A stretch of DNA of 64,000 nt from assembly GCA_009602725.1 (NCBI GenBank), contig WELB01000073.1, forward strand, positions 181,030 through 245,029, in the 5' to 3' direction. Source of the DNA: Spirogloea muscicola. Lineage: Eukaryota; Streptophyta; Zygnematophyceae; Spirogloeales; Spirogloeaceae. Positions 1-64,000 of this stretch are shown one piece after another. The translations under genes were made by a program, and so were the position numbers. The notes under the pieces were generated by a model. That model saw nothing but the letters and a program-made list of their open reading frames with translations. It was not told the origin of the DNA and searched no databases. How positions within the stretch are numbered: position 1 is the stretch's first letter; each line of letters opens with the position of its first letter.

Positions 1-148
1 GGCCGCGCCGCCGCGAGCCGCCGGCGATGGCGCCAGCTCCGACGGCGACGCCGACGGCGACGGCGGCGGTGACGGCGGCGACGGCGCCGGAAGCGGCACT
101 ACGCTCCCCATCCCGTCCCGGCCAGCGTCGCTCGCCGGCCTTGCTTCC

Positions 149-2405
149 ATGGCCGAGCCCAGCGAGCGTGAGTCCCAGAATGGCGGCCCTGCCGATGGCA
201 TTCCTTCGGCAGACGCCGCCATTGACGGCGATGGCCACGACGGCGGCGAGGACCTGCGAGCTGCGGGTGGCGACGCGGTCCTCAGCGGGCGGGAGACGGA
301 GAGGCCCAGCTCCCAATTGCCATGCTCGCCGCTCGATGGCAGCGGCCCTCTCCGCGAGGCTGCCGCGCTCGAGGGGGAGCGGCATGCCGGCGCCGAGACA
401 GGCGACTCGAACTCGTATCTCCAGTTTGACAAGGAGGAAGTTAGCGCCGCCGCCGCCAGAGAAGCGTTGCAGCAGGAGCTCGCAGGCGAGAGGAAGAGCA
501 ACGACGCGCTGCGACAGCGACTGAGGCAGCTCGAGGGCCGCGCTGTGCTGCGCGATGCTGACGAGGTGGGTAACCTCCACAATCAAATTAAGTCGCAGCT
601 TAGCAGCTTCCTGGGCTGCACCCTTTTGGGCTGCGCTTCGACAGGGATGCAAGAGCAACGCACCTTCAACCATGTACCTTCATGGGTTCTGTCAGCAGAA
701 GTATGCGGCTGCCGATATCATAAAAACTGCTGTAAAAGCCAGCCAGGTGCATACAGAGGGTCTTTATGACTATACTAGGGGAGCCCCAGGCTAGGATAGC
801 AGTGGGCGAGCAAGGAGCCGCTGGGTCACGCTCGTCGTACAAGCTGGTGCCTGCTCTACTCGTGTGCAGGCAGGGACGCAGGCAGAGCTTGCACGGCTCC
901 GAGAGGCGAATGCCAGGCTTGAGAACGAGATTGTCATCCGCAGCCACTCCCTTGCACTGTCCCCATGGCCCGGCCCCACTGAGTGCGACTTCCAGGATCA
1001 TGTGCAGACAGGATGTGGTAGCGGGCCGCATACTCGAGAGCTTGAGAATCTGATTAGAATTGGGTGGTGAAGGACTATATGGCTGGGGTTTAAATTTGGA
1101 GAATTGCACACTGTGGTTGTATGCAGTAGTCACAGTGTGCCAAGCATGCGAGCAATGCCTGGCTCTGGCAGGTTGCACAGCTGCGGGAGGCCGTGGAGCA
1201 GGCGGAGGGCGAGCGGCGGCATGTCGCGGCACGGCTGGCGGCTGCGCAGACAGGCATGCAGCAGCTGGAGCGTGAGGCCTCCGTCAGATCGCGCGCACAG
1301 AACGACTTCTCCGCCGCAACTTCGAGCGAGAGCAAGGTTTGGCGTGCCCCTTTACAAACACAAACACGAACAAAGACTCAGAAACATTGGACGTTGTCGC
1401 CTAGCCATCATCTGGCCGTCTGTGTCGATCACAGCCGCATGAAGTGCGGTGTAGGGTAGCGAACGCTGTGGCCATCCGCCTGAAGCCCTGTGTTACGGCG
1501 CTGGTCACCAACAACAGGGCTGGCTGGGCTGGGGCGGCAGTGGGCCGGCCCTTGCAGAGGCAGCGGCGCTTGTCGAGGACTCGCGCGTGCAGAAGGCGGC
1601 GGCGGCGGCTGTGGTGGACAAGCTGCTGCAGGAGAACGCCAAGCTCGCAGACCAGGTGGGGTGGCAGCTTGCCAGCTAGCCAGCTAGTGGCATGCTAGCT
1701 CCATTTGGCACCAGTGACAAGGACGACAGCATGCTGTCAGCTCTTAGGTTTCCATCTACTCACCAGCTGTCGTTCTGTGTCTCCAGCTCAACTTGCACCC
1801 TTAGCCCGTGTCGTCTTATGGCTGTGCAGCTGAACGAGCAGAGTGCACTGCTTGACCGCCTAGCGCAGCGGTACAGTGCCCTGGCGCACCAGCAGGACGA
1901 CGCCCAGAAGCTGCTGCACGTGCCTTGTGTGCCCATGACGAACGAGCACAGCGGCTCAGACTCAGACGGCCGCGCCGGCAAGGACGGGCCTGGGCAAGCC
2001 ATGCAGCATGCTGCTGACGTCTCTGGTGGACAACCTGACATGGAGGAGCTCGTGGTGTCGGTGGGGCGGTATGACGCAGACACGCTGCTGCAGTATGCAA
2101 GGACGGTGCCGCTCCCACTCTCCACGCCGACGACGCCCAGCCACCTTGCCAGCACCGGCACCGGCGTCTTCGTCGGCGTTGAGCCAGTGTCGTTTCTGCA
2201 GAGCCCGCGCTTCAGCAGCCGGAACAATGTGTCCGACTCCACGGAGAAGCAGCAAGTGCTTGGCGCCATGCAGGAGTTCTCGTCGGTAGCCAAGGTCGAG
2301 GCAAGGGCAGCCGTTGCGCTTGCTGATGCGCCACTCATTGGCGCCCCCATTCGGCTCGTTGCCTTCATTGGGCGTTTTGTCAGCGGCGCTGACCTCGTGA
2401 GATGA
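149..2405 (+). CDS. Coiled-coil protein, five exons, function unknown
   Basis: The model is 149-565, 870-932, 1172-1336, about 1518-1655 and 1830-2405, joined in phase by GT-AG introns to give about 452 residues. The first, third and last exon edges are clear; the end of exon 2 (weak donor GTCATC) and the start of exon 4 are the least certain. Residues 1-95 are low complexity and acidic. Residues 100 to about 270 are rich in heptads (AELARLREANARLENE, VAQLREAVEQAEGERR, VDKLLQENAKLADQLNEQ) and should form a long coiled coil. The last 190 residues are not coiled and end in a hydrophobic stretch (APIRLVAFIGRFV). The VDKLLQENAKL run recalls uncharacterised plant coiled-coil proteins, which is only a weak lead. 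The start at 149 is the first ATG of the frame that carries the coil. Intron 1 holds a copy of the dispersed hairpin repeat. Confidence 0.6.
690..780 (-). repeat. Hairpin repeat variant in intron 1 of the coiled-coil gene
   Basis: The segment with GTAAAAGCCAGCCAGGTGCA matches copies at about 18440-18510, 48405-48470 and 59510-59580, where the same sequence lies just past the end of retrotransposon fragments. It carries the GGCTG/CAGCC-type stem in a weakened form. Confidence 0.55.
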
Positions 2406-3109
2406 CAGCAAAGCCAACAGCAAAAATTCCTCAAGTTGGGGAACCACATTGTGCACACGGCTGAATGCACGCAGCAAGCCGCCAGTGTCAGCTCAGATGT
2501 CGGACAGCTCAGATGTCGGATCTTCCTGCACTGTCAGACACGTCATAAGTTGGTTCCTGGCGACATACCCATGAGTGTGATGCAACTGCTGTGTGACACA
2601 AGCTACTGGAACCTTGACCTTGAGTCAAGGTTCATGTAATGATAATACATCATATATAATGAAAGAAATGTACCATACATGGGCGGCCATCCTTCAAAGG
2701 CGTACACAGAATGACCGGGAGAGAGCGTGGAACTTTCGCCGTGTAGCTCAGATCAGTGGCTTTCTGAGTAGTGACTTCTGGAGGCCCGAGAGAGAGGCTG
2801 CTCTGTGGACATAGTCTGCTCAAAGCTTGCCGCAACTCTACCTTGAAGACAAGCTGCACCACAGGCATACTTACGGCTTGAGAGGAAAGGGAATGGTCGT
2901 CCTGCATAATGCCAGAAGCTGTGCAGTGACTTCATTCGTGCACAGTCACTGCCTTGCTGCGAAGGTGGTCAAGTGCACCTCCTGCACACGGGGCCGCAGA
3001 GCTCTGATTATGAAGCAGAGCACAGTGCATGAGACTGCTCTCTTTGCTGCATAAGCAGCAACTCTTTGCTGCATAAGCAGCAAAGAGCGCGGGACTCATG
3101 GCTGCGGCC
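2406..3109. other. Intergenic region between convergent genes
   Basis: This stretch lies between the stop of the coiled-coil gene and the stop of the DUF924 gene, which point towards each other. It should hold both 3' untranslated regions. The only local structure seen is a short direct duplication near 3040-3080 (TTTGCTGCATAAGCAGCAA). No gene was recognised. Confidence 0.5.
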
Positions 3110-4745
3110 TCAAAACCCCATGCCCTCTGTGTTGAGAAACTGCTCCTCCTCGGTTGTCAACTCTCGGCCCAATGTTGCACTGCGGTGTGGGAAGCGGCCA
3201 AATCGCTGAATGACACGACGGTGAGCCTCCGCATATCGCAGGTTCGTGGCCATCACGTCCCGGAGCTCCGGTGGTGCAGCCTCTACCAGCTGCGCAAAGC
3301 GCGATACACACTCGTCCTGGTCCGCCAGGTCTGCAAGCATGGCAATGGCTGCCCATGCAGTGAGAGCTGAGCTTTTGTTCATCAAGCATCATTCCCAGGG
3401 TCAAGAAGCATACAAATCATGGTAGTTCAAAGACTGGATGCCATTGTTTTTGCTGGTACTCACTATTCTGAAGTTTACACTGCTGTGATTAAAGTGCCTG
3501 TGCCTTCACAGACTCTAGCTTCAGTCCCCTTGGTCTTTGGAGACCGCAAGGCATTCATAATGTGGTCCGCGCACTTCAGATGATTGGGGGAGGTTGCTTG
3601 CATCAATATGTCCAGCGATCGTAATGAAGTCACCAATGACTAGGAGATAGGGACGTTCCCGGTTGGGTCACCTTCACTGTGCTCGAGCGGCATGTAGAAG
3701 AAGACGCGCTGCACAAGCTCGAGCTGCTCAGGGAAGCCCCTGGTAATGGCCCTGTGCGAGCAGACAGCCGCCGCCGCTGGCTCTGCCTGAGGCCGCGCGC
3801 CTGCAGTGCACCGAGGCTTGGCGCTCAACGAAGCAAGGATCTGATGTTGAGCCCGCGCCTACCGCTTTGTGACGGCCAGTGCAAGTGGATCCTGCAAAGG
3901 AGGTCGGCGTGTCAGTGATTCGTTCTGTGTAGGCAGGCCTTAAGGTGGCTGGGCTGCAAAAAGTGCCCTAAAAATGTAACCGTACATGGTACCCGAGTAA
4001 TTGACGAGTAAGTGACGGGTAATTGACGAGTAACCGACGAGTAACTGACCTGGGCGAAGGCGCGAGCGTCATTGCGGTAGATGTTACGAGAGAACTGGTC
4101 AAGCAGGAGTACGAGCGCGAGCCCGCCGCGCGGAGTGGCCTCCCAGGCGGCCAGCCCGCCGGCCGCAGCGCGGGCGAGCAGGCCGGTGTAGTGGACCCGG
4201 CAGTGCGCGTCGACCTCCTCGCCACCACCGAACCACTTCCCCGCATTTCGGGCAGTCTCCTCGGCCGCCACAGTCTGGTCAGGCGCCCACATTGTACTAG
4301 TGAGTCAGGCGGCCACTGTGTGAGGCCCAAGCACAAGAGCGGCGACAGCAGCACCCTCAGGTGGAGGTGTAATCACAGCAAGAGATTCGCAGTGTGCTTG
4401 GCAAGGTGTGCGAGCTCGGCATGCGGACTCCATGGCCGCGCGTGGCGTAAGCTTGCAGTGGGATGGAGGCCATGTGGGGCCTCATGGTGGCCACAGGGAG
4501 GAGAAGGGGAGAGTGGAGGACATTTGGTGGGGGCCCACCTGGGAGCCTGGCTCGCGGGCCGCCCAGTCGCCGAACCAGAAGCTCAGGATGCCGCGCGATT
4601 CCTCTGGCACCGCCGGCGTCGCGTGGGCTGCGGCGGCGGCATTGGGGGCGGTGGCGGCGGCCTCGTCGGAGCTGGCGGCGGCGGCGGCGGCGGCGGCGGA
4701 GGCCGAGGCCCTGCCTGGCGCAAGGAGGGATGCGCTGCTGCCCAT
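3110..4745 (-). CDS. DUF924 family protein, four exons
   Basis: On the minus strand the exons are 4745-4539, 4274-4050, 3786-3672 and 3366-3110. All introns are GT-AG and the phases agree, giving 267 residues. After an Ala-rich leader of about 50 residues come ILSFWFGD (53-60), LDQFSRNIYR (127-136), FYMPLEHSEG (about 174-183) and QRFGRFPHR (236-244). These are the conserved blocks of DUF924, a small all-helical family found in bacteria, fungi and plants, distantly like TPR proteins. Its molecular role is not established. The usual length is about 180-200 residues, so the leader is an extra; it may be a targeting sequence or a wrongly chosen start, because a small assembly gap and GGC palindrome lie just upstream. 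The start at 4745 is the first ATG in frame. The last intron holds no recognised repeat. Confidence 0.85.
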
Positions 4746-4799
4746 TCCCGAGCGCTGCCGCAAGAAACCCTGGCCCTGCGCCGGGCGCCCGGCCCAGCG

Positions 4800-4864
4800 C
4801 CACAACGGCGGCGGTGGCGGCGGCGGCGCNNNGCCGCCGCCGCCGCCACCGCCGCCGGCACCGG
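4800..4864. repeat. GGC/GCC inverted repeat around a 3-base N run
   Basis: A (GGC)n-rich arm runs into NNN at 4830-4832 and then into a (GCC)n-rich arm, a near-perfect palindrome. The Ns sit at the centre, so this is either a true hairpin that defeated sequencing or an assembly join. Confidence 0.7.
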
Positions 4865-4875
4865 CGGGCGCGCCA

Positions 4876-4965
4876 TGACCCTAATCCCAAACCCTAAATC
4901 CTTCTGCAGAGGAGGCAGCCGGCCCACCTGCTTAAACCCCAAGCCCTTAGCACAGAACCCTAGCT
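4876..4965. repeat. Degenerate interstitial telomere-like CCCTAAA tract
   Basis: Copies such as CCTAATCCCAAACCCTAAAT recur with drift in this stretch, upstream of the DUF924 start. The plant-type telomere unit CCCTAAA is readable. Similar tracts occur near 19650-19690, 33157-33190 and 58108-58122. Confidence 0.6.
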
Positions 4966-5017
4966 CCGGATGGTCAGACCCCGATTCTGGTCCGAGTTGC
5001 TTGCTCCTGCGCTCCTT

Positions 5018-5055
<38 letters not shown>

Positions 5056-5277
5056 GGTCGCCGCCGCCGCGGTTGCCGCAGGCGGGGGCCGGCGACGAGG
5101 CGTTGACGGATCAAGGGCAAGGGCGATGCAGCGGGCTGTCATGCCAGTCTCGGCTGACGTCACGCGGAAAGCGGGGCGTCCGTGAACCAGGAATGGTCAG
5201 ATGTATGGCCAATCCGCAATTCGGTTCATTTCGAGAGGGACTGTCTTTTCCGGGGGGACGGAGTGGATCTGCACAAA

Positions 5278-5417
5278 GCTCTTTGCAGCGGTCCCTTGCC
5301 TTCGCGGTTCACTTGCGCACAGGCCGCGCTTTGGCGGCGGCTTCCGGCTTCCGTCAGGGCGACGTCTTTCCGCCAGCTAGCTATTCAGACTTGCATCGTC
5401 TGACTAGGGGTTACTGA
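5278..5417 (+). mobile_element. Non-LTR retrotransposon family A, 3' end fragment
   Basis: The frame reads QRSLAFAVHLRTGRALAAAS and ends ASYSDLHRLTRGY before the stop. This matches the C-terminus of the longer copies at 41905-41191 and 22171-22375. Everything upstream is missing, as expected for 5' truncation. Hairpin units follow from 5464. Confidence 0.85.
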
Positions 5418-5463
5418 AGAGTCCCCTTTGCTGATATCTTTGTCCTTCGCCCTCCGGCTCCTT

Positions 5464-6010
5464 CAGATCTTGTCCATTCTTTTTGGGCTGGCTTCCCCCA
5501 GCCACCAGTCAATCTGGCCGCGCTTGCCGCTTCATTTGGCCCCTTCGAACCTTTGTCAATTCCTTTCGGGCTGGCTTTTCACAGCCCTTGCCCCCATTGG
5601 GAGATTTGGGAGCACTGCCTTGGGAAGACTACCCCAGTTCTGCGATAGCGCTTTTGTGCTTGTTTTTCTTAGCGCTTCCCCTGGCCCCCTTCTCGTACTT
5701 TGTTCATTCTTTCTGGGCTGGCTTTTCCAGCCCCTATCCTCAAATGGGCGAGCCCTTCGTCTTCTGGCCCCTTTCGTAGTCCCCGGAGTCGCTGCTTAGC
5801 TCGTAGTTTGGCCCCTTCGAACCTAGTCAAATCTTTTCGGGCTGGCTTCTCACAGCCCTTGCCCCCATTGGGAGAGCCGCTTCCTCTTTCGTAGTCTGGC
5901 CCCTTACGATCCTTCTCGGGCTGGCTTGTCACAGCCCTTGCCCCAAGTGGGAGAGCCACTTCTTCCGAGGAAGAGCTATATGGCCTTTTCGGCCGGCCTC
6001 TCACAACCAT
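5464..6010 (+). repeat. Head-to-tail array of hairpin units
   Basis: At least six units occur here, with hairpins near 5486, 5567, 5716, 5838, 5918 and 5980. The typical core is GGGCTGGCTTTTCACAGCCC, a 6-base stem with an 8-base loop. It is usually preceded by a CCCCTTCGAACCTTGTCAA-like arm and followed by TTGCCCCCATTGGGAGAGCC. The first unit is of the 63-base kind that ends CTGGCCGCGCTTGC; the others are of the second kind. The array ends about 140 bases before the F-box gene start. Confidence 0.8.
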
Positions 6011-6153
6011 CGGCTTCCATTGTGAAGTTGCTTTTTCCTCGTTCCCGGGACCTCGTCAAGGGGGAGCGCCGGCGCCCCGAGGCGCCGCTTGCCTGTGGTT
6101 GGCCGCGAGCCCAGCGAGGCGCTCCGCTGCAGGAGCTCCCCGGCGGCGGCGCC

Positions 6154-8357
6154 ATGGCGGCGGCCGAGCTCCGGTCCGCCAGCCCGTTCGACGCCCTCGA
6201 CTCCGCCACCATGCTGCACGCCTTCTCGTCGCTTGGCGTGCAGGACCTCTGCTCCGCCACCAGGGTGTGCAGGTCCGTCCGGCTGGGGGCCCGTCCAGTA
6301 GCTTCCGGCAACGTGCACAAACGGTCTCGTCACAGCAAGGGCCGTTCGTGGAAGGCAGCAGCCCATTGAGAGCTGCGGGCGAGGCGAGCGCGGAGCATGT
6401 GTCAAGTTTGCCTCGCTGCCCTCTCGTCGCCTCTAATGTTGGTGTTCCATATCGGGCCCGGCGGCTTCGTCGCCGTCTCCGCAGGGAGTGGCGAGTGCTG
6501 TCCGAGGACGACCTGCTGTGGGCGCGCCTCCTGCGGGAGCTCGAGTCGCCTCTGCTCGCCCTCGCAGGTCGTTGCTTGCACAAAGCAGATGCCCGCATGC
6601 GCTACTGCACCCACACGAGCTCCTTGCTGCCGCGTCCAGCCAACTGACGTTATGTGGACCTCACGTAGCAAGAGTCGTGTGGATTGGGCCTTACATTTTA
6701 CAAGCATGCATGGTTTGAACAGAGAAGGCGCCAAGCGGGCGCAAGCGTATGCTGCGCATGAGCGAGTGCTGGCGCAAGGGCCGCGCCGCGGCCGTGCGGA
6801 GCGTCCTGCCGCTGGCTCCGCCTTGGGCCGCCCCAGGGCTGCGGCCAGCCCAGCCGTCCATTGTGCGACTGACATCTGAGGCCTCCGACGTTGTCGTCCT
6901 TTATGAAGGTCAGGAGAGTCGTGAGCGTCGACATTGAGATACCTCCTGGATGCAGAGGACTTAGAGTATGGATTGTTTCGCTTATTGTCAACGTTAGAGG
7001 CTGACTCGGGCTTCAACATTGACCGTGAGCATTGCCCAATGTCCGCAATGCAGCAGCCAGCCTGGACGCGTCATCAAACTCGTCGCAGCAGCAGGCTGCT
7101 GATGGCACAACAATCACGTGCATTGGGAGCCCAGCTGACGGCACAAGCGTCGTCAACAGTGACGCCCTGCGATCAACAGCGGAGGCGCTGTCGGGGGACT
7201 GCCGTAGGTACGCGCTCGGGACGGCGCGCCAGGAGGTTTATATCTATGACGTACGCTCGTGCGCCCTAGTGCACGCCTTCAGCGGCACAGACAATAGCAC
7301 CGTGGGGTCTGGCATTGAGTCCCTGGCGCTGAGCTGGGATGGACGATTGGCTGCTGCTGGGCTTGGCGATGGGCGGCTGGCCATCTCAGGGCACAGCAGC
7401 ACAGGTAGCGACGACAGCAGCAGCAGAGGCCACAACAGCAGAGCTGAAGGCCCTTCTCGGCGGCTGCCCATGTTCCGGTGGCTGCGGCTTGGCGTCGTTG
7501 TGAGCTCGTTGCAGGTGCAGGAGCCAGGCGGAGGAGCACCAACAGTGGTTGCTGGCACCAGCGGCGGGCATGTTGTTCTTGTGGACCCGGAAACAGGTGG
7601 CGAGGTTGCAGCCCTTGTCGGCAGCTGCTCGTGCCCCGTCAGCTGCCTCTGTGCAGTGGGGGGCGACGGTGGCGGCAGCAGCAGCAGTTGTGGTGGCGGC
7701 ATTGCAGCAACTTTGGGGCCTGTATGTGGCCTGGTCATTGGCGCATTCGGGCACACCAACAGTGGCAACGGGCACAACAATGCAGCGTACATTTGGGACG
7801 TGCGGTGTGGCGAGCGTGTGGCGCTGCTCTATCCTGGCGCAAGTACATTGCGATGGCGCAATGGTGGCCGAGGACTTGGCGGCAATGGTGGTGGTGCTGC
7901 AGGAGGGCCGCTCGTGGCCCTACACGCCGACGCCTGCAAGGTGGCAGTCGGCGCTGGCAAGACTGTGACGCTGTTTGAAGCCCGCACCTGGCGGCCACTG
8001 TACGAGCTCGGCCTCTCGACCGGCGTCTGGCCGGCCCTGGAGGACAACGAGCCTCTGGGCAAAGGCCGGCTGGCGCCGGCAGGGGCACTGGCATCGCTCA
8101 CTGACGCTGGCATGGGCAAGCGCAAGCTGGATGCTGAGAGTGGTGCCGGCCTGGAGCGGTGCGCGCACCGGCGCATGAGCCCGCCAGCGTACGTGAGCGA
8201 GGAGCTGGCACCTGTGCAGGCTGGCGTGCACTTTGCCGGCGGTCGCATGGCGGCGCTCCTGCGCAGTGGTGCCATGGCTCTACTCGACTTTGGGGCCGAC
8301 CCCCTTGGGCTGCGTCCTGTGGCTGTGCACGTCAAGCGCCTGACAGGCGCCAAGTGA
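6154..8357 (+). CDS. F-box/WD40 repeat protein, four exons
   Basis: The exons are 6154-6272, 6485-6567, 6723-6908 and 7054-8357, all with GT-AG introns and agreeing phases, giving 563 residues. Residues 9 to about 60 (PFDALDSATMLHAFSSLG, then CREWRVLSEDDLLWARLL) form an F-box, which binds SKP1 in SCF ubiquitin ligases. From about residue 130 the long last exon carries WD40-like blades: VYIYDVRSCALVHAFSG, SGGHVVLVDPETGGEVAALV, AAYIWDVRCGERVALLYPG, VTLFEARTWRPLYELG and a last blade near GAMALLDFGAD. The blades are separated by Ser/Gly-rich linkers. The expected role is substrate recognition in an SCF complex; the substrate cannot be read from sequence. The start at 6154 has a good context (GCCATGGCG) and opens directly into the F-box. 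The array of hairpin repeats ends shortly upstream, so the promoter is short or overlaps it. Confidence 0.85.
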
Positions 8358-8910
8358 CCAGGCTGGATGTCAATAAAACTCTCAAGGGCTCAAAGCAAAG
8401 CCTGCAAAGTCCTCAATCTGATTCACAGCCTGGAGCAGACTGTTACAATGTATATACTGCACATAGGCAACATAGCCTCACCCACGATACATCCCAGTTT
8501 CTCGTTGGCCCCTTTGTGGTTGGGAGCTTTGCTCGTATCTGGGCGTGTGGGGGTGTGCAGATGGTGGGAGCAGCCGTTGCACCTGAACATATATGGACTG
8601 CCTGCGTAACCCTGGCGCCGATCTGGATTGCAGCGGTGTAGAGGAGGCAGGGCGGCTCATGAAGCGACCTTCACTGCCGTGCAAACTCTTGCAGTGCCGT
8701 CCAAGCACAAGCAAATGATGAGACGGTCAGAAGCAGTCTGCCCAGTGGACGAGCGTGACGTCAGATGCCGCATGAGGCTCAAGAGCCCGGGAGGTGTGAC
8801 ACCCTGCCGTCACCTCATTGCGGGGTCTGGTGCTGGGGCCAAGGTCGAGGACCCCACTCGGGAATCTGGATAGGACATGATGTTCAGATAGGGAAAGAAT
8901 GTTGGATGAA

Positions 8911-9075
8911 GATGAGTCACAACTTGCGGCTGCTGACTCGGGGATACTAAGCTCCCATTTGCTGTAGTTTCTTGCATAGCTGTGCGGTATGGAGCCTTTT
9001 GGCCCTGTGAACCTTAAATAAGTCCTTCTGGGCTGGCTTTTCACAGCCCCCGCCCCCTTGGGAGGGCTCACTTCT
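8911..9075 (+). mobile_element. Family A retrotransposon tail with one hairpin unit
   Basis: Only the last codons remain (NLRLLTRGY, stop at 8950). A short 3' region follows, with a hairpin unit at about 9010-9070 (GGGCTGGCTTTTCACAGCCC, then CGCCCCCTTGGGAGG). The stretch from 8358 to 8910 is the 3' flank of the F-box gene and holds no recognised gene. Confidence 0.75.
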
Positions 9076-9698
9076 CTGGTAGAGCTCACCTCGTATGGAA
9101 GGGGGCAGTAGCTGTGCAAAGTCCAGCCCAAAATGGACGGGACATGAGGGGAACGTGTCAAATACTCATGGGCCGAACATGGGGAGACGAAGCCTGCAAC
9201 TTGAGATGAGCAGCCCCTCGGGAAGATGGCTCTTCCGAAGGGGGGCGATGGCTGTGAGGAGGGGATGGAAGGGTGGCCGTTTGAAGCCAATACTTGGCTC
9301 AGGCCGAAACCAATGTGAAACGGGGCAACTCGAAAAGGAAAGGACACAAAGTGGCCAGCCCGAAAAGACTGGACGAGGTCCAAGGCCGTCGACCCCCGGA
9401 CTGCCCAGCCGGTCTCCGCGCCGTGCCACGTGCCGCGCCCGCCGCAGACGCTGCCGCGTCCTGCGGGCGCCGAGGGCTTCCGGGCCTCGGCCGAGGCCGC
9501 CGGAGCCGCCGCGATCTGCGGCCAGACCTCCTCGTGCCTCGCCTGAGGCGANGGGCACACTGGCCTTCTCTCTCCTCTCACTCGGCCGCGTCTCCCGTTC
9601 GGGCCAGACGCCGCCGCCGCCGCCGCCGCCGTCGCCGCCCTTGTGGCGCTCGCTGGCCTCCGGCGGCAGCGCTGCTGCGCCCGCCGGTGGCCTTCCGG

Positions 9699-12600
9699 AT
9701 GCTGGAATGCGGAGAATTGGAAAAGATATGTAAGACTTACAGATTGTGCGCTGCGATCGCAGCCGGAGGGCTCTTCTCGCTGGCGCTGGCCGAGGCGCAG
9801 CGGCACCGCCACGGCTCCTTCCGCCCGGCCGACGCGCCGCCTGACGACGGCGGCGGAGGCGCCGGAGACGGCGGCGAGGCCGCCGCCACGCAGATTCAAC
9901 GGCAGCAGCGGCTGGCAGGCGAGGAGCCGTGGGTCGGCGAGGACGTGGGCATCTGCGAGAACGTCTACAGGCATCGTCGCAGCTGCCTCGAGTTCCCACA
10001 CCGCTTCCATGGCTGCCATGTCTGCTGTGCCCGCGACAGCCACTACAGAGGTCTCCAGGAGTCGAGGTACTGCCAGGTGAAAGGCAGCTCTAATGAGCCG
10101 TCTCTGACCGTGAGTGCAGGTACCTGCGCATCGACGCCGGCGCGTGGGGCGGCCTCCAGCGGACTGCGGAGCTGCTGGAGACCAAGGCGCAGCTGGGCGC
10201 TGTGCGTTGCTCCTCCCTGACGACCACTTGGACTGAGCGCAGACCCCAGAGATGCGGCCATCGTTGCACGTTGCAGACCTCGTTGCAGAAGCCTTGCTGC
10301 TGGCGGACCTGCATTGCCACTTCTTCGAGAATGCTGCCTGCCTGCAGTCGCCGCCCTGACCGACGTGGGCGACCACTCGCCCTGCGCTGCAGTACCTCCG
10401 GATCCTGACCAGCGCCGAGGAGGCGGAGGAGGGCGACCCGGCGGCGGCAGAGTCCCTGAAGACGAAGCAGCTCCTGGACAAGGCCGTGGCGGGCCTGGCT
10501 TCCGCGGAAGCCCAGGCGCAGGCCGGCGGCGGCCGGGCCGCTGCCAGCGGCAGGGGCGCCGAGGACACCACGGCCAGGGTCGGCATGGCCTGGTCAAGCC
10601 TGGCGGCCGACAAAGGCTCAGAGTGCCAGCCGGTCGGCAGTCTCCAGCGAGGTGGCAAGACGCCAGGCTCGCCGAGTGGCACGAGCTCACCGAGTGCAGG
10701 CAGGAGCAGCGGCTCCCCAAGCTCCAGAGGCCTGCGGGGGAGCTTCTCCTGGGGCCGCAGGGACGGCGCCAAGGAGGTGCCCGTGGCGGCAGGAGATTCG
10801 CCGAAGCGCAGTCCGCTGTCGTCAGGAGTAGGCAGTGCCCACCAAGCTGGTCTGACCAGCGAGGCCACCAGCAGCGCTGCTGGGCTTGAGCCCCTGAGGC
10901 AGGGGCTCAAGGACCTGGACGTGCTCGATGGCCTCTTACCGGACCAGGCAGCGGACTCGCAGGACAGCCAAGACTTGGCATCTGTGCAGAGCCCACCTGG
11001 CGCAGCCGTCGAAGCTGCGGCTGGCTCACGAAGCGAGCAGCCCTCCCCGAGCAGCAAGGATGGCGACTACGTCCCCTGCAGCATGTCGAAGGACACAAGC
11101 CCGCCGGTTCGGACGGCGTCTGGCGGTGCACGGGACGACGAGCGGTCGAATGCGCGCAGCGCCGAGATGCTCTCAGACCTGCCACAGGCCACTGGCGCGG
11201 CACTGACGAGCCACCGCAAAGTGGCGGTGCTCTGGGAGCTGCTCTCAGCATGCGTTGCAGACCCGTCCGATAGTCACCCGGAGAGCTCTGGGTCCCAGCG
11301 CCAGGGCTATGACGCACGGGAGCGCCTGGCACTGCGGCTCCTCGCCGCATGGCTGGATGTTGCATGGCGCAAAGTGGTACAGAATATTCCTGGCCTTCTC
11401 CATTGCAACTACATAGTGACCTTTCGAGTCGCTCCATGCAGCTGCAAGCTGACAATCATGATAGCTCCATGCCGCTCAGGAGGAGTCTGCATCAGGCTGT
11501 GTCGTGTTATGCAAGTTTGGCACTGTTGCAGCAACTCCATATGATATATTGATAACTTAGTCAGTTGGCCACGAGTTGCCTGGGCACCCCACTTCAGATT
11601 CACTGCCAGGAGGCAGATGAGCAGCCACAGAACAAGATACAGCAGATCAAGGAATATGCTGGTGTACAGTTGGCAAGATGATGATTTATCACTTGATTTA
11701 CGTGAGGAAACCCTTATGCAGACGGCTATGGAGATCATGGTGTCCTTTGCCGCCATGGAGATCCAGCGTCAACGGGGACAACAGGGAGCTAAGCCGCATC
11801 CCGACTATGACAACGACGCAGAGGGTGAGAAGGAAAGCCAGTCACAGTGGGCCCGCTGGCGCCGAGGTGGCCTCATTGGTGCTGCAGCTGTTGGAGCGGG
11901 TGCTCTGCTCGCGGTCACTGGAGGTGGGGTCCCACTTGAGCAGCTGAGCCGCCTTCTTTGAGTAATTGGAAATTGAATTCTGCTCTTACACAATGAAGGC
12001 CAAGAGGTGAACAATTTATCAGGTGACAGATGGTAGCATATGCTAGAATGAGACTTTTTTTGCGGGCGCCACCAGCTACGGTCACAGTCAAGCAGCATGA
12101 GATCAGCGTGCTTTCCATTTCGTGTCAGGTCTGGCAGCGCCAGCCATAGCAGCAGGGCTCGCGGCAGTGGTGCCTGCTGTGGGGACAGTGGTGCCAATTG
12201 GGGCGAGCGCGCTTGGCGCCGCTGCCGCCGCAGCCGGGACTGCAGCGGGGTCTGTGGCCGTGGCTGCCTCCTTCGGAGGTGCTTCGATGCAGCAACTCCC
12301 AGTTGTGGCAACTTTGGTAGATTGTTATTGCATCACCTTAAGGCCGGCAGCTGGATGCAGGCGATATTTGGCACTGCCAGAATGATGTGCCGTGCTCCCA
12401 TGAGCTCACCTTGGGATGGGTGGTGGAAGGACATCCCTGAGGGCTTGCTTCATGCTTCTGTGTCACTCTCAGCGGCTGGAGCTGGCCTGGCTGGGTACAA
12501 GATGGCACGCAGGATAGGCGATGTGGAGGAGTTTGGATTTGAAGTCATTGGAGACAACCACCAACAGGGGGTTAGGCTCACGTCTTGCTGCTGTCTGATG

Positions 12601-15600
12601 CGACGACTCATTGCTTAGCACTCCATTGCAGCCTCGCAAGTTCGCAGGTGTGCTGAGAGCACGACCACCTAGCTTAACAGTCATGCTAGTTTCACACCCT
12701 CATGTTGCTCATTGCCGGTCATGGCAGAGGCTAGCGGTGGGCCTGATGGTCTCGGGGATAGTAGTGAGCCAAGACGACTTTGTCCGCCCCTGGGAAGGAC
12801 CAGATGCCGACCTTGAGAGGTCTGCAGTTGCGCTTCTATTTTGATCAGTCCTTAATTATCGTAACATTTATGACGTAGTGTGAAGTTGATAGGCAAAATG
12901 AACACTTGCAGCTCAGAGCAGGATCTGTTGCTTTCTGGACTTTGACATCTTCCATCACTTAGAGCATTGTGCAGGGGCTGACCAGAACTGTCGTCTTGCA
13001 GGTACGCGTTGAGGTGGGAGAGTGAGCATTTGATTGCTCTTGGCACTGCTCTTCAGGACTGGATGACCTCAAGTGAGGTGTTGACATGCTAATTTTCTGC
13101 AATGTGCAGTTTGCTGAGAAGTGCTTCCTTCTGCTTAAGTTGACCTCTTGCATGCAGAAAAGTAAGGACATCATGCGTGCATTCTAGCCAGTCAGCCAAT
13201 CCATTCGATGCAGCTCTTAAGAGTCTGCGGGTGACCCCTTGTCTCTTTGCAGCCGCTGGCCAGCAGCTGATTCAGCAGGGAGCTGCAATGACGGTGCTCC
13301 ACGCACTGGTGGCTGCGGTCGCTTGGCCGGCCACTCTGCTTTCCTTGACTAATATTATTGACTCCAGATGGGCAATTGCTCTTGATAGGTACTGCCTGCA
13401 TGCATATATTTCTTATTGGCTTTTATTGGGTCCCCAGCTTTGAGCTGGATGATGCCGCCTTGCAAGGTCTTGCGTAAACTTGCTGATCAAACAATGTATC
13501 ACACAGCTGACTTGCTCATAAATCTCCTCTTCAAGCATTTGCGTCAACCTTCTTGTGTCTTCCCCCCATCATTTTTGCATAGCAGGGGCGAGGGCCTAGC
13601 TATTGTGCTTAATGTCCTGTCTGCATCGGTAGGAGAAGTGCCTCCTTGGACGGCTGATGTCGCTCATGTTTGTTAATGGCAAGAAGCCCAGATCTAGAAA
13701 AGATGGACTTAGCTTCTACATTTTTTCTGCAGGTCAGACAAGGCTGGTGTAATACTGGCTGATCTCCTGCTCCAGCACACCCACGGCGATAGGTGCAGTT
13801 GGACGTTCAGCTGAACCATATGAAGGGCATCAATCAGAAGCACCGAGATTGTCTCCTCACCAGCCTGCCAAGGGCAGGAAATGTGAAGAGATGGAGGCCT
13901 TTGTCTCTGGCTCTCATTGGGTACAATTTCGGCGATGATAGGCCTGTGACGCTTGTTGGATTCTCACTCGGAGCCCGTGTGGTCTTCTCCTGCCTGGAGC
14001 ACCTCGCATCCAAAGGCCACACAGGTGAGGCTGACCCAACTGCCAAGTGATGCTTGACAACTAGACGCCCCATTCCTGGACCTAGGGCGGCTGCTTCTTC
14101 AGCACCGCTGGCTTTGGTGACTACTTTGAGCTGCTGAGGTGGACTTCAAGCAGGTAGAAGCACTGAATGTGCTCTCTGGTAGGTCAGGTTGTCTGTCGTA
14201 TGGGGGTACGTGGGTCCACACTCTGGCCCAAGGGCGGCCAGCAGGCTTGAGAAGCACAGTGCTTGTCTCATCGTGATGAGTGCACCCACTCCTTGTGATT
14301 CAGGAGCAATTGTGGAGAGGGTGGTCCTACTAGGAGCACCCGTTCCCCTGGATCTGCAGCGCTGGTCTGCTGTGCGGAAGGTGGGCAGATCTTCTCCTCT
14401 TCTCTGCAGCTTCCTTCAATAGTGATTGCTCCCCAACCACTACATTGATAGGAAGTCTAGCTTCAGAGCTCAAAGAGTACAAGCGCTTTTGCGGCGACCA
14501 GCTTCGAAGAAGCTCAAGCTTAGTGCTTGTTTGACTCAATTGTCTCTGCTAATAATTGGTGCTGACCAGTGGCAATGTCCTATGCTTTTCCTGATGACCA
14601 GCTCCAGTGAAAACTGTCTCCTCGTGTCAGCCCAATGTCTGCTCAGCTCACAGAGATCTAGCTGGTCATCCACATCTAGTCCACACTGCTCTCTCTCTCT
14701 GTCACAGCATTTTTGCCTGGTCAGTATCTGGTCAGTATTGCTTGTTGAGTTTGCTTGTATGGCATGGCCCAGACTGTTGCTGGAAGGCTGGTAAATGGCT
14801 TCTCCGAGAATGACTGGACGCTTGGCATCGTCTATCGCAGCAGGTGAGCTGAAAGCTCTTGTCAACAGCAATGCGCATTCCTTTCTCTATACAAGTTTCT
14901 GTATACGCATTGACCTAGCCTAATTGCTCCTCTTCCAATGTACCCTCTAGCCTTCACGTGCAAAGTCTGCTCAACTCAGAGCACTGGGGTTGGTACATGC
15001 CCTTCATAAAGTGGTGGGGGAACTGCCGTTGACCTGCATTGCTTGGCCATGTCTTCTGCATGACTGGGACAGCTTCTTGACCCAAGGTGTGGCGGGCGTA
15101 AAGGCGGTGGATGTCCCTGGCATTGAAAATGTGAGTCCTGCGCTCTCCACATTGTTTGCATTCCACATTGTCTGCATATGCAGAAACCCCGACTAGCTTG
15201 GCCTTGCCCTATATCCATGCCTTGATGTCTATTTGTAACACTCGGAAGGAGGTCATGCTCTCACAATGTCCTATAAGAGTCTGCAACTCTTGAAGAGCCA
15301 TGGGCATCTCTTGAGTGGAATCTGCTTGGACATTGCATGTGCATAAGCAGATGCTGCAATAGCTGACAGAAATCTTGTATTTTAATATGTCGCGTATAGT
15401 GGCTAGATGCTCATGCTTGCTGTCTCATTCAAAACTGTTGTTCGGATTGCCAATGCTATCTGGTTGGCAGATTGACTTGAAGGAGCTCGTGAAGGGCCAC
15501 TCATCTTACCTCACAAGTATACGTGAAATCATGGCCCTTACTGACATCGACAGCTACTTCCCGGCCTCTCCTCCCATAATGACAAAGCTGCGCAGCAGCA

Positions 15601-15641
15601 TAGCGAGCGCAGCCGAGCTGCCTGAGCAATTGACTTTATAG
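9699..15641 (+). CDS. DUF726 / TMCO4-like membrane-associated alpha/beta hydrolase
   Basis: I assign fifteen exons: 9699-9970, 10120-10201, 10393-11376, 11722-11923, 12129-12278, 12473-12570, 12728-12819, 13002-13072, 13253-13388, 13733-13792, 13942-14024, 14304-14380, 14773-14843, 15073-15130 and 15471-15641. All phases agree and the total is 868 residues. Exon 1 has the plant-type N-terminal block GGLFSLALAEAQ. Exons 4-5 hold the Gly/Ala-rich membrane segments (RRGGLIGAAAVGAGALLAVTGG, then GLAAPAIAAGLAAVVPAVG). Later come GAGLAGYKMARR, QDDFVRPWEG, AWPATLLSLTNIIDSRWAIA, LVGFSLGARVVF (nucleophile elbow, Ser about 724), VAGRLVNGFSENDWTLG, GVAGVKAVDVPGIEN and KGHSSYL. Ser724 and the His of GHSSY are probable catalytic residues (inference). 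Exon 3 is a long Ser/Gly-rich insert of weak conservation. Intron 1 starts with GC (CAG|GCATCG); the rest are GT-AG. Known relatives are TMCO4 in animals and DUF726 proteins in plants and fungi, with poorly defined substrates. Confidence 0.93.
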
Positions 15642-16689
15642 TCCTGGTACTGTAGTGCTGGTGTTTCCAACCCACTGGGCAGTCGTGTTTTCATGCAAGT
15701 ATATTCGTCTACGTAATTTTTGACAATCTCTCATCTATTTCGAGTGGAACACTGCTCGTGGCATCTGATGATGAAGACTATAGACAGGTTGTAATTGAGA
15801 GAGGAATCCTCTCTTCTATAGAAGCAATTGGTCTGCAAATAGACGCTCTTGACCGTACAGTAAGCAGCAGCGCTTGCCTCCTTCTGGTCTCGCGAGGCCT
15901 GGGTTTGGCAGGACTCCTTTAAGTGACAGTGTGCCACGCTGTGGAGGTCGTGTGGCCGACCCAGAAATGGTCGGGGAGCTGCCGCTATATGAGAGAGAGA
16001 AGGTGTACAGTGCTCGAGAAACGGTGGCCAAGCCAAGCCACTACTCCAGTCGTGCACAAGGGCGAAGGGGAGTGCAAACAATGGGGCAACACAAAGCAAT
16101 TTGGTGGTTTAGGAGGGGCTACAGAAGCAGGCACAGCCAGAGGGGGGACATAACTCCACTAATGAGCCATAGCATGTCTGACAAGCTACTTGCGGAGCTG
16201 GAGCACCGTGTGGGTCTCAAGGGCCGCCATCAACTTAGCCACTTCCGGTGCAGCAAGCAGCAGGGGCTCCTCGGCGGGGCATCCCCCTAGACCTCATCCA
16301 TCCTCATCCAAACCTATCCAGGAGACCTTTTCAAAAACTGCCTCGAGGGAGCTCCTTGTCATTCCATCAGGCTGACCTTCCACAGCCACCACATCTCTCC
16401 GAAGTAGCTTCTCTTATAAAGTTGCTTCTTTCTTCCTACCTCTTCTTCTTTTACCTCTTTTCCTCCGTTCGCATTGATGGTGTACTTGCTGTCTCCCTCC
16501 AGCTGTGCATAAAGTTAGCCCTCGTAGCTCAGGACTTCACTTTGTGAAGCCCACCTTTTGCCTACTACTGATTGTCTCACACTTAAAATGTGGGTATTGC
16601 TCGGCTTTGGCCTCCCCGTCATGTCATGCTCAATGTGCACCTTCTATCACCCTCTCACTTTGAGCCTTCCGGCCCTTTCAGATCTTGTT
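15642..16689. other. 3' flank of the TMCO4-like gene, no gene seen
   Basis: Open frames are short and unlike any family I know. From about 16300 the strand becomes pyrimidine-rich (CTTCTT runs), as next to other repeat-bearing regions here. No RNA gene was recognised. Confidence 0.4.
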
Positions 16690-17215
16690 CACTCCTTTTG
16701 GGCTGGGCCCCTATAAATTGGCATCACTCTTGGGCTGGCCTCTCGTCTTAGCCATCGCTTCACTTCGAAGGAGCTGTTTCTCTCATTTCTCTGTCGCACT
16801 GCGGACGTTTTTGCCGTGCAGTGCGAAGCGATGGCAGGTTGATGGCGGAGGGGGAAGGCACGCTGTACGTATGAGACCTTGCGGGAGGCCAAATCAAGCA
16901 CTGTTCAGACAGAAGCTGGTGCGATACACAGAAAGAAAGTGGCGCTTTCAAAGGGGTGGAATGGCTGGGGCCTGGCTAGAAGTAGAGGAAATGGCTATCT
17001 ACAGGTTTGTAACTTAGCAATCGCTGTTTCTTCTCTTCTATCACAGCCCTCGGCCCGTTTGGCCCTTGTTCATCTTTTGGCCGGCTGGCTTTTCACAGCC
17101 CTCGCCCGCCATTGGAAGTGCTTACTTCTTGAAAGAGCTACGTCTACTTCATCTTTTCACAGCCATCGCCCGCCCGAGGAGGCAGACAATTCTTTCAAAT
17201 GTAAGGCATCGGCTG
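16690..17215 (+). repeat. Degenerate hairpin units and linked repeat
   Basis: Units are seen near 16700 and 16733 (GGGCTGGCCTCTCGTCTTAG), 17080 (CCGGCTGGCTTTTCACAGCC) and 17155. The stems are weaker than in the array at 5464-6010, which suggests an older age. Confidence 0.6.
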
Positions 17216-17447
17216 TGAGACGCCACCCAACGAGTGTACAATGTCTGAAATGGCCGGAAGGCGCAAGAAGCACGAAACATCTCTCCGTGTGGCTTCTGTT
17301 AGTGGGCGCTCAATAACCTGTAGTCAGCAAGTGCAGATTAGAATGACTAAGAAGGCCGAAAAAGCGGGAAAGCTCTCCCGTTTGAAATGGGCAGCTCCTC
17401 TCTGCCAGAGCTGGTCGAGCCTTAGCTGGTAGCTTAAGAGCCTGTCA

Positions 17448-17610
17448 ATTGCCGTCCGGTTTTCGGGCATCAGATTGCGACCTCTATGTGCTAACTCGTG
17501 GTTACTGAGCGGGTCAGCTTAGCAGCAGGTGATGTACATTCGTCAATGTGCTTGCCTTTGTACCTTCCTGCCTTTGTACTTGGCCACACAGGCCCTCTCT
17601 TCATACACAC
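17448..17610 (+). mobile_element. Family B non-LTR retrotransposon, 3' tail
   Basis: The frame ends SDCDLYVLTRGY before a stop at 17503-17505. It is followed by a 3' region (AGCAGGTGATGTACATTCGT, then TGCCTTTGTACTTGGCCACA). The reverse complement of this 3' region lies beside the family B fragments at 43700-43810 and 56820-56940. Confidence 0.7.
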
Positions 17611-17847
17611 TCCATCTTTGCCAGCCCCTCTTCTCTATGGGCGAGCCATTCCTGCTGGAAAGTCTTTCTCTCTTCTCTGAAGAGCTTCTTTCGCCGTCGC
17701 CAAGCCATCGGCCCTCTACTGGAAGCGTTTTTCTTCTCTGGCCTCACTTGAGGATTATAGAGTCACCCTTAGCCAGCTCATTGCCCGGTACCAGGACTTC
17801 GGAAGGCTTGGATTCCGTCTCCCTTTCCTTGTCATGCGCACCGCGCG

Positions 17848-18066
17848 CCTTTCCGCTTCCATGGGGAGCCGGTGGACTTCCATGACCCGGGGTCGCTAGG
17901 GCAGGTGTACCGCATGCGCTTGACCGTCTCGCTGCAGAGGTCTATGGCCGCGCGCTGCACCTGCGTGCCGGCAGAGCTCCTCGCTGCTGCCTCTGGCTCT
18001 GGCCAAGGGACCCGTTTCCAGGAATCCAGTCTCTCTGACTTGAGGCTGCTGAGCAGGGATTACTAA
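17848..18066 (+). mobile_element. Family A retrotransposon, 3' fragment (SRDY type)
   Basis: It reads RFHGEPVDFHDPGSLGQVYR, then MRLTVSLQRS, then LSDLRLLSRDY and stop. It is closest to the minus-strand copy at 21890-20368 (FHGEPVDFPAAGSPAQVYRM). The copy is 5' truncated, immediately after a dispersed repeat at 17775-17850. Confidence 0.85.
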
Positions 18067-18536
18067 GTGCTTCGTAGCTGCTTGATTTCTATTTGTGCTT
18101 GTTTCTCTCAGTGCGTCCCCTGGCCCCTTCTCGTCCATTGTTATCCTTTTTTTGGGCTAGTTTTTTCCAGCCGGCGAGCCCTTCTTCTTTCTTCTCGCCT
18201 CCCGGGCCGACGACGGGGCGCAGCGGCGCGCAGGCCGGCCCAGCGAGGCGCCTCGGCACGTCGGAGCAGGACATGGCGTGCATTTGAGTGGTGGAGGGCC
18301 TGAGTGGCCGAGTACAAGAAGAAAGTGACTCTCCCCAAAAGCAAAAGGGGGCGAAGGGCTGCGAACCAGAGAGTGGCTCTCCCGAAAGAGAGAAGGCGCA
18401 CGGAGCGTATGAAATCAGAAGGGGGCGAGGGCATGTGAACAGCGAGTGCGGCTGCTGATGTTAAAAGAGCGGCTGTGAAAGCCAGCCAGATGCATACAGG
18501 TGTTTTTGACGGAGCCGCAGGCTAGGCAGACAGGGC

Positions 18537-18720
18537 GCTCACAGTACCCCCGGGTCAGCAGTAGGAAGTCGGATGAGCTGAGGGGAGGACGAGCAACCCC
18601 GCTGCTCAAGACAGAGGCTGCTGCAAGGGCGCGACCGGCGCGGCGGTGCAGACAGCCGGCCAGAAAAGAATGGACAAGGCCGGGTACAGTGGCAAGCCCA
18701 TCGACAGCTGGCATCACCTG
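18537..18720 (-). mobile_element. Family A retrotransposon, 3' fragment (minus strand)
   Basis: The minus frame reads LHRRAGRALAAASVLSSGVA, then LSSSDFLLLTRGY. This is the same subtype as the copy at 60135-59594. The hairpin variant with GCGGCTGTGAAAGCCAGCCA follows on its 3' side at about 18440-18510. Confidence 0.8.
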
Positions 18721-19019
18721 CCGCTGAGCCGATCCGCTCTGTAAGCACGGGCTGCAGAGGGGCGGCGTGGCGGCGCCCCACGCGGCGGGGCAGCGGGGGC
18801 GCCCGCCGGCCCAGGGCCACGCTCACAGCGGGTGGGAACGGGGCCGGCTGGGCCACGTGGGCCNCCTCCCTCGCTGACCTGGTGCGGCGCCCGCCACGTG
18901 GAGCTGCTCGCGGGCACGGCGGCGCCGCCGGCGGGCCCGCGGATTTGCCAGGCCGGTGACGGCGGCCGGTGCCGGGAACGTGGGGCGACGGGCACCGCCG
19001 GGCGAGGTGGCCCCCACCT

Positions 19020-19165
19020 CCCCTCCTCAGGACCTTGTTTCGGGCTGGCCTTTCACAGCCCTTGCCTCCATTGGGAGAGCCATTGCTTTCACAGCCCTTG
19101 CCCGCTCTGGAAGAGCCATTTACTTTCCATCGCCCTCGCCCCCTTCGGAAGAGCCACTTGCTTCC
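19020..19165 (+). repeat. Three adjacent hairpin units
   Basis: The segment has GGGCTGGCCTTTCACAGCCC at about 19045. Two further downstream arms of the TTGCC...TGGAAGAGCC kind follow without a full stem, which suggests partial duplication. Confidence 0.7.
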
Positions 19166-19384
19166 GCGGGTGGGCGGGGAGAGCCGGGGGCCGCCGGCCA
19201 GCTACAGGGCGCGCGACGGGATGTGCCGGCGTCGGCAACGGTAATCTTCGACTCCCGCCCTGCGGGTGGCGGGCGGTAGGCGGGGGCGGCAAAGAGGAGC
19301 GCAAGTGCGAGTGGCTTCACCAGTGGCTCGGTGGTTGGCTGCGTGACCGCCCGCCCGTCTCCAAAAGAGAACGGCGCGCCCCCT

Positions 19385-20345
19385 GAGAAAAGATGGGCTG
19401 GCCAAGCCAGCCCAAAAAGAATGGACAATATCCAAAGTCAGAAAATAGAATTGCCCGCCTCCGGGCGGGCCTTCCAGGCAAAATGGAGTGTGTGTGGAGT
19501 AATGGATCGGGCCTGAGTGGCCAAGTACAAAGGCAAGTGCATTTGCTGGGGGGGTGTTGAGGGCCGACATCGAGAGTCGCGTCGTGCACTTGTAACGGTT
19601 GGCATTCATTTGTGGGCTGCGGCTTACAGGCTTCGGCTACAATATACCTTAAGCCCTAGATCTTAATTCTAAACCTACACCCTAAACCCGAGATCCTTTC
19701 GGAAGACCTACGTCTTGTGACGACGCCGAGCCCATTAGACACTCTGTTCATATTTGCACAGAGCATATGAAATGCAAAATGTGGCTCTGCACCAAGCGAA
19801 AGGCCAACTTCAAGAGCGCTAAGGAAGCCGGGTAAGGCACGGCAGATATTTCGCGATCTAATGAAGGCAATGGCTCCGGACCGCAGCAAAGGAGTCTAAA
19901 CAAGAAGAGGATAGATGGAGGCGATGCCTGTGAAAGGCCAGCCCAACGAAAAGTGGATGAGCTTTAAAGAGGGCTGTCGCAGTATTGACAGGCATAAATC
20001 GCACTGCAGGCAGTGCAGGGAGGCTGAGAGTGCACGCCAACAGAGAAGAAGTGGCTCTCCAAGTGGGGAGGAACAAAGGATGAAAGACGCTTCCAGGAGA
20101 AGAAAGTGCTCGCCCTGAGAGAAGGATTTTTCGTGAATTTGAAACAAACTAAGGCCAAATGGCCGGAGAAGGGGGGACGGAGGAGAGGGCGGTCGCTGGG
20201 AGAGGCCAGCCAGGAGAAAGAAATAAAGAAAGAAAGGGAAGGACTCGCCCATTGAGGATAGGGGCTGGAAAAGCCAGCCCAAAAAAGATTGAGTAAAGTA
20301 CGAGAAGGGGGCCAGGGAAGCGCTAAGAAAAACAAGCACACCAAG
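19385..20345 (-). repeat. Minus-oriented hairpin units with family B 3' sequence
   Basis: Units lie near 19400 (GCCAAGCCAGCCCAAAAAGA), 19938 (TGTGAAAGGCCAGCCCAACG) and 20255-20285 (GGGGCTGGAAAAGCCAGCCC). The stretch 19500-19560 (GGCCTGAGTGGCCAAGTACA) matches the 3' region of family B. A degenerate telomere-like run lies near 19650-19690. No host gene was recognised between 18720 and 20367. Confidence 0.6.
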
Positions 20346-20367
20346 AAACAAAGCAGCTACGTATTAC

Positions 20368-21890
20368 TCAGTAGCCCCTGCTAAGCAACCGCAGGTCAGA
20401 GAAGCTAGGCTCCTGGAAGTGGGTCCCCTGGCCAGAGCCAGAGGCAGCAGCGAAGGCTCTGCTGGCACGTAGGTGCAGCGCGCGGGCCATAGACCTCTGC
20501 AGCGAGACGGCCAAGCGCATCCGGTACACCTGCGCAGGCGACCCGGCTGCAGGAAAATCCACCGGCTCCCCATGGAAGCGGCAGACGATGGCGTGGCGGG
20601 CGAGCTGGTTGAGCAGCTCGAGCCACCGAGCGCCCAACGCCCCATGCGTGTCGATAGCCAGCGGGAAGAACTCGTCTTCCCGCGGATGATCAGCATATTT
20701 GAGCTCCTTAGCTCGAGCGGCGCAGGCGACCGCATACCCAGCCTTGATGGCACATTGGGCCGGGTGTGAGCGGTTGTATGCGTCTGTGGTCACCACGTCC
20801 AGGATAAGACGTGGCCCGCCGGCTTGTGGGGTGGCCACAAGGTCTACGCAATGTGCGTGGAGACCGTCGGCCCTTTGCTGGAGCGGCATGACGGCGGAGT
20901 TCTCCGCTGCCACCGAGAAGCCAGCCTCCACCAGGATGCCATGCATCGCATCCCGGAGGCGGTCGTGGGCGGCTGTCCGCTCTCCGCCATGGGAACAGCA
21001 CAGAACATGAGCGGCCAGCTCCCCAGGCTCGGCCCCTCGCACGCCACATTCGCACTATGCACACCCTGGAGACATGGCGGCGGCAGGCCCAGGAGCTGGT
21101 GGACGGCACTGCGAAATACCTCGTCCGGGAGAGTGAGGGCGTCGTTGAGGGGGAGGGACTGAAGCCACGCCGCAGGGGGACGTAGGACCCCTGGATGTGC
21201 CGCCGCGGCAGCCTGCAGAGCCCGGTCGTGAGCGAGCGCAAAGAAGTAGCCGGCGAGGGGGTCCCCTTGCCGCGTGCCCGCTTGGGACTGCAGGACCTCC
21301 ACTTGGTCACCCCCTGTCCTCCAGACGAGGTCGCTGGGCTGACCGTATCCCAAGCGGAAAAAGGGTACCAGGGAGAAGGCGGCCCAAAGCTCCTCCGCAA
21401 TGCAGGCTCCACAGTGTTGAACGCATTCTTTACGCTCAGTACCAGCCACCCCGGGTGTTGGTCCAAGGTTGCATGGACCCCGTGGACCACGGCCTCGCCC
21501 CCACTACGCAGCCCCGCGCCGTTTTGATGTGGCGGCAGGTGCACCTGCACCGGCCCCGCATGCTGCTGCCAGAGAACGCGGCTCACCAGGCGGTAGAGGA
21601 CCTCCCCAATGGCAATGGGCCTGACTCCCCCGCTCGGCTTGTCGAGGGCGAGCAGCGTGCTGGTGCACAGTACGCCGCGGATGCTGGCCGACACATTGTC
21701 CCGGGCCAGATGCTGGCAGATCTGCAGCAGCGCGTTGAAGTCCGCAGCCTCTCCCTCAAGGAAGATCTCCCACAGGTGCCCAGTAAGCATGCGGGAAGGG
21801 CCGCCGGCGGCTGCGCGACGGCTGGTCTGCAGAGCCTTCTCGAGGGCGTTGGCATCCAAGACCACCTCAAGAAAGTGGCTCTCCCAATGA
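20368..21890 (-). mobile_element. Family A retrotransposon, long copy with internal deletion
   Basis: On the minus strand it starts DANALEKALQTSRRAAAGGP and runs through reverse transcriptase blocks GGVRPIAIGEVLYRLVSR, LPPHQNGAGLRSGGEAVVHG and FRLGYGQPSDLVWRTGG. It then jumps from AAAAHPGVLRPP to LPDEVFRSAVHQLLGLP, so the YADD block and thumb are missing. Next come a zinc-finger-like block (GELAAHVLCCSHGGERTAAH), the endonuclease block (VDLVATPQAGGPRLILDVVT, then KELKYADHP) and the end SFSDLRLLSRGY. At least one frameshift separates the RT and endonuclease parts. This order (RT, zinc finger, C-terminal PD-(D/E)XK-like nuclease) is that of non-LTR elements with a restriction-like endonuclease. 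The clade is not assigned. Confidence 0.9.
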
Positions 21891-21942
21891 GGGGCAAGGG
21901 CTGTGAAAAGCCAGCCCGAAAGGAATGACGAAGGAAGCACAC
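21870..21942 (-). repeat. Hairpin unit fused to the 5' end of a family A copy
   Basis: On the minus strand the unit TTTCGGGCTGGCTTTTCACA and its TTGCC...GGGAGAGCC arm run directly into the reverse transcriptase frame at 21890. The unit is open in that frame, so the retrotransposon frame reads through it (SGWLFTALAPHWESHF). Confidence 0.8.
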
Positions 21943-22170
21943 GGGATCAAGTAGCTACGAAACATAAGATGGCGAGCGGCTCCGTCAACAAACGCATCAC
22001 CCCCTCCGACTTGACCAGGGTTTACACTTCAAATCCAGAAGCAAGGGGCGCGCACTCCCGTCTCTCTGATAATACTTGGTGAAAATTGACCGGGAAGGTT
22101 TTGGGAAAGCGCTTTCGGCCCCTCGGACCTTGTCGATCCGGAACAAATGCTTTCCGGGCTGTTCCCTTTC

Positions 22171-22375
22171 GGGCGAGCAGCCTGGCTTCCATGTCGCCGG
22201 GTCCCTCGTCCAAGTTTTCCGGATGCGCCTGGCCGTCTCTTTGCAGCGGTCCCTAGCTTTTGCGGTCCACTTGCGCGCAGGCCGCGCTGTGGCGGCGGCC
22301 TCCGGCTTCTGTCAGGGCGACGTCTTTCCGCCTGCTAGCTACTCAGATTTGCATCTACTGACGAGAGGTTACTGA
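22171..22375 (+). mobile_element. Family A retrotransposon, 3' fragment
   Basis: The frame reads GEQPGFHVAGSLVQVFRMRL and so on to ASYSDLHLLTRGY. It is nearly the same as the minus copy at 41905-41191. The upstream edge is the 5' truncation point. Confidence 0.88.
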
Positions 22376-22421
22376 GAGTTCGCTCACTGCTGTCTCAGTC
22401 CTTAGCACTCCGACTCCTTCA

Positions 22422-22560
22422 GACCTTGTCCATTCTATTGGGCTGGCCTCTCCCAGCCACCAGTTAATCTGGCCGCGCTTGCTTCTTCTTTCCGGGCTGG
22501 CTGTCCACAGCCGTCGCCCCCTTTTGAGGGCCACCTTCTCCTTCACAGCCATCGCTCACT
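22422..22560 (+). repeat. 63-base hairpin unit plus a second unit
   Basis: Bases 22422-22484 match, on the other strand, the 63-base insertion at 63449-63511 with one mismatch by eye. The unit starts AGACCTTGTCCATTCTATTG, has the GGGCTGGCCTCTCCCAGCC stem and ends CTGGCCGCGCTTGCT. It begins 46 bases after the LTRGY stop, so it is part of this copy's 3' region. A second unit follows at about 22494. Confidence 0.85.
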
Positions 22561-22621
22561 TGTGGATGGTTCTGATCTCTCTTCCTTCTCTGCCTTCCCT
22601 TCCTTCTCTCCCTCCCTTAGC

Positions 22622-22690
22622 CAGCTCATTACCCAGTTAATAGGACATTTGTCCCTCCCTTTCAATTTCATGCGCCCCGCGCGCCTTCTT
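22622..22690 (+). repeat. Dispersed repeat with CATGCGCACCGCGCGCC core
   Basis: The segment runs from CAGCTCATTACCCAGTTAAT to GCGCGCCTTCTTTC. Diverged copies occur at 17775-17850, 30525-30605 and 39315-39395, with a partial copy at 38300-38345. Their spacing to retrotransposon ends differs, so this is a separate unnamed unit. Confidence 0.7.
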
Positions 22691-22767
22691 TCTGCTCTTT
22701 AGCCTGAACAATGGATTGGCTTGAATTGGCCTCGCTTTCATTCATGCGCACCGAGCGCATTCTCTCT

Positions 22768-22893
22768 CTTCTCGGGATGGCCAAGAACATGGCAGTCTTC
22801 CCAGGGCGGGTAACGACCACTGTTCGAGCCCTTCTCGGGATGGCCAAGAACATGGCAGTCTTCTCAGGGCGGGTATCGACCACTGTTCGAGCC
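22768..22893 (+). repeat. Two tandem copies of a 63-base unit
   Basis: Both copies start CTTCTCGGGATGGCCAAGAA and end CCACTGTTCGAGCC. They differ at two positions by eye. The unit is not a hairpin unit, despite the same length. Confidence 0.9.
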
Positions 22894-23164
22894 AAGTGGC
22901 AACGCAAGGTCGGGGGGGGCGCGCGGAACGTGCCGGAGGGGATGTTGCAGGACCAGTGCTGAGCGATGGGCAGCGCCAGTGCTTCTCCCCGCGGGAACGC
23001 CGTCACTCAGGGTCACCCGAGATCTCAACCAGATCCCGACACGGCGCACACGGGCGCGTCCCCGCCCGGGCCGCCCCGCCGTCCGTCACCTCGGCGGGGC
23101 GGCGAGCACGACGCCGCCATCACCAAGGCGCGGCCTTGCCCAACGGACTGCCGCGCGGAGGCGG

Positions 23165-23493
23165 GAGAGCGCGAGGAAGAGGGGTAGAGACGGCGAGAAG
23201 AAGGGCGGAGATTGAGAGGGAGGGGGGGAGAGAACGAGATGGAGAGGAGAGAGAGAGGGGGGGGGGAGAGAGAGGGAGGGTGAGGGGGAGAGAGAGAACG
23301 TGTGCGAGAGAGAGGGAGGGAGGAGCTGGAGAGAGGCAGAGGGAGAGGGAGAGAGCGCCAGTTTTTAGATAGAGGGCTAGGGAGGGAGGGAGAGGGAGAA
23401 GAGACTCTGTGAGAGGGAGAGAGAGGGAGTGGGAGAGGAGGGGGAAAGGGAGAATTGAGAGAGCGAGGGAGGGGGAGGGAGGGAGGGAGAAAG
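23165..23493 (+). repeat. Polypurine GA/GGGA tract at the edge of the gap
   Basis: The strand is almost all G and A, with GAGAGAGGGAG motifs. It runs straight into the assembly gap, which is probably caused by this low-complexity tract. Confidence 0.9.
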
Positions 23494-24186
23494 NNNNNNN
23501 NNNNNNNNNNNNNNNNNNNNNNNNNNNNNNNNNNNNNNNNNNNNNNNNNNNNNNNNNNNNNNNNNNNNNNNNNNNNNNNNNNNNNNNNNNNNNNNNNNNN
23601 NNNNNNNNNNNNNNNNNNNNNNNNNNNNNNNNNNNNNNNNNNNNNNNNNNNNNNNNNNNNNNNNNNNNNNNNNNNNNNNNNNNNNNNNNNNNNNNNNNNN
23701 NNNNNNNNNNNNNNNNNNNNNNNNNNNNNNNNNNNNNNNNNNNNNNNNNNNNNNNNNNNNNNNNNNNNNNNNNNNNNNNNNNNNNNNNNNNNNNNNNNNN
23801 NNNNNNNNNNNNNNNNNNNNNNNNNNNNNNNNNNNNNNNNNNNNNNNNNNNNNNNNNNNNNNNNNNNNNNNNNNNNNNNNNNNNNNNNNNNNNNNNNNNN
23901 NNNNNNNNNNNNNNNNNNNNNNNNNNNNNNNNNNNNNNNNNNNNNNNNNNNNNNNNNNNNNNNNNNNNNNNNNNNNNNNNNNNNNNNNNNNNNNNNNNNN
24001 NNNNNNNNNNNNNNNNNNNNNNNNNNNNNNNNNNNNNNNNNNNNNNNNNNNNNNNNNNNNNNNNNNNNNNNNNNNNNNNNNNNNNNNNNNNNNNNNNNNN
24101 NNNNNNNNNNNNNNNNNNNNNNNNNNNNNNNNNNNNNNNNNNNNNNNNNNNNNNNNNNNNNNNNNNNNNNNNNNNNNNNNNNNNNN
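23494..24186. other. Assembly gap of 693 N
   Basis: Every base is N. Any frame read across it has no meaning. Confidence 1.
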
Positions 24187-24525
24187 CCCATACCCCCCTC
24201 CCTCCTCCCCGCCAGCCCGCCTTCCTCGCTCCGCGCCCGCAGTGGACTCGAGCCCGTCCCCACCCGAACACCCATAATTGCCAGCAGGACGTATATCAAG
24301 TGCCCAGTGCCTACACCTCTCCTCCACCCAGCGTAACCATTGCTTTCATACCTCCACCTCCCGCTCAGCTCCGTCACAAGCTTTCTTGCTCGCGCGCCCA
24401 CCGCGTCGGCGGGAGCTCGACGCGCGCCCGCGCAGGCCCGCGACCTCCCGCGCAGCGCCCTCCCCTGCCTTTCACCCGCCAGCAGCCGGCGCCTGGCTCC
24501 CGCTGCCACAGCTGTGCTGGCCCTC

Positions 24526-25308
24526 ATGGCGAGCGTCTTGCCTTGCAAGCGGCCCCGGGACGGCTGGGACGGCGAGGCCCTCTCCCGGGAGCTCAAGAAG
24601 CACCCGCTGCTGGAGGCTGCGGAGGCGACGGCGGCGGCGGCGGCTCCCTTGGACATCGCCCCCGCAGGCGCCCACAGTGCTGTCGCGGCTGCTGACGATG
24701 AAGCTGACGGGCTTCGCCCGAGCACGCCGTCCGAGGGTGAGACGCCCTTGGCATCGCTCGCCAGCAAGTCTGGCCGCGACTACATGGCGTGGGTGACCGA
24801 TTACCTTGACTCAGACGAGGAAGCGGACGTCGAGGCGGTGACCCGCGCGCAGGCTGACCTCCTGATCTGCCTGTCACCGGATCCGACTGCCGACAACGAT
24901 GCCCTGTTCAGCGGCCTTGAAGCCTCGGCCTCTTGTGGCGGCGCTGTCGATGACGAGGAGGACGGAGACGCGGCCACATCCAGTCTCCTGTCCTGGGCAG
25001 ACTCCATCTTCTCCTCCGACAGCCGCGCCCCCGCTGATACTGCCGAATTCATCGACATAGCCTTGTCTGCAGCTGACAACGATGACGACGATGGCCTGGA
25101 CTTCTTGACTGAGGGTGTGCCGTTCTTGGATGTTTCCGACGCTGTGGTGGACGTTGCTGTCGCATCTGTCACCCCCAGAGCTGCTCAGGCTGGCAGTACA
25201 CCCGACTTCGGTTTCCTGCTCATGGCATCGGATGATGAGCTGGGCATCCCCGCTGACCCCGTATCTCTTCACGCCCCCTCTGCTGACGCTACTTCGAAGC
25301 ACCTATAG
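24526..25308 (+). CDS. Acidic, low-complexity protein, single exon, unknown
   Basis: The frame gives 260 residues from ATG at 24526, in a context GGCCCTCATGGC. The same frame is open upstream to 24340 and so could start earlier. The protein is rich in Asp, Ala and Ser, with acidic-hydrophobic blocks such as DYMAWVTDYLDSDEEADVEA, SLLSWADSIFSSDS and DDDDGLDFLTEGVPFLDV. A basic KRPRD motif near the N-terminus could be a nuclear signal. Such spacing of acidic and bulky hydrophobic residues is common in activation domains, but no DNA-binding domain is visible, so a regulatory role is only a suggestion. Third-position GC is high and there is no in-frame stop, which argues for a real gene. A hairpin variant (TGCATCTGGCTGGCCTCTTA) lies in the 3' flank at about 25365-25400. 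Confidence 0.6.
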   Translation: MASVLPCKRPRDGWDGEALSRELKKHPLLEAAEATAAAAAPLDIAPAGAHSAVAAADDEADGLRPSTPSEGETPLASLASKSGRDYMAWVTDYLDSDEEADVEAVTRAQADLLICLSPDPTADNDALFSGLEASASCGGAVDDEEDGDAATSSLLSWADSIFSSDSRAPADTAEFIDIALSAADNDDDDGLDFLTEGVPFLDVSDAVVDVAVASVTPRAAQAGSTPDFGFLLMASDDELGIPADPVSLHAPSADATSKHL

Positions 25309-26520
25309 GCTGCCCGATCTGTACTTCCCCTTCCTACTCAGCCCCTCGTCCCTGCGTACCTCTGCGTATGCATCTGGCTGGCCTCTTACAGCCGCTCGTT
25401 TAAATTCTACCTCCTCTCATGTAGTGGGCGTCTTGCCCTTCCCTTGAGATGGGTTTATTTTTTGCTCGCCGCGGGGATGGCGATGCTTGCCCCGCTTGGC
25501 TAGCACGGCAAAGGCAGACGGCCGAGCTGGCCCTCTCTGTCAGTAGGTGTACCATCATTTAGGTGTACTTTTGGAGGGTTGGCCCTCACCTTGAAGACAG
25601 TCCTGTGCACATGTGCTCCGACAGCCTGCCAGATTCTCGGCAGCAACAGTGGCCTGTGCCAGGATGTAGATTGACTGAGCAGTCTGAGACAGGCCACTTG
25701 TAAGCATTTGTACAGGCATTGAAAGAAACTGTGCACCTTTTCCTCAGTCAAGAATCTACATGGAGAGCATTTCCATTAGTTAACCATGCTGGCAGGACTT
25801 GTGCATCCCCCTCCTTCACTACAGGAGTTCTGCGTCAGAAGTTCTGCATGTGACCAGTCTCCAGTAGCCTCATTCCTACTGCGTCCTTCGCTGCTTCTTT
25901 GCTAACACATCCAACACTACCTTGAAGGGCTTCTGTAGATTCTTATACAGCTTGTTCTGTGCCAGTCTATGTAGGCTTTAGCTGGGGCTCCTTGCCAGGG
26001 CAGAAGTCTGGTAAAAATGCTCCGATTGAGATGCTATGGCCGAGTGCCCTAGGAGAAAGTTTCAGATACTGATATTGGGTCCCGTAAGAGTTTGCGTTTT
26101 CAGCCTGGTCAGCAGAAGCTGATGTCAGGCTTGGATAAGCTGTGCTGAAGGCAATATGCATCACGTAGGCTAAGGAGGACCAGAGTTGCAAAGATGCGCA
26201 CGTCGTGCAACTGACAGACCTAGGCAGCTACTGGTGCGACGACAGCCCGCGCTTGCTGCAGCCGCGGTTTTGAGAGTGGGGGGTGGGTTGGGTCCAACGG
26301 CTACGGCCGGGAGCCTTTTGGCCCAGGGGAATCAGTTGAGATTAAACGAGGGAAATGTTTCCCCCACAAACGGCGACGGGCTGGGGTGTGAGGAAGCCCG
26401 AACTGCGGGGCCGGTTGCACGGGAACGGCGGGGTAAGCGATGGAAACGCGCTCTTCGCCTAGTTGCTAGTCGCCCGCTCCAAGCGGCCGCTAGTGAGAGG
26501 GTTTGCATTCTCGGGGAAGG
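25309..26520. other. Region without recognised gene
   Basis: Apart from the hairpin variant near 25365-25400, I see no coding frame longer than about 115 residues and no match to a family I know. Confidence 0.4.
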
Positions 26521-26529
26521 GATCTCCCA

Positions 26530-26765
26530 ATGAAGATGTGAGCGCTTCCAAAGGGGGCGGGCTCTTACCAATGAAGAAGGGCTCGCCCATTGATAATAGG
26601 GGCTGGGAATAGCCAGCCCCAAAAAAATTGAACAAAGTACGAGAAGGGGCCAGGGGAAGCACTGAGAAAAACCAGCGCAAAAAGACTAAGCAGCTACGAA
26701 GCACTCAGTCCCCTGCTAAGCAGCCTCAGGTCAGAGAAACTTGGCTCCTGGAAGCGGGTCCCCTG
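26530..26765 (-). mobile_element. Minus-strand hairpin unit and family A tail
   Basis: A unit with GGGGCTGGGAATAGCCAGCC lies at 26590-26615. At 26765-26705 the minus strand reads the last residues of a family A copy (GTRFQEPSFSDLRLL-like). This is the same arrangement as at 20230-20430. Confidence 0.65.
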
Positions 26766-27029
26766 GCCAAATGGTCCCAATGTCTCTCCCGTGGCTTGCC
26801 GATGGGAGCCAGCCCCGTCCTCCACAGCGTCCGCGTCCGCCGCGGCGCTCCCCGGCCGCTCTGCCGCCTTTGGCCCCTACAGGGGCGCCATTTAGCCACG
26901 GATCTGATCACGCCTGCTGATCACGCCAGCTGCTCCCCATTGCGCTGGGGCCGTTCGCCGAGGCGGCGACTGCGGGGATTGTGGCCGCCGCCCTCGGCCA
27001 ACTCGCAAGCGTCGCCGGCCATGTCCGAT

Positions 27030-27090
27030 CTTACATGCTGGCCATTCACAGCTACCATTTCCGACTTGCGGCTGCTGTCCAGGGGTGACT
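27030..27090 (+). mobile_element. Family A tail remnant
   Basis: The frame reads FTATISDLRLLSRGD, a diverged form of the SDLRLLSRGY end. The next 150 bases hold a degenerate hairpin region (CTGGTCTTCCCACAGCCCTC near 27155). Confidence 0.55.
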
Positions 27091-27249
27091 GGGCAGGCAT
27101 CCTTGGTGGTCTCTACGCCTTTCGACTCCTTAGGACCTCGATTATTCATTCGTGGCTGGTCTTCCCACAGCCCTCGCCCCCGTTTGACGCTTTCTCCTTG
27201 TCACAGCTGTTGCCCAATTCCGGTCCCTGCTTGAGAATTTCTGCTTGAA

Positions 27250-28770
27250 GGGCTTCGTCGGGTTGTAGGAGCTGGCCGATACGCAGGTACATGCTAGGCG
27301 CTCATGTGCGCTGGTGCTCTCACAGCACTTGGTGCTGTGGATCGGTAGAGTCGTGCAAGTGGGCCGAAGCCCCTGGCCCCAGCAGCCCCGTCAGGCTCCT
27401 TCCATTTCATCTGCTTGCAGCAAGCTCAGCCCATGCGCAGCCACTGATAACCCCGTTGGTGCTGTGGATTTTGTCAAGTTGTCCAAGTGAATCTAAGCTC
27501 CCGTCCCAACAGCAGCCTCGTCAGGATCGTTGTGCTAATATCACGTTGGCGGCTCAACATTGGCAGAACGGATGGTACAAACAATCATAAGAACTTTGAT
27601 GAAGTATCTGCTGGAACATGGCTCAGAGCGTTGGGACAGGATTTTGCCGAGGTTGATCATGGGGTATCGTAAGTCTAACCAATTTTTTCTGTCCAGCTGT
27701 AGTGGACATTATGCAGCTTTTCCTGACATCATTGATGTAGGTGACTGTGTATCTCAAAGTCAAACCACAGGACACCTTGACTTCTCCAACAAACCGTTGC
27801 CTCTCCAGGTCGTTGAAAACATTCCTTCAGGTGTCAAAATTCGTGGCTCACGTAATCGCATTGTTAGTCATCATGTGCATGACACTGCTCGTTGTCATTT
27901 GAGCATTATCTACACTACAATTGATCGGACCAATCTATGGGTTTCTGAGCACCCTCTGCGTGATCTATCATCGTTATGATCAGGCAGCTGTTGAAGTCTT
28001 GTGCTCTGCTTGCAACAAGGGTTGCCATGTAGACTGCCTTACTCCACCACTTCCTTTTGCTACAGACGATCAATGCTTCTGTATGGACTGCACAGCAAAG
28101 CGCCACATACTCCCGCGCTATCGGTGGCGTGTTATCCATATCTGCCACCTATTCGAGTATTGGTAGTGGCGGCAGACCATCTGGCACCGTAAGCTCCACT
28201 TGCGGCTCATCAACCGCTGGTCCGTCATTGTACAGCGAGAGGCCGCGTTGTGCCCTGTCCAGTGCTTGAGTTGCTCTGCTCCGCCGTCTATCAACTTTCG
28301 CATCACATTGTACCAACGGACCTGATTCTATACCGTACAACGGGCTGCAACTTATCTCCACAGTCGCCATTGTTATTTCGTCCTTCCTATAAATATGATT
28401 TGCCGTGGGCCTGTTCTCCTCATCCATTGTCGCATGCCTTACTTTCGGCATCACACGCTCCCCCAGATTTATCAACTCCCCTGGTATTGGAAGGGGCGAC
28501 TGGCCACGAGTCCAAGTAGTCGGAGATTGGCCTTCTGTAAGTTCCCTCACCGTCTCACGTTCCGCTTTGGTACCTGGCAGCGCAAATCGCTCCGGATCTG
28601 CTCTGTACATTGTGATTGCTGCCAACCTGTCTTGCAAGTGATCATTGCCTCCTGCTAAGGAAGTCCCACCATGTGTATGTAGGCTTTCGAGCCGATCTCC
28701 TGAGTCCATGCTTATTTTCCTCCGAAAGCAGAGAAGAGACGAGACAGGAATGACTGCAGCCAAGAAGGGT
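27250..28770 (+). mobile_element. Fossil of a Ty3-like LTR retroelement with PHD finger
   Basis: Around 27545-27660 the strand encodes the end of a retroviral-type integrase core (AERMVQTIIRTLMKYLLEHG, then ERWDRILPRLIMGYRKS), typical of Ty3-like integrases. Near 27985-28105 lies a C4HC3-like PHD finger (VLCSACNKGCHVDCLTPPLP, then CFCMDC), the kind of chromatin-reading module some retroelements carry after the integrase. The element is broken and only a 3' part is seen; no protease or reverse transcriptase was recognised. The age looks moderate to old. Confidence 0.65.
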
Positions 28771-28772
28771 GC

Positions 28773-29026
28773 AGGTACCACAGGTGGAGAGAGATCAGTG
28801 TCAACCAGATACGACCTTGCCTGACCTTAATTGCATCCAACAGTGGACAACAGTAACAAACTAGGTCTAGAGAAAGAGTATACTCGAGTCACACAGATAC
28901 TTCTGACATACTAAAATCGATTATCTTCTACCAGAAATCATGACACTAAGCAGTCCTTAGCAGAGTCCTGAGCAATGGCAAATGAAGCAGTCCAATGCAA
29001 TCGAAGCTCAATCGCAGACACAGTTC
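28773..29026. repeat. Direct repeat copy 1 (254 bases)
   Basis: It starts AGGTACCACAGGTGGAGAGA and ends CGCAGACACAGTTC. It matches 29585-29837 with only a few differences. It could be part of an LTR of the adjacent element, but no TG...CA ends were seen. Confidence 0.85.
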
Positions 29027-29584
29027 TTGTAAGGAACCTCGCCCTACACACGCAGTTAGGGTGAGCAGTCCTTCTTGAGTTCGGCTGTAGAGGTATAGGG
29101 ACCAACCCACTACACAGGCAAAGCACTAGCGCATAGGCGCAGCGGAAGACAGGCCCTGTGGCGCCGCCGTCCGGCGGCGACTCCACCTCCTGGGCGCAGG
29201 CCGGCGCAGCAGGCCCCGCAGCAAGGTGCGGCGGCGGCTGCGGCGGCGAGCAGCGGCAAGGCTGCTCCTGGGCTTCACCGGCTCGAACTCCCCCCGAGCC
29301 TCAGCCCCCAAGGCTCTTCGTGCTTCCCCGTGCCACCCCCCCTCCAGGGGTGTGAGCGGGTCGCCCCATGCATGCATGGCCTGCCAGGCGGCGGGCCAAA
29401 AATCCACCCTTGAACGGGCGGATCCTAGCGAGGTTATTTCTGGATGTGCGGGGCCCGCCTCTGGGCGAGCCACTTGCCCGGCAAGCCAGCCCGCCACCTG
29501 GCGGGCCCACTTGTCCCAAATAGCCAGTCATGTAATGCCAACAGAGCCATGTGGCTTAACCAAATGGCTGGTTCATTACATTTC

Positions 29585-29837
29585 AGGTACCACAGGTGGA
29601 GAGAGATCGGTGTCAACCAGATACGACCTTGCCTGACCTTGATTGCATCCAACAGTGGACAACGTAACAAACCAGGTCAAGAGAAAGAGTATACTCGAGT
29701 CACACAGATACTTCTGACATACTATGATAAATTATCTTCTACCAGAAATTATGACACTAAGCAGTCCTTAGCAGAGTCCTGAGCAATGGCAAATGAAGCA
29801 GTCCAATGCAATCGAAGCTCAATCGCAGACACAGTTC
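29585..29837. repeat. Direct repeat copy 2 (253 bases)
   Basis: This is the same sequence and orientation as 28773-29026. The 558 bases between the copies are GC-rich with no recognised gene. A separate short tandem duplication (AGACCCTCCGAAGAGCGGC) follows at about 29928-29985. Confidence 0.85.
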
Positions 29838-31240
29838 CTGCTTCAATTTGCTTCGCAAGTATACGGTTACTGAGTGCCCCGTTACCAGTGTATGCATTCA
29901 GGAACCAGTGTCCAGGATTAAAGAGACCCTCCGAAGAGCGGCCCTAGCTAATTCATTTGAACCAGAGAGACCCTCCGAAGAGCGGCAGCTAATCCGATTA
30001 GCCAATGGAACTCGAGACAAGCCAGCACCTCGTCTTTTTTCGTGATCTAGGCAAGATGTAGCCAGTGGATACACGCAAGCAATCAATTTGAGAACGTTGT
30101 TTCAAAGAATATAATGTTCAGGGTTCAAGACTCGCAATGAGCAGCACAATAGTCAAGGCTGCTCACCATGGAGTCACCACGACCTCTCGCAGTCGCGAAG
30201 CGGATCCGCCAAATGCACACTAGCTGGGCACGCCGTCTGCTTTGGGCTCTACTCTCTCTGGGAGTTGGACGGACGCGGCCGCGGATGGCGCAGGCGGGGC
30301 AGGAGAGGTGAGGCTTGCGAGGCCAGCAGCTTGGCAGAGCATCGCTCGCCCCGGTTTGGGCCGGTCACGTCGAGATCCTAGCGCTGCCTGATGGGCAACC
30401 ATTCGGCCGTTGGCTACGCTGGTTAGCTGGTCTGTTAGCTGGTCGTCTTGGACCATCTACGGACCCAGCGGCCCAACTGGCCCCGCTTGGGGCAGATAGG
30501 GGCTTCACGGCTTCGTTCCGCGTTCTCATTACCCCGCTAACAGGACATTTGTCAGGCTAGAATTTGCCTCCCTTTCAATTTCATGCGCACCGCGCGCCTT
30601 CTCTCCGCGACCGTTTCGCCACCGCTTCCACGCCCGCCCGCCCTCCGAAGCATCATCGCTACAGCCTTCTCTTGCTCTATGCAATACTGTTGCAGAAGTA
30701 GACGTGCATGATCACTAAAGCTGCCGTTCTGCGGACATTTCAGCAGTAGCTTGAAAACGCAGGCTTGGCGTAGCAGCAGCATGGCAGCACTCTGTGCGAT
30801 GATTATCTGGCACAAGCCCGACTGTGAATGTTCAATGGCTGGCCAGTTGCGAGAAGCTGCAGGTCCAGCTTCCGAAAAGGGATGCCGCAGGTCAGCACGA
30901 CTGTAAGCGCCAACAATGAAGGGACCCTAGGCCACTGAGGGGCAACGCTCACCTCCGGCAGTCCAAGCTGCCAGTGGCCAAAGTAGTCCTCTCTCTACAA
31001 TTCGTAGGACATGACGTGCCAGCCTACTTTCACTGTAGCAGGTCGTGGGGATCACCTTGAAATGAGAACCAGTGTGCAAGCCCCAGACAGGCCTCTGTGC
31101 CTGTTTAGGGACTTTCTATCATGTATAGAATCTTATCCCACATTTGTTTTGCTTCGGGTAGAATACGCAAGTGAAATTGTCATCTACATTCTCAGAAATC
31201 GCTGACATTACCTTTTAATCTTTCTCGACGAGACATTGTA
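29838..31240. other. Region without recognised gene
   Basis: It holds the short tandem duplication at 29928-29985 and a dispersed repeat copy at 30525-30605. No coding frame stands out. Confidence 0.4.
30525..30605 (+). repeat. Dispersed repeat, CATGCGCACCGCGCGCC family
   Basis: It reads CTCATTACCCCGCTAACAGG, then CCCTTTCAATTTCATGCGCA and CCGCGCGCCTTCTCTCC. This copy stands alone, with no retrotransposon end beside it. Confidence 0.7.
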
Positions 31241-31260
31241 TGTAGGCTGAACAACGCCTT

Positions 31261-31892
31261 GAAGATTCCTATCCTGTGCATTGTCATCTTCCATTTCCAG
31301 GAATATAATTTAACCGCCGGTGAATCTTAAAACTAGCGCCGCTGGAGAAGTGATGTCAAATAGCCCAAGTGGGCCCATAACCTGTTGAGTTTCTGAGCTT
31401 CCGGATTGACAAGTAACAATTGGATTAGTAGTGGACTTTCAGTGGGGTTCTCAACTACATCGTCAAGACCTTCTCGATCTACAATAGAATCATACGTACG
31501 TGGAGTGGAATCAGAATCTTCTAGGCCTGTCTTAGTAGAAACGTCTGAATTACCATTGAAAATAGCATTTCCAGATGAAGACCGTTCAGCTAAAACAGGC
31601 CTAGAAAATTAGGATTTCATTTCACCTACGTATGATTCTATTGTAGATCGAGAAGGTCTTGATGATGTAGTCGATTATGCACCCACTAAAAACCTGAGTG
31701 TTACTACTCAATCTGGATGCTCAGAAATGCAACAATTTGTAAGCCCACTAGGGCTGTTTGACACAACAGGTTATGAGCCCACTAGGGCTGTTTAACATCA
31801 TTTCTCCAGCGGTGGTAATCTCAGTATTCACTGGCAACATTTTCTCTTCCTGGAAATGGAAGATGACAATGCACCTTCAGGACAGGATTCTT
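31261..31892. repeat. Long imperfect palindrome, about 630 bases
   Basis: The left arm 31261-31503 and right arm 31626-31892 are reverse complements with drift. Paired blocks include CATCTTCCATTTCCAGGAA with TTCCTGGAAATGGAAGATG, CCGCTGGAGAAGTGATGT with its partner near 31795-31812, and GACCTTCTCGATCTACAATA with TATTGTAGATCGAGAAGGTC. Even the centre pairs in part (CTAGGCCTGTCTTAG with CTAAAACAGGCCTAG). The right arm has an extra duplicated AGCCCACTAGGGCTGTTT block. This looks like a fold-back element or an inverted duplication; no transposase frame is seen. Confidence 0.85.
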
Positions 31893-32154
31893 TATCTCTT
31901 TGTTGATGGTTCGGATCAGAAGCATTGCCGGAAGTGTAACGCACATCTCAATCGAATTCTCATAAGAGGCAGGAAGCATCAGAGCTGCTGCTAATTCTAC
32001 AATAACAAATTACAATAAATGCCAACTGCAAAAATTGCGGCTGCAGCAGAGTGTAACCAGGGCACGCTCACGTCCATATGCAACCTTAAAGTGCTATCGA
32101 AATCTCTGCTTCCTTTTGCGTGGGCTCCTGCTCGTAGTTCTCTAGCTGTCCTAC

Positions 32155-33360
32155 CTACCAGTCAGTGCCAAGGTTGCGTGATTCGTAGAGCTGCACGATG
32201 TCCTGCAGCAGGGGCGTCGCCGCCTCTAGGAATCTGGCCGCCTCTCTCTTCCACGACGTCTCTGTGGACCTCCATACAGCCAAGAGCGTACGGTGAGGTG
32301 ACATTGATCCTATGAGTTTGGCATCCACGTTGGAACCTCCCTTGAAAGTCAAGCTGTGGGTGCTACCCTTGTTGTACGCATGGAGTAGGCTAGGCGCACC
32401 AGGATCTCGACACAGCACTGATGGCTGCAGGCAGTGCATTGGCAGCGCAGGGCAATACCAGCACAAAGAGCCGCTGCCTAGTGATTAATATCGATTAATA
32501 TCGAGGCTTCCACAGTAGAATGCGGGCAGACTCATCACAAACAGCTCCTGCAGTGAAAACTCTTACCGTCTTCCTTGAGTTTCCTCAGGAACTGGGTCTT
32601 GGTTGGCAGCGTGTGCATGCCCAAACCGACAGCCTTGCGGATGCTCCAGCTGTGGTGAGGCGCGAAGATGCGAACATAGGCGTCCTGAGCCGCCTGCTTC
32701 AAGGTCATCTCACTGAGCAAGCCGTACAGGCAACCGGTCGTCAACGCTGCCCCATGGCTTACGCTACGCTTGGGATCGGCAGCGAGTGACCGCTCAGCCT
32801 CATCAGACGACACGCGCGCCGCCTCAGCAACCCAGGCCTCCCCAATGCCTCACCAGCTTCCGGAGCTGTGACGAAAGCCCGGTCGGCTCTTTCAGCTGGC
32901 CGACCCGGCAGCTGGCAGCGAAGGTCGCCTCATAGTGGCATACCTGGAGGCGATGAGCGACGCAAAGAGCAGGGCGACGAAGTCGAGGCCGCGCTTGATG
33001 CGGAGGAGGTTGCGGGTGTGGCTCAGGGCCTTGCACACGGTGCCGGCGCTGTGGTCAGCCTCCACAACGGCGTCCAGCGTCGCGAAGCGCCGGGCGGCGC
33101 CCTCGAGGTCCTTTACCTGCGCCGCCGCCACCGCGCGGCTTGACGAGCGGTCCTAGGATTTAGGGTTTAGGGTTTACAGTTTTAGGGTTCTGCCACGCCA
33201 CCTTGCTCACGTAGTCTCGCTCGGCGAAGCCAAAGACGACGCCGAGGTGGCGGAAGAGCACCGCGATCTGAGCCGCGGCCAGCGCAAAAGCGGCGGCGGG
33301 CACGGCGCCGCCTTTTGCGCGCCCGGGGCCCGCCGCCGCCGCCGCCGCCGCCTCCCGNGC

Positions 33361-33397
<37 letters not shown>

Positions 33398-33449
33398 CTC
33401 TCCGAGGACCTCTGGTCTCTAAACCAAGCGCCAAGTGGCCATCTGCCAC
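32155..33449 (-). CDS. ACD11: ACD11-like glycolipid / ceramide-1-phosphate transfer protein
   Basis: The minus-strand exons are (about 33449)-33202, 33116-32944, 32712-32567 and 32261-32155, with GT-AG introns and agreeing phases. Residues include VLFRHLGVVFGFAERDYVSK, KDLEGAARRFATLDAVVEAD, SHTRNLLRIKRGLDFVALLF, AYVRIFAPHHSWSIRKAVGL and the end YESRNLGTDW. These follow the GLTP fold of plant ACD11 block by block: the Asp and Lys of the headgroup site (ERDYVSK), the LLRIKRGL helix with its Arg, and the His of FAPHHSW. ACD11 moves ceramide-1-phosphate and related sphingolipids between membranes, and its loss triggers cell death in plants. Exon 1 is Gly/Ala/Arg-rich, crosses a GCC tract with an N at 33358, and its start is uncertain. 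Intron 1 holds a telomere-like tract. Confidence 0.92.
33157..33192. repeat. Interstitial telomere-like tract in an intron
   Basis: The strand reads GATTTAGGGTTTAGGGTTTA and a further TTTTAGGG, inside intron 1 of the ACD11-like gene. Two perfect TTTAGGG units are present. Confidence 0.85.
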
Positions 33450-33839
33450 GTGGCTCGATCGGGGAATTCGCTAGTGGGACGGCCTTCGCTAGTAGAGCTC
33501 AAGGCAGCGGGTGCCGCGGCGAGGAGTGCGGCGGGCGCTGCGGCGTGCAACGCGGCGCCGCCCTCGCTGCTGAGACAGCAGCATGGGGGAAAGGAGCTCC
33601 GGCGTCCTCCTGCCGGCGCCGTCGGCGCTGCCGCCGTCGCCGCTGCTCGGGCAGCCTCAGCCCGCGCGGTCATGGTTGCGAGAGCGGGATCTCGGTTCGC
33701 CGCGGCCTACGCTGCCACCCACAACGGCGCAGTCGCCATTGAGCTGCAGCACGAAATACCAAGTCACGGCAAGAGTGCAGCTTGTGACGACGAGAAAGAA
33801 GCTTCCAGTGTAGCTCGCCCTCCCGTCTCAGTGGAGTAG
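33435..33839 (+). CDS. Hypothetical Ala-rich frame, divergent from the ACD11-like gene
   Basis: An open frame of 134 residues starts at or near the ACD11-like start and points away from it. It is mostly Ala, Arg and Gly (KAAGAAARSAAGAAACNAAP) and matches no family I know. The high GC of the region makes such frames common by chance, so it may be only the shared promoter region. Confidence 0.2.
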   Translation: MAICHVARSGNSLVGRPSLVELKAAGAAARSAAGAAACNAAPPSLLRQQHGGKELRRPPAGAVGAAAVAAARAASARAVMVARAGSRFAAAYAATHNGAVAIELQHEIPSHGKSAACDDEKEASSVARPPVSVE

Positions 33840-35180
33840 CCGGCGATGTTGTCCGAGCGGGTCGCGAGGACATAAGTCCAGCTTATCATCCTCTACTGCG
33901 TCCAGGATATAATCTCTTGGAAGCTCCACAATCCACAAGTGTCCAACAGCAGCAAAGATATAGCCCAGTGACCGCAACCATGCGATTGAAGCAACCATGG
34001 CTCTTGCAAGATGGTTGATGGGCCCAAGCCTTGCGCACTGGCGCAGGTGCTGGCATGCGACAGGCTGCCAAGACGAGCCACGACAGGCAGACCGCTGCAG
34101 GGCTTCTTGAGCTACTGCTCGCTCCAATCCACCTTCCTGTACACACAGCATGCTAATCTTGATGATAGGTGTCTGAGGTAAGCAAGCTCCACGTCAGACC
34201 AAGCCAGCCGTGCCCTCTGCACCTCCTGCAATGGCAGACCTCTGTCCTTGACGGACATTCTCTCGCTCAGTGGCTGCTGGCTTCGCTGCCGCAGCATCAG
34301 GCAATGTTTCTGTGGCCCTCTGGAATTTGTCGCATCAGGCACAAGTGTAGCTTCCTCCAGGAGGACCTTTCCCTGTCGCTGTTTGCCCAGATCACGATTC
34401 TGAAGCACCAACAACATTGCGTAGAAGCACGATTTGCTGGCGTCCAAGTGGACCAGGTTGTTCCAGCGGGCCTTCACGAGGCAATTGCGAAGCTGAGATG
34501 TGAGATTTAGCGCCTCATTTGGACGTCTTCCCTGCAGTTCGCGCCGCTTTGAGTACAAGCAGGTAGGCATGCCAAGTGGCTCTGATTTGACGGGCAGTGC
34601 AACACATGCTTAGGTTCAGAGTTCAAGTCTACTATTGAGGGCTAAGATTGAAGAGGGTGTAGGGCACTCAGCTGAGAGTCTCTGGCCAAGGAGCCACCTG
34701 TTATGGCCATCCTCATTTCCTGTTCACACTTCCACCTCATGATGATTCGCAGCGAGCCTCTTTTTGAGGTGCCATAGTCATGTACGCTGCCCCGGTACTA
34801 GTCATTTGCTCGTGTCATCACCCTCTTGCTTCTGACCAAGCTTCCCCCTCGCCTATCATACTGCCTCTCCTTGAGGGCCCCGAAGAACCTCAAAACACGT
34901 GCGACGGTCTGTGTTTCAGTCAACATGCATGCCGCTCCCTCACAGGAAGCTCAATCAGGTTGCAATGTGGGTTGTGCAGTCATGAGTTGCAGAACGCCTG
35001 AATAGTGGGAGCTGCTCCTCATCCAACAATGAACACGTGTGCAAGCTCCTGTCTTTGAGGTCCGGGCTCCTTAGACAGACCTCTTTCATGGAACAACTCC
35101 GGCATGACTGTGGAGAAGGACATGAAAGATCACAAACAGAGCTTGCGTACAAGAGTGTGAATTGCACGAGTGAGAAATGT
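33840..35180. other. Region without recognised gene
   Basis: The longest frames are on the minus strand, at 34570-34112 (152 residues) and 34151-33828 (107 residues, with GYIFAAVGHLWIVELPRDYI). Neither resembles a known family and they do not join by clear splice sites. Confidence 0.35.
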
Positions 35181-35189
35181 TTAGTCACT

Positions 35190-37960
35190 GCCATGGCCAG
35201 CTTTCAGACCCCCATGCCAGAGCAGGCTACGGTGGCAATTTTGCGGCAGACGACTCGGGCCCCCTTCCACCCGCCGCCACCACCATGGCTGCTGCTGCCG
35301 CCACCTCCGTCGACGCCGCCGCCGTCACCTCCGTCGACGCCGCCGCTGTCGCAGATCCATCGCGGTACGGCTTATCTACGGATTTCAAGGCCCTTCTGTC
35401 CGCCACACTGGGCCGCTAGACATTGCGGACCGCCAGGAAAGCTGACTGCTGCCTTCAGGACGACAGATGGACATCTGTGGCGATGCAAGGCTGCGCAACT
35501 TACGACACCATCAGAATCCCGGCTTCACGAAGCGGTTGCGAGGCGAGCAGCAGCGACTTGCTCTGAAGGGAGAGCGGCATGGACCTGCTCCCCGACACAG
35601 CCGCAAGCAGAGCGCCTAATTTGCTCATAAGGGGAGTGGCAGCGACCCGTTCCCTTCACGGCGCGAGGAGAACAGCACATACCTCTCTGCTCTTGGGATA
35701 GTGCGACGACGCCTATTACTCCTAAAGCAGCAGAGTTCTGCTCTCAGGATGGCGCAAGGAGGGGCAGCAGAGATCTGCTCCTAGGGAGAGCGCCAACGAC
35801 CGGCACCCAATATGGCGCCACAGACGCCAGTCGATCGCAGAGCAGCAGAGATCTGCTCTTGGATGGCGCAATGATGCCCGTGGAGATGAGCAGCACAGAC
35901 ATGCTCCCTGGAGACCCCAAACACTCTCACAATAGCCGAGGACATTACAGTGTTGCATGAAAGTCTGCTCGTGGAGGCCTGGGACAGCAAGAAGAGGCGA
36001 GCACAACCCCTTGCAAAGACGCCAATGACGACGGAGGATGCTGCAGGATGAGCCCAGCGGACCGCAGCAACAGAGAGAGCAGATTCCAGCTCCCGGTATC
36101 TCCTGCACTAGACACCCATGCCAGGAGCAGATTGCCTGTCACAAAACGCTGGCGCAAACCGCCCACATTGGGGGAGAGAGCACATTGCTGCTCCCAGGGT
36201 GGCCAAAGACGCCCATGGTTACCAAGGAAGCAGAGCGCTGCTCCCAGGATGCCCAGAGGAAGTTGGCAGTGGCGAAGCGAAGCCGAGCGCTGCTCCGCGG
36301 ACGCCCCGCAGACAAGCATGCAGCAGAGGACAACAGAGTCTTGCTCCTAGTATGGCTCGTGGAGGACGGAGTTGGCAAGGAGACGCGAGCACAGCCCCTC
36401 GCGCTACAACTTACAGGCCCACATGTGTGCCTTGCTCTGACCACTGCAGCAGCACCCATACATACTGTGATGCTCCTCACTTGGAGCACCATTTGGATTA
36501 TGGTGGGCCTCAGGTGGCCTAAGTCACTGTTGACAACAGCGACCAGGCCTTCAAATTGACGAGCAGCTGGGACAGTTGATCTGCACTATGACTTCCTCGG
36601 CGCTGAGGCTGACCGCTTGACGGCAGCCGCTCAGGAGCTCCAAGAGCATGTAGAGTATGAAGACTCCGAGGTGTGGCAGCTTCACCATATGCAGCACAGG
36701 ATGAAGTCAGCATTCTACCAGTTATGCTGAGAGTGATGCTCTCACACGATTCGGTGAAGGTTATGAAAGCCCAGCTCAAGGAGACAACACTATCTGATGG
36801 ATCTGCTCAATAAGACCCGGGCTTGCAGGCGAGCTGCATTGAGTGGAGCATCTGTTTGTAACAGGGAGGTGGGCCTACGGGCGGCTGGTGAAGAGCGAGC
36901 TACAACCTGCAGGCGAGCCTCCGAGGTGCACAGTAGATGACTAGCGGGCACAATCTTGAGCTTGAGCAGCACAAGGCATCTCTGATATACAATAGCAAGT
37001 ATATTGGCAAGAGATTGGGTAGCTAGCACCGTGGAGGCATATCTAATCGACGCACGAAGGTCTGATTAGCTGCAGATCGAGGCAGGAGCTTGGAGCCGCA
37101 TTTTGTGCAGCAGAGGTTGACGACTGTAAGTAAGCGGGACCTTGAAGAAAGCATTAGAGAGAGCTGTAAAGAAGACAGCTCTAGAAGGCCTGTGGCAGAC
37201 TGCTTCGAAGCTGGTGATATGGAAGAGCAGGAAGTCCAGGCGCTTCAGAGAAGAAGGTGATAGCAAAGAGCGGGAACTCCAGGCGCTTATAGAGGGAAAT
37301 ATTCATCAGATTTACGAGCTAAATGATGCAGGTTGGCGCTCTCTGAAGGCACAGTGAAGTAACTGCAGCAAAATTGGGAAAGAGCAGGGCTTACACGAAT
37401 TTACTGGCAGCGCGCATGCAGATGCTTCTGTAAGAATTACTGGCGGTGCGAGATGCAGATGGTGAAGGCTGAAGTTGCTGAGAGCAGCAAGGTGGATTAC
37501 TAGCAGCAGGAGATGCTAGAGGTGGAGATTGCAGTGGTCAAGATGTTCCACTCCTAAGAGGTGCAAATCTCCATCACAGGTCTTCAGGGCTGGCAGAGGT
37601 GGAGCGTGCCAGGTCAGAGCTTGATGCCAGCATGTGGAAGGTCAAGGTGGGCAACTAATCCTCCAAGAAATATTTCAGCGCATCAAGGATGGGCACAATG
37701 GCAAGTACCAGACGCTGGACCACCTTGCACCAACCACAAGAAGCACCACGACGGCAGCAGCAGCATGGTGCACAGTGCCAACAGTCATGGTCCCGGCGAC
37801 AGGGATACACTGGTCGCGTGGGCAAGCACGACAATACTGGGACAACTCAAAAGTTGTCTTCCACGTGGAGGACCTGGTCGACGACGACGAGGAGCAAGAC
37901 CAGCAGACATGCGATTGAGAGCAAACCTGGACATGAAGATCACGCTGCAAGGTGAGCCCG
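35190..37960 (+). repeat. Large dispersed repeat with CTGCTC motifs, copy 1
   Basis: The left part encodes MAAAAATSVDAAAVTSVDAA and ends LLSATLGR near 35420. From 35560 to 36340 the motif GCAGCAGAGATCTGCTC and relatives recur every 50-100 bases, each with a short internal pairing (GAGCAG/CTGCTC). The right part holds GCGGTGCGAGATGCAGA near 37444. The same three parts occur in the same order at 44930-46060. Confidence 0.6.
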
Positions 37961-38109
37961 CATCGCACTAAGTTTTAGATGCAAGGTCTGCAACTGCAAT
38001 GACGACACTCGAAAACTTGATAAGCTTGATAAGCACCTTGGGCCAAAATCTGACGGGGCCAGCGAGGGGATGCAGAAGTCATGGAGAGTAGATTTTCGTG
38101 CTCTGCACC

Positions 38110-38160
38110 GGTGGACCTTGCCCATTCCTTTTGGGCTGGCCCCTCACAGCCATCGCCTCC
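38110..38160 (+). repeat. Hairpin unit
   Basis: It contains CCTTTTGGGCTGGCCCCTCA with the CAGCC partner and a CATCGCCTCCACTTTGG arm. Confidence 0.7.
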
Positions 38161-38359
38161 ACTTTGGATTAGCTCTTAAGAGTTGAGTAAGAATTTCTTG
38201 TCCTTTCTCTCTAATGGTGGGGCCCCCTTTAGTAGGATTCGTTTGCGGTCTGTTGCCTTAGCCCTTCTCTTTATTACTACTTACAAAATTGTACTGGTTT
38301 GGTTTAACTTTCATTCCATGCACACCGCGCGCCTTCTCTTCTCCTGACCGAGCATATGT

Positions 38360-38640
38360 GCAAGTGACTCTTCAAAGTGGGCGAGGGCTGTAAGAAGCCA
38401 GCCCACAGCTATCGGACAATGTCCAAAGGGCCAGATGGCGCTTGAAGCACACAGCTATGCAAGTGGCTACAGCAGATGGGAGCCCTGTAAGCTGTGGTTA
38501 GCAGTCACGAGTCGAAATGACTTGCAAGGAAAAAGCAGCTCTTTCGATGGAAGGCTATGGCTGTGCAAAGCAAGCTCTTCCAAAGGGGGCGAGGGCTCTG
38601 AAAAGCCAGCAGACCGGACAAGGTCCGTAGGGGCCGGCAA
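38360..38640 (-). repeat. Two minus-oriented hairpin units
   Basis: Units lie at about 38370-38415 (GGGCTGTAAGAAGCCAGCCC) and 38575-38630 (GGGCTCTGAAAAGCCAGCAG), each with the CCAAAGGGGGCGA-type arm or its relic. The second has a damaged stem. Confidence 0.7.
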
Positions 38641-38689
38641 GTGCTGAAACACACAACTAAGCAAGCACCACGAAGGATTGTGACTGTAT

Positions 38690-38945
38690 AACCCTAGTAA
38701 GCAGCCGCAAGTCAGGAAGACTAGCAGCCGGAAAGCAATTCCTTTGATGATAGCCAGCGGCGGCAGCTAGAGCAGGGCCAGCTCGCATATGCAAGTGGTG
38801 GGCCAAGGACCGCTGGAAGGAAATGGACAGGCGCACACTAAACACCTGCGCCAATGAGCCAGCGGCGTTGCAAAGTGAGCTCTTTCAAAGGGGGCGAGGT
38901 CTGTGAAAAGCCAGCCCAAGAAGATTGACAAGGTCCGAAGGGGCC
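38690..38945 (-). mobile_element. Family A 3' fragment with upstream hairpin unit
   Basis: The minus strand reads NAAGSLAQVFSVRLSISFQR and ends SLPDLRLLTRV near 38692. On the 5' side, 38880-38945, it is preceded by a hairpin unit (GTCTGTGAAAAGCCAGCCCA). So a unit again marks the 5' junction of a truncated copy. Confidence 0.8.
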
Positions 38946-39009
38946 AAAGGTCGCTGAAACACATGACTAAGCAAGTACCATGTAGGATACTAACTTAGTA
39001 CCCTCTACT

Positions 39010-39250
39010 TAGGAGTCGCAAATCAGAAAGACTAGCCGCCGGAAAGCACATCCCTTGAGAAAGCCAGAGGCTGCAGCTAGAGCACGGCCAGCACGCAGGT
39101 GCAAGGCGTGGGTCATGGACCGCTGGAGGGATATGGTCATACGCATACGAAAGACCTGCGCTACCGAGCCAGCGGCGTTGGAAGCCTGCTATTCATTCTT
39201 TCTCTGGGCTGGCCTCTCCCAGCCACCGCCCTCTCCTGGAAGCGTCTTTT
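39010..39250 (-). mobile_element. Family A 3' fragment, minus strand
   Basis: The minus strand reads NAAGSVAQVFRMRMTISLQR, then LHLRAGRALAAASGFLK, and degrades before the usual end. At 39195-39245 a plus-oriented hairpin unit (GGGCTGGCCTCTCCCAGCC) abuts its 5' side. Confidence 0.78.
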
Positions 39251-39314
39251 CCCTCTGAGCTCTGTGCTCTGTGCTCTGAGCTCTGTGCTCACTCGAGGAT
39301 ATCTAGTGTCCCCC

Positions 39315-39395
39315 TTAGCCAGCTCATTGCCCCATTACCAAAATAATTCTACGGCTCGAAGTGGCCTCCCTTTCAAATTCATGCCTTCTCTTTGA
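39315..39395 (+). repeat. Dispersed repeat, CATGCGCACC family, degraded copy
   Basis: It reads TTAGCCAGCTCATTGCCCCA, then GGCCTCCCTTTCAAATTCAT, matching the copies at 22622 and 30525. Confidence 0.6.
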
Positions 39396-39689
39396 AGCCT
39401 GCTCGCCCCGCCGGGCGGGACACAGCGCGCAAGTCGGGTCAGAAGAAAGACTTTCAGTAAAAGACGACGAGAGGAAGACGCTTCCAGTAGAGGGGGATGG
39501 CTGTGAGTGGCCAGCCCAGAAAAAGAGAGAAAGACGCTTCCAAGAGCGGGCGGTGGCTTGGGAGTGGCCAGCTTTGTCAGTCTTCAAAAAACACTGACAA
39601 AGCCGGTTTCAAAAGGTTATTACTGAGCTCCTATATATGCTGTGATCTCTTGCATGGCTGTGTGGTTTTGGCGCCTTTCGGCCCTTTGG

Positions 39690-39750
39690 ACCATTATCTG
39701 TTCTTTCTGGGCTGGCTTTTTACAGCCCGCGCCCAACTTGGAAGAGCTCG
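39690..39750 (+). repeat. Hairpin unit
   Basis: It contains GGGCTGGCTTTTTACAGCCC and the arm GCGCCCAACTTGGAAGAGC. Confidence 0.8.
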
Positions 39751-39879
39751 CATCTTTACGAAATAGCAAGCAAGAAATGTCCAGCCACTGAGACCCGATA
39801 TCTCGCAGGCATTGCCACAAATCGGAAGAGCTATTCCTTCGAAAGAGCTCTTCCAGCCAATTTCTTCCGAAAGCCCCGT

Positions 39880-40217
39880 CGCTGGCCAGGGGAGCGACCT
39901 CGTCCCGTCCCGCTGACGCTGGCGATGGACGTACATTGGGCGTTCGGCAATCGATGGCTGAACCTTCTGCAGTGGCTTGCACTGCGGGCCATCGATCGCC
40001 GGCAGGGACAGCAAGGTGAGCTGCCCGGCTTCAACGCCGCCGGGTCGGTTGCCCAGGTGTTTTGTAAGCAGCTATCCATACCTTTCCACCCGTCCCAGGC
40101 TCACGCAGTGCACTTGCGGGCAGGCCGTGCCATGGCTGCTGCTTCTGGGTCTCGTGGGGTGCCTCCTTATCAGCTGCAATTTACTCCGAGTACCGGCTGC
40201 TGACTCGGGGTTACTAA
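39880..40217 (+). mobile_element. Family A 3' fragment with one frame change
   Basis: It reads LAMDVHWAFGNRWLNLLQWL, FNAAGSVAQVF and HAVHLRAGRAMAAASGS. The usual end (RLLTRGY) is found in another frame just before 40217, so the copy has at least one frameshift. Confidence 0.82.
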
Positions 40218-40314
40218 GCTCCCATTCATTGAGGCTAGCATAGTTGTGTAATATTGGCGCCTTAGCCCTTTGGACCTTGTTCACTCTTGATGGGCTGGCC
40301 ATTCACATTCTGCC

Positions 40315-40680
40315 TGGAGGGCTGGCCATGCAGCAGCGAACGCCGCCCGTAGCAACGCAGTAAAGTACCACCCGGCTGGGGACGAGTTCGTTCCCCTGGC
40401 CGTGGATGTGCACGGGGCTCACGGGTCGCAGTGGCTCGACCTGCTAGCCAGGCTTGCGTGGCGCGCTGTGTCCCGCAGGCAAGGTGAGCAGGCTGACTTC
40501 AACGCCGCTGGCTCCTTGGCCCACGTCTACCGCATGCGCCTGTCCAGTTCCTTCAGCGGTCCATGGCCCACGCTTGCACCTGCGTGCTGGCCGTGCTCTC
40601 GCTGCAGCCTCTGGCTTTCGTCAGGTGGATTATTTTACGGCAGCTAGTCTTTCCGATTTGCGGCTCCTCAGTCTTAAATT
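40315..40680 (+). mobile_element. Family A 3' fragment, HPAGDEFVPLA subtype
   Basis: It reads the endonuclease-side block HPAGDEFVPLAVDVHGAHGS, then LAHVYRMRLSS. The end (LHLRAGRALAAASGF, SLSDLRLLS) lies in the next frame. It is closest to the long copy at 62975-60628. Confidence 0.82.
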
Positions 40681-40734
40681 AATCAGTGCTTCAACTCACC
40701 CCAGTTTGAGATAGCGCTTATGGCCCCTTCGTGC

Positions 40735-40830
40735 TTTGGCCCCTTCGAACCTTGTCATTTCTTTTCGGGCTCGCTTCTCACAACCCTTGCCCCCATTGGG
40801 AGAGCCATTTCTTCATTCACAGCCCCGGCC
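40735..40830 (+). repeat. Hairpin unit
   Basis: It has CCCCTTCGAACCTTGTCATT, a damaged stem (GGGCTCGCTTCTCACAACCC) and an intact arm TTGCCCCCATTGGGAGAGCC. Confidence 0.75.
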
Positions 40831-40934
40831 CCTTTGGAAGAGCATCACTTCCTCCTGTGAGGCCAGCCCAAAGTGAACAATGACAAGGTCTAAGGGGAAA
40901 AAAGTGCCGGAAGGCGCCAAAAAACGACTCTACT

Positions 40935-41035
40935 CTCCGTGACTTCTGCTGGGGCAGAAGTGGTCCTTGCAACGAAATTCAGAACAGAGCCAAAGCGCGG
41001 CCTGCCCGCAAGTGCACAGCATTAGCCAGGGAACG
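40935..41035 (-). mobile_element. Short family A remnant
   Basis: The segment AGCGCGGCCTGCCCGCAAGT is the reverse complement of the part encoding HLRAGRA. Little else of the element is readable. Confidence 0.55.
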
Positions 41036-41084
41036 CTGGAATAATACGGAACGAGAGCTAGCTCTCTCTCTCTTTCTACGAGAG

Positions 41085-41149
41085 CAAGCGCGGCCAGATT
41101 AAGTGGTGGCTGGGAGAGGCCAGCCCAAAAGAATGGACAAGGTCTGAAG
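41085..41149 (-). repeat. 63-base hairpin unit in the 3' region of a family A copy
   Basis: It reads AGCAAGCGCGGCCAGATTAA and ends GGACAAGGTCT, the same ends as the insertion at 63449-63511. It lies 42 bases beyond the stop of the minus copy at 41191. Confidence 0.85.
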
Positions 41150-41190
41150 GAGTCGGAGTGCTAAGGACTGAGACAGCAGTAAGCGAACTC

Positions 41191-41905
41191 TCAGTAACCT
41201 CTCGTCAGTAGATGCAAATCTGAGTAGCTAGCAGGCGGAAAGACGTCGCCCTGACGGAAGCCGGAGGCCGCCGCCAGAGCGCGGCCTGCGCGCAAGTGGA
41301 CCGCAAAAGCTAGGGACCGCTGCAAAGAGACGGCCAGGCGCATCCGGAAAACTTGGGCGAGGGACCCGGCGACATGGAAGCCAGGCTGCTCGCCCTGCTG
41401 CCCGTGGCGGCGGGCCGCTGCTTGCCGCGCAAGGCGGTGAAGTAGCTCCAGCCATTTGGCGCCAAAGGCGCCGTGTACGTCGACGGCGAGTAGGATATAC
41501 TCGTCGCCTACCAGGTGATCCGAGTACTTGCGCTCCTTTGCGTCGGCCGCTTGGCGGACGGCGTAGCCCGCCTCCTCCGCCGAGCGTGTTGCGCTCCTGG
41601 AATCCAAGGAGTCCGTTGTGACGACGTCGGCAATGAGCCGAGGCCCCCCGCCGAGCGCGCTAGCGACGAGATCGGCGCGCCGGGTGTGGAGGCGGCCGTC
41701 CGCCCCAGCAGTCAGAGGCATGATGCTGGAGTTCTCCAGCGCCACAATGTAACCGGCTTCGACAAATATGCCGAACTTCGCGTTCCGGAGCAGGTCGTGT
41801 GTGCCGGTCCGCTCCCCTCCCCGTGCGCATCGGAGCATGTGAGCCGCCAGTGACGCCGCGTCCGGGCTGCGCTCGCCGCACTCGCATTGTTGTACTCCAC
41901 CTAGG
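41191..41905 (-). mobile_element. Family A retrotransposon, open zinc-finger/endonuclease part
   Basis: The minus frame is open for 215 residues. It starts MLRCARGGERTGTHDLLRNA, which continues a zinc-finger-like block (CECGERSPDAASLAAHMLRC) readable just upstream. Then come GYIVALENSSIMPLTAGADG, RRADLVASALGGGPRLIADV with the expected catalytic Asp, KERKYSDHLVGDEYILLAVD and the end ASYSDLHLLTRGY. This is the best preserved endonuclease domain in the window. The reverse transcriptase is absent (5' truncation near 41905). Confidence 0.9.
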
Positions 41906-41974
41906 CATGGTGGGTGGAGGCCGAGTAGCTCTCTGCGCCAGTCTCTCGGCTGTGACTTCCTCTAGACGGGGTCG

Positions 41975-42215
41975 TCGGTGTCGGTGCCGCAGCCGCCGCC
42001 GCCGCCGCCGCCGCCGCGCACAAGCGCGTCAAGGTGTTGCTGGTGGAAAGGTGGAAAGCTCAGATGGATCAGACGGCGCAGTTGCAGCCGCCGGCGCCGC
42101 CGGCGCCGCCGCCGCGCACAAGCGCGTCAAGGTGTTGCTGGTGGAAAGCTCAGACATATCAGACGGCGCAGTTGCAGCCGGCGCCGCCGCCGCGCACAAG
42201 CGTGTCAAGGCGTGA
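41975..42215 (+). repeat. Tandem repeat, about 70 bases, three copies
   Basis: The block CCGCGCACAAGCGCGTCAAG, then GTGTTGCTGGTGGAAAG, then CAGACGGCGCAGTTGCAGCC recurs three times with drift. It encodes AHKRVKVLLVESSD in one frame. It sits directly before the membrane protein gene at 42235 and could be part of a leader exon. Confidence 0.75.
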
Positions 42216-42234
42216 TTCCAGCACTGACTGCTTG

Positions 42235-42907
42235 TCAGATCATACCGCAGCATTCTTTGCATGGTGCATCTTAGCGGCTGCTGATTCTTTGACCTTCGTC
42301 ACCCTTACTTGCTCCAAACCCCTTCGTGAAGCAATCATTCTGCTTGTTCATTGCTTTTGGGGTGACTACTCACAGCCATGGCCTTACTTTGGAGAAGCAC
42401 TTTCGTTCTTTGCTTGACGATAGTCACAAGACCCCTTCGTGGGAGTTACCATACCCGGTTTCTGATAAGCTCTCTAAGAGGGTGCTTCTCGTTAATGTCA
42501 GGCTTCAGATTGATCTGCGCTGTGTGTGTTGCTAGTCCTGTCTCACAGAAATCCTAATCTGGATGACAGTTGCCTGTCGATAGGTGCAGCGTGGCGGTTC
42601 TCGGGGTCAGACTCATCAATCTCAGCCAAAGTTTGGATGCAACAACCAGCGTCCTCTAGACCTGAACCCACATGAACACGGAAAATGTAAGGACGCAGGA
42701 ATTGCTACAATAATACTGGCAGGCTCTGGGGCCTTATTTGCATTCATAGGTATGATATTGTCTTTTCGCAGTGACAAGTGGCAAACTACAATTCTTGGAG
42801 CCATCAGTTTCGCAACAAACCTTACAACAATGATAATGGGAGCAGTCATTGCAGACTTCAAACCGCAGTTTAGGATTGCCAATCAGCAGGCTATCAAGCA
42901 CCGATAA
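42235..42907 (+). CDS. Small multi-span membrane protein, copy 1, unknown family
   Basis: A first part (about 42235-42330, TAAFFAWCILAAADSLTFVT) looks like one membrane span. A second exon, probably opening after TGCAG at about 42587, runs to the stop at 42907. It holds two further spans, AGIATIILAGSGALFAFIGM and TTILGAISFATNLTTMIMGA, separated by SFRSDKWQ. The middle of the gene is not resolved. The minus-strand segment at 59090-58300 encodes the same pattern (WCILADARLLN; TACYVAGLVTMIVAILGTLV; SQWSFKSGK; TTMVAGIVIA), so this is a gene family rather than chance. A four-span topology is likely. No known family was recognised. Confidence 0.5.
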
Positions 42908-43324
42908 CTTGGCCTGCCCTCGCAACTTCTCTTCTGGCGTGTGTACTTATTGATTAGTAGTTTGGAATTTATGACAGTACTTGCTCCTACTGTACCTTGT
43001 CATGGCCTGCCTGCTAGGGCAGGTTGTTCTCGTTGTAAGGCTTATTTGTCTTCGTTACTGTAATCTTTCGAAGGTATTTGGAACATGTAAAGTTGTCAAA
43101 AGTATTGGTCAAACTGGTTTGGTACTTTTGCAGATGCATCTTCACGTACTTTCACGCTTTCTTGAGGTCTCTATATTTTTGTTGCAACAAACATCAGTAG
43201 ACCAGAAATATGCCATGTAGCAAACAGAGGGAGTGCTCAAGTATCCAGCATGAGATTGTTAGAAATCTAGGGTATGATGGTCATGCCTGAACTCAGGCAG
43301 GACATGCAGTGGCCAGTGCCGCTT

Positions 43325-43532
43325 GAGGCAAGGAGGCAAAGTGCAGATCATCCGCGGAAGGACGCGTTCTGTGTACTTGCCGTCGACATCCACCGGGCGT
43401 TCGGCTTTCGGTGGCTCGAGCTCCTGAACAGGCTAACGCGCAGCGCATTTCACGACGATTCCAAGATGGGCCGGTCTCAACGCGGCAGCTCTCGCCCAAG
43501 TGTATCGCATGCGCCTGTCAATACCGCTGCTG
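43325..43532 (+). mobile_element. Family A internal fragment
   Basis: It reads SADHPRKDAFCVLAVDIHRA, FGFRWLELLNRLTR and then, in another frame, the AQVYRMRLS block. Both ends of the element are missing. Confidence 0.8.
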
Positions 43533-43699
43533 CTGAGACCACTTCTATCCGTGGGCTCAAAAATTTAACGGTGGCTACAGTATGAGATGGTCCTCCGTCA
43601 TCCCAGCATCTGACCTGACTGGTTGACGCGCGTCGTCGCAGGTGGGGGGGGCAGCTAGGCGGAACAGCTCTTCCGGCTAGGAGATGGAGTGTGTTTCAA

Positions 43700-44420
43700 G
43701 TGACGGAGGGGCCTGTGTGGTCAAGTATGAAGGCAAGCACATTGACAGATGTACATCACCTGCTGCTAAGTTAACCCGCTCAGTAACCACGAGCCAGCAC
43801 ATAGAGGTCGCTAACTGATGCCCGATGCCAGACGGCATTTGACAAGCTCTTGTGCAACCAGCTAAGGCTCGACCAGCTTTCTGGTGAAAAGCATGAGCCT
43901 AAGCTCGCTGCAAACAGGCTGACATACGACATCACAAGAAGACAAGTAGGCTGCCGACATGCTGGGCTGGAAGCATATCCTCACTTCGTGCATATCCCAG
44001 ACTTGCAATGTTCTCAAGTAGGGAATGGAAGCGGGGACCCGTGCAGCCAAAGGTGTCAATTGCGGCTGGTAGGAGGTGATCACTGCGGGGGTAGGCAGAG
44101 TAGTGTTGGAGCTTTCTGTGCTCTGCACTAGGTTGCGTGGCCAGCAATGTGAGTCGATGCTGGACTTTTGTACGCCTCTATCACAACCACATCGACCAAG
44201 GCTCGTGGCCATCCGCCAGGTTGTACACCCAGAATGTCTCGCGCGACGGTGATGGCGTCCCTGACCGTGGTGGGCATGATGTTCTTCACAACCACGATGG
44301 CACGGTAGCCGGCGTTGCGCATCCGCAAAGTCCGCCAGGGCATCCGTTGTGAAATATGAATGCCTACCATTTCAGGGCCAGTGAGACATCGCAGCATATG
44401 CATAGCGAGGTCTCTGCCCT
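43700..44420 (-). mobile_element. Family B non-LTR retrotransposon, 3' fragment, copy 1
   Basis: The minus strand reads HMLRCLTGPEMVGIHISQRM, ILGVQPGGWPRALVDVVVIE and AYKSPASTHIAGHAT. The layout (Cys/His block, then GVQPGG...DVVV) parallels the family A zinc-finger and endonuclease domains, but the sequence is clearly different. The 3' region at 43700-43810 matches 17448-17610 and 56820-56940. Several frame changes are present. Confidence 0.75.
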
Positions 44421-44749
44421 CCGCGCGGAAGCCGCACTTACACTGACAGACTCCAATCAGGCAGGTTGGGGGCAGGCCAAGGAGCAGTTAGATAAGCGTC
44501 CAGGCCTTGGGGCTGATCGTAAAGGCGTTGTGAAAGGCAGGGTGAAAGAGTAGTGAGCCCGTCAGTAGGCCAAATGCTAGAAGGAAGCCTTCTGACGACG
44601 ACGACGACGAGCGACGGGCGAAGAGCGCAAAAACGGCGCCATCCCACGACGCTGCACGACTACGCGGCTTAGGCTCTCCTTCCTCTGAGGCCCTCCAATC
44701 CTCCTCACTGAGTCATGGAACACAGTTACGTGCATTTGCGCCATCCGGC

Positions 44750-44870
44750 TTTTTCAGACCTTGTACATTCCTTTGGGCTGTCTCTCACAGCCACAGCCGT
44801 AAATTGGAAGAGCTGTTTATACTCGGGCTGATCTCTCACAGCCACTGCCTTACATTGGAAGAGCTATCTC
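44750..44870 (+). repeat. Two hairpin units
   Basis: The units have GGGCTGTCTCTCACAGCC and GGGCTGATCTCTCACAGCC, each with a TTGGAAGAGCT arm. Confidence 0.75.
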
Positions 44871-44928
44871 TTTTCCACTGGAAGACTGGACGACGACGGG
44901 CCTTAATATCCTCAGCCTGCGGCGAACA

Positions 44929-46300
44929 GTGTCACCGCCTTACTCAACGCCGCCACCACCTACGATGTCAGCTTCGGCATTGAGCTGCCACTATCGCGAC
45001 CTGCTGCCAATGGAGACAACCGTGTTGACCTTCAGTCAAAGCCCGTGCGCGATTCTGCAGTGCCCTGCTGTGTTCGTGGCCTTGGCTGAAACGCAGGCCC
45101 TGCAAGCCGATCATGGCATGGCCTCCACGACAAACTCTCTACGAAATTTACAGACCACCTCTCAAGCGCCAGCACCACCACGACCGCCGCCAACACCATG
45201 GCCGCCACCTCCGCCACCTCCGCCACCTCCGCCACCTCCACCACTGACATCAGATATGACACTCCTGCACTCGAGACCCTACTGTCTGTCACACTGAGCC
45301 GCAGAAGACTGCGAGAGCAGTTGAAGCCAAGTGCTGCTCTCAGGATAATGCAGGGACACGGGTGACGCAACAAGGCTGTTCAGTCAACAACAACACGAAC
45401 CAGGCCCCCGTGCACGATGGAGCAGCGGCGTCGGCAACAGCAACACAAGTGACCGTCACGATAAGCAATGGCAAGGACACGACCACAACAAGTCGGCGCA
45501 AGCGGGGCTGTTTTTCCAAATACAAACTGCGTTGGATGTGTGGAGGAAGTCAGAGTCATCGATGGCTTGGTGTGCAGGACATGGGCGCCCTCCATCAGCA
45601 CATGCCGACAGAGCAGCGTGAAGAGAGTACAGATCATCCCCGGACACAACGACTTGGCGCCCTACAGCAGAGGCAGAGTCTGCACAGCAGGCAAACAGTT
45701 TCTCTTAGAGTAGCGCAATGATGCCCGTAGAGGTGAGCAGTAGGGACCTGCTCCTAAGAGATAGCAAGTCACGGATGCCTGCGGAGCCGAGGACACGAGA
45801 CTGTGGATGACCGACAAAGATGACGACTACGAGAGAGAGAAGAAGGGGTGACTCCTTCACCTTTCTCACCCGTGAAAACGAGAGAGATGCCCACGATGCT
45901 GAGGAGAGCAAGCGTTGACCCCAAGATGGCTTGTGGAGGACGATGACCGTTGACTTCAACGAGGATGACAACAACGACTTATTGACTACCACGACGGAAG
46001 AAGCGTAGCTGGCAGTGCGAGATGCAGAGGTCAAACAATCATCTGCTACTGCTGAGAGCGGCAAGATTGACCAGCAAAATTGCCAAGGAGGCCATGCCAC
46101 GGTCGGATAGCAGGGCCTGCGTTGCAATGCTGCATTGCGATGCATCATCGCTCACAGGCGTTAATTGGAGGTCACACAATGGCAGCAGGCCGCGATGGCA
46201 CCGGCTCGCAGACGCGGAGCTAGCGTCGTAGGTGGTGGCGGCGTTGAGTATGGGAGTGGCAGCGTTTGCGAGAGGCGGAGGACTGACTATAGATTCATAC
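44929..46300 (+). repeat. Large dispersed repeat with CTGCTC motifs, copy 2
   Basis: It matches the copy at 35190-37960 at its left end (CCATGGCCGCCACCTCCGCC; LLSVTLSR), in the middle (GCGCAATGATGCCCGTAGAG) and at the right end (GGCAGTGCGAGATGCAGAGG). It is shorter, so one copy has internal loss or gain. No transposase or polymerase is seen. Confidence 0.6.
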
Positions 46301-46819
46301 TTTGGGTCCGTCGTCGTTCAATGATTCGGCGGAGGGCCTCGCTGCAGAGGAAGGAGCCTAGGTAGCATAGTGGTGCAGCGTCATGGGAGGTGGCACCGTG
46401 ACTGCGCCAGTCGTCGTCCTCGTCAGAAGGCTTCCTTTCCACGTGCAAGATACCCGGCGTCTCCACCAATGAAAAGAGAATAGATTTTAACGACTGGTGA
46501 TTCGGTGGAGGGGCTCCTGCATGCTCCAATGAGCAGCTTGGCTCACCACAGTGCTGCAACTCTATTGAGCCCTGCGGTTTCTGGCATTGCAAAATCATGC
46601 ACTTGAACTCCTTCCAGAAAATATTTGGACTCTAACAGCGACACTTGTGGTTGGTGTCTTGCCAGATGCATTGCTCCTTCACAAAAGACACCGCGCTTCT
46701 GTCTCTGCAGGTCGCCAATGCAAGGCTGCCTTGGCTGTCTTAGTCTTCATGCTCCACTGCATCAAAGCATCCGCAATGCACTGCCCTTCACCAAATGCCA
46801 GGCCTCCCAACCACCCCTG

Positions 46820-47460
46820 CTACGCACCCTCATCCGCCATCTCAAGACTGTTGGAGCGCTTGTGTGTGAAGCGGATGACCATGCAGGTGATGTCGTCAAC
46901 GTAGCTGCCGCGATCTGTGCCTAGCCAACGTGAGCGGGCTGTCATCATGAGTTTTTTGCACCCTGCCTCTGTGGTTGGAGAGGAGGCTACAATAGACACG
47001 GCATCTGAGTTGGATACCCATTCCCAGACTCCGTCGCTTGCCAATATCACAAAGCGGTCCTCAGAACTAAGCTCATACTTCATAATCTGTTGAAAACCAC
47101 GAACATCTAAGAGTGAGAAAGAGGCCCAATAACAAGCGTCAGCTCTGAAGATGAGGAGTGCTTCATTGTTCCTCAAGCTCCAGGCTGCAGGAGGAAGATT
47201 TACCAATATAGCATGCCGACGGAACTTGGTGACTGGATTTGATGAATGTGCAGTGACGATTGAGCACAAAGAGACTTAATGCTGACAGATTGACTTCAAA
47301 CCTCAGCTTCGGTGGTCACGCCAACAGTGTGAGCCAGTTTGTCTCCCATGCTGCGACTCATAGCCAGCCCAAGGACTTGAGCATTCTTCAACCAAACACG
47401 AGGGGGCCCAATTGCAACGCCGTAGTTGTCCATGAGCCTGTCTACCCGGCCAATCGTTAA
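46820..47460 (-). CDS. PP2C-type Ser/Thr phosphatase, C-terminal part
   Basis: Two minus-strand exons are clear: about 47460-47302 and 47086-46820, joined in phase by a GT-AG intron. They encode DNYGVAIGPPRVWLKN, LGLAMSRSMGDKLAHTVGVT, DRFVILASDGVWEWVSN and SYVDDITCMVIRF. These are the late PP2C motifs: SRSxGD, FxILASDGxWE with the metal-binding Asp, and the final DDIT Asp. PP2C enzymes are Mg/Mn-dependent phosphatases. The N-terminal half, with the DGHGG metal-binding motif, was not found upstream, where a 212-base repeat and retrotransposon pieces lie. The gene is either split by long introns or truncated. Confidence 0.82.
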
Positions 47461-47754
47461 TCGCAGCCGGAGTCAGTAGAACCCAATGTGTGTTGCAGCG
47501 TCTGCGAGAGAGCACTGTCTGGTACAGTGGAAGAGGACCTTCATACCAGGGCCAGGTGCCTCCAACCGCGCTGGCGGTGGCATTGCCAGCGGCAGATATC
47601 AAGAAACCTCGGGCACCTGCCCAGGGTGGTGCACGTACCTTCCAGAAGTGTCGTCCAAACCCAAGCGTCGTCTCTACAATCAGATACGATTAGGCTAACA
47701 TACTTCAAAATACTTTCTAGTATGTGACGTGTCCGTCACACACGCTATCTCGCG

Positions 47755-47966
47755 CACGATCACACGGTGAGGACCCTCTGGATGCTTGTTCTCATGTGCG
47801 AGAGCCAGGACTCTCGAGAGCCACGCAAGTAGCCGGCCTCTCTCACCTCAAACCTGGTCTCCGAAGAACCCCGCCAACCACACACTTTGGCGGCATGCTG
47901 TGCGCTGCGCGACGGTCCTCTTGTCTGCGCGCCCCTTCACCCCGAGGCTCGGTCACTGGCTCCCGG
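47755..47966 (+). repeat. 212-base direct repeat, copy 1
   Basis: It runs from CACGATCACACGGTGAGGAC to CGGTCACTGGCTCCCGG and matches 49025-49247 with roughly ten differences by eye. Confidence 0.9.
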
Positions 47967-48019
47967 AGAGGCCTAAAACGCTATGTCAGAACGGGTGTAG
48001 GATGGACCACTCAGTAGCT

Positions 48020-48290
48020 ACGAGTGAGGAGCCACAAATCCGACAGACTAGCTGCCGGATAACACTCCCCCTGACGAAAGCCAGAGGTTGCAGCGAGAGC
48101 ACGGCCAGCACGCAGATGCAAGGCGTGGGCCATGGACCGCTGGAGGGAAACTGAAAGTCGCATGCGATAGACCTGGGCCCACGAGCCAGCGGCGTTGAGT
48201 CAGCCGGCTTCCAGGAGAGGGCCAAAAGAAAGGGCCAAATCTTTGGGCCTGGCTTCTCACAGCCACTGCTGTCAATCTGGAAGCCAAAAA
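48020..48290 (-). mobile_element. Family A 3' fragment and hairpin unit
   Basis: The minus strand at 48200-48020 encodes NAAGSWAQVYRMRLSVS-like and LHLRAGRALAA-like residues with a frame change. On its 5' side lies a plus-oriented hairpin unit (GCCTGGCTTCTCACAGCCAC) at about 48245-48285. Confidence 0.75.
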
Positions 48291-48639
48291 TAAGGAACAA
48301 ACAAACAAAGGGAGAGGGCGTGCGGTGCGCATGACATGGAAGGGTGGCCGGTTCAAGCCAACACAATGCTCAGGCAAAAACAAGGGGGGGAAACGGGGGC
48401 AAAAGAGCAGAACGGCTGCTAATATTAAAAGAGCGGCTGTGAAAGCCAGCCAGATGCACACAGGTATTCATGAAGAGGAGGGCGACAAACAGGGGGGGAG
48501 AGTGCGGGAGGATGTGGCGCGCGCTGCGCCCGGCCACTCGACGGCCGGCCCCATCCGTGCGGACTGGACGGCTTGGGTCGCCGCACGAGATCCGCGGCGA
48601 GCAACCCGGCGCCACTGAGTGGCCGCAGCGCCGTGGGCG

Positions 48640-48732
48640 GTGGCGAGCGGCTGCAGCGCGCGCTGCCGCCTCTGGGACCCGCTACCAGGAGACTACTTTC
48701 TGTGACCTGCGGTTACTTCTTAGGGGTTACTG
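48640..48732 (+). mobile_element. Family A tail
   Basis: It reads AAARAAASGTRYQETTFCDL, then RLLLRGY and stop. Confidence 0.75.
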
Positions 48733-49024
48733 AGTGCTAGGTAGCTACTTGCTTCCGTCTTTGCTGCAGCTGCCCGCTCGCTCTGCCCCCTGCCCTTCGG
48801 CCACACCACCTACCGGTGCGCCAGCCCCGGCTCCTCCCCCCCCAGTCCCCTCCTGCCCAGCTCGTGGCGCCTCTCGCTGGCCAAGGCTGCGCCCGCGCGC
48901 CCAGTGCTTGTGCCGCTGCCGCACGGCGCCTTGCGCCGCGCCTGCCACCCGGAGGAGCGCAGAGCCCCGAGCGCGCCGCCGCTCAGCCGCCGCGGAGGGC
49001 TCTGGAGCCGACGCCTTGCACCCT

Positions 49025-49247
49025 CACGATCACGCGGTGAGGACCCTTTGGATGCTTGTTCTCACGTGCCAGAGCCAGGACTCTCGGGAGCGGCGCAAGC
49101 AGCCGGCCTCTCTCACCTCAAACCTGGTCTGCGAAGGACGCCGCCACCCACACACTTTGGCGGCATGCTGTGCGCTGCGCGACGTTCCTCTTGTCTGCGC
49201 GCCCCTTCACCCCGAGGCTCGGTCACTGGTCGGCCACTGGCTCCCGG
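49025..49247 (+). repeat. 212-base direct repeat, copy 2
   Basis: It has the same orientation as copy 1, about 1.27 kb away. Near its right end it has a short extra duplication (GGTCACTGGTCGGCCACTGG). Confidence 0.9.
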
Positions 49248-49504
49248 GCTTGCCCGCCTCTGCACGCTGGAGTTTCTGTCCCTGAGCTCTTCAGCGGGCT
49301 TGCTTGCTTGCGTGCCTAGCTTGTCCCATAGATTCCAGACCCCCGCATCCCTCTTTACCTTCCCTAGTCACCCTTCGTCTCCTGTTGCTTCTTCCCTCTG
49401 TCGGGCTGTCCCCCAGCCCTTGCCTCCTGCTCTCTGCACATCGCCCCTGGTCTTCTCACCCCCGCTTCCTCAATCTGGATTTCGCAGGTGAGGCAGAGTC
49501 CATC

Positions 49505-52500
49505 ATGGCTTTTGGAAAGCCGAACACCCACGCGAGCATCATGACCTGTCTTATGCTATTGATGTTGGTGGGCGCCCTTACAGAATCCCCCTTACAGAAT
49601 CATTACTACATGTCTCCCCTATCTATGCCGTTAGCTTTATAAAATGAGAGCCAACAATCACGCCGACAGGCTTTTTGACTGCTTTTAACAGGTGTGCAAC
49701 AATCACAATTCCTGCAAGGTGGTTATGTATACCAAGTGGCGTACCCTGACATGTGCTTGTGCGCTGCTGGCAATTCAGCTGGCAGCATTGGCGCGAGCAC
49801 AGGGAGGACCATTGGATGTGCAGCTGAGTGGTTGCATCGTGTCAGGCCAAGGACCAGTGACATGCAAATTCTCCGACTACCACGAGTGTTTGTTGAATGT
49901 ATGGACTTACGACTTTCGGCTGCAACCAATACACTTACCATCAAGGCAGACATTGACGATAAACATCCAATGCCCTCCAGGAAAAGAATTCCCAATTGCT
50001 GTTGGAGGAGGAGAACTGCGGGGAAATGTGGTGCTAGTGCAGACATTGGTCAATGCTGGCGGCCGCATAGCAAGTATTGTGATCCGCAATCTTGATAGAC
50101 ACGCAGTCATTACAACCCCTCACTTACATGTAACCTGCAGTGCAGCAACGTAACTTTGCAGCCTCAAGTGTACTGGGGTCCAAAACATAGCAGACGCACT
50201 TAAAAGCTGCCAAGGATCAAGATAGCAGATTTATGCTTAGGTGATTGGCAGTGGAGGATCAGTGAGAAACTGAGACCTTGATTGCGACATGCTAATATTT
50301 CGTAGCTATACAACTCCCAGAGATTGCCTATTATTACGATTTAGACTGGCTGGTCTTGCCTATTAAGATAAAAGGATGCGTCTGAAAGTTAACGTACGTA
50401 ATAGAATGATTGCAATTCACGTGCAGATGTACACTCGTGTCTTGTAAGGTCTTGTCAAAGATGTTCATAATACTGGCAACATCTCCTCATAGCCACGGTT
50501 GCTGCAGCTGATGACGAGTACGACTTTAGTCTTAGTGGAAGATCAGCATGTTCCCAGGGGGAATGTAGTGGATATCTGTTCTACGATCAGAGCGAGAAAA
50601 TATAGAGCAAGTTGACGACAGGTTTATCAGCACTGGTCAGATATCTTTGCTTGATCAGTATGCACGACAACAGTGAGAGATTGCCTGCTTAAAGTCCCTA
50701 CGATATTATGGTATTCCTGAGGATGGAAGACGTTTGCTGTCAGCTAGCAGCCCAGTCTGTCAGATTGAGAAGTTCTCTACCAGCGTATTCCGGACTATGA
50801 TAGACATGTACCAAGCTAATCAAGAAGCCGATCCTACAATGCTAGTGGGTGCCCTTACGGCAAGATATGGTAGACATGCTGTAAGAGCGATTTCCAGCTT
50901 TCAGGCAGGACTTTGTGTTGAGCTAGATGTAAGTGTAGGTTGCAACATCCATATGGTATTCACTTGTCCGAAATTGGACTATTATCTCTAAAATTACATA
51001 ACAACCACGGGTAAGGTTGTCGGAGATATAGAGTGTAACTTTGTTGGCATGCGCGCATCAGTTCTGAGCTGTGACAGTGGTGCATAGAGAGATAGCATGT
51101 CCATACCATCAAGTGGGATTGGGACAGCGCCCCTAGGAAAGTTCAGTAGTAACAGGTATTATGCGTCTAAAGAGTCGCTGCCTCTTGAAGAACACGGGTA
51201 TAGTATATGTGAAACGATAGCTATACATGCCTAGAGTTTGAGCACGTAAGTCAGTGTCCAGACAATATTGTATACCCAGCGGTTGCTATGGCAGTTGGAG
51301 AAGAGTCATTTGCTGCATACGCATTGGGTACAACCGAGGATGTATTTGAGCTGGTAACATATGATTCGAGGTTGATATCGACAGAATGCATCAAAAGAGA
51401 GGAAAACAAGGGGAGTATAACTACTGTTCTAGTAATAGAATGCAGCGGAAGCATGTTATTTATCAGAAGTGGGAACGGTACCGTCAGTAATGCCACATTG
51501 AAGTGTCTTACAAGTGCTTGTACAGATAATATGAATAACGCTTGGTGGCCTATGGATTTGACAAGTTCTAATGCTGACGTAACGAAACTCGTTCTGAATG
51601 GATGCAGGCAGGGGCAAATTGATAAGACCTGACAATTTGTTAGCGAGAGCTATGATCAACCGGCTGACTTGATTAATGCCGGGATATGCCTAACACCGAC
51701 GTGTAAAATCGGCGTAGTAATACCCAAGAGTAGCATTTACGTTCCATTGAGCATTGTTACAAGGACATTACTCATAGACAGAGATAGTGACACTGGTGCA
51801 GCTGCAATAGCAGACATGGAAGCAGTAGACATGGATTTGAGTGTAGTGGGTTCACTGACACTAACGATAGTAACAGTTGTTGGGATATTTACCTATGATG
51901 CCGTAGCAGTTAAAGAGAAAATCGCACATACCTTCGTGCATAGAGGTACCGTTTCACATAAGCTGTGTGGAACCCTTATGGTATGGACAGTGGTAGCTGC
52001 TTTTGTAATAACTCCAGTATATTCGTTGCATAGTGTGCTAGCCCTTGCAAAAGAGCAAGAAAGCTAGAGAGCAAGTGCAACAGATTCTCATCCCATCTTA
52101 TTGAATGAGAAGTTTGCGGCTGTTCAAGCAGTGGGAACTATAGAAGGGAGCCTCTCTTACAAGCCTCGCATTATCGTTATAAATTGTACAACATGCATCA
52201 TTCTTATATAACCAGCATTACATGAGATTTTGGTCAGTCAAATTGTGTCATAGAAATTAACTCTGAGCCGCAACCGCCACCCTATGTATTCGATGGAATA
52301 TAACACGTGCGTATGTTGCAAGATATATTTGCGATATTGGCAAAATACTGCAAAGAATAAGGCGCAAAATTGTTTGACCACAATTTAGATGTGAAATGTG
52401 TGTATGTGGCAGAGGATATAGGCAATATTGGCTAAAACCTGCCAAATATAATGTGCAAAAATAAGGCCTGACTCTTTTATTAGAATAAAAGAGTGTACGT

Positions 52501-53900
52501 GGCAATAAAATAGATGATGACGGCAAGAAGCTGCCAAAAGCGAGCTGCTATATTAACATTCTTATTAACCAATCAGAATGTAAATATGTCTATCTGGAGA
52601 AATTGTAGGTTATATTAGGTTAAAACGTGTCAATTAAAGGGATCCTGAGAACATAATATTAAGATTATTAAAACTGCAGAATCAAGCAACAAATAGCACA
52701 GACTACATGTGTACATGTATGTGTATGTAAAAGTGTATGGGTGCAGTGCGCGCAGACTTGAGCAACGGTGGCAAAGGTGTTGCAGCTTTTGCACAGGTCT
52801 GTGTGCTAGATCTTGCAAGCCTCAGAATTAAGGTGGTACAAGTACCTAACAGAGAGTTCTATCGATGAAGATGCTGTGCACAGGGGAAATGCAACATCTG
52901 TTGAAGAAGTTCGTGCCCGCGAAAGTGTCCTTCGAGGGTGGCAGGCGCATACAGCCTGTACTGATGACTTAAGCTGGGGTATTTGGGCAGGCCTCTTGAA
53001 AGAGCGAAATGACACACTATAAATCAAACCGTTTATTATTACAGAATAATTGCAGACTTTGAGTGAACAACTCCCCTGATGCACGCAAGATTTCCTGTTC
53101 TCTCCCAATCTTGCTAGAAGACGTTATGGGGCCTTTTTTCTCAACCTCATTTAGAATACGTGGGGTAAGCCTGAGAGTTGTACTAGGCACAGATGGTGGT
53201 ATCGTGTGGGAGAAACACTAATCTGGTTATTCAAACGACCCCAGTCACCTTGAGAGTGGCAGATCCTCCGGGGTTACACACGTCCAATGAGGATGTCGAA
53301 GCGCATGTAATTAGATAGCAAAATGTTCAATCTTAAGAGTAGCAAATAGTCTGGACTGCTTCGTTATATAGAGAATGTTATCACAGATTCTATGGCACTC
53401 AGTATTATGACGCAGCAATGGGTCTTACGACCAGACCTCAGTTATCTGTCAACTTTTGTAATCCGTGATATGAGCGTAGCAGGTAGCCGAATCGCGTTTC
53501 CTCATGGCATTAAGATAGACGTCGATCAGAGTACATCACTGCTACAAAGCCAGATCTCTATCATACAGAATCTTCATCTGGAATGACCCGTTCACCTCAG
53601 GTGACCTAAACTTTGGCAACATAATTACCAGCTCATCATGGGTTACCAACATAGGTTTATCAGGAGCCATGGTTTTGAGTGGCTGTAGTATCCATGTTGA
53701 GGGCAATGTGTTGGTAATCCGTAATCCTAGTGCAGGGTCACGGACAGCGTCAACAGTGATATTGTGGCTGTTTCAAGAGGTGATAGTGACCAACTTTGGA
53801 ATTCTGACGGTACGAAATGTGCTCAAATAGAAGGTAGGGGCTGTTTTAAGATTTACAATAAAGACCAAACAAGCACGCATAGTTATATACCTGGTTCATG
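49505..53900 (+). mobile_element. AT-rich island, likely fossil of a virus-like insertion
   Basis: Base composition drops sharply from the GC-rich flank. One open frame at 49707-50153 looks secreted (leader TLTCACALLAIQLAALARAQ, then a beta-rich body with paired Cys). Frames around 51290-52065 look like an ectodomain followed by two membrane spans (SVVGSLTLTIVTVVGIFTYD and LMVWTVVAAFVITPVYSLHS). Around 53400-53830 other beta-rich frames occur (LSGCSIHVEGNVLVIRNPSA). These suggest surface or envelope-type proteins, but no named family was recognised. The island is broken in many places and looks old. It could instead be degraded host genes of a secreted-protein family; the neighbouring viral-type helicase favours a viral source. 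Confidence 0.4.
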
Positions 53901-54149
53901 TCGGTAGTAGACTAGTAGGCTATCTCTTTAAAGAGACATTTATAACAATGAGACGACTGTGGAATGCAGCCTAGTGATCCATGACGGATCTGATGGGTAT
54001 GATATGCGAGCAATTGGCGTGGCTGAAGTCATTACAACACCAACGCAAGGCAGGCTGCTTGCACGCGCGACACATCTTACGCCGGTCTATCACGGGTAGC
54101 CTAGGCGCTTAAGCCACAGCAGTCCTTGCTCCAGCGGCGTTTGATCAGG

Positions 54150-54990
54150 GGATGCCTAAAGCGCATGCAATCCTAGAACTTCTTCAACTCCTTCATCCAC
54201 AGGCTGTGGCCGGGTTGCTGGAAAAAATACATGACTTTGCGGCTGCCAGACACCTTGTCGTACCACATGTTGTCGCCAGGCCCGAGGGTGAGAATCATGT
54301 GCACATAGTCGGTGTTCTCGTGCATGCTGGCGTTCGTCTGATGAAAGTAAGACAGGCACCGCGCCCAAAATCCGTGGGTGCCCACGTGCTGGAGTAGCTA
54401 ACGGTAGACGAGCAAGCATTTAAACCACCAAGCAAGACAGCTCCTCGGCAGATATGCGGTGCTTGAGCGAGGAATCCTGGGTTGTCACATAGCGCGTGAA
54501 GGGGAAGATGGCCAACCATTTCGACATTGAGCCGCGTCCACCGCGGTAGCGCGGATAGTCGTTGCCACTCAGAAACAGAAGCACCTGCCATTTGACGGTC
54601 TCCGGGACAGCATGCTTCATCTGGACCGCGACGATCTCACCGCATACCATCTCTTTAAACTTATCCGAGGCCAACTGCTGCGCATGTAACCTGGCATCTC
54701 CGGAGACACGATAAGCTCCTTGCTGTGCATCGATTGGAGGCCAAAGATGGTCTCATGCGAGGAATGCACCACTTCTACGCTGCTGGGTGAAAACATAGCG
54801 CTCACAATGTCGTTGAGCGTCGATTTCCCCGTATTGGTATCGCCGACCACAAATGGCATGACTTCAAAGCTATCAAAACGGCCCACCCCGTAAAACAGGC
54901 GACCGATGAGCCCTAGCAAGTACGTACACGGCGGCTGTTTCCTCAGCATCGCTGGTGTCCAACTGATAGCCGACGACGCGGTCAAACAAC
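54150..54990 (-). mobile_element. Fossil D5-like superfamily 3 helicase of large-DNA-virus type
   Basis: The minus strand carries a Walker A block (FVVGDTNTGKSTLNDIVSAM), a Walker B-like block (KELIVSPEMP), the SF3 block with Asn (VLLFLSGNDYPRYRGG) and a C-terminal part (YVHMILTLGPGDNMWYDK). This is the layout of D5-like primase-helicases from nucleocytoplasmic large DNA viruses and related elements. The primase half is not seen. The copy is broken, with several breaks, and lies next to the AT-rich island, which may belong to the same insertion. Confidence 0.75.
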
Positions 54991-55038
54991 GGCGTCTTCA
55001 GGTCCTCAAACTGGCAATTTTGGTCGAAGAAGCATAAG

Positions 55039-55364
55039 ACAAGCAGTCAACGCTCAGGCCACACGTTGAAGAGCTCACCCAAGATATATGATAGAGAAAT
55101 CGCAGTCACACAAAGTCACATTTGATGGTGGCTTACCGAAGATCACGACTATCCCTTGTTATGGGCGTGGCTTGGGGGCCATTGCTCGCTGTCGTGGGCA
55201 GAGTATCGTTGTGGTCACGGTCAGGGGCAACGCTGGCTGGGTTTCGACCACGCGCCATCCAAAGCTCCGCCGACGACAGGTTGGTACGGCCCGGTTGCGC
55301 GCGTGATGCTTGGTAATGAAGCAGCAGCGCGGTGGCGACAGCGGCAGTGGCGGCAACCCGAGGA
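55039..55364 (+). repeat. About 300-base dispersed repeat, copy 1
   Basis: It starts AGTCAACGCTCAGGCCACAC and ends near GCGGCAGTGGCGGCAACCCG. It matches 59105-59401 in the same orientation with moderate drift and some length difference. Its ends do not match the hairpin or retrotransposon units. Confidence 0.8.
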
Positions 55365-55371
55365 AAGAGCA

Positions 55372-55504
<133 letters not shown>

Positions 55505-55964
55505 GGGCGGAGGCTTTCAGGAGAGGGCGGTGGGTGTGAGAGGCTAGGGCCGGGAAGTCTGTCATAGTGAAGTAGCTGTGAGAGGCCAGCCTGACCAAGG
55601 TCCGCAGGGTCAACGGAGGGGAGGAGGCCGGCACGCGAATGCTGGGCGGCGCTCACTGCGCGAAACGTGATGGCCTCCGAGCTCTGCGCGCCCGTTGGCC
55701 GCCCGAGCAGGGGGTCAAGGTCCGGAGGCCGGTACGCGAATGTTAGGCGGGCGCTCAATGCGCGACACGTGGCGGCCTCGGAGCTTCGCGGCGTCCGCCC
55801 CGGCCCGTGGGCCGCCCGAGCAGGTCCTCTCCTTGCTTCGTTTCCCCCTCCGCCGAGCCCTGGCTTTGACAGGCGTTGCCTCTGGTGCTGACCCGGCTGA
55901 CCTGGGATACCCAAGGTCGTTGAGCTGTAGACTCCTGGGTTGACCCTGGTCATCCCAGGGGTGG

Positions 55965-56110
55965 AACACCAGGGCCAATGACCTGTCCATGTCAGAGCTG
56001 GGCAGATGGGAGAAAGAGTAAGAAGAGGACCTGCTCGGGCCCTGGCCCTCCCGCTCCCATTCGCTCGGTCAGCAGGAACTTTTACGGTACTCGGCCAGAA
56101 GGCCCCAGTA
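55965..56110 (+). repeat. Dispersed repeat shared with 60215-60335
   Basis: Shared blocks are AGAGCTGGGC, GACCTGCTCGGGCCCTGGCC and TACGGTACTCGGCCAGA. A second shared block follows in both places, GGTCTTCCACAGCTTACTCG, at 56430 and 60419. Confidence 0.7.
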
Positions 56111-56149
56111 CGAACACCCATCGGTCGCCAGGGTCAGTGTGGCCTTCAA

Positions 56150-56400
56150 CCCCAATGGGGTTAGTTTTCCGGCAGTTGGGGATAGTTTTTCGGCAGCTAG
56201 TCTGTCGGATTTGAGGCTCCTCACTCGTAACTACTGAGTGGTCCATCCTCCCCCGTTCTGACATAGCATATTCAGGCCCCTTAGTAGCTGCTTAGCGCTT
56301 TTTAAGCCCCTCCATCATTTGGCCCCTTCGAACCTTTGTCTACTCTTTTTCGGGCTGGCTTTCCACAGCCCTTGCCCCCATTGGGAGTGCCACTTCTTTA
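56150..56400 (+). mobile_element. Family A tail with hairpin unit
   Basis: The frame ends FSAASLSDLRLLTRNY at 56236. A hairpin unit with CCCCTTCGAACCTTTGTCTA and GGGCTGGCTTTCCACAGCCC follows at 56325-56395. Confidence 0.8.
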
Positions 56401-56539
56401 ATCCCAATGTTGGCTTGTACAAAATTGGAGAAGAAAGGTCTTCCACAGCTTACTCGCCGCTGCCCTGCGAGACACTTGTTACCAAATAAAGGCTGCAGCC
56501 TCTGGCTTTCGTCAAAGCAGAGAAAACTGTACCGAGTAG

Positions 56540-56760
56540 AGGGCGATGGCTGTGAGTGACCAACCCACAAATAACATAGCAAGGTTCGAAGGGGCCAAAG
56601 GATCAAGGGGCCTGCTTTGGGCTGGCCTCTCATAGCCACTGCTGTCAATTTGGAAGAGCTCTTTCCGTTTTGTTTATTTTATTTCCGAAGATGCTCGCCC
56701 AATTTGAGAAGGTGGCCTGGTAAGGCCAGCCCAAAAAGTATTGACAAGGTCCAAAGAGCC
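56540..56760. repeat. Three hairpin units in mixed orientation
   Basis: A degraded minus unit lies at about 56545, a plus unit at 56618 (GGGCTGGCCTCTCATAGCCA) and a minus unit at about 56712 (GGCCTGGTAAGGCCAGCCCA). Confidence 0.7.
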
Positions 56761-56819
56761 GGAAGGCGCCTATACCACACAGTAACTCACGAGACTACAG
56801 CGGAGGATTCGAGTGTGTA

Positions 56820-57545
56820 TTCAAGTAATGGAGAGCCTGTGTCGGCAAGTACAAGGCAAGCACATTGACAGATGTAAATCACCTGCTGCTAAGCTGACCC
56901 GCTCAGTCCACACGAGTCAGCACATGGAGGTCGCTAACTGATGCCTGAACACCGGACAGCAATCGACCAGCTCTTGTGTCACCAACTGAGGCTCGACTAG
57001 CTTTCTGATGCAAAGCATAAGCCTGAGCTGCAGACAGGCTGACACTCGACGTCGCAAAAATGACAAGTAGGCTGCCGGCATGCCCATCTGGGCTGGAAGC
57101 ATATTCCCGCGTCTTACATATCCCAGACTCGCTATGTTCTCAAGTAGGGTATGGAAGCGAGGACCCATGCAGCCGAAGCTGTCAATTGCGGCTGGTATGA
57201 GGTGATCACTGCGGGGTCAGTCAGGGTGTAGTGTAGGAGCTTTCTCTGCTCTGCACCTCCCACTGGGTGGCCAGCAATGTGAGTCGATGCTGAACTCTTG
57301 TACGCCTCCGTCACAATTACATCAAACAAGGCTCGTGGGCCTCCGCCAGGTTGTACACCCACAATGTCCAGGGTGCAACGGTGATGGCGTCCCTGAGAAT
57401 CCGAAATTAAGGGCATTATATTGCTCACTTCCACATTGGCGCAGTAGCCGACGTCGCTAATCAAGTCCGCCAGGGCGTCCCCTAGGAGATTATGAATGCC
57501 CGCCACTTCAGGGCCTGTGGGACACCGCAGCATGTGGGTAGCGAG
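56820..57545 (-). mobile_element. Family B non-LTR retrotransposon, 3' fragment, copy 2
   Basis: The minus strand reads MLRCPTGPEVAGIHNLLGDA, LADLISDVGYCANVEVSNIM and LDIVGVQPGGGPRALFDVIV, open for 133 residues. It then continues in other frames with the SIPYLRTL and NMLPAQ blocks. This is better preserved than copy 1 and shows a family A-like order: a Cys/His block, then an Asp-bearing DVIV strand. Confidence 0.8.
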
Positions 57546-58299
57546 GAGAGGAGAGGACAGGAGAGAAAAGAAGGCACGCAGTGCACATTGAATGACTTAA
57601 ATGAATTAGTCGCCTCTTAAGCCAATACACTGTTTAGGCAAAAGCTAGTTCAACGAGAGAAGGTGGCGAGGCGATCATAGAAAGGAGCGCTGGAGCGCAC
57701 TTCGCGTAGTCGGATCTGGGTCTGGTAAGAAGAAGTCTCAAGAAGGGCCGGCCACCTAGCTTGAGCCGACGGCCGAACCCTGGCCTACCTGATAGCATTT
57801 CAACCCCCAAGGCCATGGAAAAACGTAGAGATCAACACAAGCACATTAGTGCAAGCCAGTTTTATGGATGCAAATACCGCATACAAGATCTTGCAGTTGT
57901 TGCTGGAGTGCTTCGTAGAAGGCAGAAGAGAAAATAAGTAAGTAAGTAACTTACTGTCTACCGAGTAGATAGTAAGTTCAGCATGGAACCAGGTCTTGAA
58001 GTAGTGGCTGCTGCGAGATGTTGGCCATGACAACGGCAATGCTCTCTCAACAAGCTGGCCCCAGGGCGCCTCCCGTGGAAGCCAATCAATCAAGTCTTAC
58101 GGAGCAGCGTTTAGGGTTTAGAGATGCAGGGTCCAGAGATTCAGACATCACCTGTCATGTATCAGAAACCCTATTGTATGTCTAGGATACTTGAGCACTC
58201 ATCTCGTTGTTGCATGACACACTATCATGTTGTCTTTGCAACAAAAGTGCCAAGTAATCAGTGCCAAGTGAAGAAGGATGAGCATAACAAGAACAAGCA

Positions 58300-59090
58300 T
58301 GGTGCATCTACGAGTCTGACACGCTAACAGATTGTATGTCAAGATCTGCAAATGTGTACCCGCGACAATAAAAATCAAAGTTAGAAATCAAAGACAGAAT
58401 AAACGAAGACATACAAGCGCTGACAAGGTAAAAAGGAGCAACTTCTTTGCTCAAGCCCAAATTAGTCAATAAGGAAACACGAAAGAAGTAAGAAGTAAGT
58501 AGAAAAGTAAGTAGAAAAGAAGTAAGAAGGACAGGCCAAAATATCGGTCCTTGAAAGCCTGCTGCTGTGCAACGCAAGAATCTCCTTCTGTGGCCTGCAA
58601 TCACTATTCCAGCTACCATGGTTGTTATACTTGTTGCCATTCTCAAATACCAACAGTAGCATTGAGAAGTTTACCACTTTTGAAAGACCACTGGGAGCCT
58701 ATGCCTGCGACTAAAGTACCCAAAATTGCTACAATCATCGTAACAAGTCCTGCAACATAACATGCTGTATGTTCATCGAGATTGAGGTATAGAAAGGTGA
58801 TGCTGGTTGTTGCATTTATAGTTATGCTGAGGGTGATGAACATGGCCCCCAATTAAATCATGCTGCAAAGACAGACAGGCGACTCTCGGCCCAATGAAAA
58901 CAAGACCAGCACCACACAATGTTACAGCACACAGATGGGAGTCAGGACTGAAGCAATAGATACCCTCTTGAGGCTGTGAGAAATGTTGAATTACAGTGTT
59001 GCCCCACGAGAGGGTCTTGTGGCAAGTCAAGGTGGCTGAGTTCAACAATCTAGCGTCTGCTAAGATACACCACAGCGCAAGCACACAATG
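58300..59090 (-). CDS. Small multi-span membrane protein, copy 2, unknown family
   Basis: On the minus strand WCILADARLLNSATLTC (near 59075) is followed by a Gly-rich hydrophobic stretch, then MFITLSITINATTSITFLYL, TACYVAGLVTMIVAILGTLV, GSQWSFKSGKLLNATVGI and a last span MATSITTMVAGIVIAG. The spacing matches copy 1 at 42235-42907. The frame shifts between segments by an amount that may be small introns or damage; I cannot decide. A further hydrophobic stretch (FWPVLLTSFLLTFLLTSYFF) follows. The function is unknown. Confidence 0.5.
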
Positions 59091-59104
59091 CTGCAGAAGC
59101 GATG

Positions 59105-59401
59105 TGACAAGTAGTCAACGCTCAGGCCACACAGCTAAGAGCTCATCCAAGATTATAAGCTAAGTGATTGCAGTCACACGAAGTCACATATGATGGTCGG
59201 GTACCGACGAAAATTCCGTTGTTTGGGCATGGCTACGGATCCATTGCCCCCTCCGTTGTCCGGGGCAACAGCTGAACTTTGGCCACGCGCCATTTAGAAT
59301 CTCCCTCCACGCCCTCTTGGTACGGCTCCGTTGCAGGCGCGATGCCTGCTGATGAAGCAGTGGCGTGGGCGGCGACAGCGGCAGTGGCGGCAACTCAAGG
59401 G
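59105..59401 (+). repeat. About 300-base dispersed repeat, copy 2
   Basis: It matches 55039-55364. Both copies end shortly before a simple or hairpin repeat. Confidence 0.8.
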
Positions 59402-59414
59402 AACGGCTGTGAGA

Positions 59415-59580
59415 AGTAGCTGTAAGAGAAAAGAAGTGGCTCTTCCAATGGGGGCAAGGGCTGTGAGAAGCCAGCCCGAAAAGAATGACAAGAGGGGGAA
59501 GCGGCTGCTGATATTAAAAGAGCGGCTGTGAAAGCCAGCCAGATGCATACAGGTGTTCATGACGGAGCCACAAAGAAGAC
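59415..59580 (-). repeat. Hairpin unit and hairpin variant beside a family A copy
   Basis: A full minus unit (CTCTTCCAATGGGGGCAAGG, then GCTGTGAGAAGCCAGCCC) is followed by the variant GCGGCTGTGAAAGCCAGCCA. Both lie on the 3' side of the minus copy at 60135-59594. Confidence 0.85.
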
Positions 59581-59593
59581 AGCCAGGGCGCTC

Positions 59594-60135
59594 TTAGTAA
59601 CCCCGTGTCAGCAGTAGGAAGTCAGATGAGCTGAGGGGAGGAAGAGCAACCCCGCTGCGCAAGCCAGAGGCTGCTGCAAGGGCACGACCAGCGCGGCGAT
59701 GCAAAGCAAGCGCTTGGGAGCGCTGTAGCGACATAGACAAACGCATACGGTAGCAGGACACAAGACCCAAAGGCACCGAGCCACCGGGAAGGGCTGCACC
59801 CTGTTCCCGGCGCCGCTGGTCAGCTTGAGATGCCAGCAGCTAAAGTAACGAGGACCACCGACCCCCGTAACACCCATGGATGTCCATGGCCAGGGGGTAA
59901 AAGGTATCACCCGCCGGGTGGTCCTTGTACTTGTGCAACTACTTCTGTTCGGCCACCTTCACGGCATAGCCGGTCTCAGAAGTTACGGGGCCCTTTGTCC
60001 GGAAGCTGTCGGTTAGGGCGACGTCCATGAGAAGCCGCTTGCCCCCTCCCAGGGGGACGCCGACCAGATCGACACGCCGCGTCCGAGGGACCCCGTTGCG
60101 GAGCTGGACGGGCATCACCCCGGTGCTCTCCAACA
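59594..60135 (-). mobile_element. Family A 3' fragment, SSSDFLLLTRGY subtype
   Basis: The minus strand reads TGVMPVQLRNGVPRTRRVDL, VGVPLGGGKRLLMDVALTDS and, after a stop, YKDHPAGDTFYPLAMDIHG-like residues. The end is YRMRLSMSLQRSQALALHRR, then LSSSDFLLLTRGY. It is truncated inside the endonuclease domain. Confidence 0.85.
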
Positions 60136-60469
60136 AAGGTGAGAGAAAGACTCTTCCAGTGAAGTGGCTGTGAGAGGCCAACCTGACCACGGTCTGCAAG
60201 GGTCGACCAAAGGTCAATGACCGTCAAAGCCAGAGCTGGGCGGAAGACCTGCTGGGGCCCTAGCCCTCCGCGCCCTTGCGCTCGCTCAGGCAAATAATTA
60301 CAGTACTCGGCCAGACGAAGGCTCGTCTGGCCCCGAATTGGTCCCCCCTCGGCGGACCATGGTCTTTACCTGGTGGCCTTTACCGCCAATGTTGGTAATT
60401 GCAAATCCGGAGAGGAAAGGTCTTCCACAGCTTACTCGCCGCTGCCCTGCGAGAATTTGCTTCCCCAAA

Positions 60470-60560
60470 AAGAGAAGTGGCTCTCCCAATGGGGGCAAGG
60501 GCTGTGAGAAGCCAGCCCGAAAAGAACTGACAAAGATTCGAAGGGGCCAAAATGACAGAG
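60470..60560 (-). repeat. Hairpin unit, well preserved
   Basis: It reads GGCTCTCCCAATGGGGGCAA, GGGCTGTGAGAAGCCAGCCC and then ACTGACAAAGATTCGAAGGGG, the full second-type unit in minus orientation. Confidence 0.88.
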
Positions 60561-60627
60561 GGGCCTAAAGCCACAATGACGGAGGGGCCTGAAGATGCTA
60601 TGTCAGAATGGGTGGAGGATGGACCAC

Positions 60628-62975
60628 TCAGTAGCTACGAGTGAGGAGCCTCATATCCGACAGACTTGCTGCCGGAAGACTATCCCCCTGACGAAAGCCA
60701 GAAGCTGCAGCGAGAGCACGGCCAGCACGCAGATGCAAGGTGTGGGCCATGGACCGCTGAAGGGAGACTGACAATCGCATGCGATATACCTGGGCCCACG
60801 AGCCAGCGGCATTGAAGTCAGCCGGCTCAGCTCGCCTGCGGGACACAGCGCGCCGTGCAAGCCTGGCCAGCAGGTCGAGCCACTGGGACCCGAAGCCCTG
60901 TGCACGTCCATGGCCAGGGGTACGAACTCGTCTCCAGCGGGGTGGTCAGCGTGTTTGGCCGCTTTACTGCGAGCGGCCTTCGCCGCAGCATGGCCAGCCC
61001 GCGAGGCAGAGAGCTCCGTATTGGATCGGTCCACCACATTGGAGTCACGTCTGCAATGACGCGCACGCCGCCTCCCGGCGTCGAGGCCACCAAGTCGACC
61101 CGGCCCGTTTGAAGTCCGCCGGCCTTCTGGAGGATTGGCATGATGGAAGTGTTTTCCATCGCCACCGTTGAGCCCGGCTTCCACAAAGATGCCAAACATG
61201 GCATCCCTGAGGAGGTCGTGTGCAGCGGTGCGTTCACCTCCCATGGCGCAGCGGAGGACATGCGCCGCCAGCTCCGCCGGGTCTGCCGACCGTTCGCAGC
61301 ACTCGCGCTGCAGCACGTTTAGCAGACAGGGCCGGGGGAGGCCCAGCAGGCGGTGGACTGCCGTGCGGAAAAGGTCATCCAGCATCCTGAGTGCATCGTA
61401 GTGGGGGAGCGCGGAGAGCCAGGCTGCCGCGCCAGGGGAGGAGGCCGACCGCAGCTGAGCATGGCCGCACACGTCTGTCGGAGGGAGGAGCCGCAGCGTG
61501 GCCGTGAAGGCCACCTTGTCGACCTCTGCCAAGTATCGCGCCTGCGCCCGCGAGTCGATGGAGTGGGCCAGGTGCGCAAACGGGACCACGCTCTCCGCGA
61601 GGGCTGGGTGCTCCACGAGTGACTCGTGTTGAGAGGAGCGGAGCGCCACCTGAAAAGGCAACGAGCCGGTCTTTACCTCCGCCACAGGCTGCTGCAGCAT
61701 GGGCCGCCCACCCTGGACGAAGCGCTGGGCCACCGACGTGGCGACCTGAGCCCAGCTGCCGAGATACGCTGGCCTGCAAATGCGAGCGAGTGAGCGGCAG
61801 CCGAGGCCGCCGTGACTGAGAGGAAGAGCAGCCTGGTGCACAGCAGCTGTCCAGTCGAGGAAGTCTGAGTGTCGGATGAAGGCCGCCACGCTCTCCATGA
61901 CGCCGGTGTCGAACATGGCGCAGGCCTCCAGCACCACAAGGCAGGGAGGTGTAGCCCGCGCAAGGTAGTGGGGCCGCTGGACGATGCTTCTGGTGAGCAT
62001 GGCCAGGGAGGCAAGATAGAACTTGCATGTGACAACGAGATATGAGTTGGTCGTCATTCATAAAAGTGGTAATCAATTACCATATCCTGCAGCTCTGGGA
62101 GGCGGGCAGCCGGTCGAAGGTGCTCCTGGAGCCGGGCGCGCAGCTGCGCGTCCACGACGGATGGCGTGCCGAGGGGAACCCCCAGGATGGTGAGGCCGTC
62201 CGGAGGAGTCTGGCAACCGGTGGGCAGAGGCACGGGGGCAGGCAGGCTGCGAGGCGACCACGCGACGCACTTCTCGGCCCGAATGGTCAAGCCGAGGGCG
62301 GCCAGCTGCTGCTGGACGGTGGCATTGGCTGCCAGCACATTCCCTGGGCTGCCGACCAGTGTGGTGTCGTCGGCGTAGATCGGCAGGAGGACGCTGGGGT
62401 GCGCCGCCGCAGTGGCCTTGAGAGCGCGAAAGTGAGCCAGCGCAAAAGAGAACCCGGCCAGAGGATCCCCCTCGCGTGTGCCCGTCCTCGACTGCAGCGT
62501 CTCCACCTCACCACTCCCTGTCCGCCACAGAAGGTCGCTGGGCTGGCCGTAGCCAAGGCGGAAGTAGGGAAGGAGGGAGGGGAAGGCCGCTCGCAGCTCC
62601 TCGGCGATGGCGCTGCTCTCTACGTTGTTGAAGGCGTTTTGCACATTAACAGCCAGGACCATCCAGTCAGGCTGGAGATCCAGGGCCGCGCGGACGCCGT
62701 GGACGACATCCTCCCCGCCGCTTCGTAGCCCAGCGCCGTCTTGATGTGGGGCAAGGTGGGTCTGCGCCTGCCTGGGATGTTGCTGCCACAGCGTGCGGGC
62801 CACCAAACGGTACAGAACCTCGCCGATGGCGATGGTGCGGACTCCGCCATTGGCCTCGGCGATGGCGAGGAGGTTGCTGGAGCAGAGCACCGAACGGGTA
62901 GCAGCAGGGACTTTCTCCTGGGCCACGAGCTGACAGACTTGGAGCAGCGCCTGGAAGTCGGAGGCCTCGAAGAAG
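60628..62975 (-). mobile_element. Family A retrotransposon, longest copy
   Basis: On the minus strand, from FFEASDFQALLQVCQLVAQE, it holds the reverse transcriptase: GGVRTIAIGEVLYRLVARTL, APHQDGAGLRSGGEDVVHGV, AVNVQNAFNNVE, RTGTREGDPLAGFSFALAHF, the catalytic IYADDTTLVG (about 62385-62355) and GLTIRAEKCVAW. After a stop near 62054 the next frame gives the thumb and connector (LVVLEACAMFDTGVMESVAA, ALPLSHGGLGCRSLARI), the zinc finger (CCERSADPAELAAHVLRCAM) and pieces of the endonuclease (TGRVDLVASTPGGGVRVIAD; HPAGDEFVPLAMDV). The end is SLSDMRLLTRSY. At least three frame changes make it inactive. The N-terminal segment is missing at a junction with hairpin units. Confidence 0.92.
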
Positions 62976-62984
62976 CCTTCGTTC

Positions 62985-63125
62985 ATTCTTTTCTGGGCTG
63001 GCTTTTTCCAGCCCCTATCCTCAATGGGCGAGCCCTTCTTCGAAGAAGACGCTTCCAGGACAGGGCGAAGGCTGGGAGAGGCCAGCCCAGAGAAAAGAAT
63101 GAACAAAGTTCGAAGGGGCCAGGGA
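62985..63125. repeat. Facing pair of hairpin units at a copy's 5' junction
   Basis: A plus unit (GGGCTGGCTTTTTCCAGCCC, 62995) and a minus unit (GGCTGGGAGAGGCCAGCCCA, about 63070) face each other around AGAAGACGCTTCC. They lie immediately 5' of the minus copy that begins at 62975. Confidence 0.8.
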
Positions 63126-63129
63126 AAGC

Positions 63130-63193
63130 GCCAATACATTCAGGATACCAGGAGACAGATACTCCGACCTGCGGCTGCTTAGTAGGGGTTACT
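63130..63193 (+). mobile_element. Family A tail
   Basis: It reads YSDLRLLSRGY, then a stop and GTGTTTTGTAGCTACTTGA, as at 18066 and 48732. Confidence 0.8.
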
Positions 63194-63212
63194 GAGTGTT
63201 TTGTAGCTACTT

Positions 63213-64000
63213 GAGCCAAGCCAACGCACGGTGATGCTAGCCAGGATTCAGCGTTTTGAGGGCGGTGCATGGGAGCAGCTCCTGGAGGAGCATCGCACAG
63301 CTGTCCAGGTGTCCCAGGCGGATCGGCCCACCCCAGCCACCTCAGAGGCTTCAGCTGTCCGCCGAGCCATTCGTTTCGGCCGCGCAGGGGACCTTTCCCG
63401 AGCTGCCCAAGCTCTGGACCCAGCCACCCCAGCACCTCACGACGCAGAAGCAAGCGCGGCCAGATTAACTGGTGGCTGGGAGAGGCCAGCCCAAAAGAAT
63501 GGACAAGGTCTGACGCAGAGACCCTTGCTGCTCTCCAGACCCTCCACCCCCCTGCCCCAAGCTTCCTACCCCCCTGGCTCGAGGAGTTTCAGCCCCCGAC
63601 CACGGTGGACCTCAATCCAGCAGCTCTTCGGACAGCGCTGGTGCAGAGCCGGAAAGCAGCGGCCGGAGGGCCCTCGAGCTTGCTCTTTGAACACCTTCGA
63701 GAGCTCTGGCTCGACGACGAGGCGGGTGACTTCAGTCTGCTGCACAAAGTGTGCCAAGCGGTTGCGCGCGGCCTCCTCCCACCCAAGGCCCGGGCGGCAC
63801 TCACCAGCAGCACTCTGCTCGCTCTCTCCAAGCCCACCAGAGGCGTCCGACCAATTGCGATGGGCGAGGTCCTTACCCGACTGGTTTCAAAAACCGTATT
63901 CCAGCAGAACAGAGAGGCGGCGCAGCTCCACTTCTCTCCACACCAGTTTGGCGCAGGGCTGTCTGCGGGCGCGGAGACAGTGGTTCATGGTCTACGTGTT
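63213..64000 (+). mobile_element. Family A retrotransposon, N-terminal and RT part, runs off the window
   Basis: From about 63213 the strand reads MLARIQRFEGGAWEQLLEEH, AIRFGRAGDLSRAAQALDPA, then (after the insertion at 63449-63511) LAALQTLHPPAPSFLPPWLE, SRKAAAGGPSSLLFEHLREL, RGVRPIAMGEVLTRLVSKTV and SPHQFGAGLSAGAETVVHGL. This supplies the N-terminal segment that the other copies lack. Apart from the 71-base insertion plus duplication, the frame is open to the window end. It is the most intact reverse transcriptase region here. The left edge directly follows another copy's tail. Confidence 0.9.
63449..63511 (-). mobile_element. 63-base hairpin unit inserted in a reverse transcriptase frame
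   Basis: The unit reads AGCAAGCGCGGCCAGATTAA and ends GGACAAGGTCT. It is flanked by GACGCAGA at 63441-63448 and again at 63512-63519. Removing the unit and one duplicate restores the reading frame (HDAETLAALQTLHP). The unit itself is almost identical to 22422-22484 and to 41085-41149. Confidence 0.93.

Follow-up and report, generated by a model that had tools for sequence, protein, structure and literature searches.

A 63-nt insert in a LINE frame of Spirogloea muscicola, very probably an extreme 5' truncation of a second LINE family

A 63-nt insert was analyzed in a 64,000-nt stretch of DNA (the window) from Spirogloea muscicola, a streptophyte alga of the Zygnematophyceae. The insert is very probably an extremely 5'-truncated insertion of one LINE family, family A, made by target-primed reverse transcription that stopped at about 63 nt, and it lies inside another LINE. 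The features at the site are as follows.

63449–63511, minus strand: insert of 63 nt (up to 65), a stub from the 3' terminus of LINE family A, from comparison of family A copies
63441–63448, no strand assigned: target site duplication, copy 1 (GACGCAGA), single in 19/19 empty relatives
63512–63519, no strand assigned: target site duplication, copy 2 (GACGCAGA), from the window sequence
63231–64000, plus strand: host, the RT-region frame of another LINE family, which the insert breaks and shifts and which runs on beyond the window (L102)

The insert and its duplication were observed directly in the window sequence. On the minus strand, the insert was the 3' terminus of family A. The 8-mer GACGCAGA was read at both 63441–63448 and 63512–63519, immediately flanking 63449–63511, so the perfect 8-base duplication described in an earlier sequence-only reading was confirmed. 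The net gain at the site was 71 bases (63 of insert and one 8-mer). The length of the insert is ambiguous (63, 64 or 65 nt) because the next upstream bases of the element are TC, and 63512–63513 fit the element too. Joining the flanks without the insert gave a single open RT-type frame, and the insert shifted this frame.

Relatives of the host LINE were searched for in the genome, and 40 of 1077 candidates were scored. The best relatives matched in two pieces (query 1–218 and 282–730) with an 8-base overlap at the site, and among the candidates scored the best empty-site relatives were 97–99% identical to the host copy. An empty site with one 8-mer was observed in all 19 relatives fetched (L062–L080), the window's own locus apart; the 8-mer was exact in ten, had one change in eight, and had two changes in one. 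The two relatives that were translated, L065 and L076, both had a long uninterrupted frame across the site. The sequence-only reading had held that the frame is continuous once the unit and one duplicate are removed, and had named uninterrupted related copies as the check; both points were borne out. Because the duplication is present, 19/19 relatives are empty, and L065 and L076 read through, the insertion was taken as real. An insertion with duplication in the host LINE is confirmed, far beyond chance, and the locus is a clean filled/empty pair.

Three further family A copies were found in the window.

22172–22483, plus strand: family A copy of 312 nt with the same 3' end as the insert, by window comparison
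41083–41925, minus strand: family A copy of about 843 nt with the same 3' end, holding a C-terminal ORF at 41191–41838, by window comparison
5279–5528, plus strand: diverged family A copy of about 250 nt, by window comparison

The copies at 22172–22483 and 41083–41925 had in common with the insert only the ...GCGCTTGCT end. The earlier statement that the insert shares two ends with 22422–22484 and 41085–41149 was therefore not upheld; both have the AGCAAGC end only and extend to 312 and 843 nt. Across the 153-Mb genome, the 64-base core of the family A 3' end had 256 exact matches. The recent activity claimed earlier is a fair reading of these exact matches and of the near identity of the best empty-site relatives to the host copy.

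The 5' ends were compared in 71 copies from 69 loci, with identical contexts merged. The copies came from 70 loci sequenced among the first 100 of the 256 places in contig order; locus L095 gave no row. This sample is blind to shorter copies and to other 3' ends, since it was selected by an exact match to the 3' 64 nt. The observed 5' ends were variable. Seventy copies measured 65–644 nt without a peak (65, 68, 68, 68, 70, 71, 73, 75 ... 519, 644), and the remaining one, L044 (the same copy as L101), was the reference itself, at least 846 nt long by its match to the window. The median was 146 nt; 22 of the 71 copies were at most 92 nt and 40 were at most 160 nt. False ends affected 11 of the 71 lengths (seven N runs, three locus edges, and the reference copy L044, which stops at the 900-nt limit of the script). 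With these false ends included, the apparent chance of ending per nucleotide was 0.010–0.013 at 64–95 nt and 0.004–0.006 beyond. By eye, about five sampled copies lay directly behind the 3' end of another tail and may be split rather than truncated. Exact-match counts of the 3' 24, 44, and 64 nt (757, 533, and 256) were set aside as an estimate of truncation, because the mismatch rate (30 in 2580 bases) is mixed into them.

Since the sample demands 64 matching bases, the rest of the fetched DNA was examined for shorter copies. Among 33 other copies, 13 were shorter than 63 nt (20–60 nt); the two 20-nt ones are doubtful, and another tail's 3' end precedes about five, which may be split. Clear short cases were a 28-nt copy in L025 and a 39-nt copy in L036, each inside another tail. 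A second antisense family A stub, even shorter than the insert, was seen at 2205–2235 of L102, about 2.2 kb beyond the window end and just downstream of the host LINE. In L013, two family A tails stood in direct tandem about 66 nt apart, which suggests template jumping or an insertion that landed right where an older copy ends.

A fair test of the 3' end was restricted to copies not picked for fetching, because the 71 copies had been selected by that end. Seventeen copies with an anchor upstream of the hairpin lay in loci that had been fetched on other grounds, and 16 of these 17 reached the same 3' end; with the selected copies included, the count was 119 of 122. Mean identity between copies fell past the 3' end, to 0.36 over the first 5 nt and then to about 0.25.

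Target duplications were examined in 67 of the 71 copies; four were dropped because the left flank was under 30 nt. Duplications of at least 6 nt were observed in 21/67 copies, with lengths of 6–21 nt, against 1.75 expected from mispaired flanks. At a threshold of 4 nt, the count was 47/67 against 12.9 expected by the same control. The other 20 copies had no duplication of at least 4 nt; the left flank was an N run in seven of these, leaving 13 of 60 readable copies. The sequence-only reading had proposed tabulating ends and duplications. In the sampled copies, target duplications proved real, whereas their length was not constant and the 3' end alone was fixed.

In 15 of the 21 copies with a duplication of at least 6 nt, 1–6 bases, mostly pyrimidines, stood between the element and the duplication. 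The first two bases past the 3' end of the element were pyrimidines in 65 and 66 of the 71 copies, respectively. A pyrimidine-rich junction fits priming at that point, and its cause may be pairing between primer and RNA or a preference for the target. The insertions were dispersed; the 71 sampled copies had differing flanks and had in common only the pyrimidine preference at the junction. A preference for insertion into other tails was also considered. Of 60 sites, 16 touched a tail; the rate was 6.5% for random window positions and 11% for YTY-matched ones. This preference was rejected because no excess was found against positions in the same loci (4/25 sites against 12.8% and 21.5%). Family A copies lay behind the 3' end of the same other tail in L033 and L050, as if that family had repeatedly inserted at pyrimidine sites within family A.

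The following mechanism is proposed. The family A LINE would nick the coding strand of the RT gene of the other LINE, and the nicked end would prime cDNA synthesis on the very 3' end of family A RNA. Synthesis or second-strand capture would end after about 63 nt. The 8-nt stagger would be filled in to yield the duplication, and the 5' join would use the 2-nt TC match. We infer target-primed reverse transcription as the chemistry, as well as the identity of the nicked strand. The nick may have been made by the RLE-like C-terminus, and the role of the TC match in the 5' join is likewise putative.

The sequence-only reading had suggested that the short piece moves as a defined unit, and offered two options. 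The first, a family A tail truncated to an extreme degree at its 5' side, agreed with the results; the second, a tiny non-autonomous element bounded by two ends of its own, did not. Such an element of about 63 nt would have its own transcript and use the family A machinery. The insert contains the whole tail and other copies stop nearby (65, 68, 68, 68, and 70 nt), as this explanation would have it. However, the 5' ends were continuous, with no peak at a single length and only the change in ending chance given above; duplication lengths varied, inserts shorter than 63 nt occurred, and the left flanks of 39 copies no longer than 160 nt had no module in common, except in the pair L033/L050 behind the same other tail. 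A separately transcribed element is therefore very unlikely, and the idea of a defined mobile unit was not retained. A SINE was rejected on the same lack of a common 5' module in these 39 copies, again with the exception of L033/L050.

A cut-and-paste DNA element of the MITE type would leave fixed 8-bp duplications. The duplication at this site is a perfect 8 bp, but clear duplications elsewhere span 6–21 nt, the unit's ends do not form inverted repeats, and one end is fixed while the other varies; this origin is extremely improbable. Hardly any weight is given to an introner-like element spliced from the host frame. Removing 71 nt restores the frame, yet the duplication allows nine placements of a 71-nt segment, none of which starts with GT and ends with AG, and the host is a multicopy LINE. 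The insert could also be what is left of a longer family A copy after a deletion or after splitting by a second insertion. Splitting fits some short copies that lie directly behind another tail's 3' end (L033, L050). At the present site, however, both copies of the duplication lie flush against the insert, and in 19/19 relatives the flanks join up as continuous host gene, so a later deletion or split has next to no probability here. Truncation during insertion of family A is the reading kept in what follows.

Two stem-loops were predicted in the tail.

63474–63491, minus strand: stem-loop 1 of the tail, GGCTGG-CCTCTC-CCAGCC on the sense strand, from the MFE fold
63460–63472, minus strand: possible stem-loop 2, CCAG-TTAAT-CTGG on the sense strand, from the MFE fold; conserved pairing unsupported in the consensus of 20 tails

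A stable RNA fold of the whole 63-base unit was ruled out, as it folded no better than shuffled sequences (z −0.25; 72/200 shuffles as stable). The GGCTG/CAGCC stem was present in 20 hand-picked tails of different families, most of them collected by that motif, with a gap at one pair in one tail. The consensus fold of these mostly motif-collected tails predicted the GGCTG/CAGCC stem alone, at −8.6 against a column-shuffle mean of −0.1, and 0/200 shuffles were as low. This consensus says nothing on covariation because the stem never varies. No covariation or compensatory changes were found in the tail stems by the 20-tail consensus or by a partner-swap test. A larger outer stem, noticed by eye in some of the tails, did not pass the partner-swap test (p 0.87 for 109 clusters; p 0.70 for 75 motif-selected ones). 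No Rfam match was found within the window at the gathering threshold. By analogy with stringent-type LINEs, the tail may act as a recognition element.

By a seven-family library, 4.1% of the window consisted of tails that bear the GGCTG/CAGCC motif and belong to several families. One other tail family had 962 exact 36-base copies genome-wide. At about 62977–63107, two tails of other families adjoined in opposite orientation inside an RT-bearing ORF (62054–63139, minus strand) and formed an imperfect palindrome.

The longest family A copy fetched (L101, the same as L044) had a stop-to-stop ORF of 318 codons that ended about 108 nt before the 3' end. The 63 bases of the insert are therefore the end of a short 3' UTR. 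The ORF had the motifs CECG...HMLRC, RRADLV...DVV, KERKY, and GAKW. Long frames were observed around family A-like C-termini: matches to the ORF with 98–99% identity lay in open frames as long as 921 aa, and those with 85–86% identity in frames of up to 1521 aa. The host LINE had an N-terminal zinc-finger-like motif, an RVT_1 domain (E 1.8e-15), and a C-terminal knuckle, and its C-terminus was homologous to that of family A. The C-terminal ORF of family A aligned with this RT-bearing family; the RVT_1 match was obtained with the host LINE, and an RT in family A is putative. A KX2KY motif followed R-x-D ... D in both, as KERKY in family A and KERHY in the host LINE. The Cys-Cys-His-Cys knuckle of both was CX1CX12HX3C, which is off the published CX2-3CX7-8HX4C.

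Distant relatives were seen among metagenome proteins and in a protein that bears the name Polarella glacialis. In 13 of 24 distant relatives (P0011–P0034), a loose K..[KRHQ]Y pattern occurred, at a position that was not C-terminal in at least one, and knuckle spacing was intermediate, for example CX2CX9HX3C. The six proteins nearest to the C-terminus of the host LINE were SM-named gene models with scaffold coordinates. P0007 among them (s33:523228–524184, minus) had a full-length match at 100% identity on contig C33 (523231–524184, minus), and the coordinates of P0004 and P0005 overlapped matches on C339 and C147, so the genome searched is the assembly from which these gene models come; SM stands for Spirogloea muscicola. 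The AlphaFold model for a restriction-endonuclease fold had a pLDDT of 31 and was unusable. The RT fragment in the window gave no match to solved structures at E 0.01; the host LINE ORF gave three weak matches to group II/retron-type RTs, the best at E 0.11. In a separate part of the window (28149–28781, minus strand), a 210-aa ORF matched Pfam Totivirus_coat (E 4.1e-21) and looks like an endogenous totivirus-like fragment.

This genome contains LINE insertions as short as about 63 nt, and probably down to about 30 nt, which could pass for novel mini-elements. A broader proposal is offered tentatively and is rather doubtful: the genome may hold a large dispersed group of RLE-like LINEs that abort so early that much of their output consists of 3' recognition-tail stubs of 30–160 nt. 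If so, early-aborting LINEs would seed genes with tiny hairpin-bearing insertions, and first-strand priming and 5' capture could be read from their ends. Among the titles and abstracts of open-access literature searched, no work on Spirogloea LINEs was found. Dispersed RLE-like LINEs of the sister lineage of land plants may be under-described.

Family A and the host LINE were compared with known LINEs. According to the parts of the literature consulted, the features of RLE LINEs are a CX2-3CX7-8HX4C knuckle, a PD-(D/E)XK variant with KX2KY, and GXW (PMC5678591), and most RLE LINEs are target-specific (PMC4640811). As in these RLE-bearing LINEs (R2 group), a single long ORF with an N-terminal zinc-finger-like motif, an RT, a C-terminal CCHC-like knuckle, and RLE-type motifs including KX2KY was found here. 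Unlike in the descriptions consulted, the knuckle was CX1CX12HX3C, GXW was only approximated in family A (GAKW), and family A copies were dispersed and not at one site. Because the knuckle spacing differs, GXW is approximate, and the copies are dispersed, family A was called a LINE with an RLE-like C-terminus and kept out of R2.

Stringent-type LINEs and their SINEs carry a 3' stem-loop recognized by the RT, as described in the consulted part of PMC3747384, and a 3'-terminal stem-loop motif is likewise common to the tail families here. In contrast to stringent-type LINE/SINE pairs, no SINE with the family A tail was seen in the sample, and no compensatory changes were found. According to the same source, as far as consulted, the majority of LINE members have lost their 5' part at differing positions and are 100–1,000 bp long. 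The insert of 63 nt falls below this range, and 40/71 sampled copies were no longer than 160 nt. The common 3' end, variable 5' truncation, variable target duplication, and RT-encoding relatives were all like those of 5'-truncated LINE insertions made by target-primed reverse transcription. The event is extreme but ordinary among such insertions, and it is of a well-known type rather than a new element.
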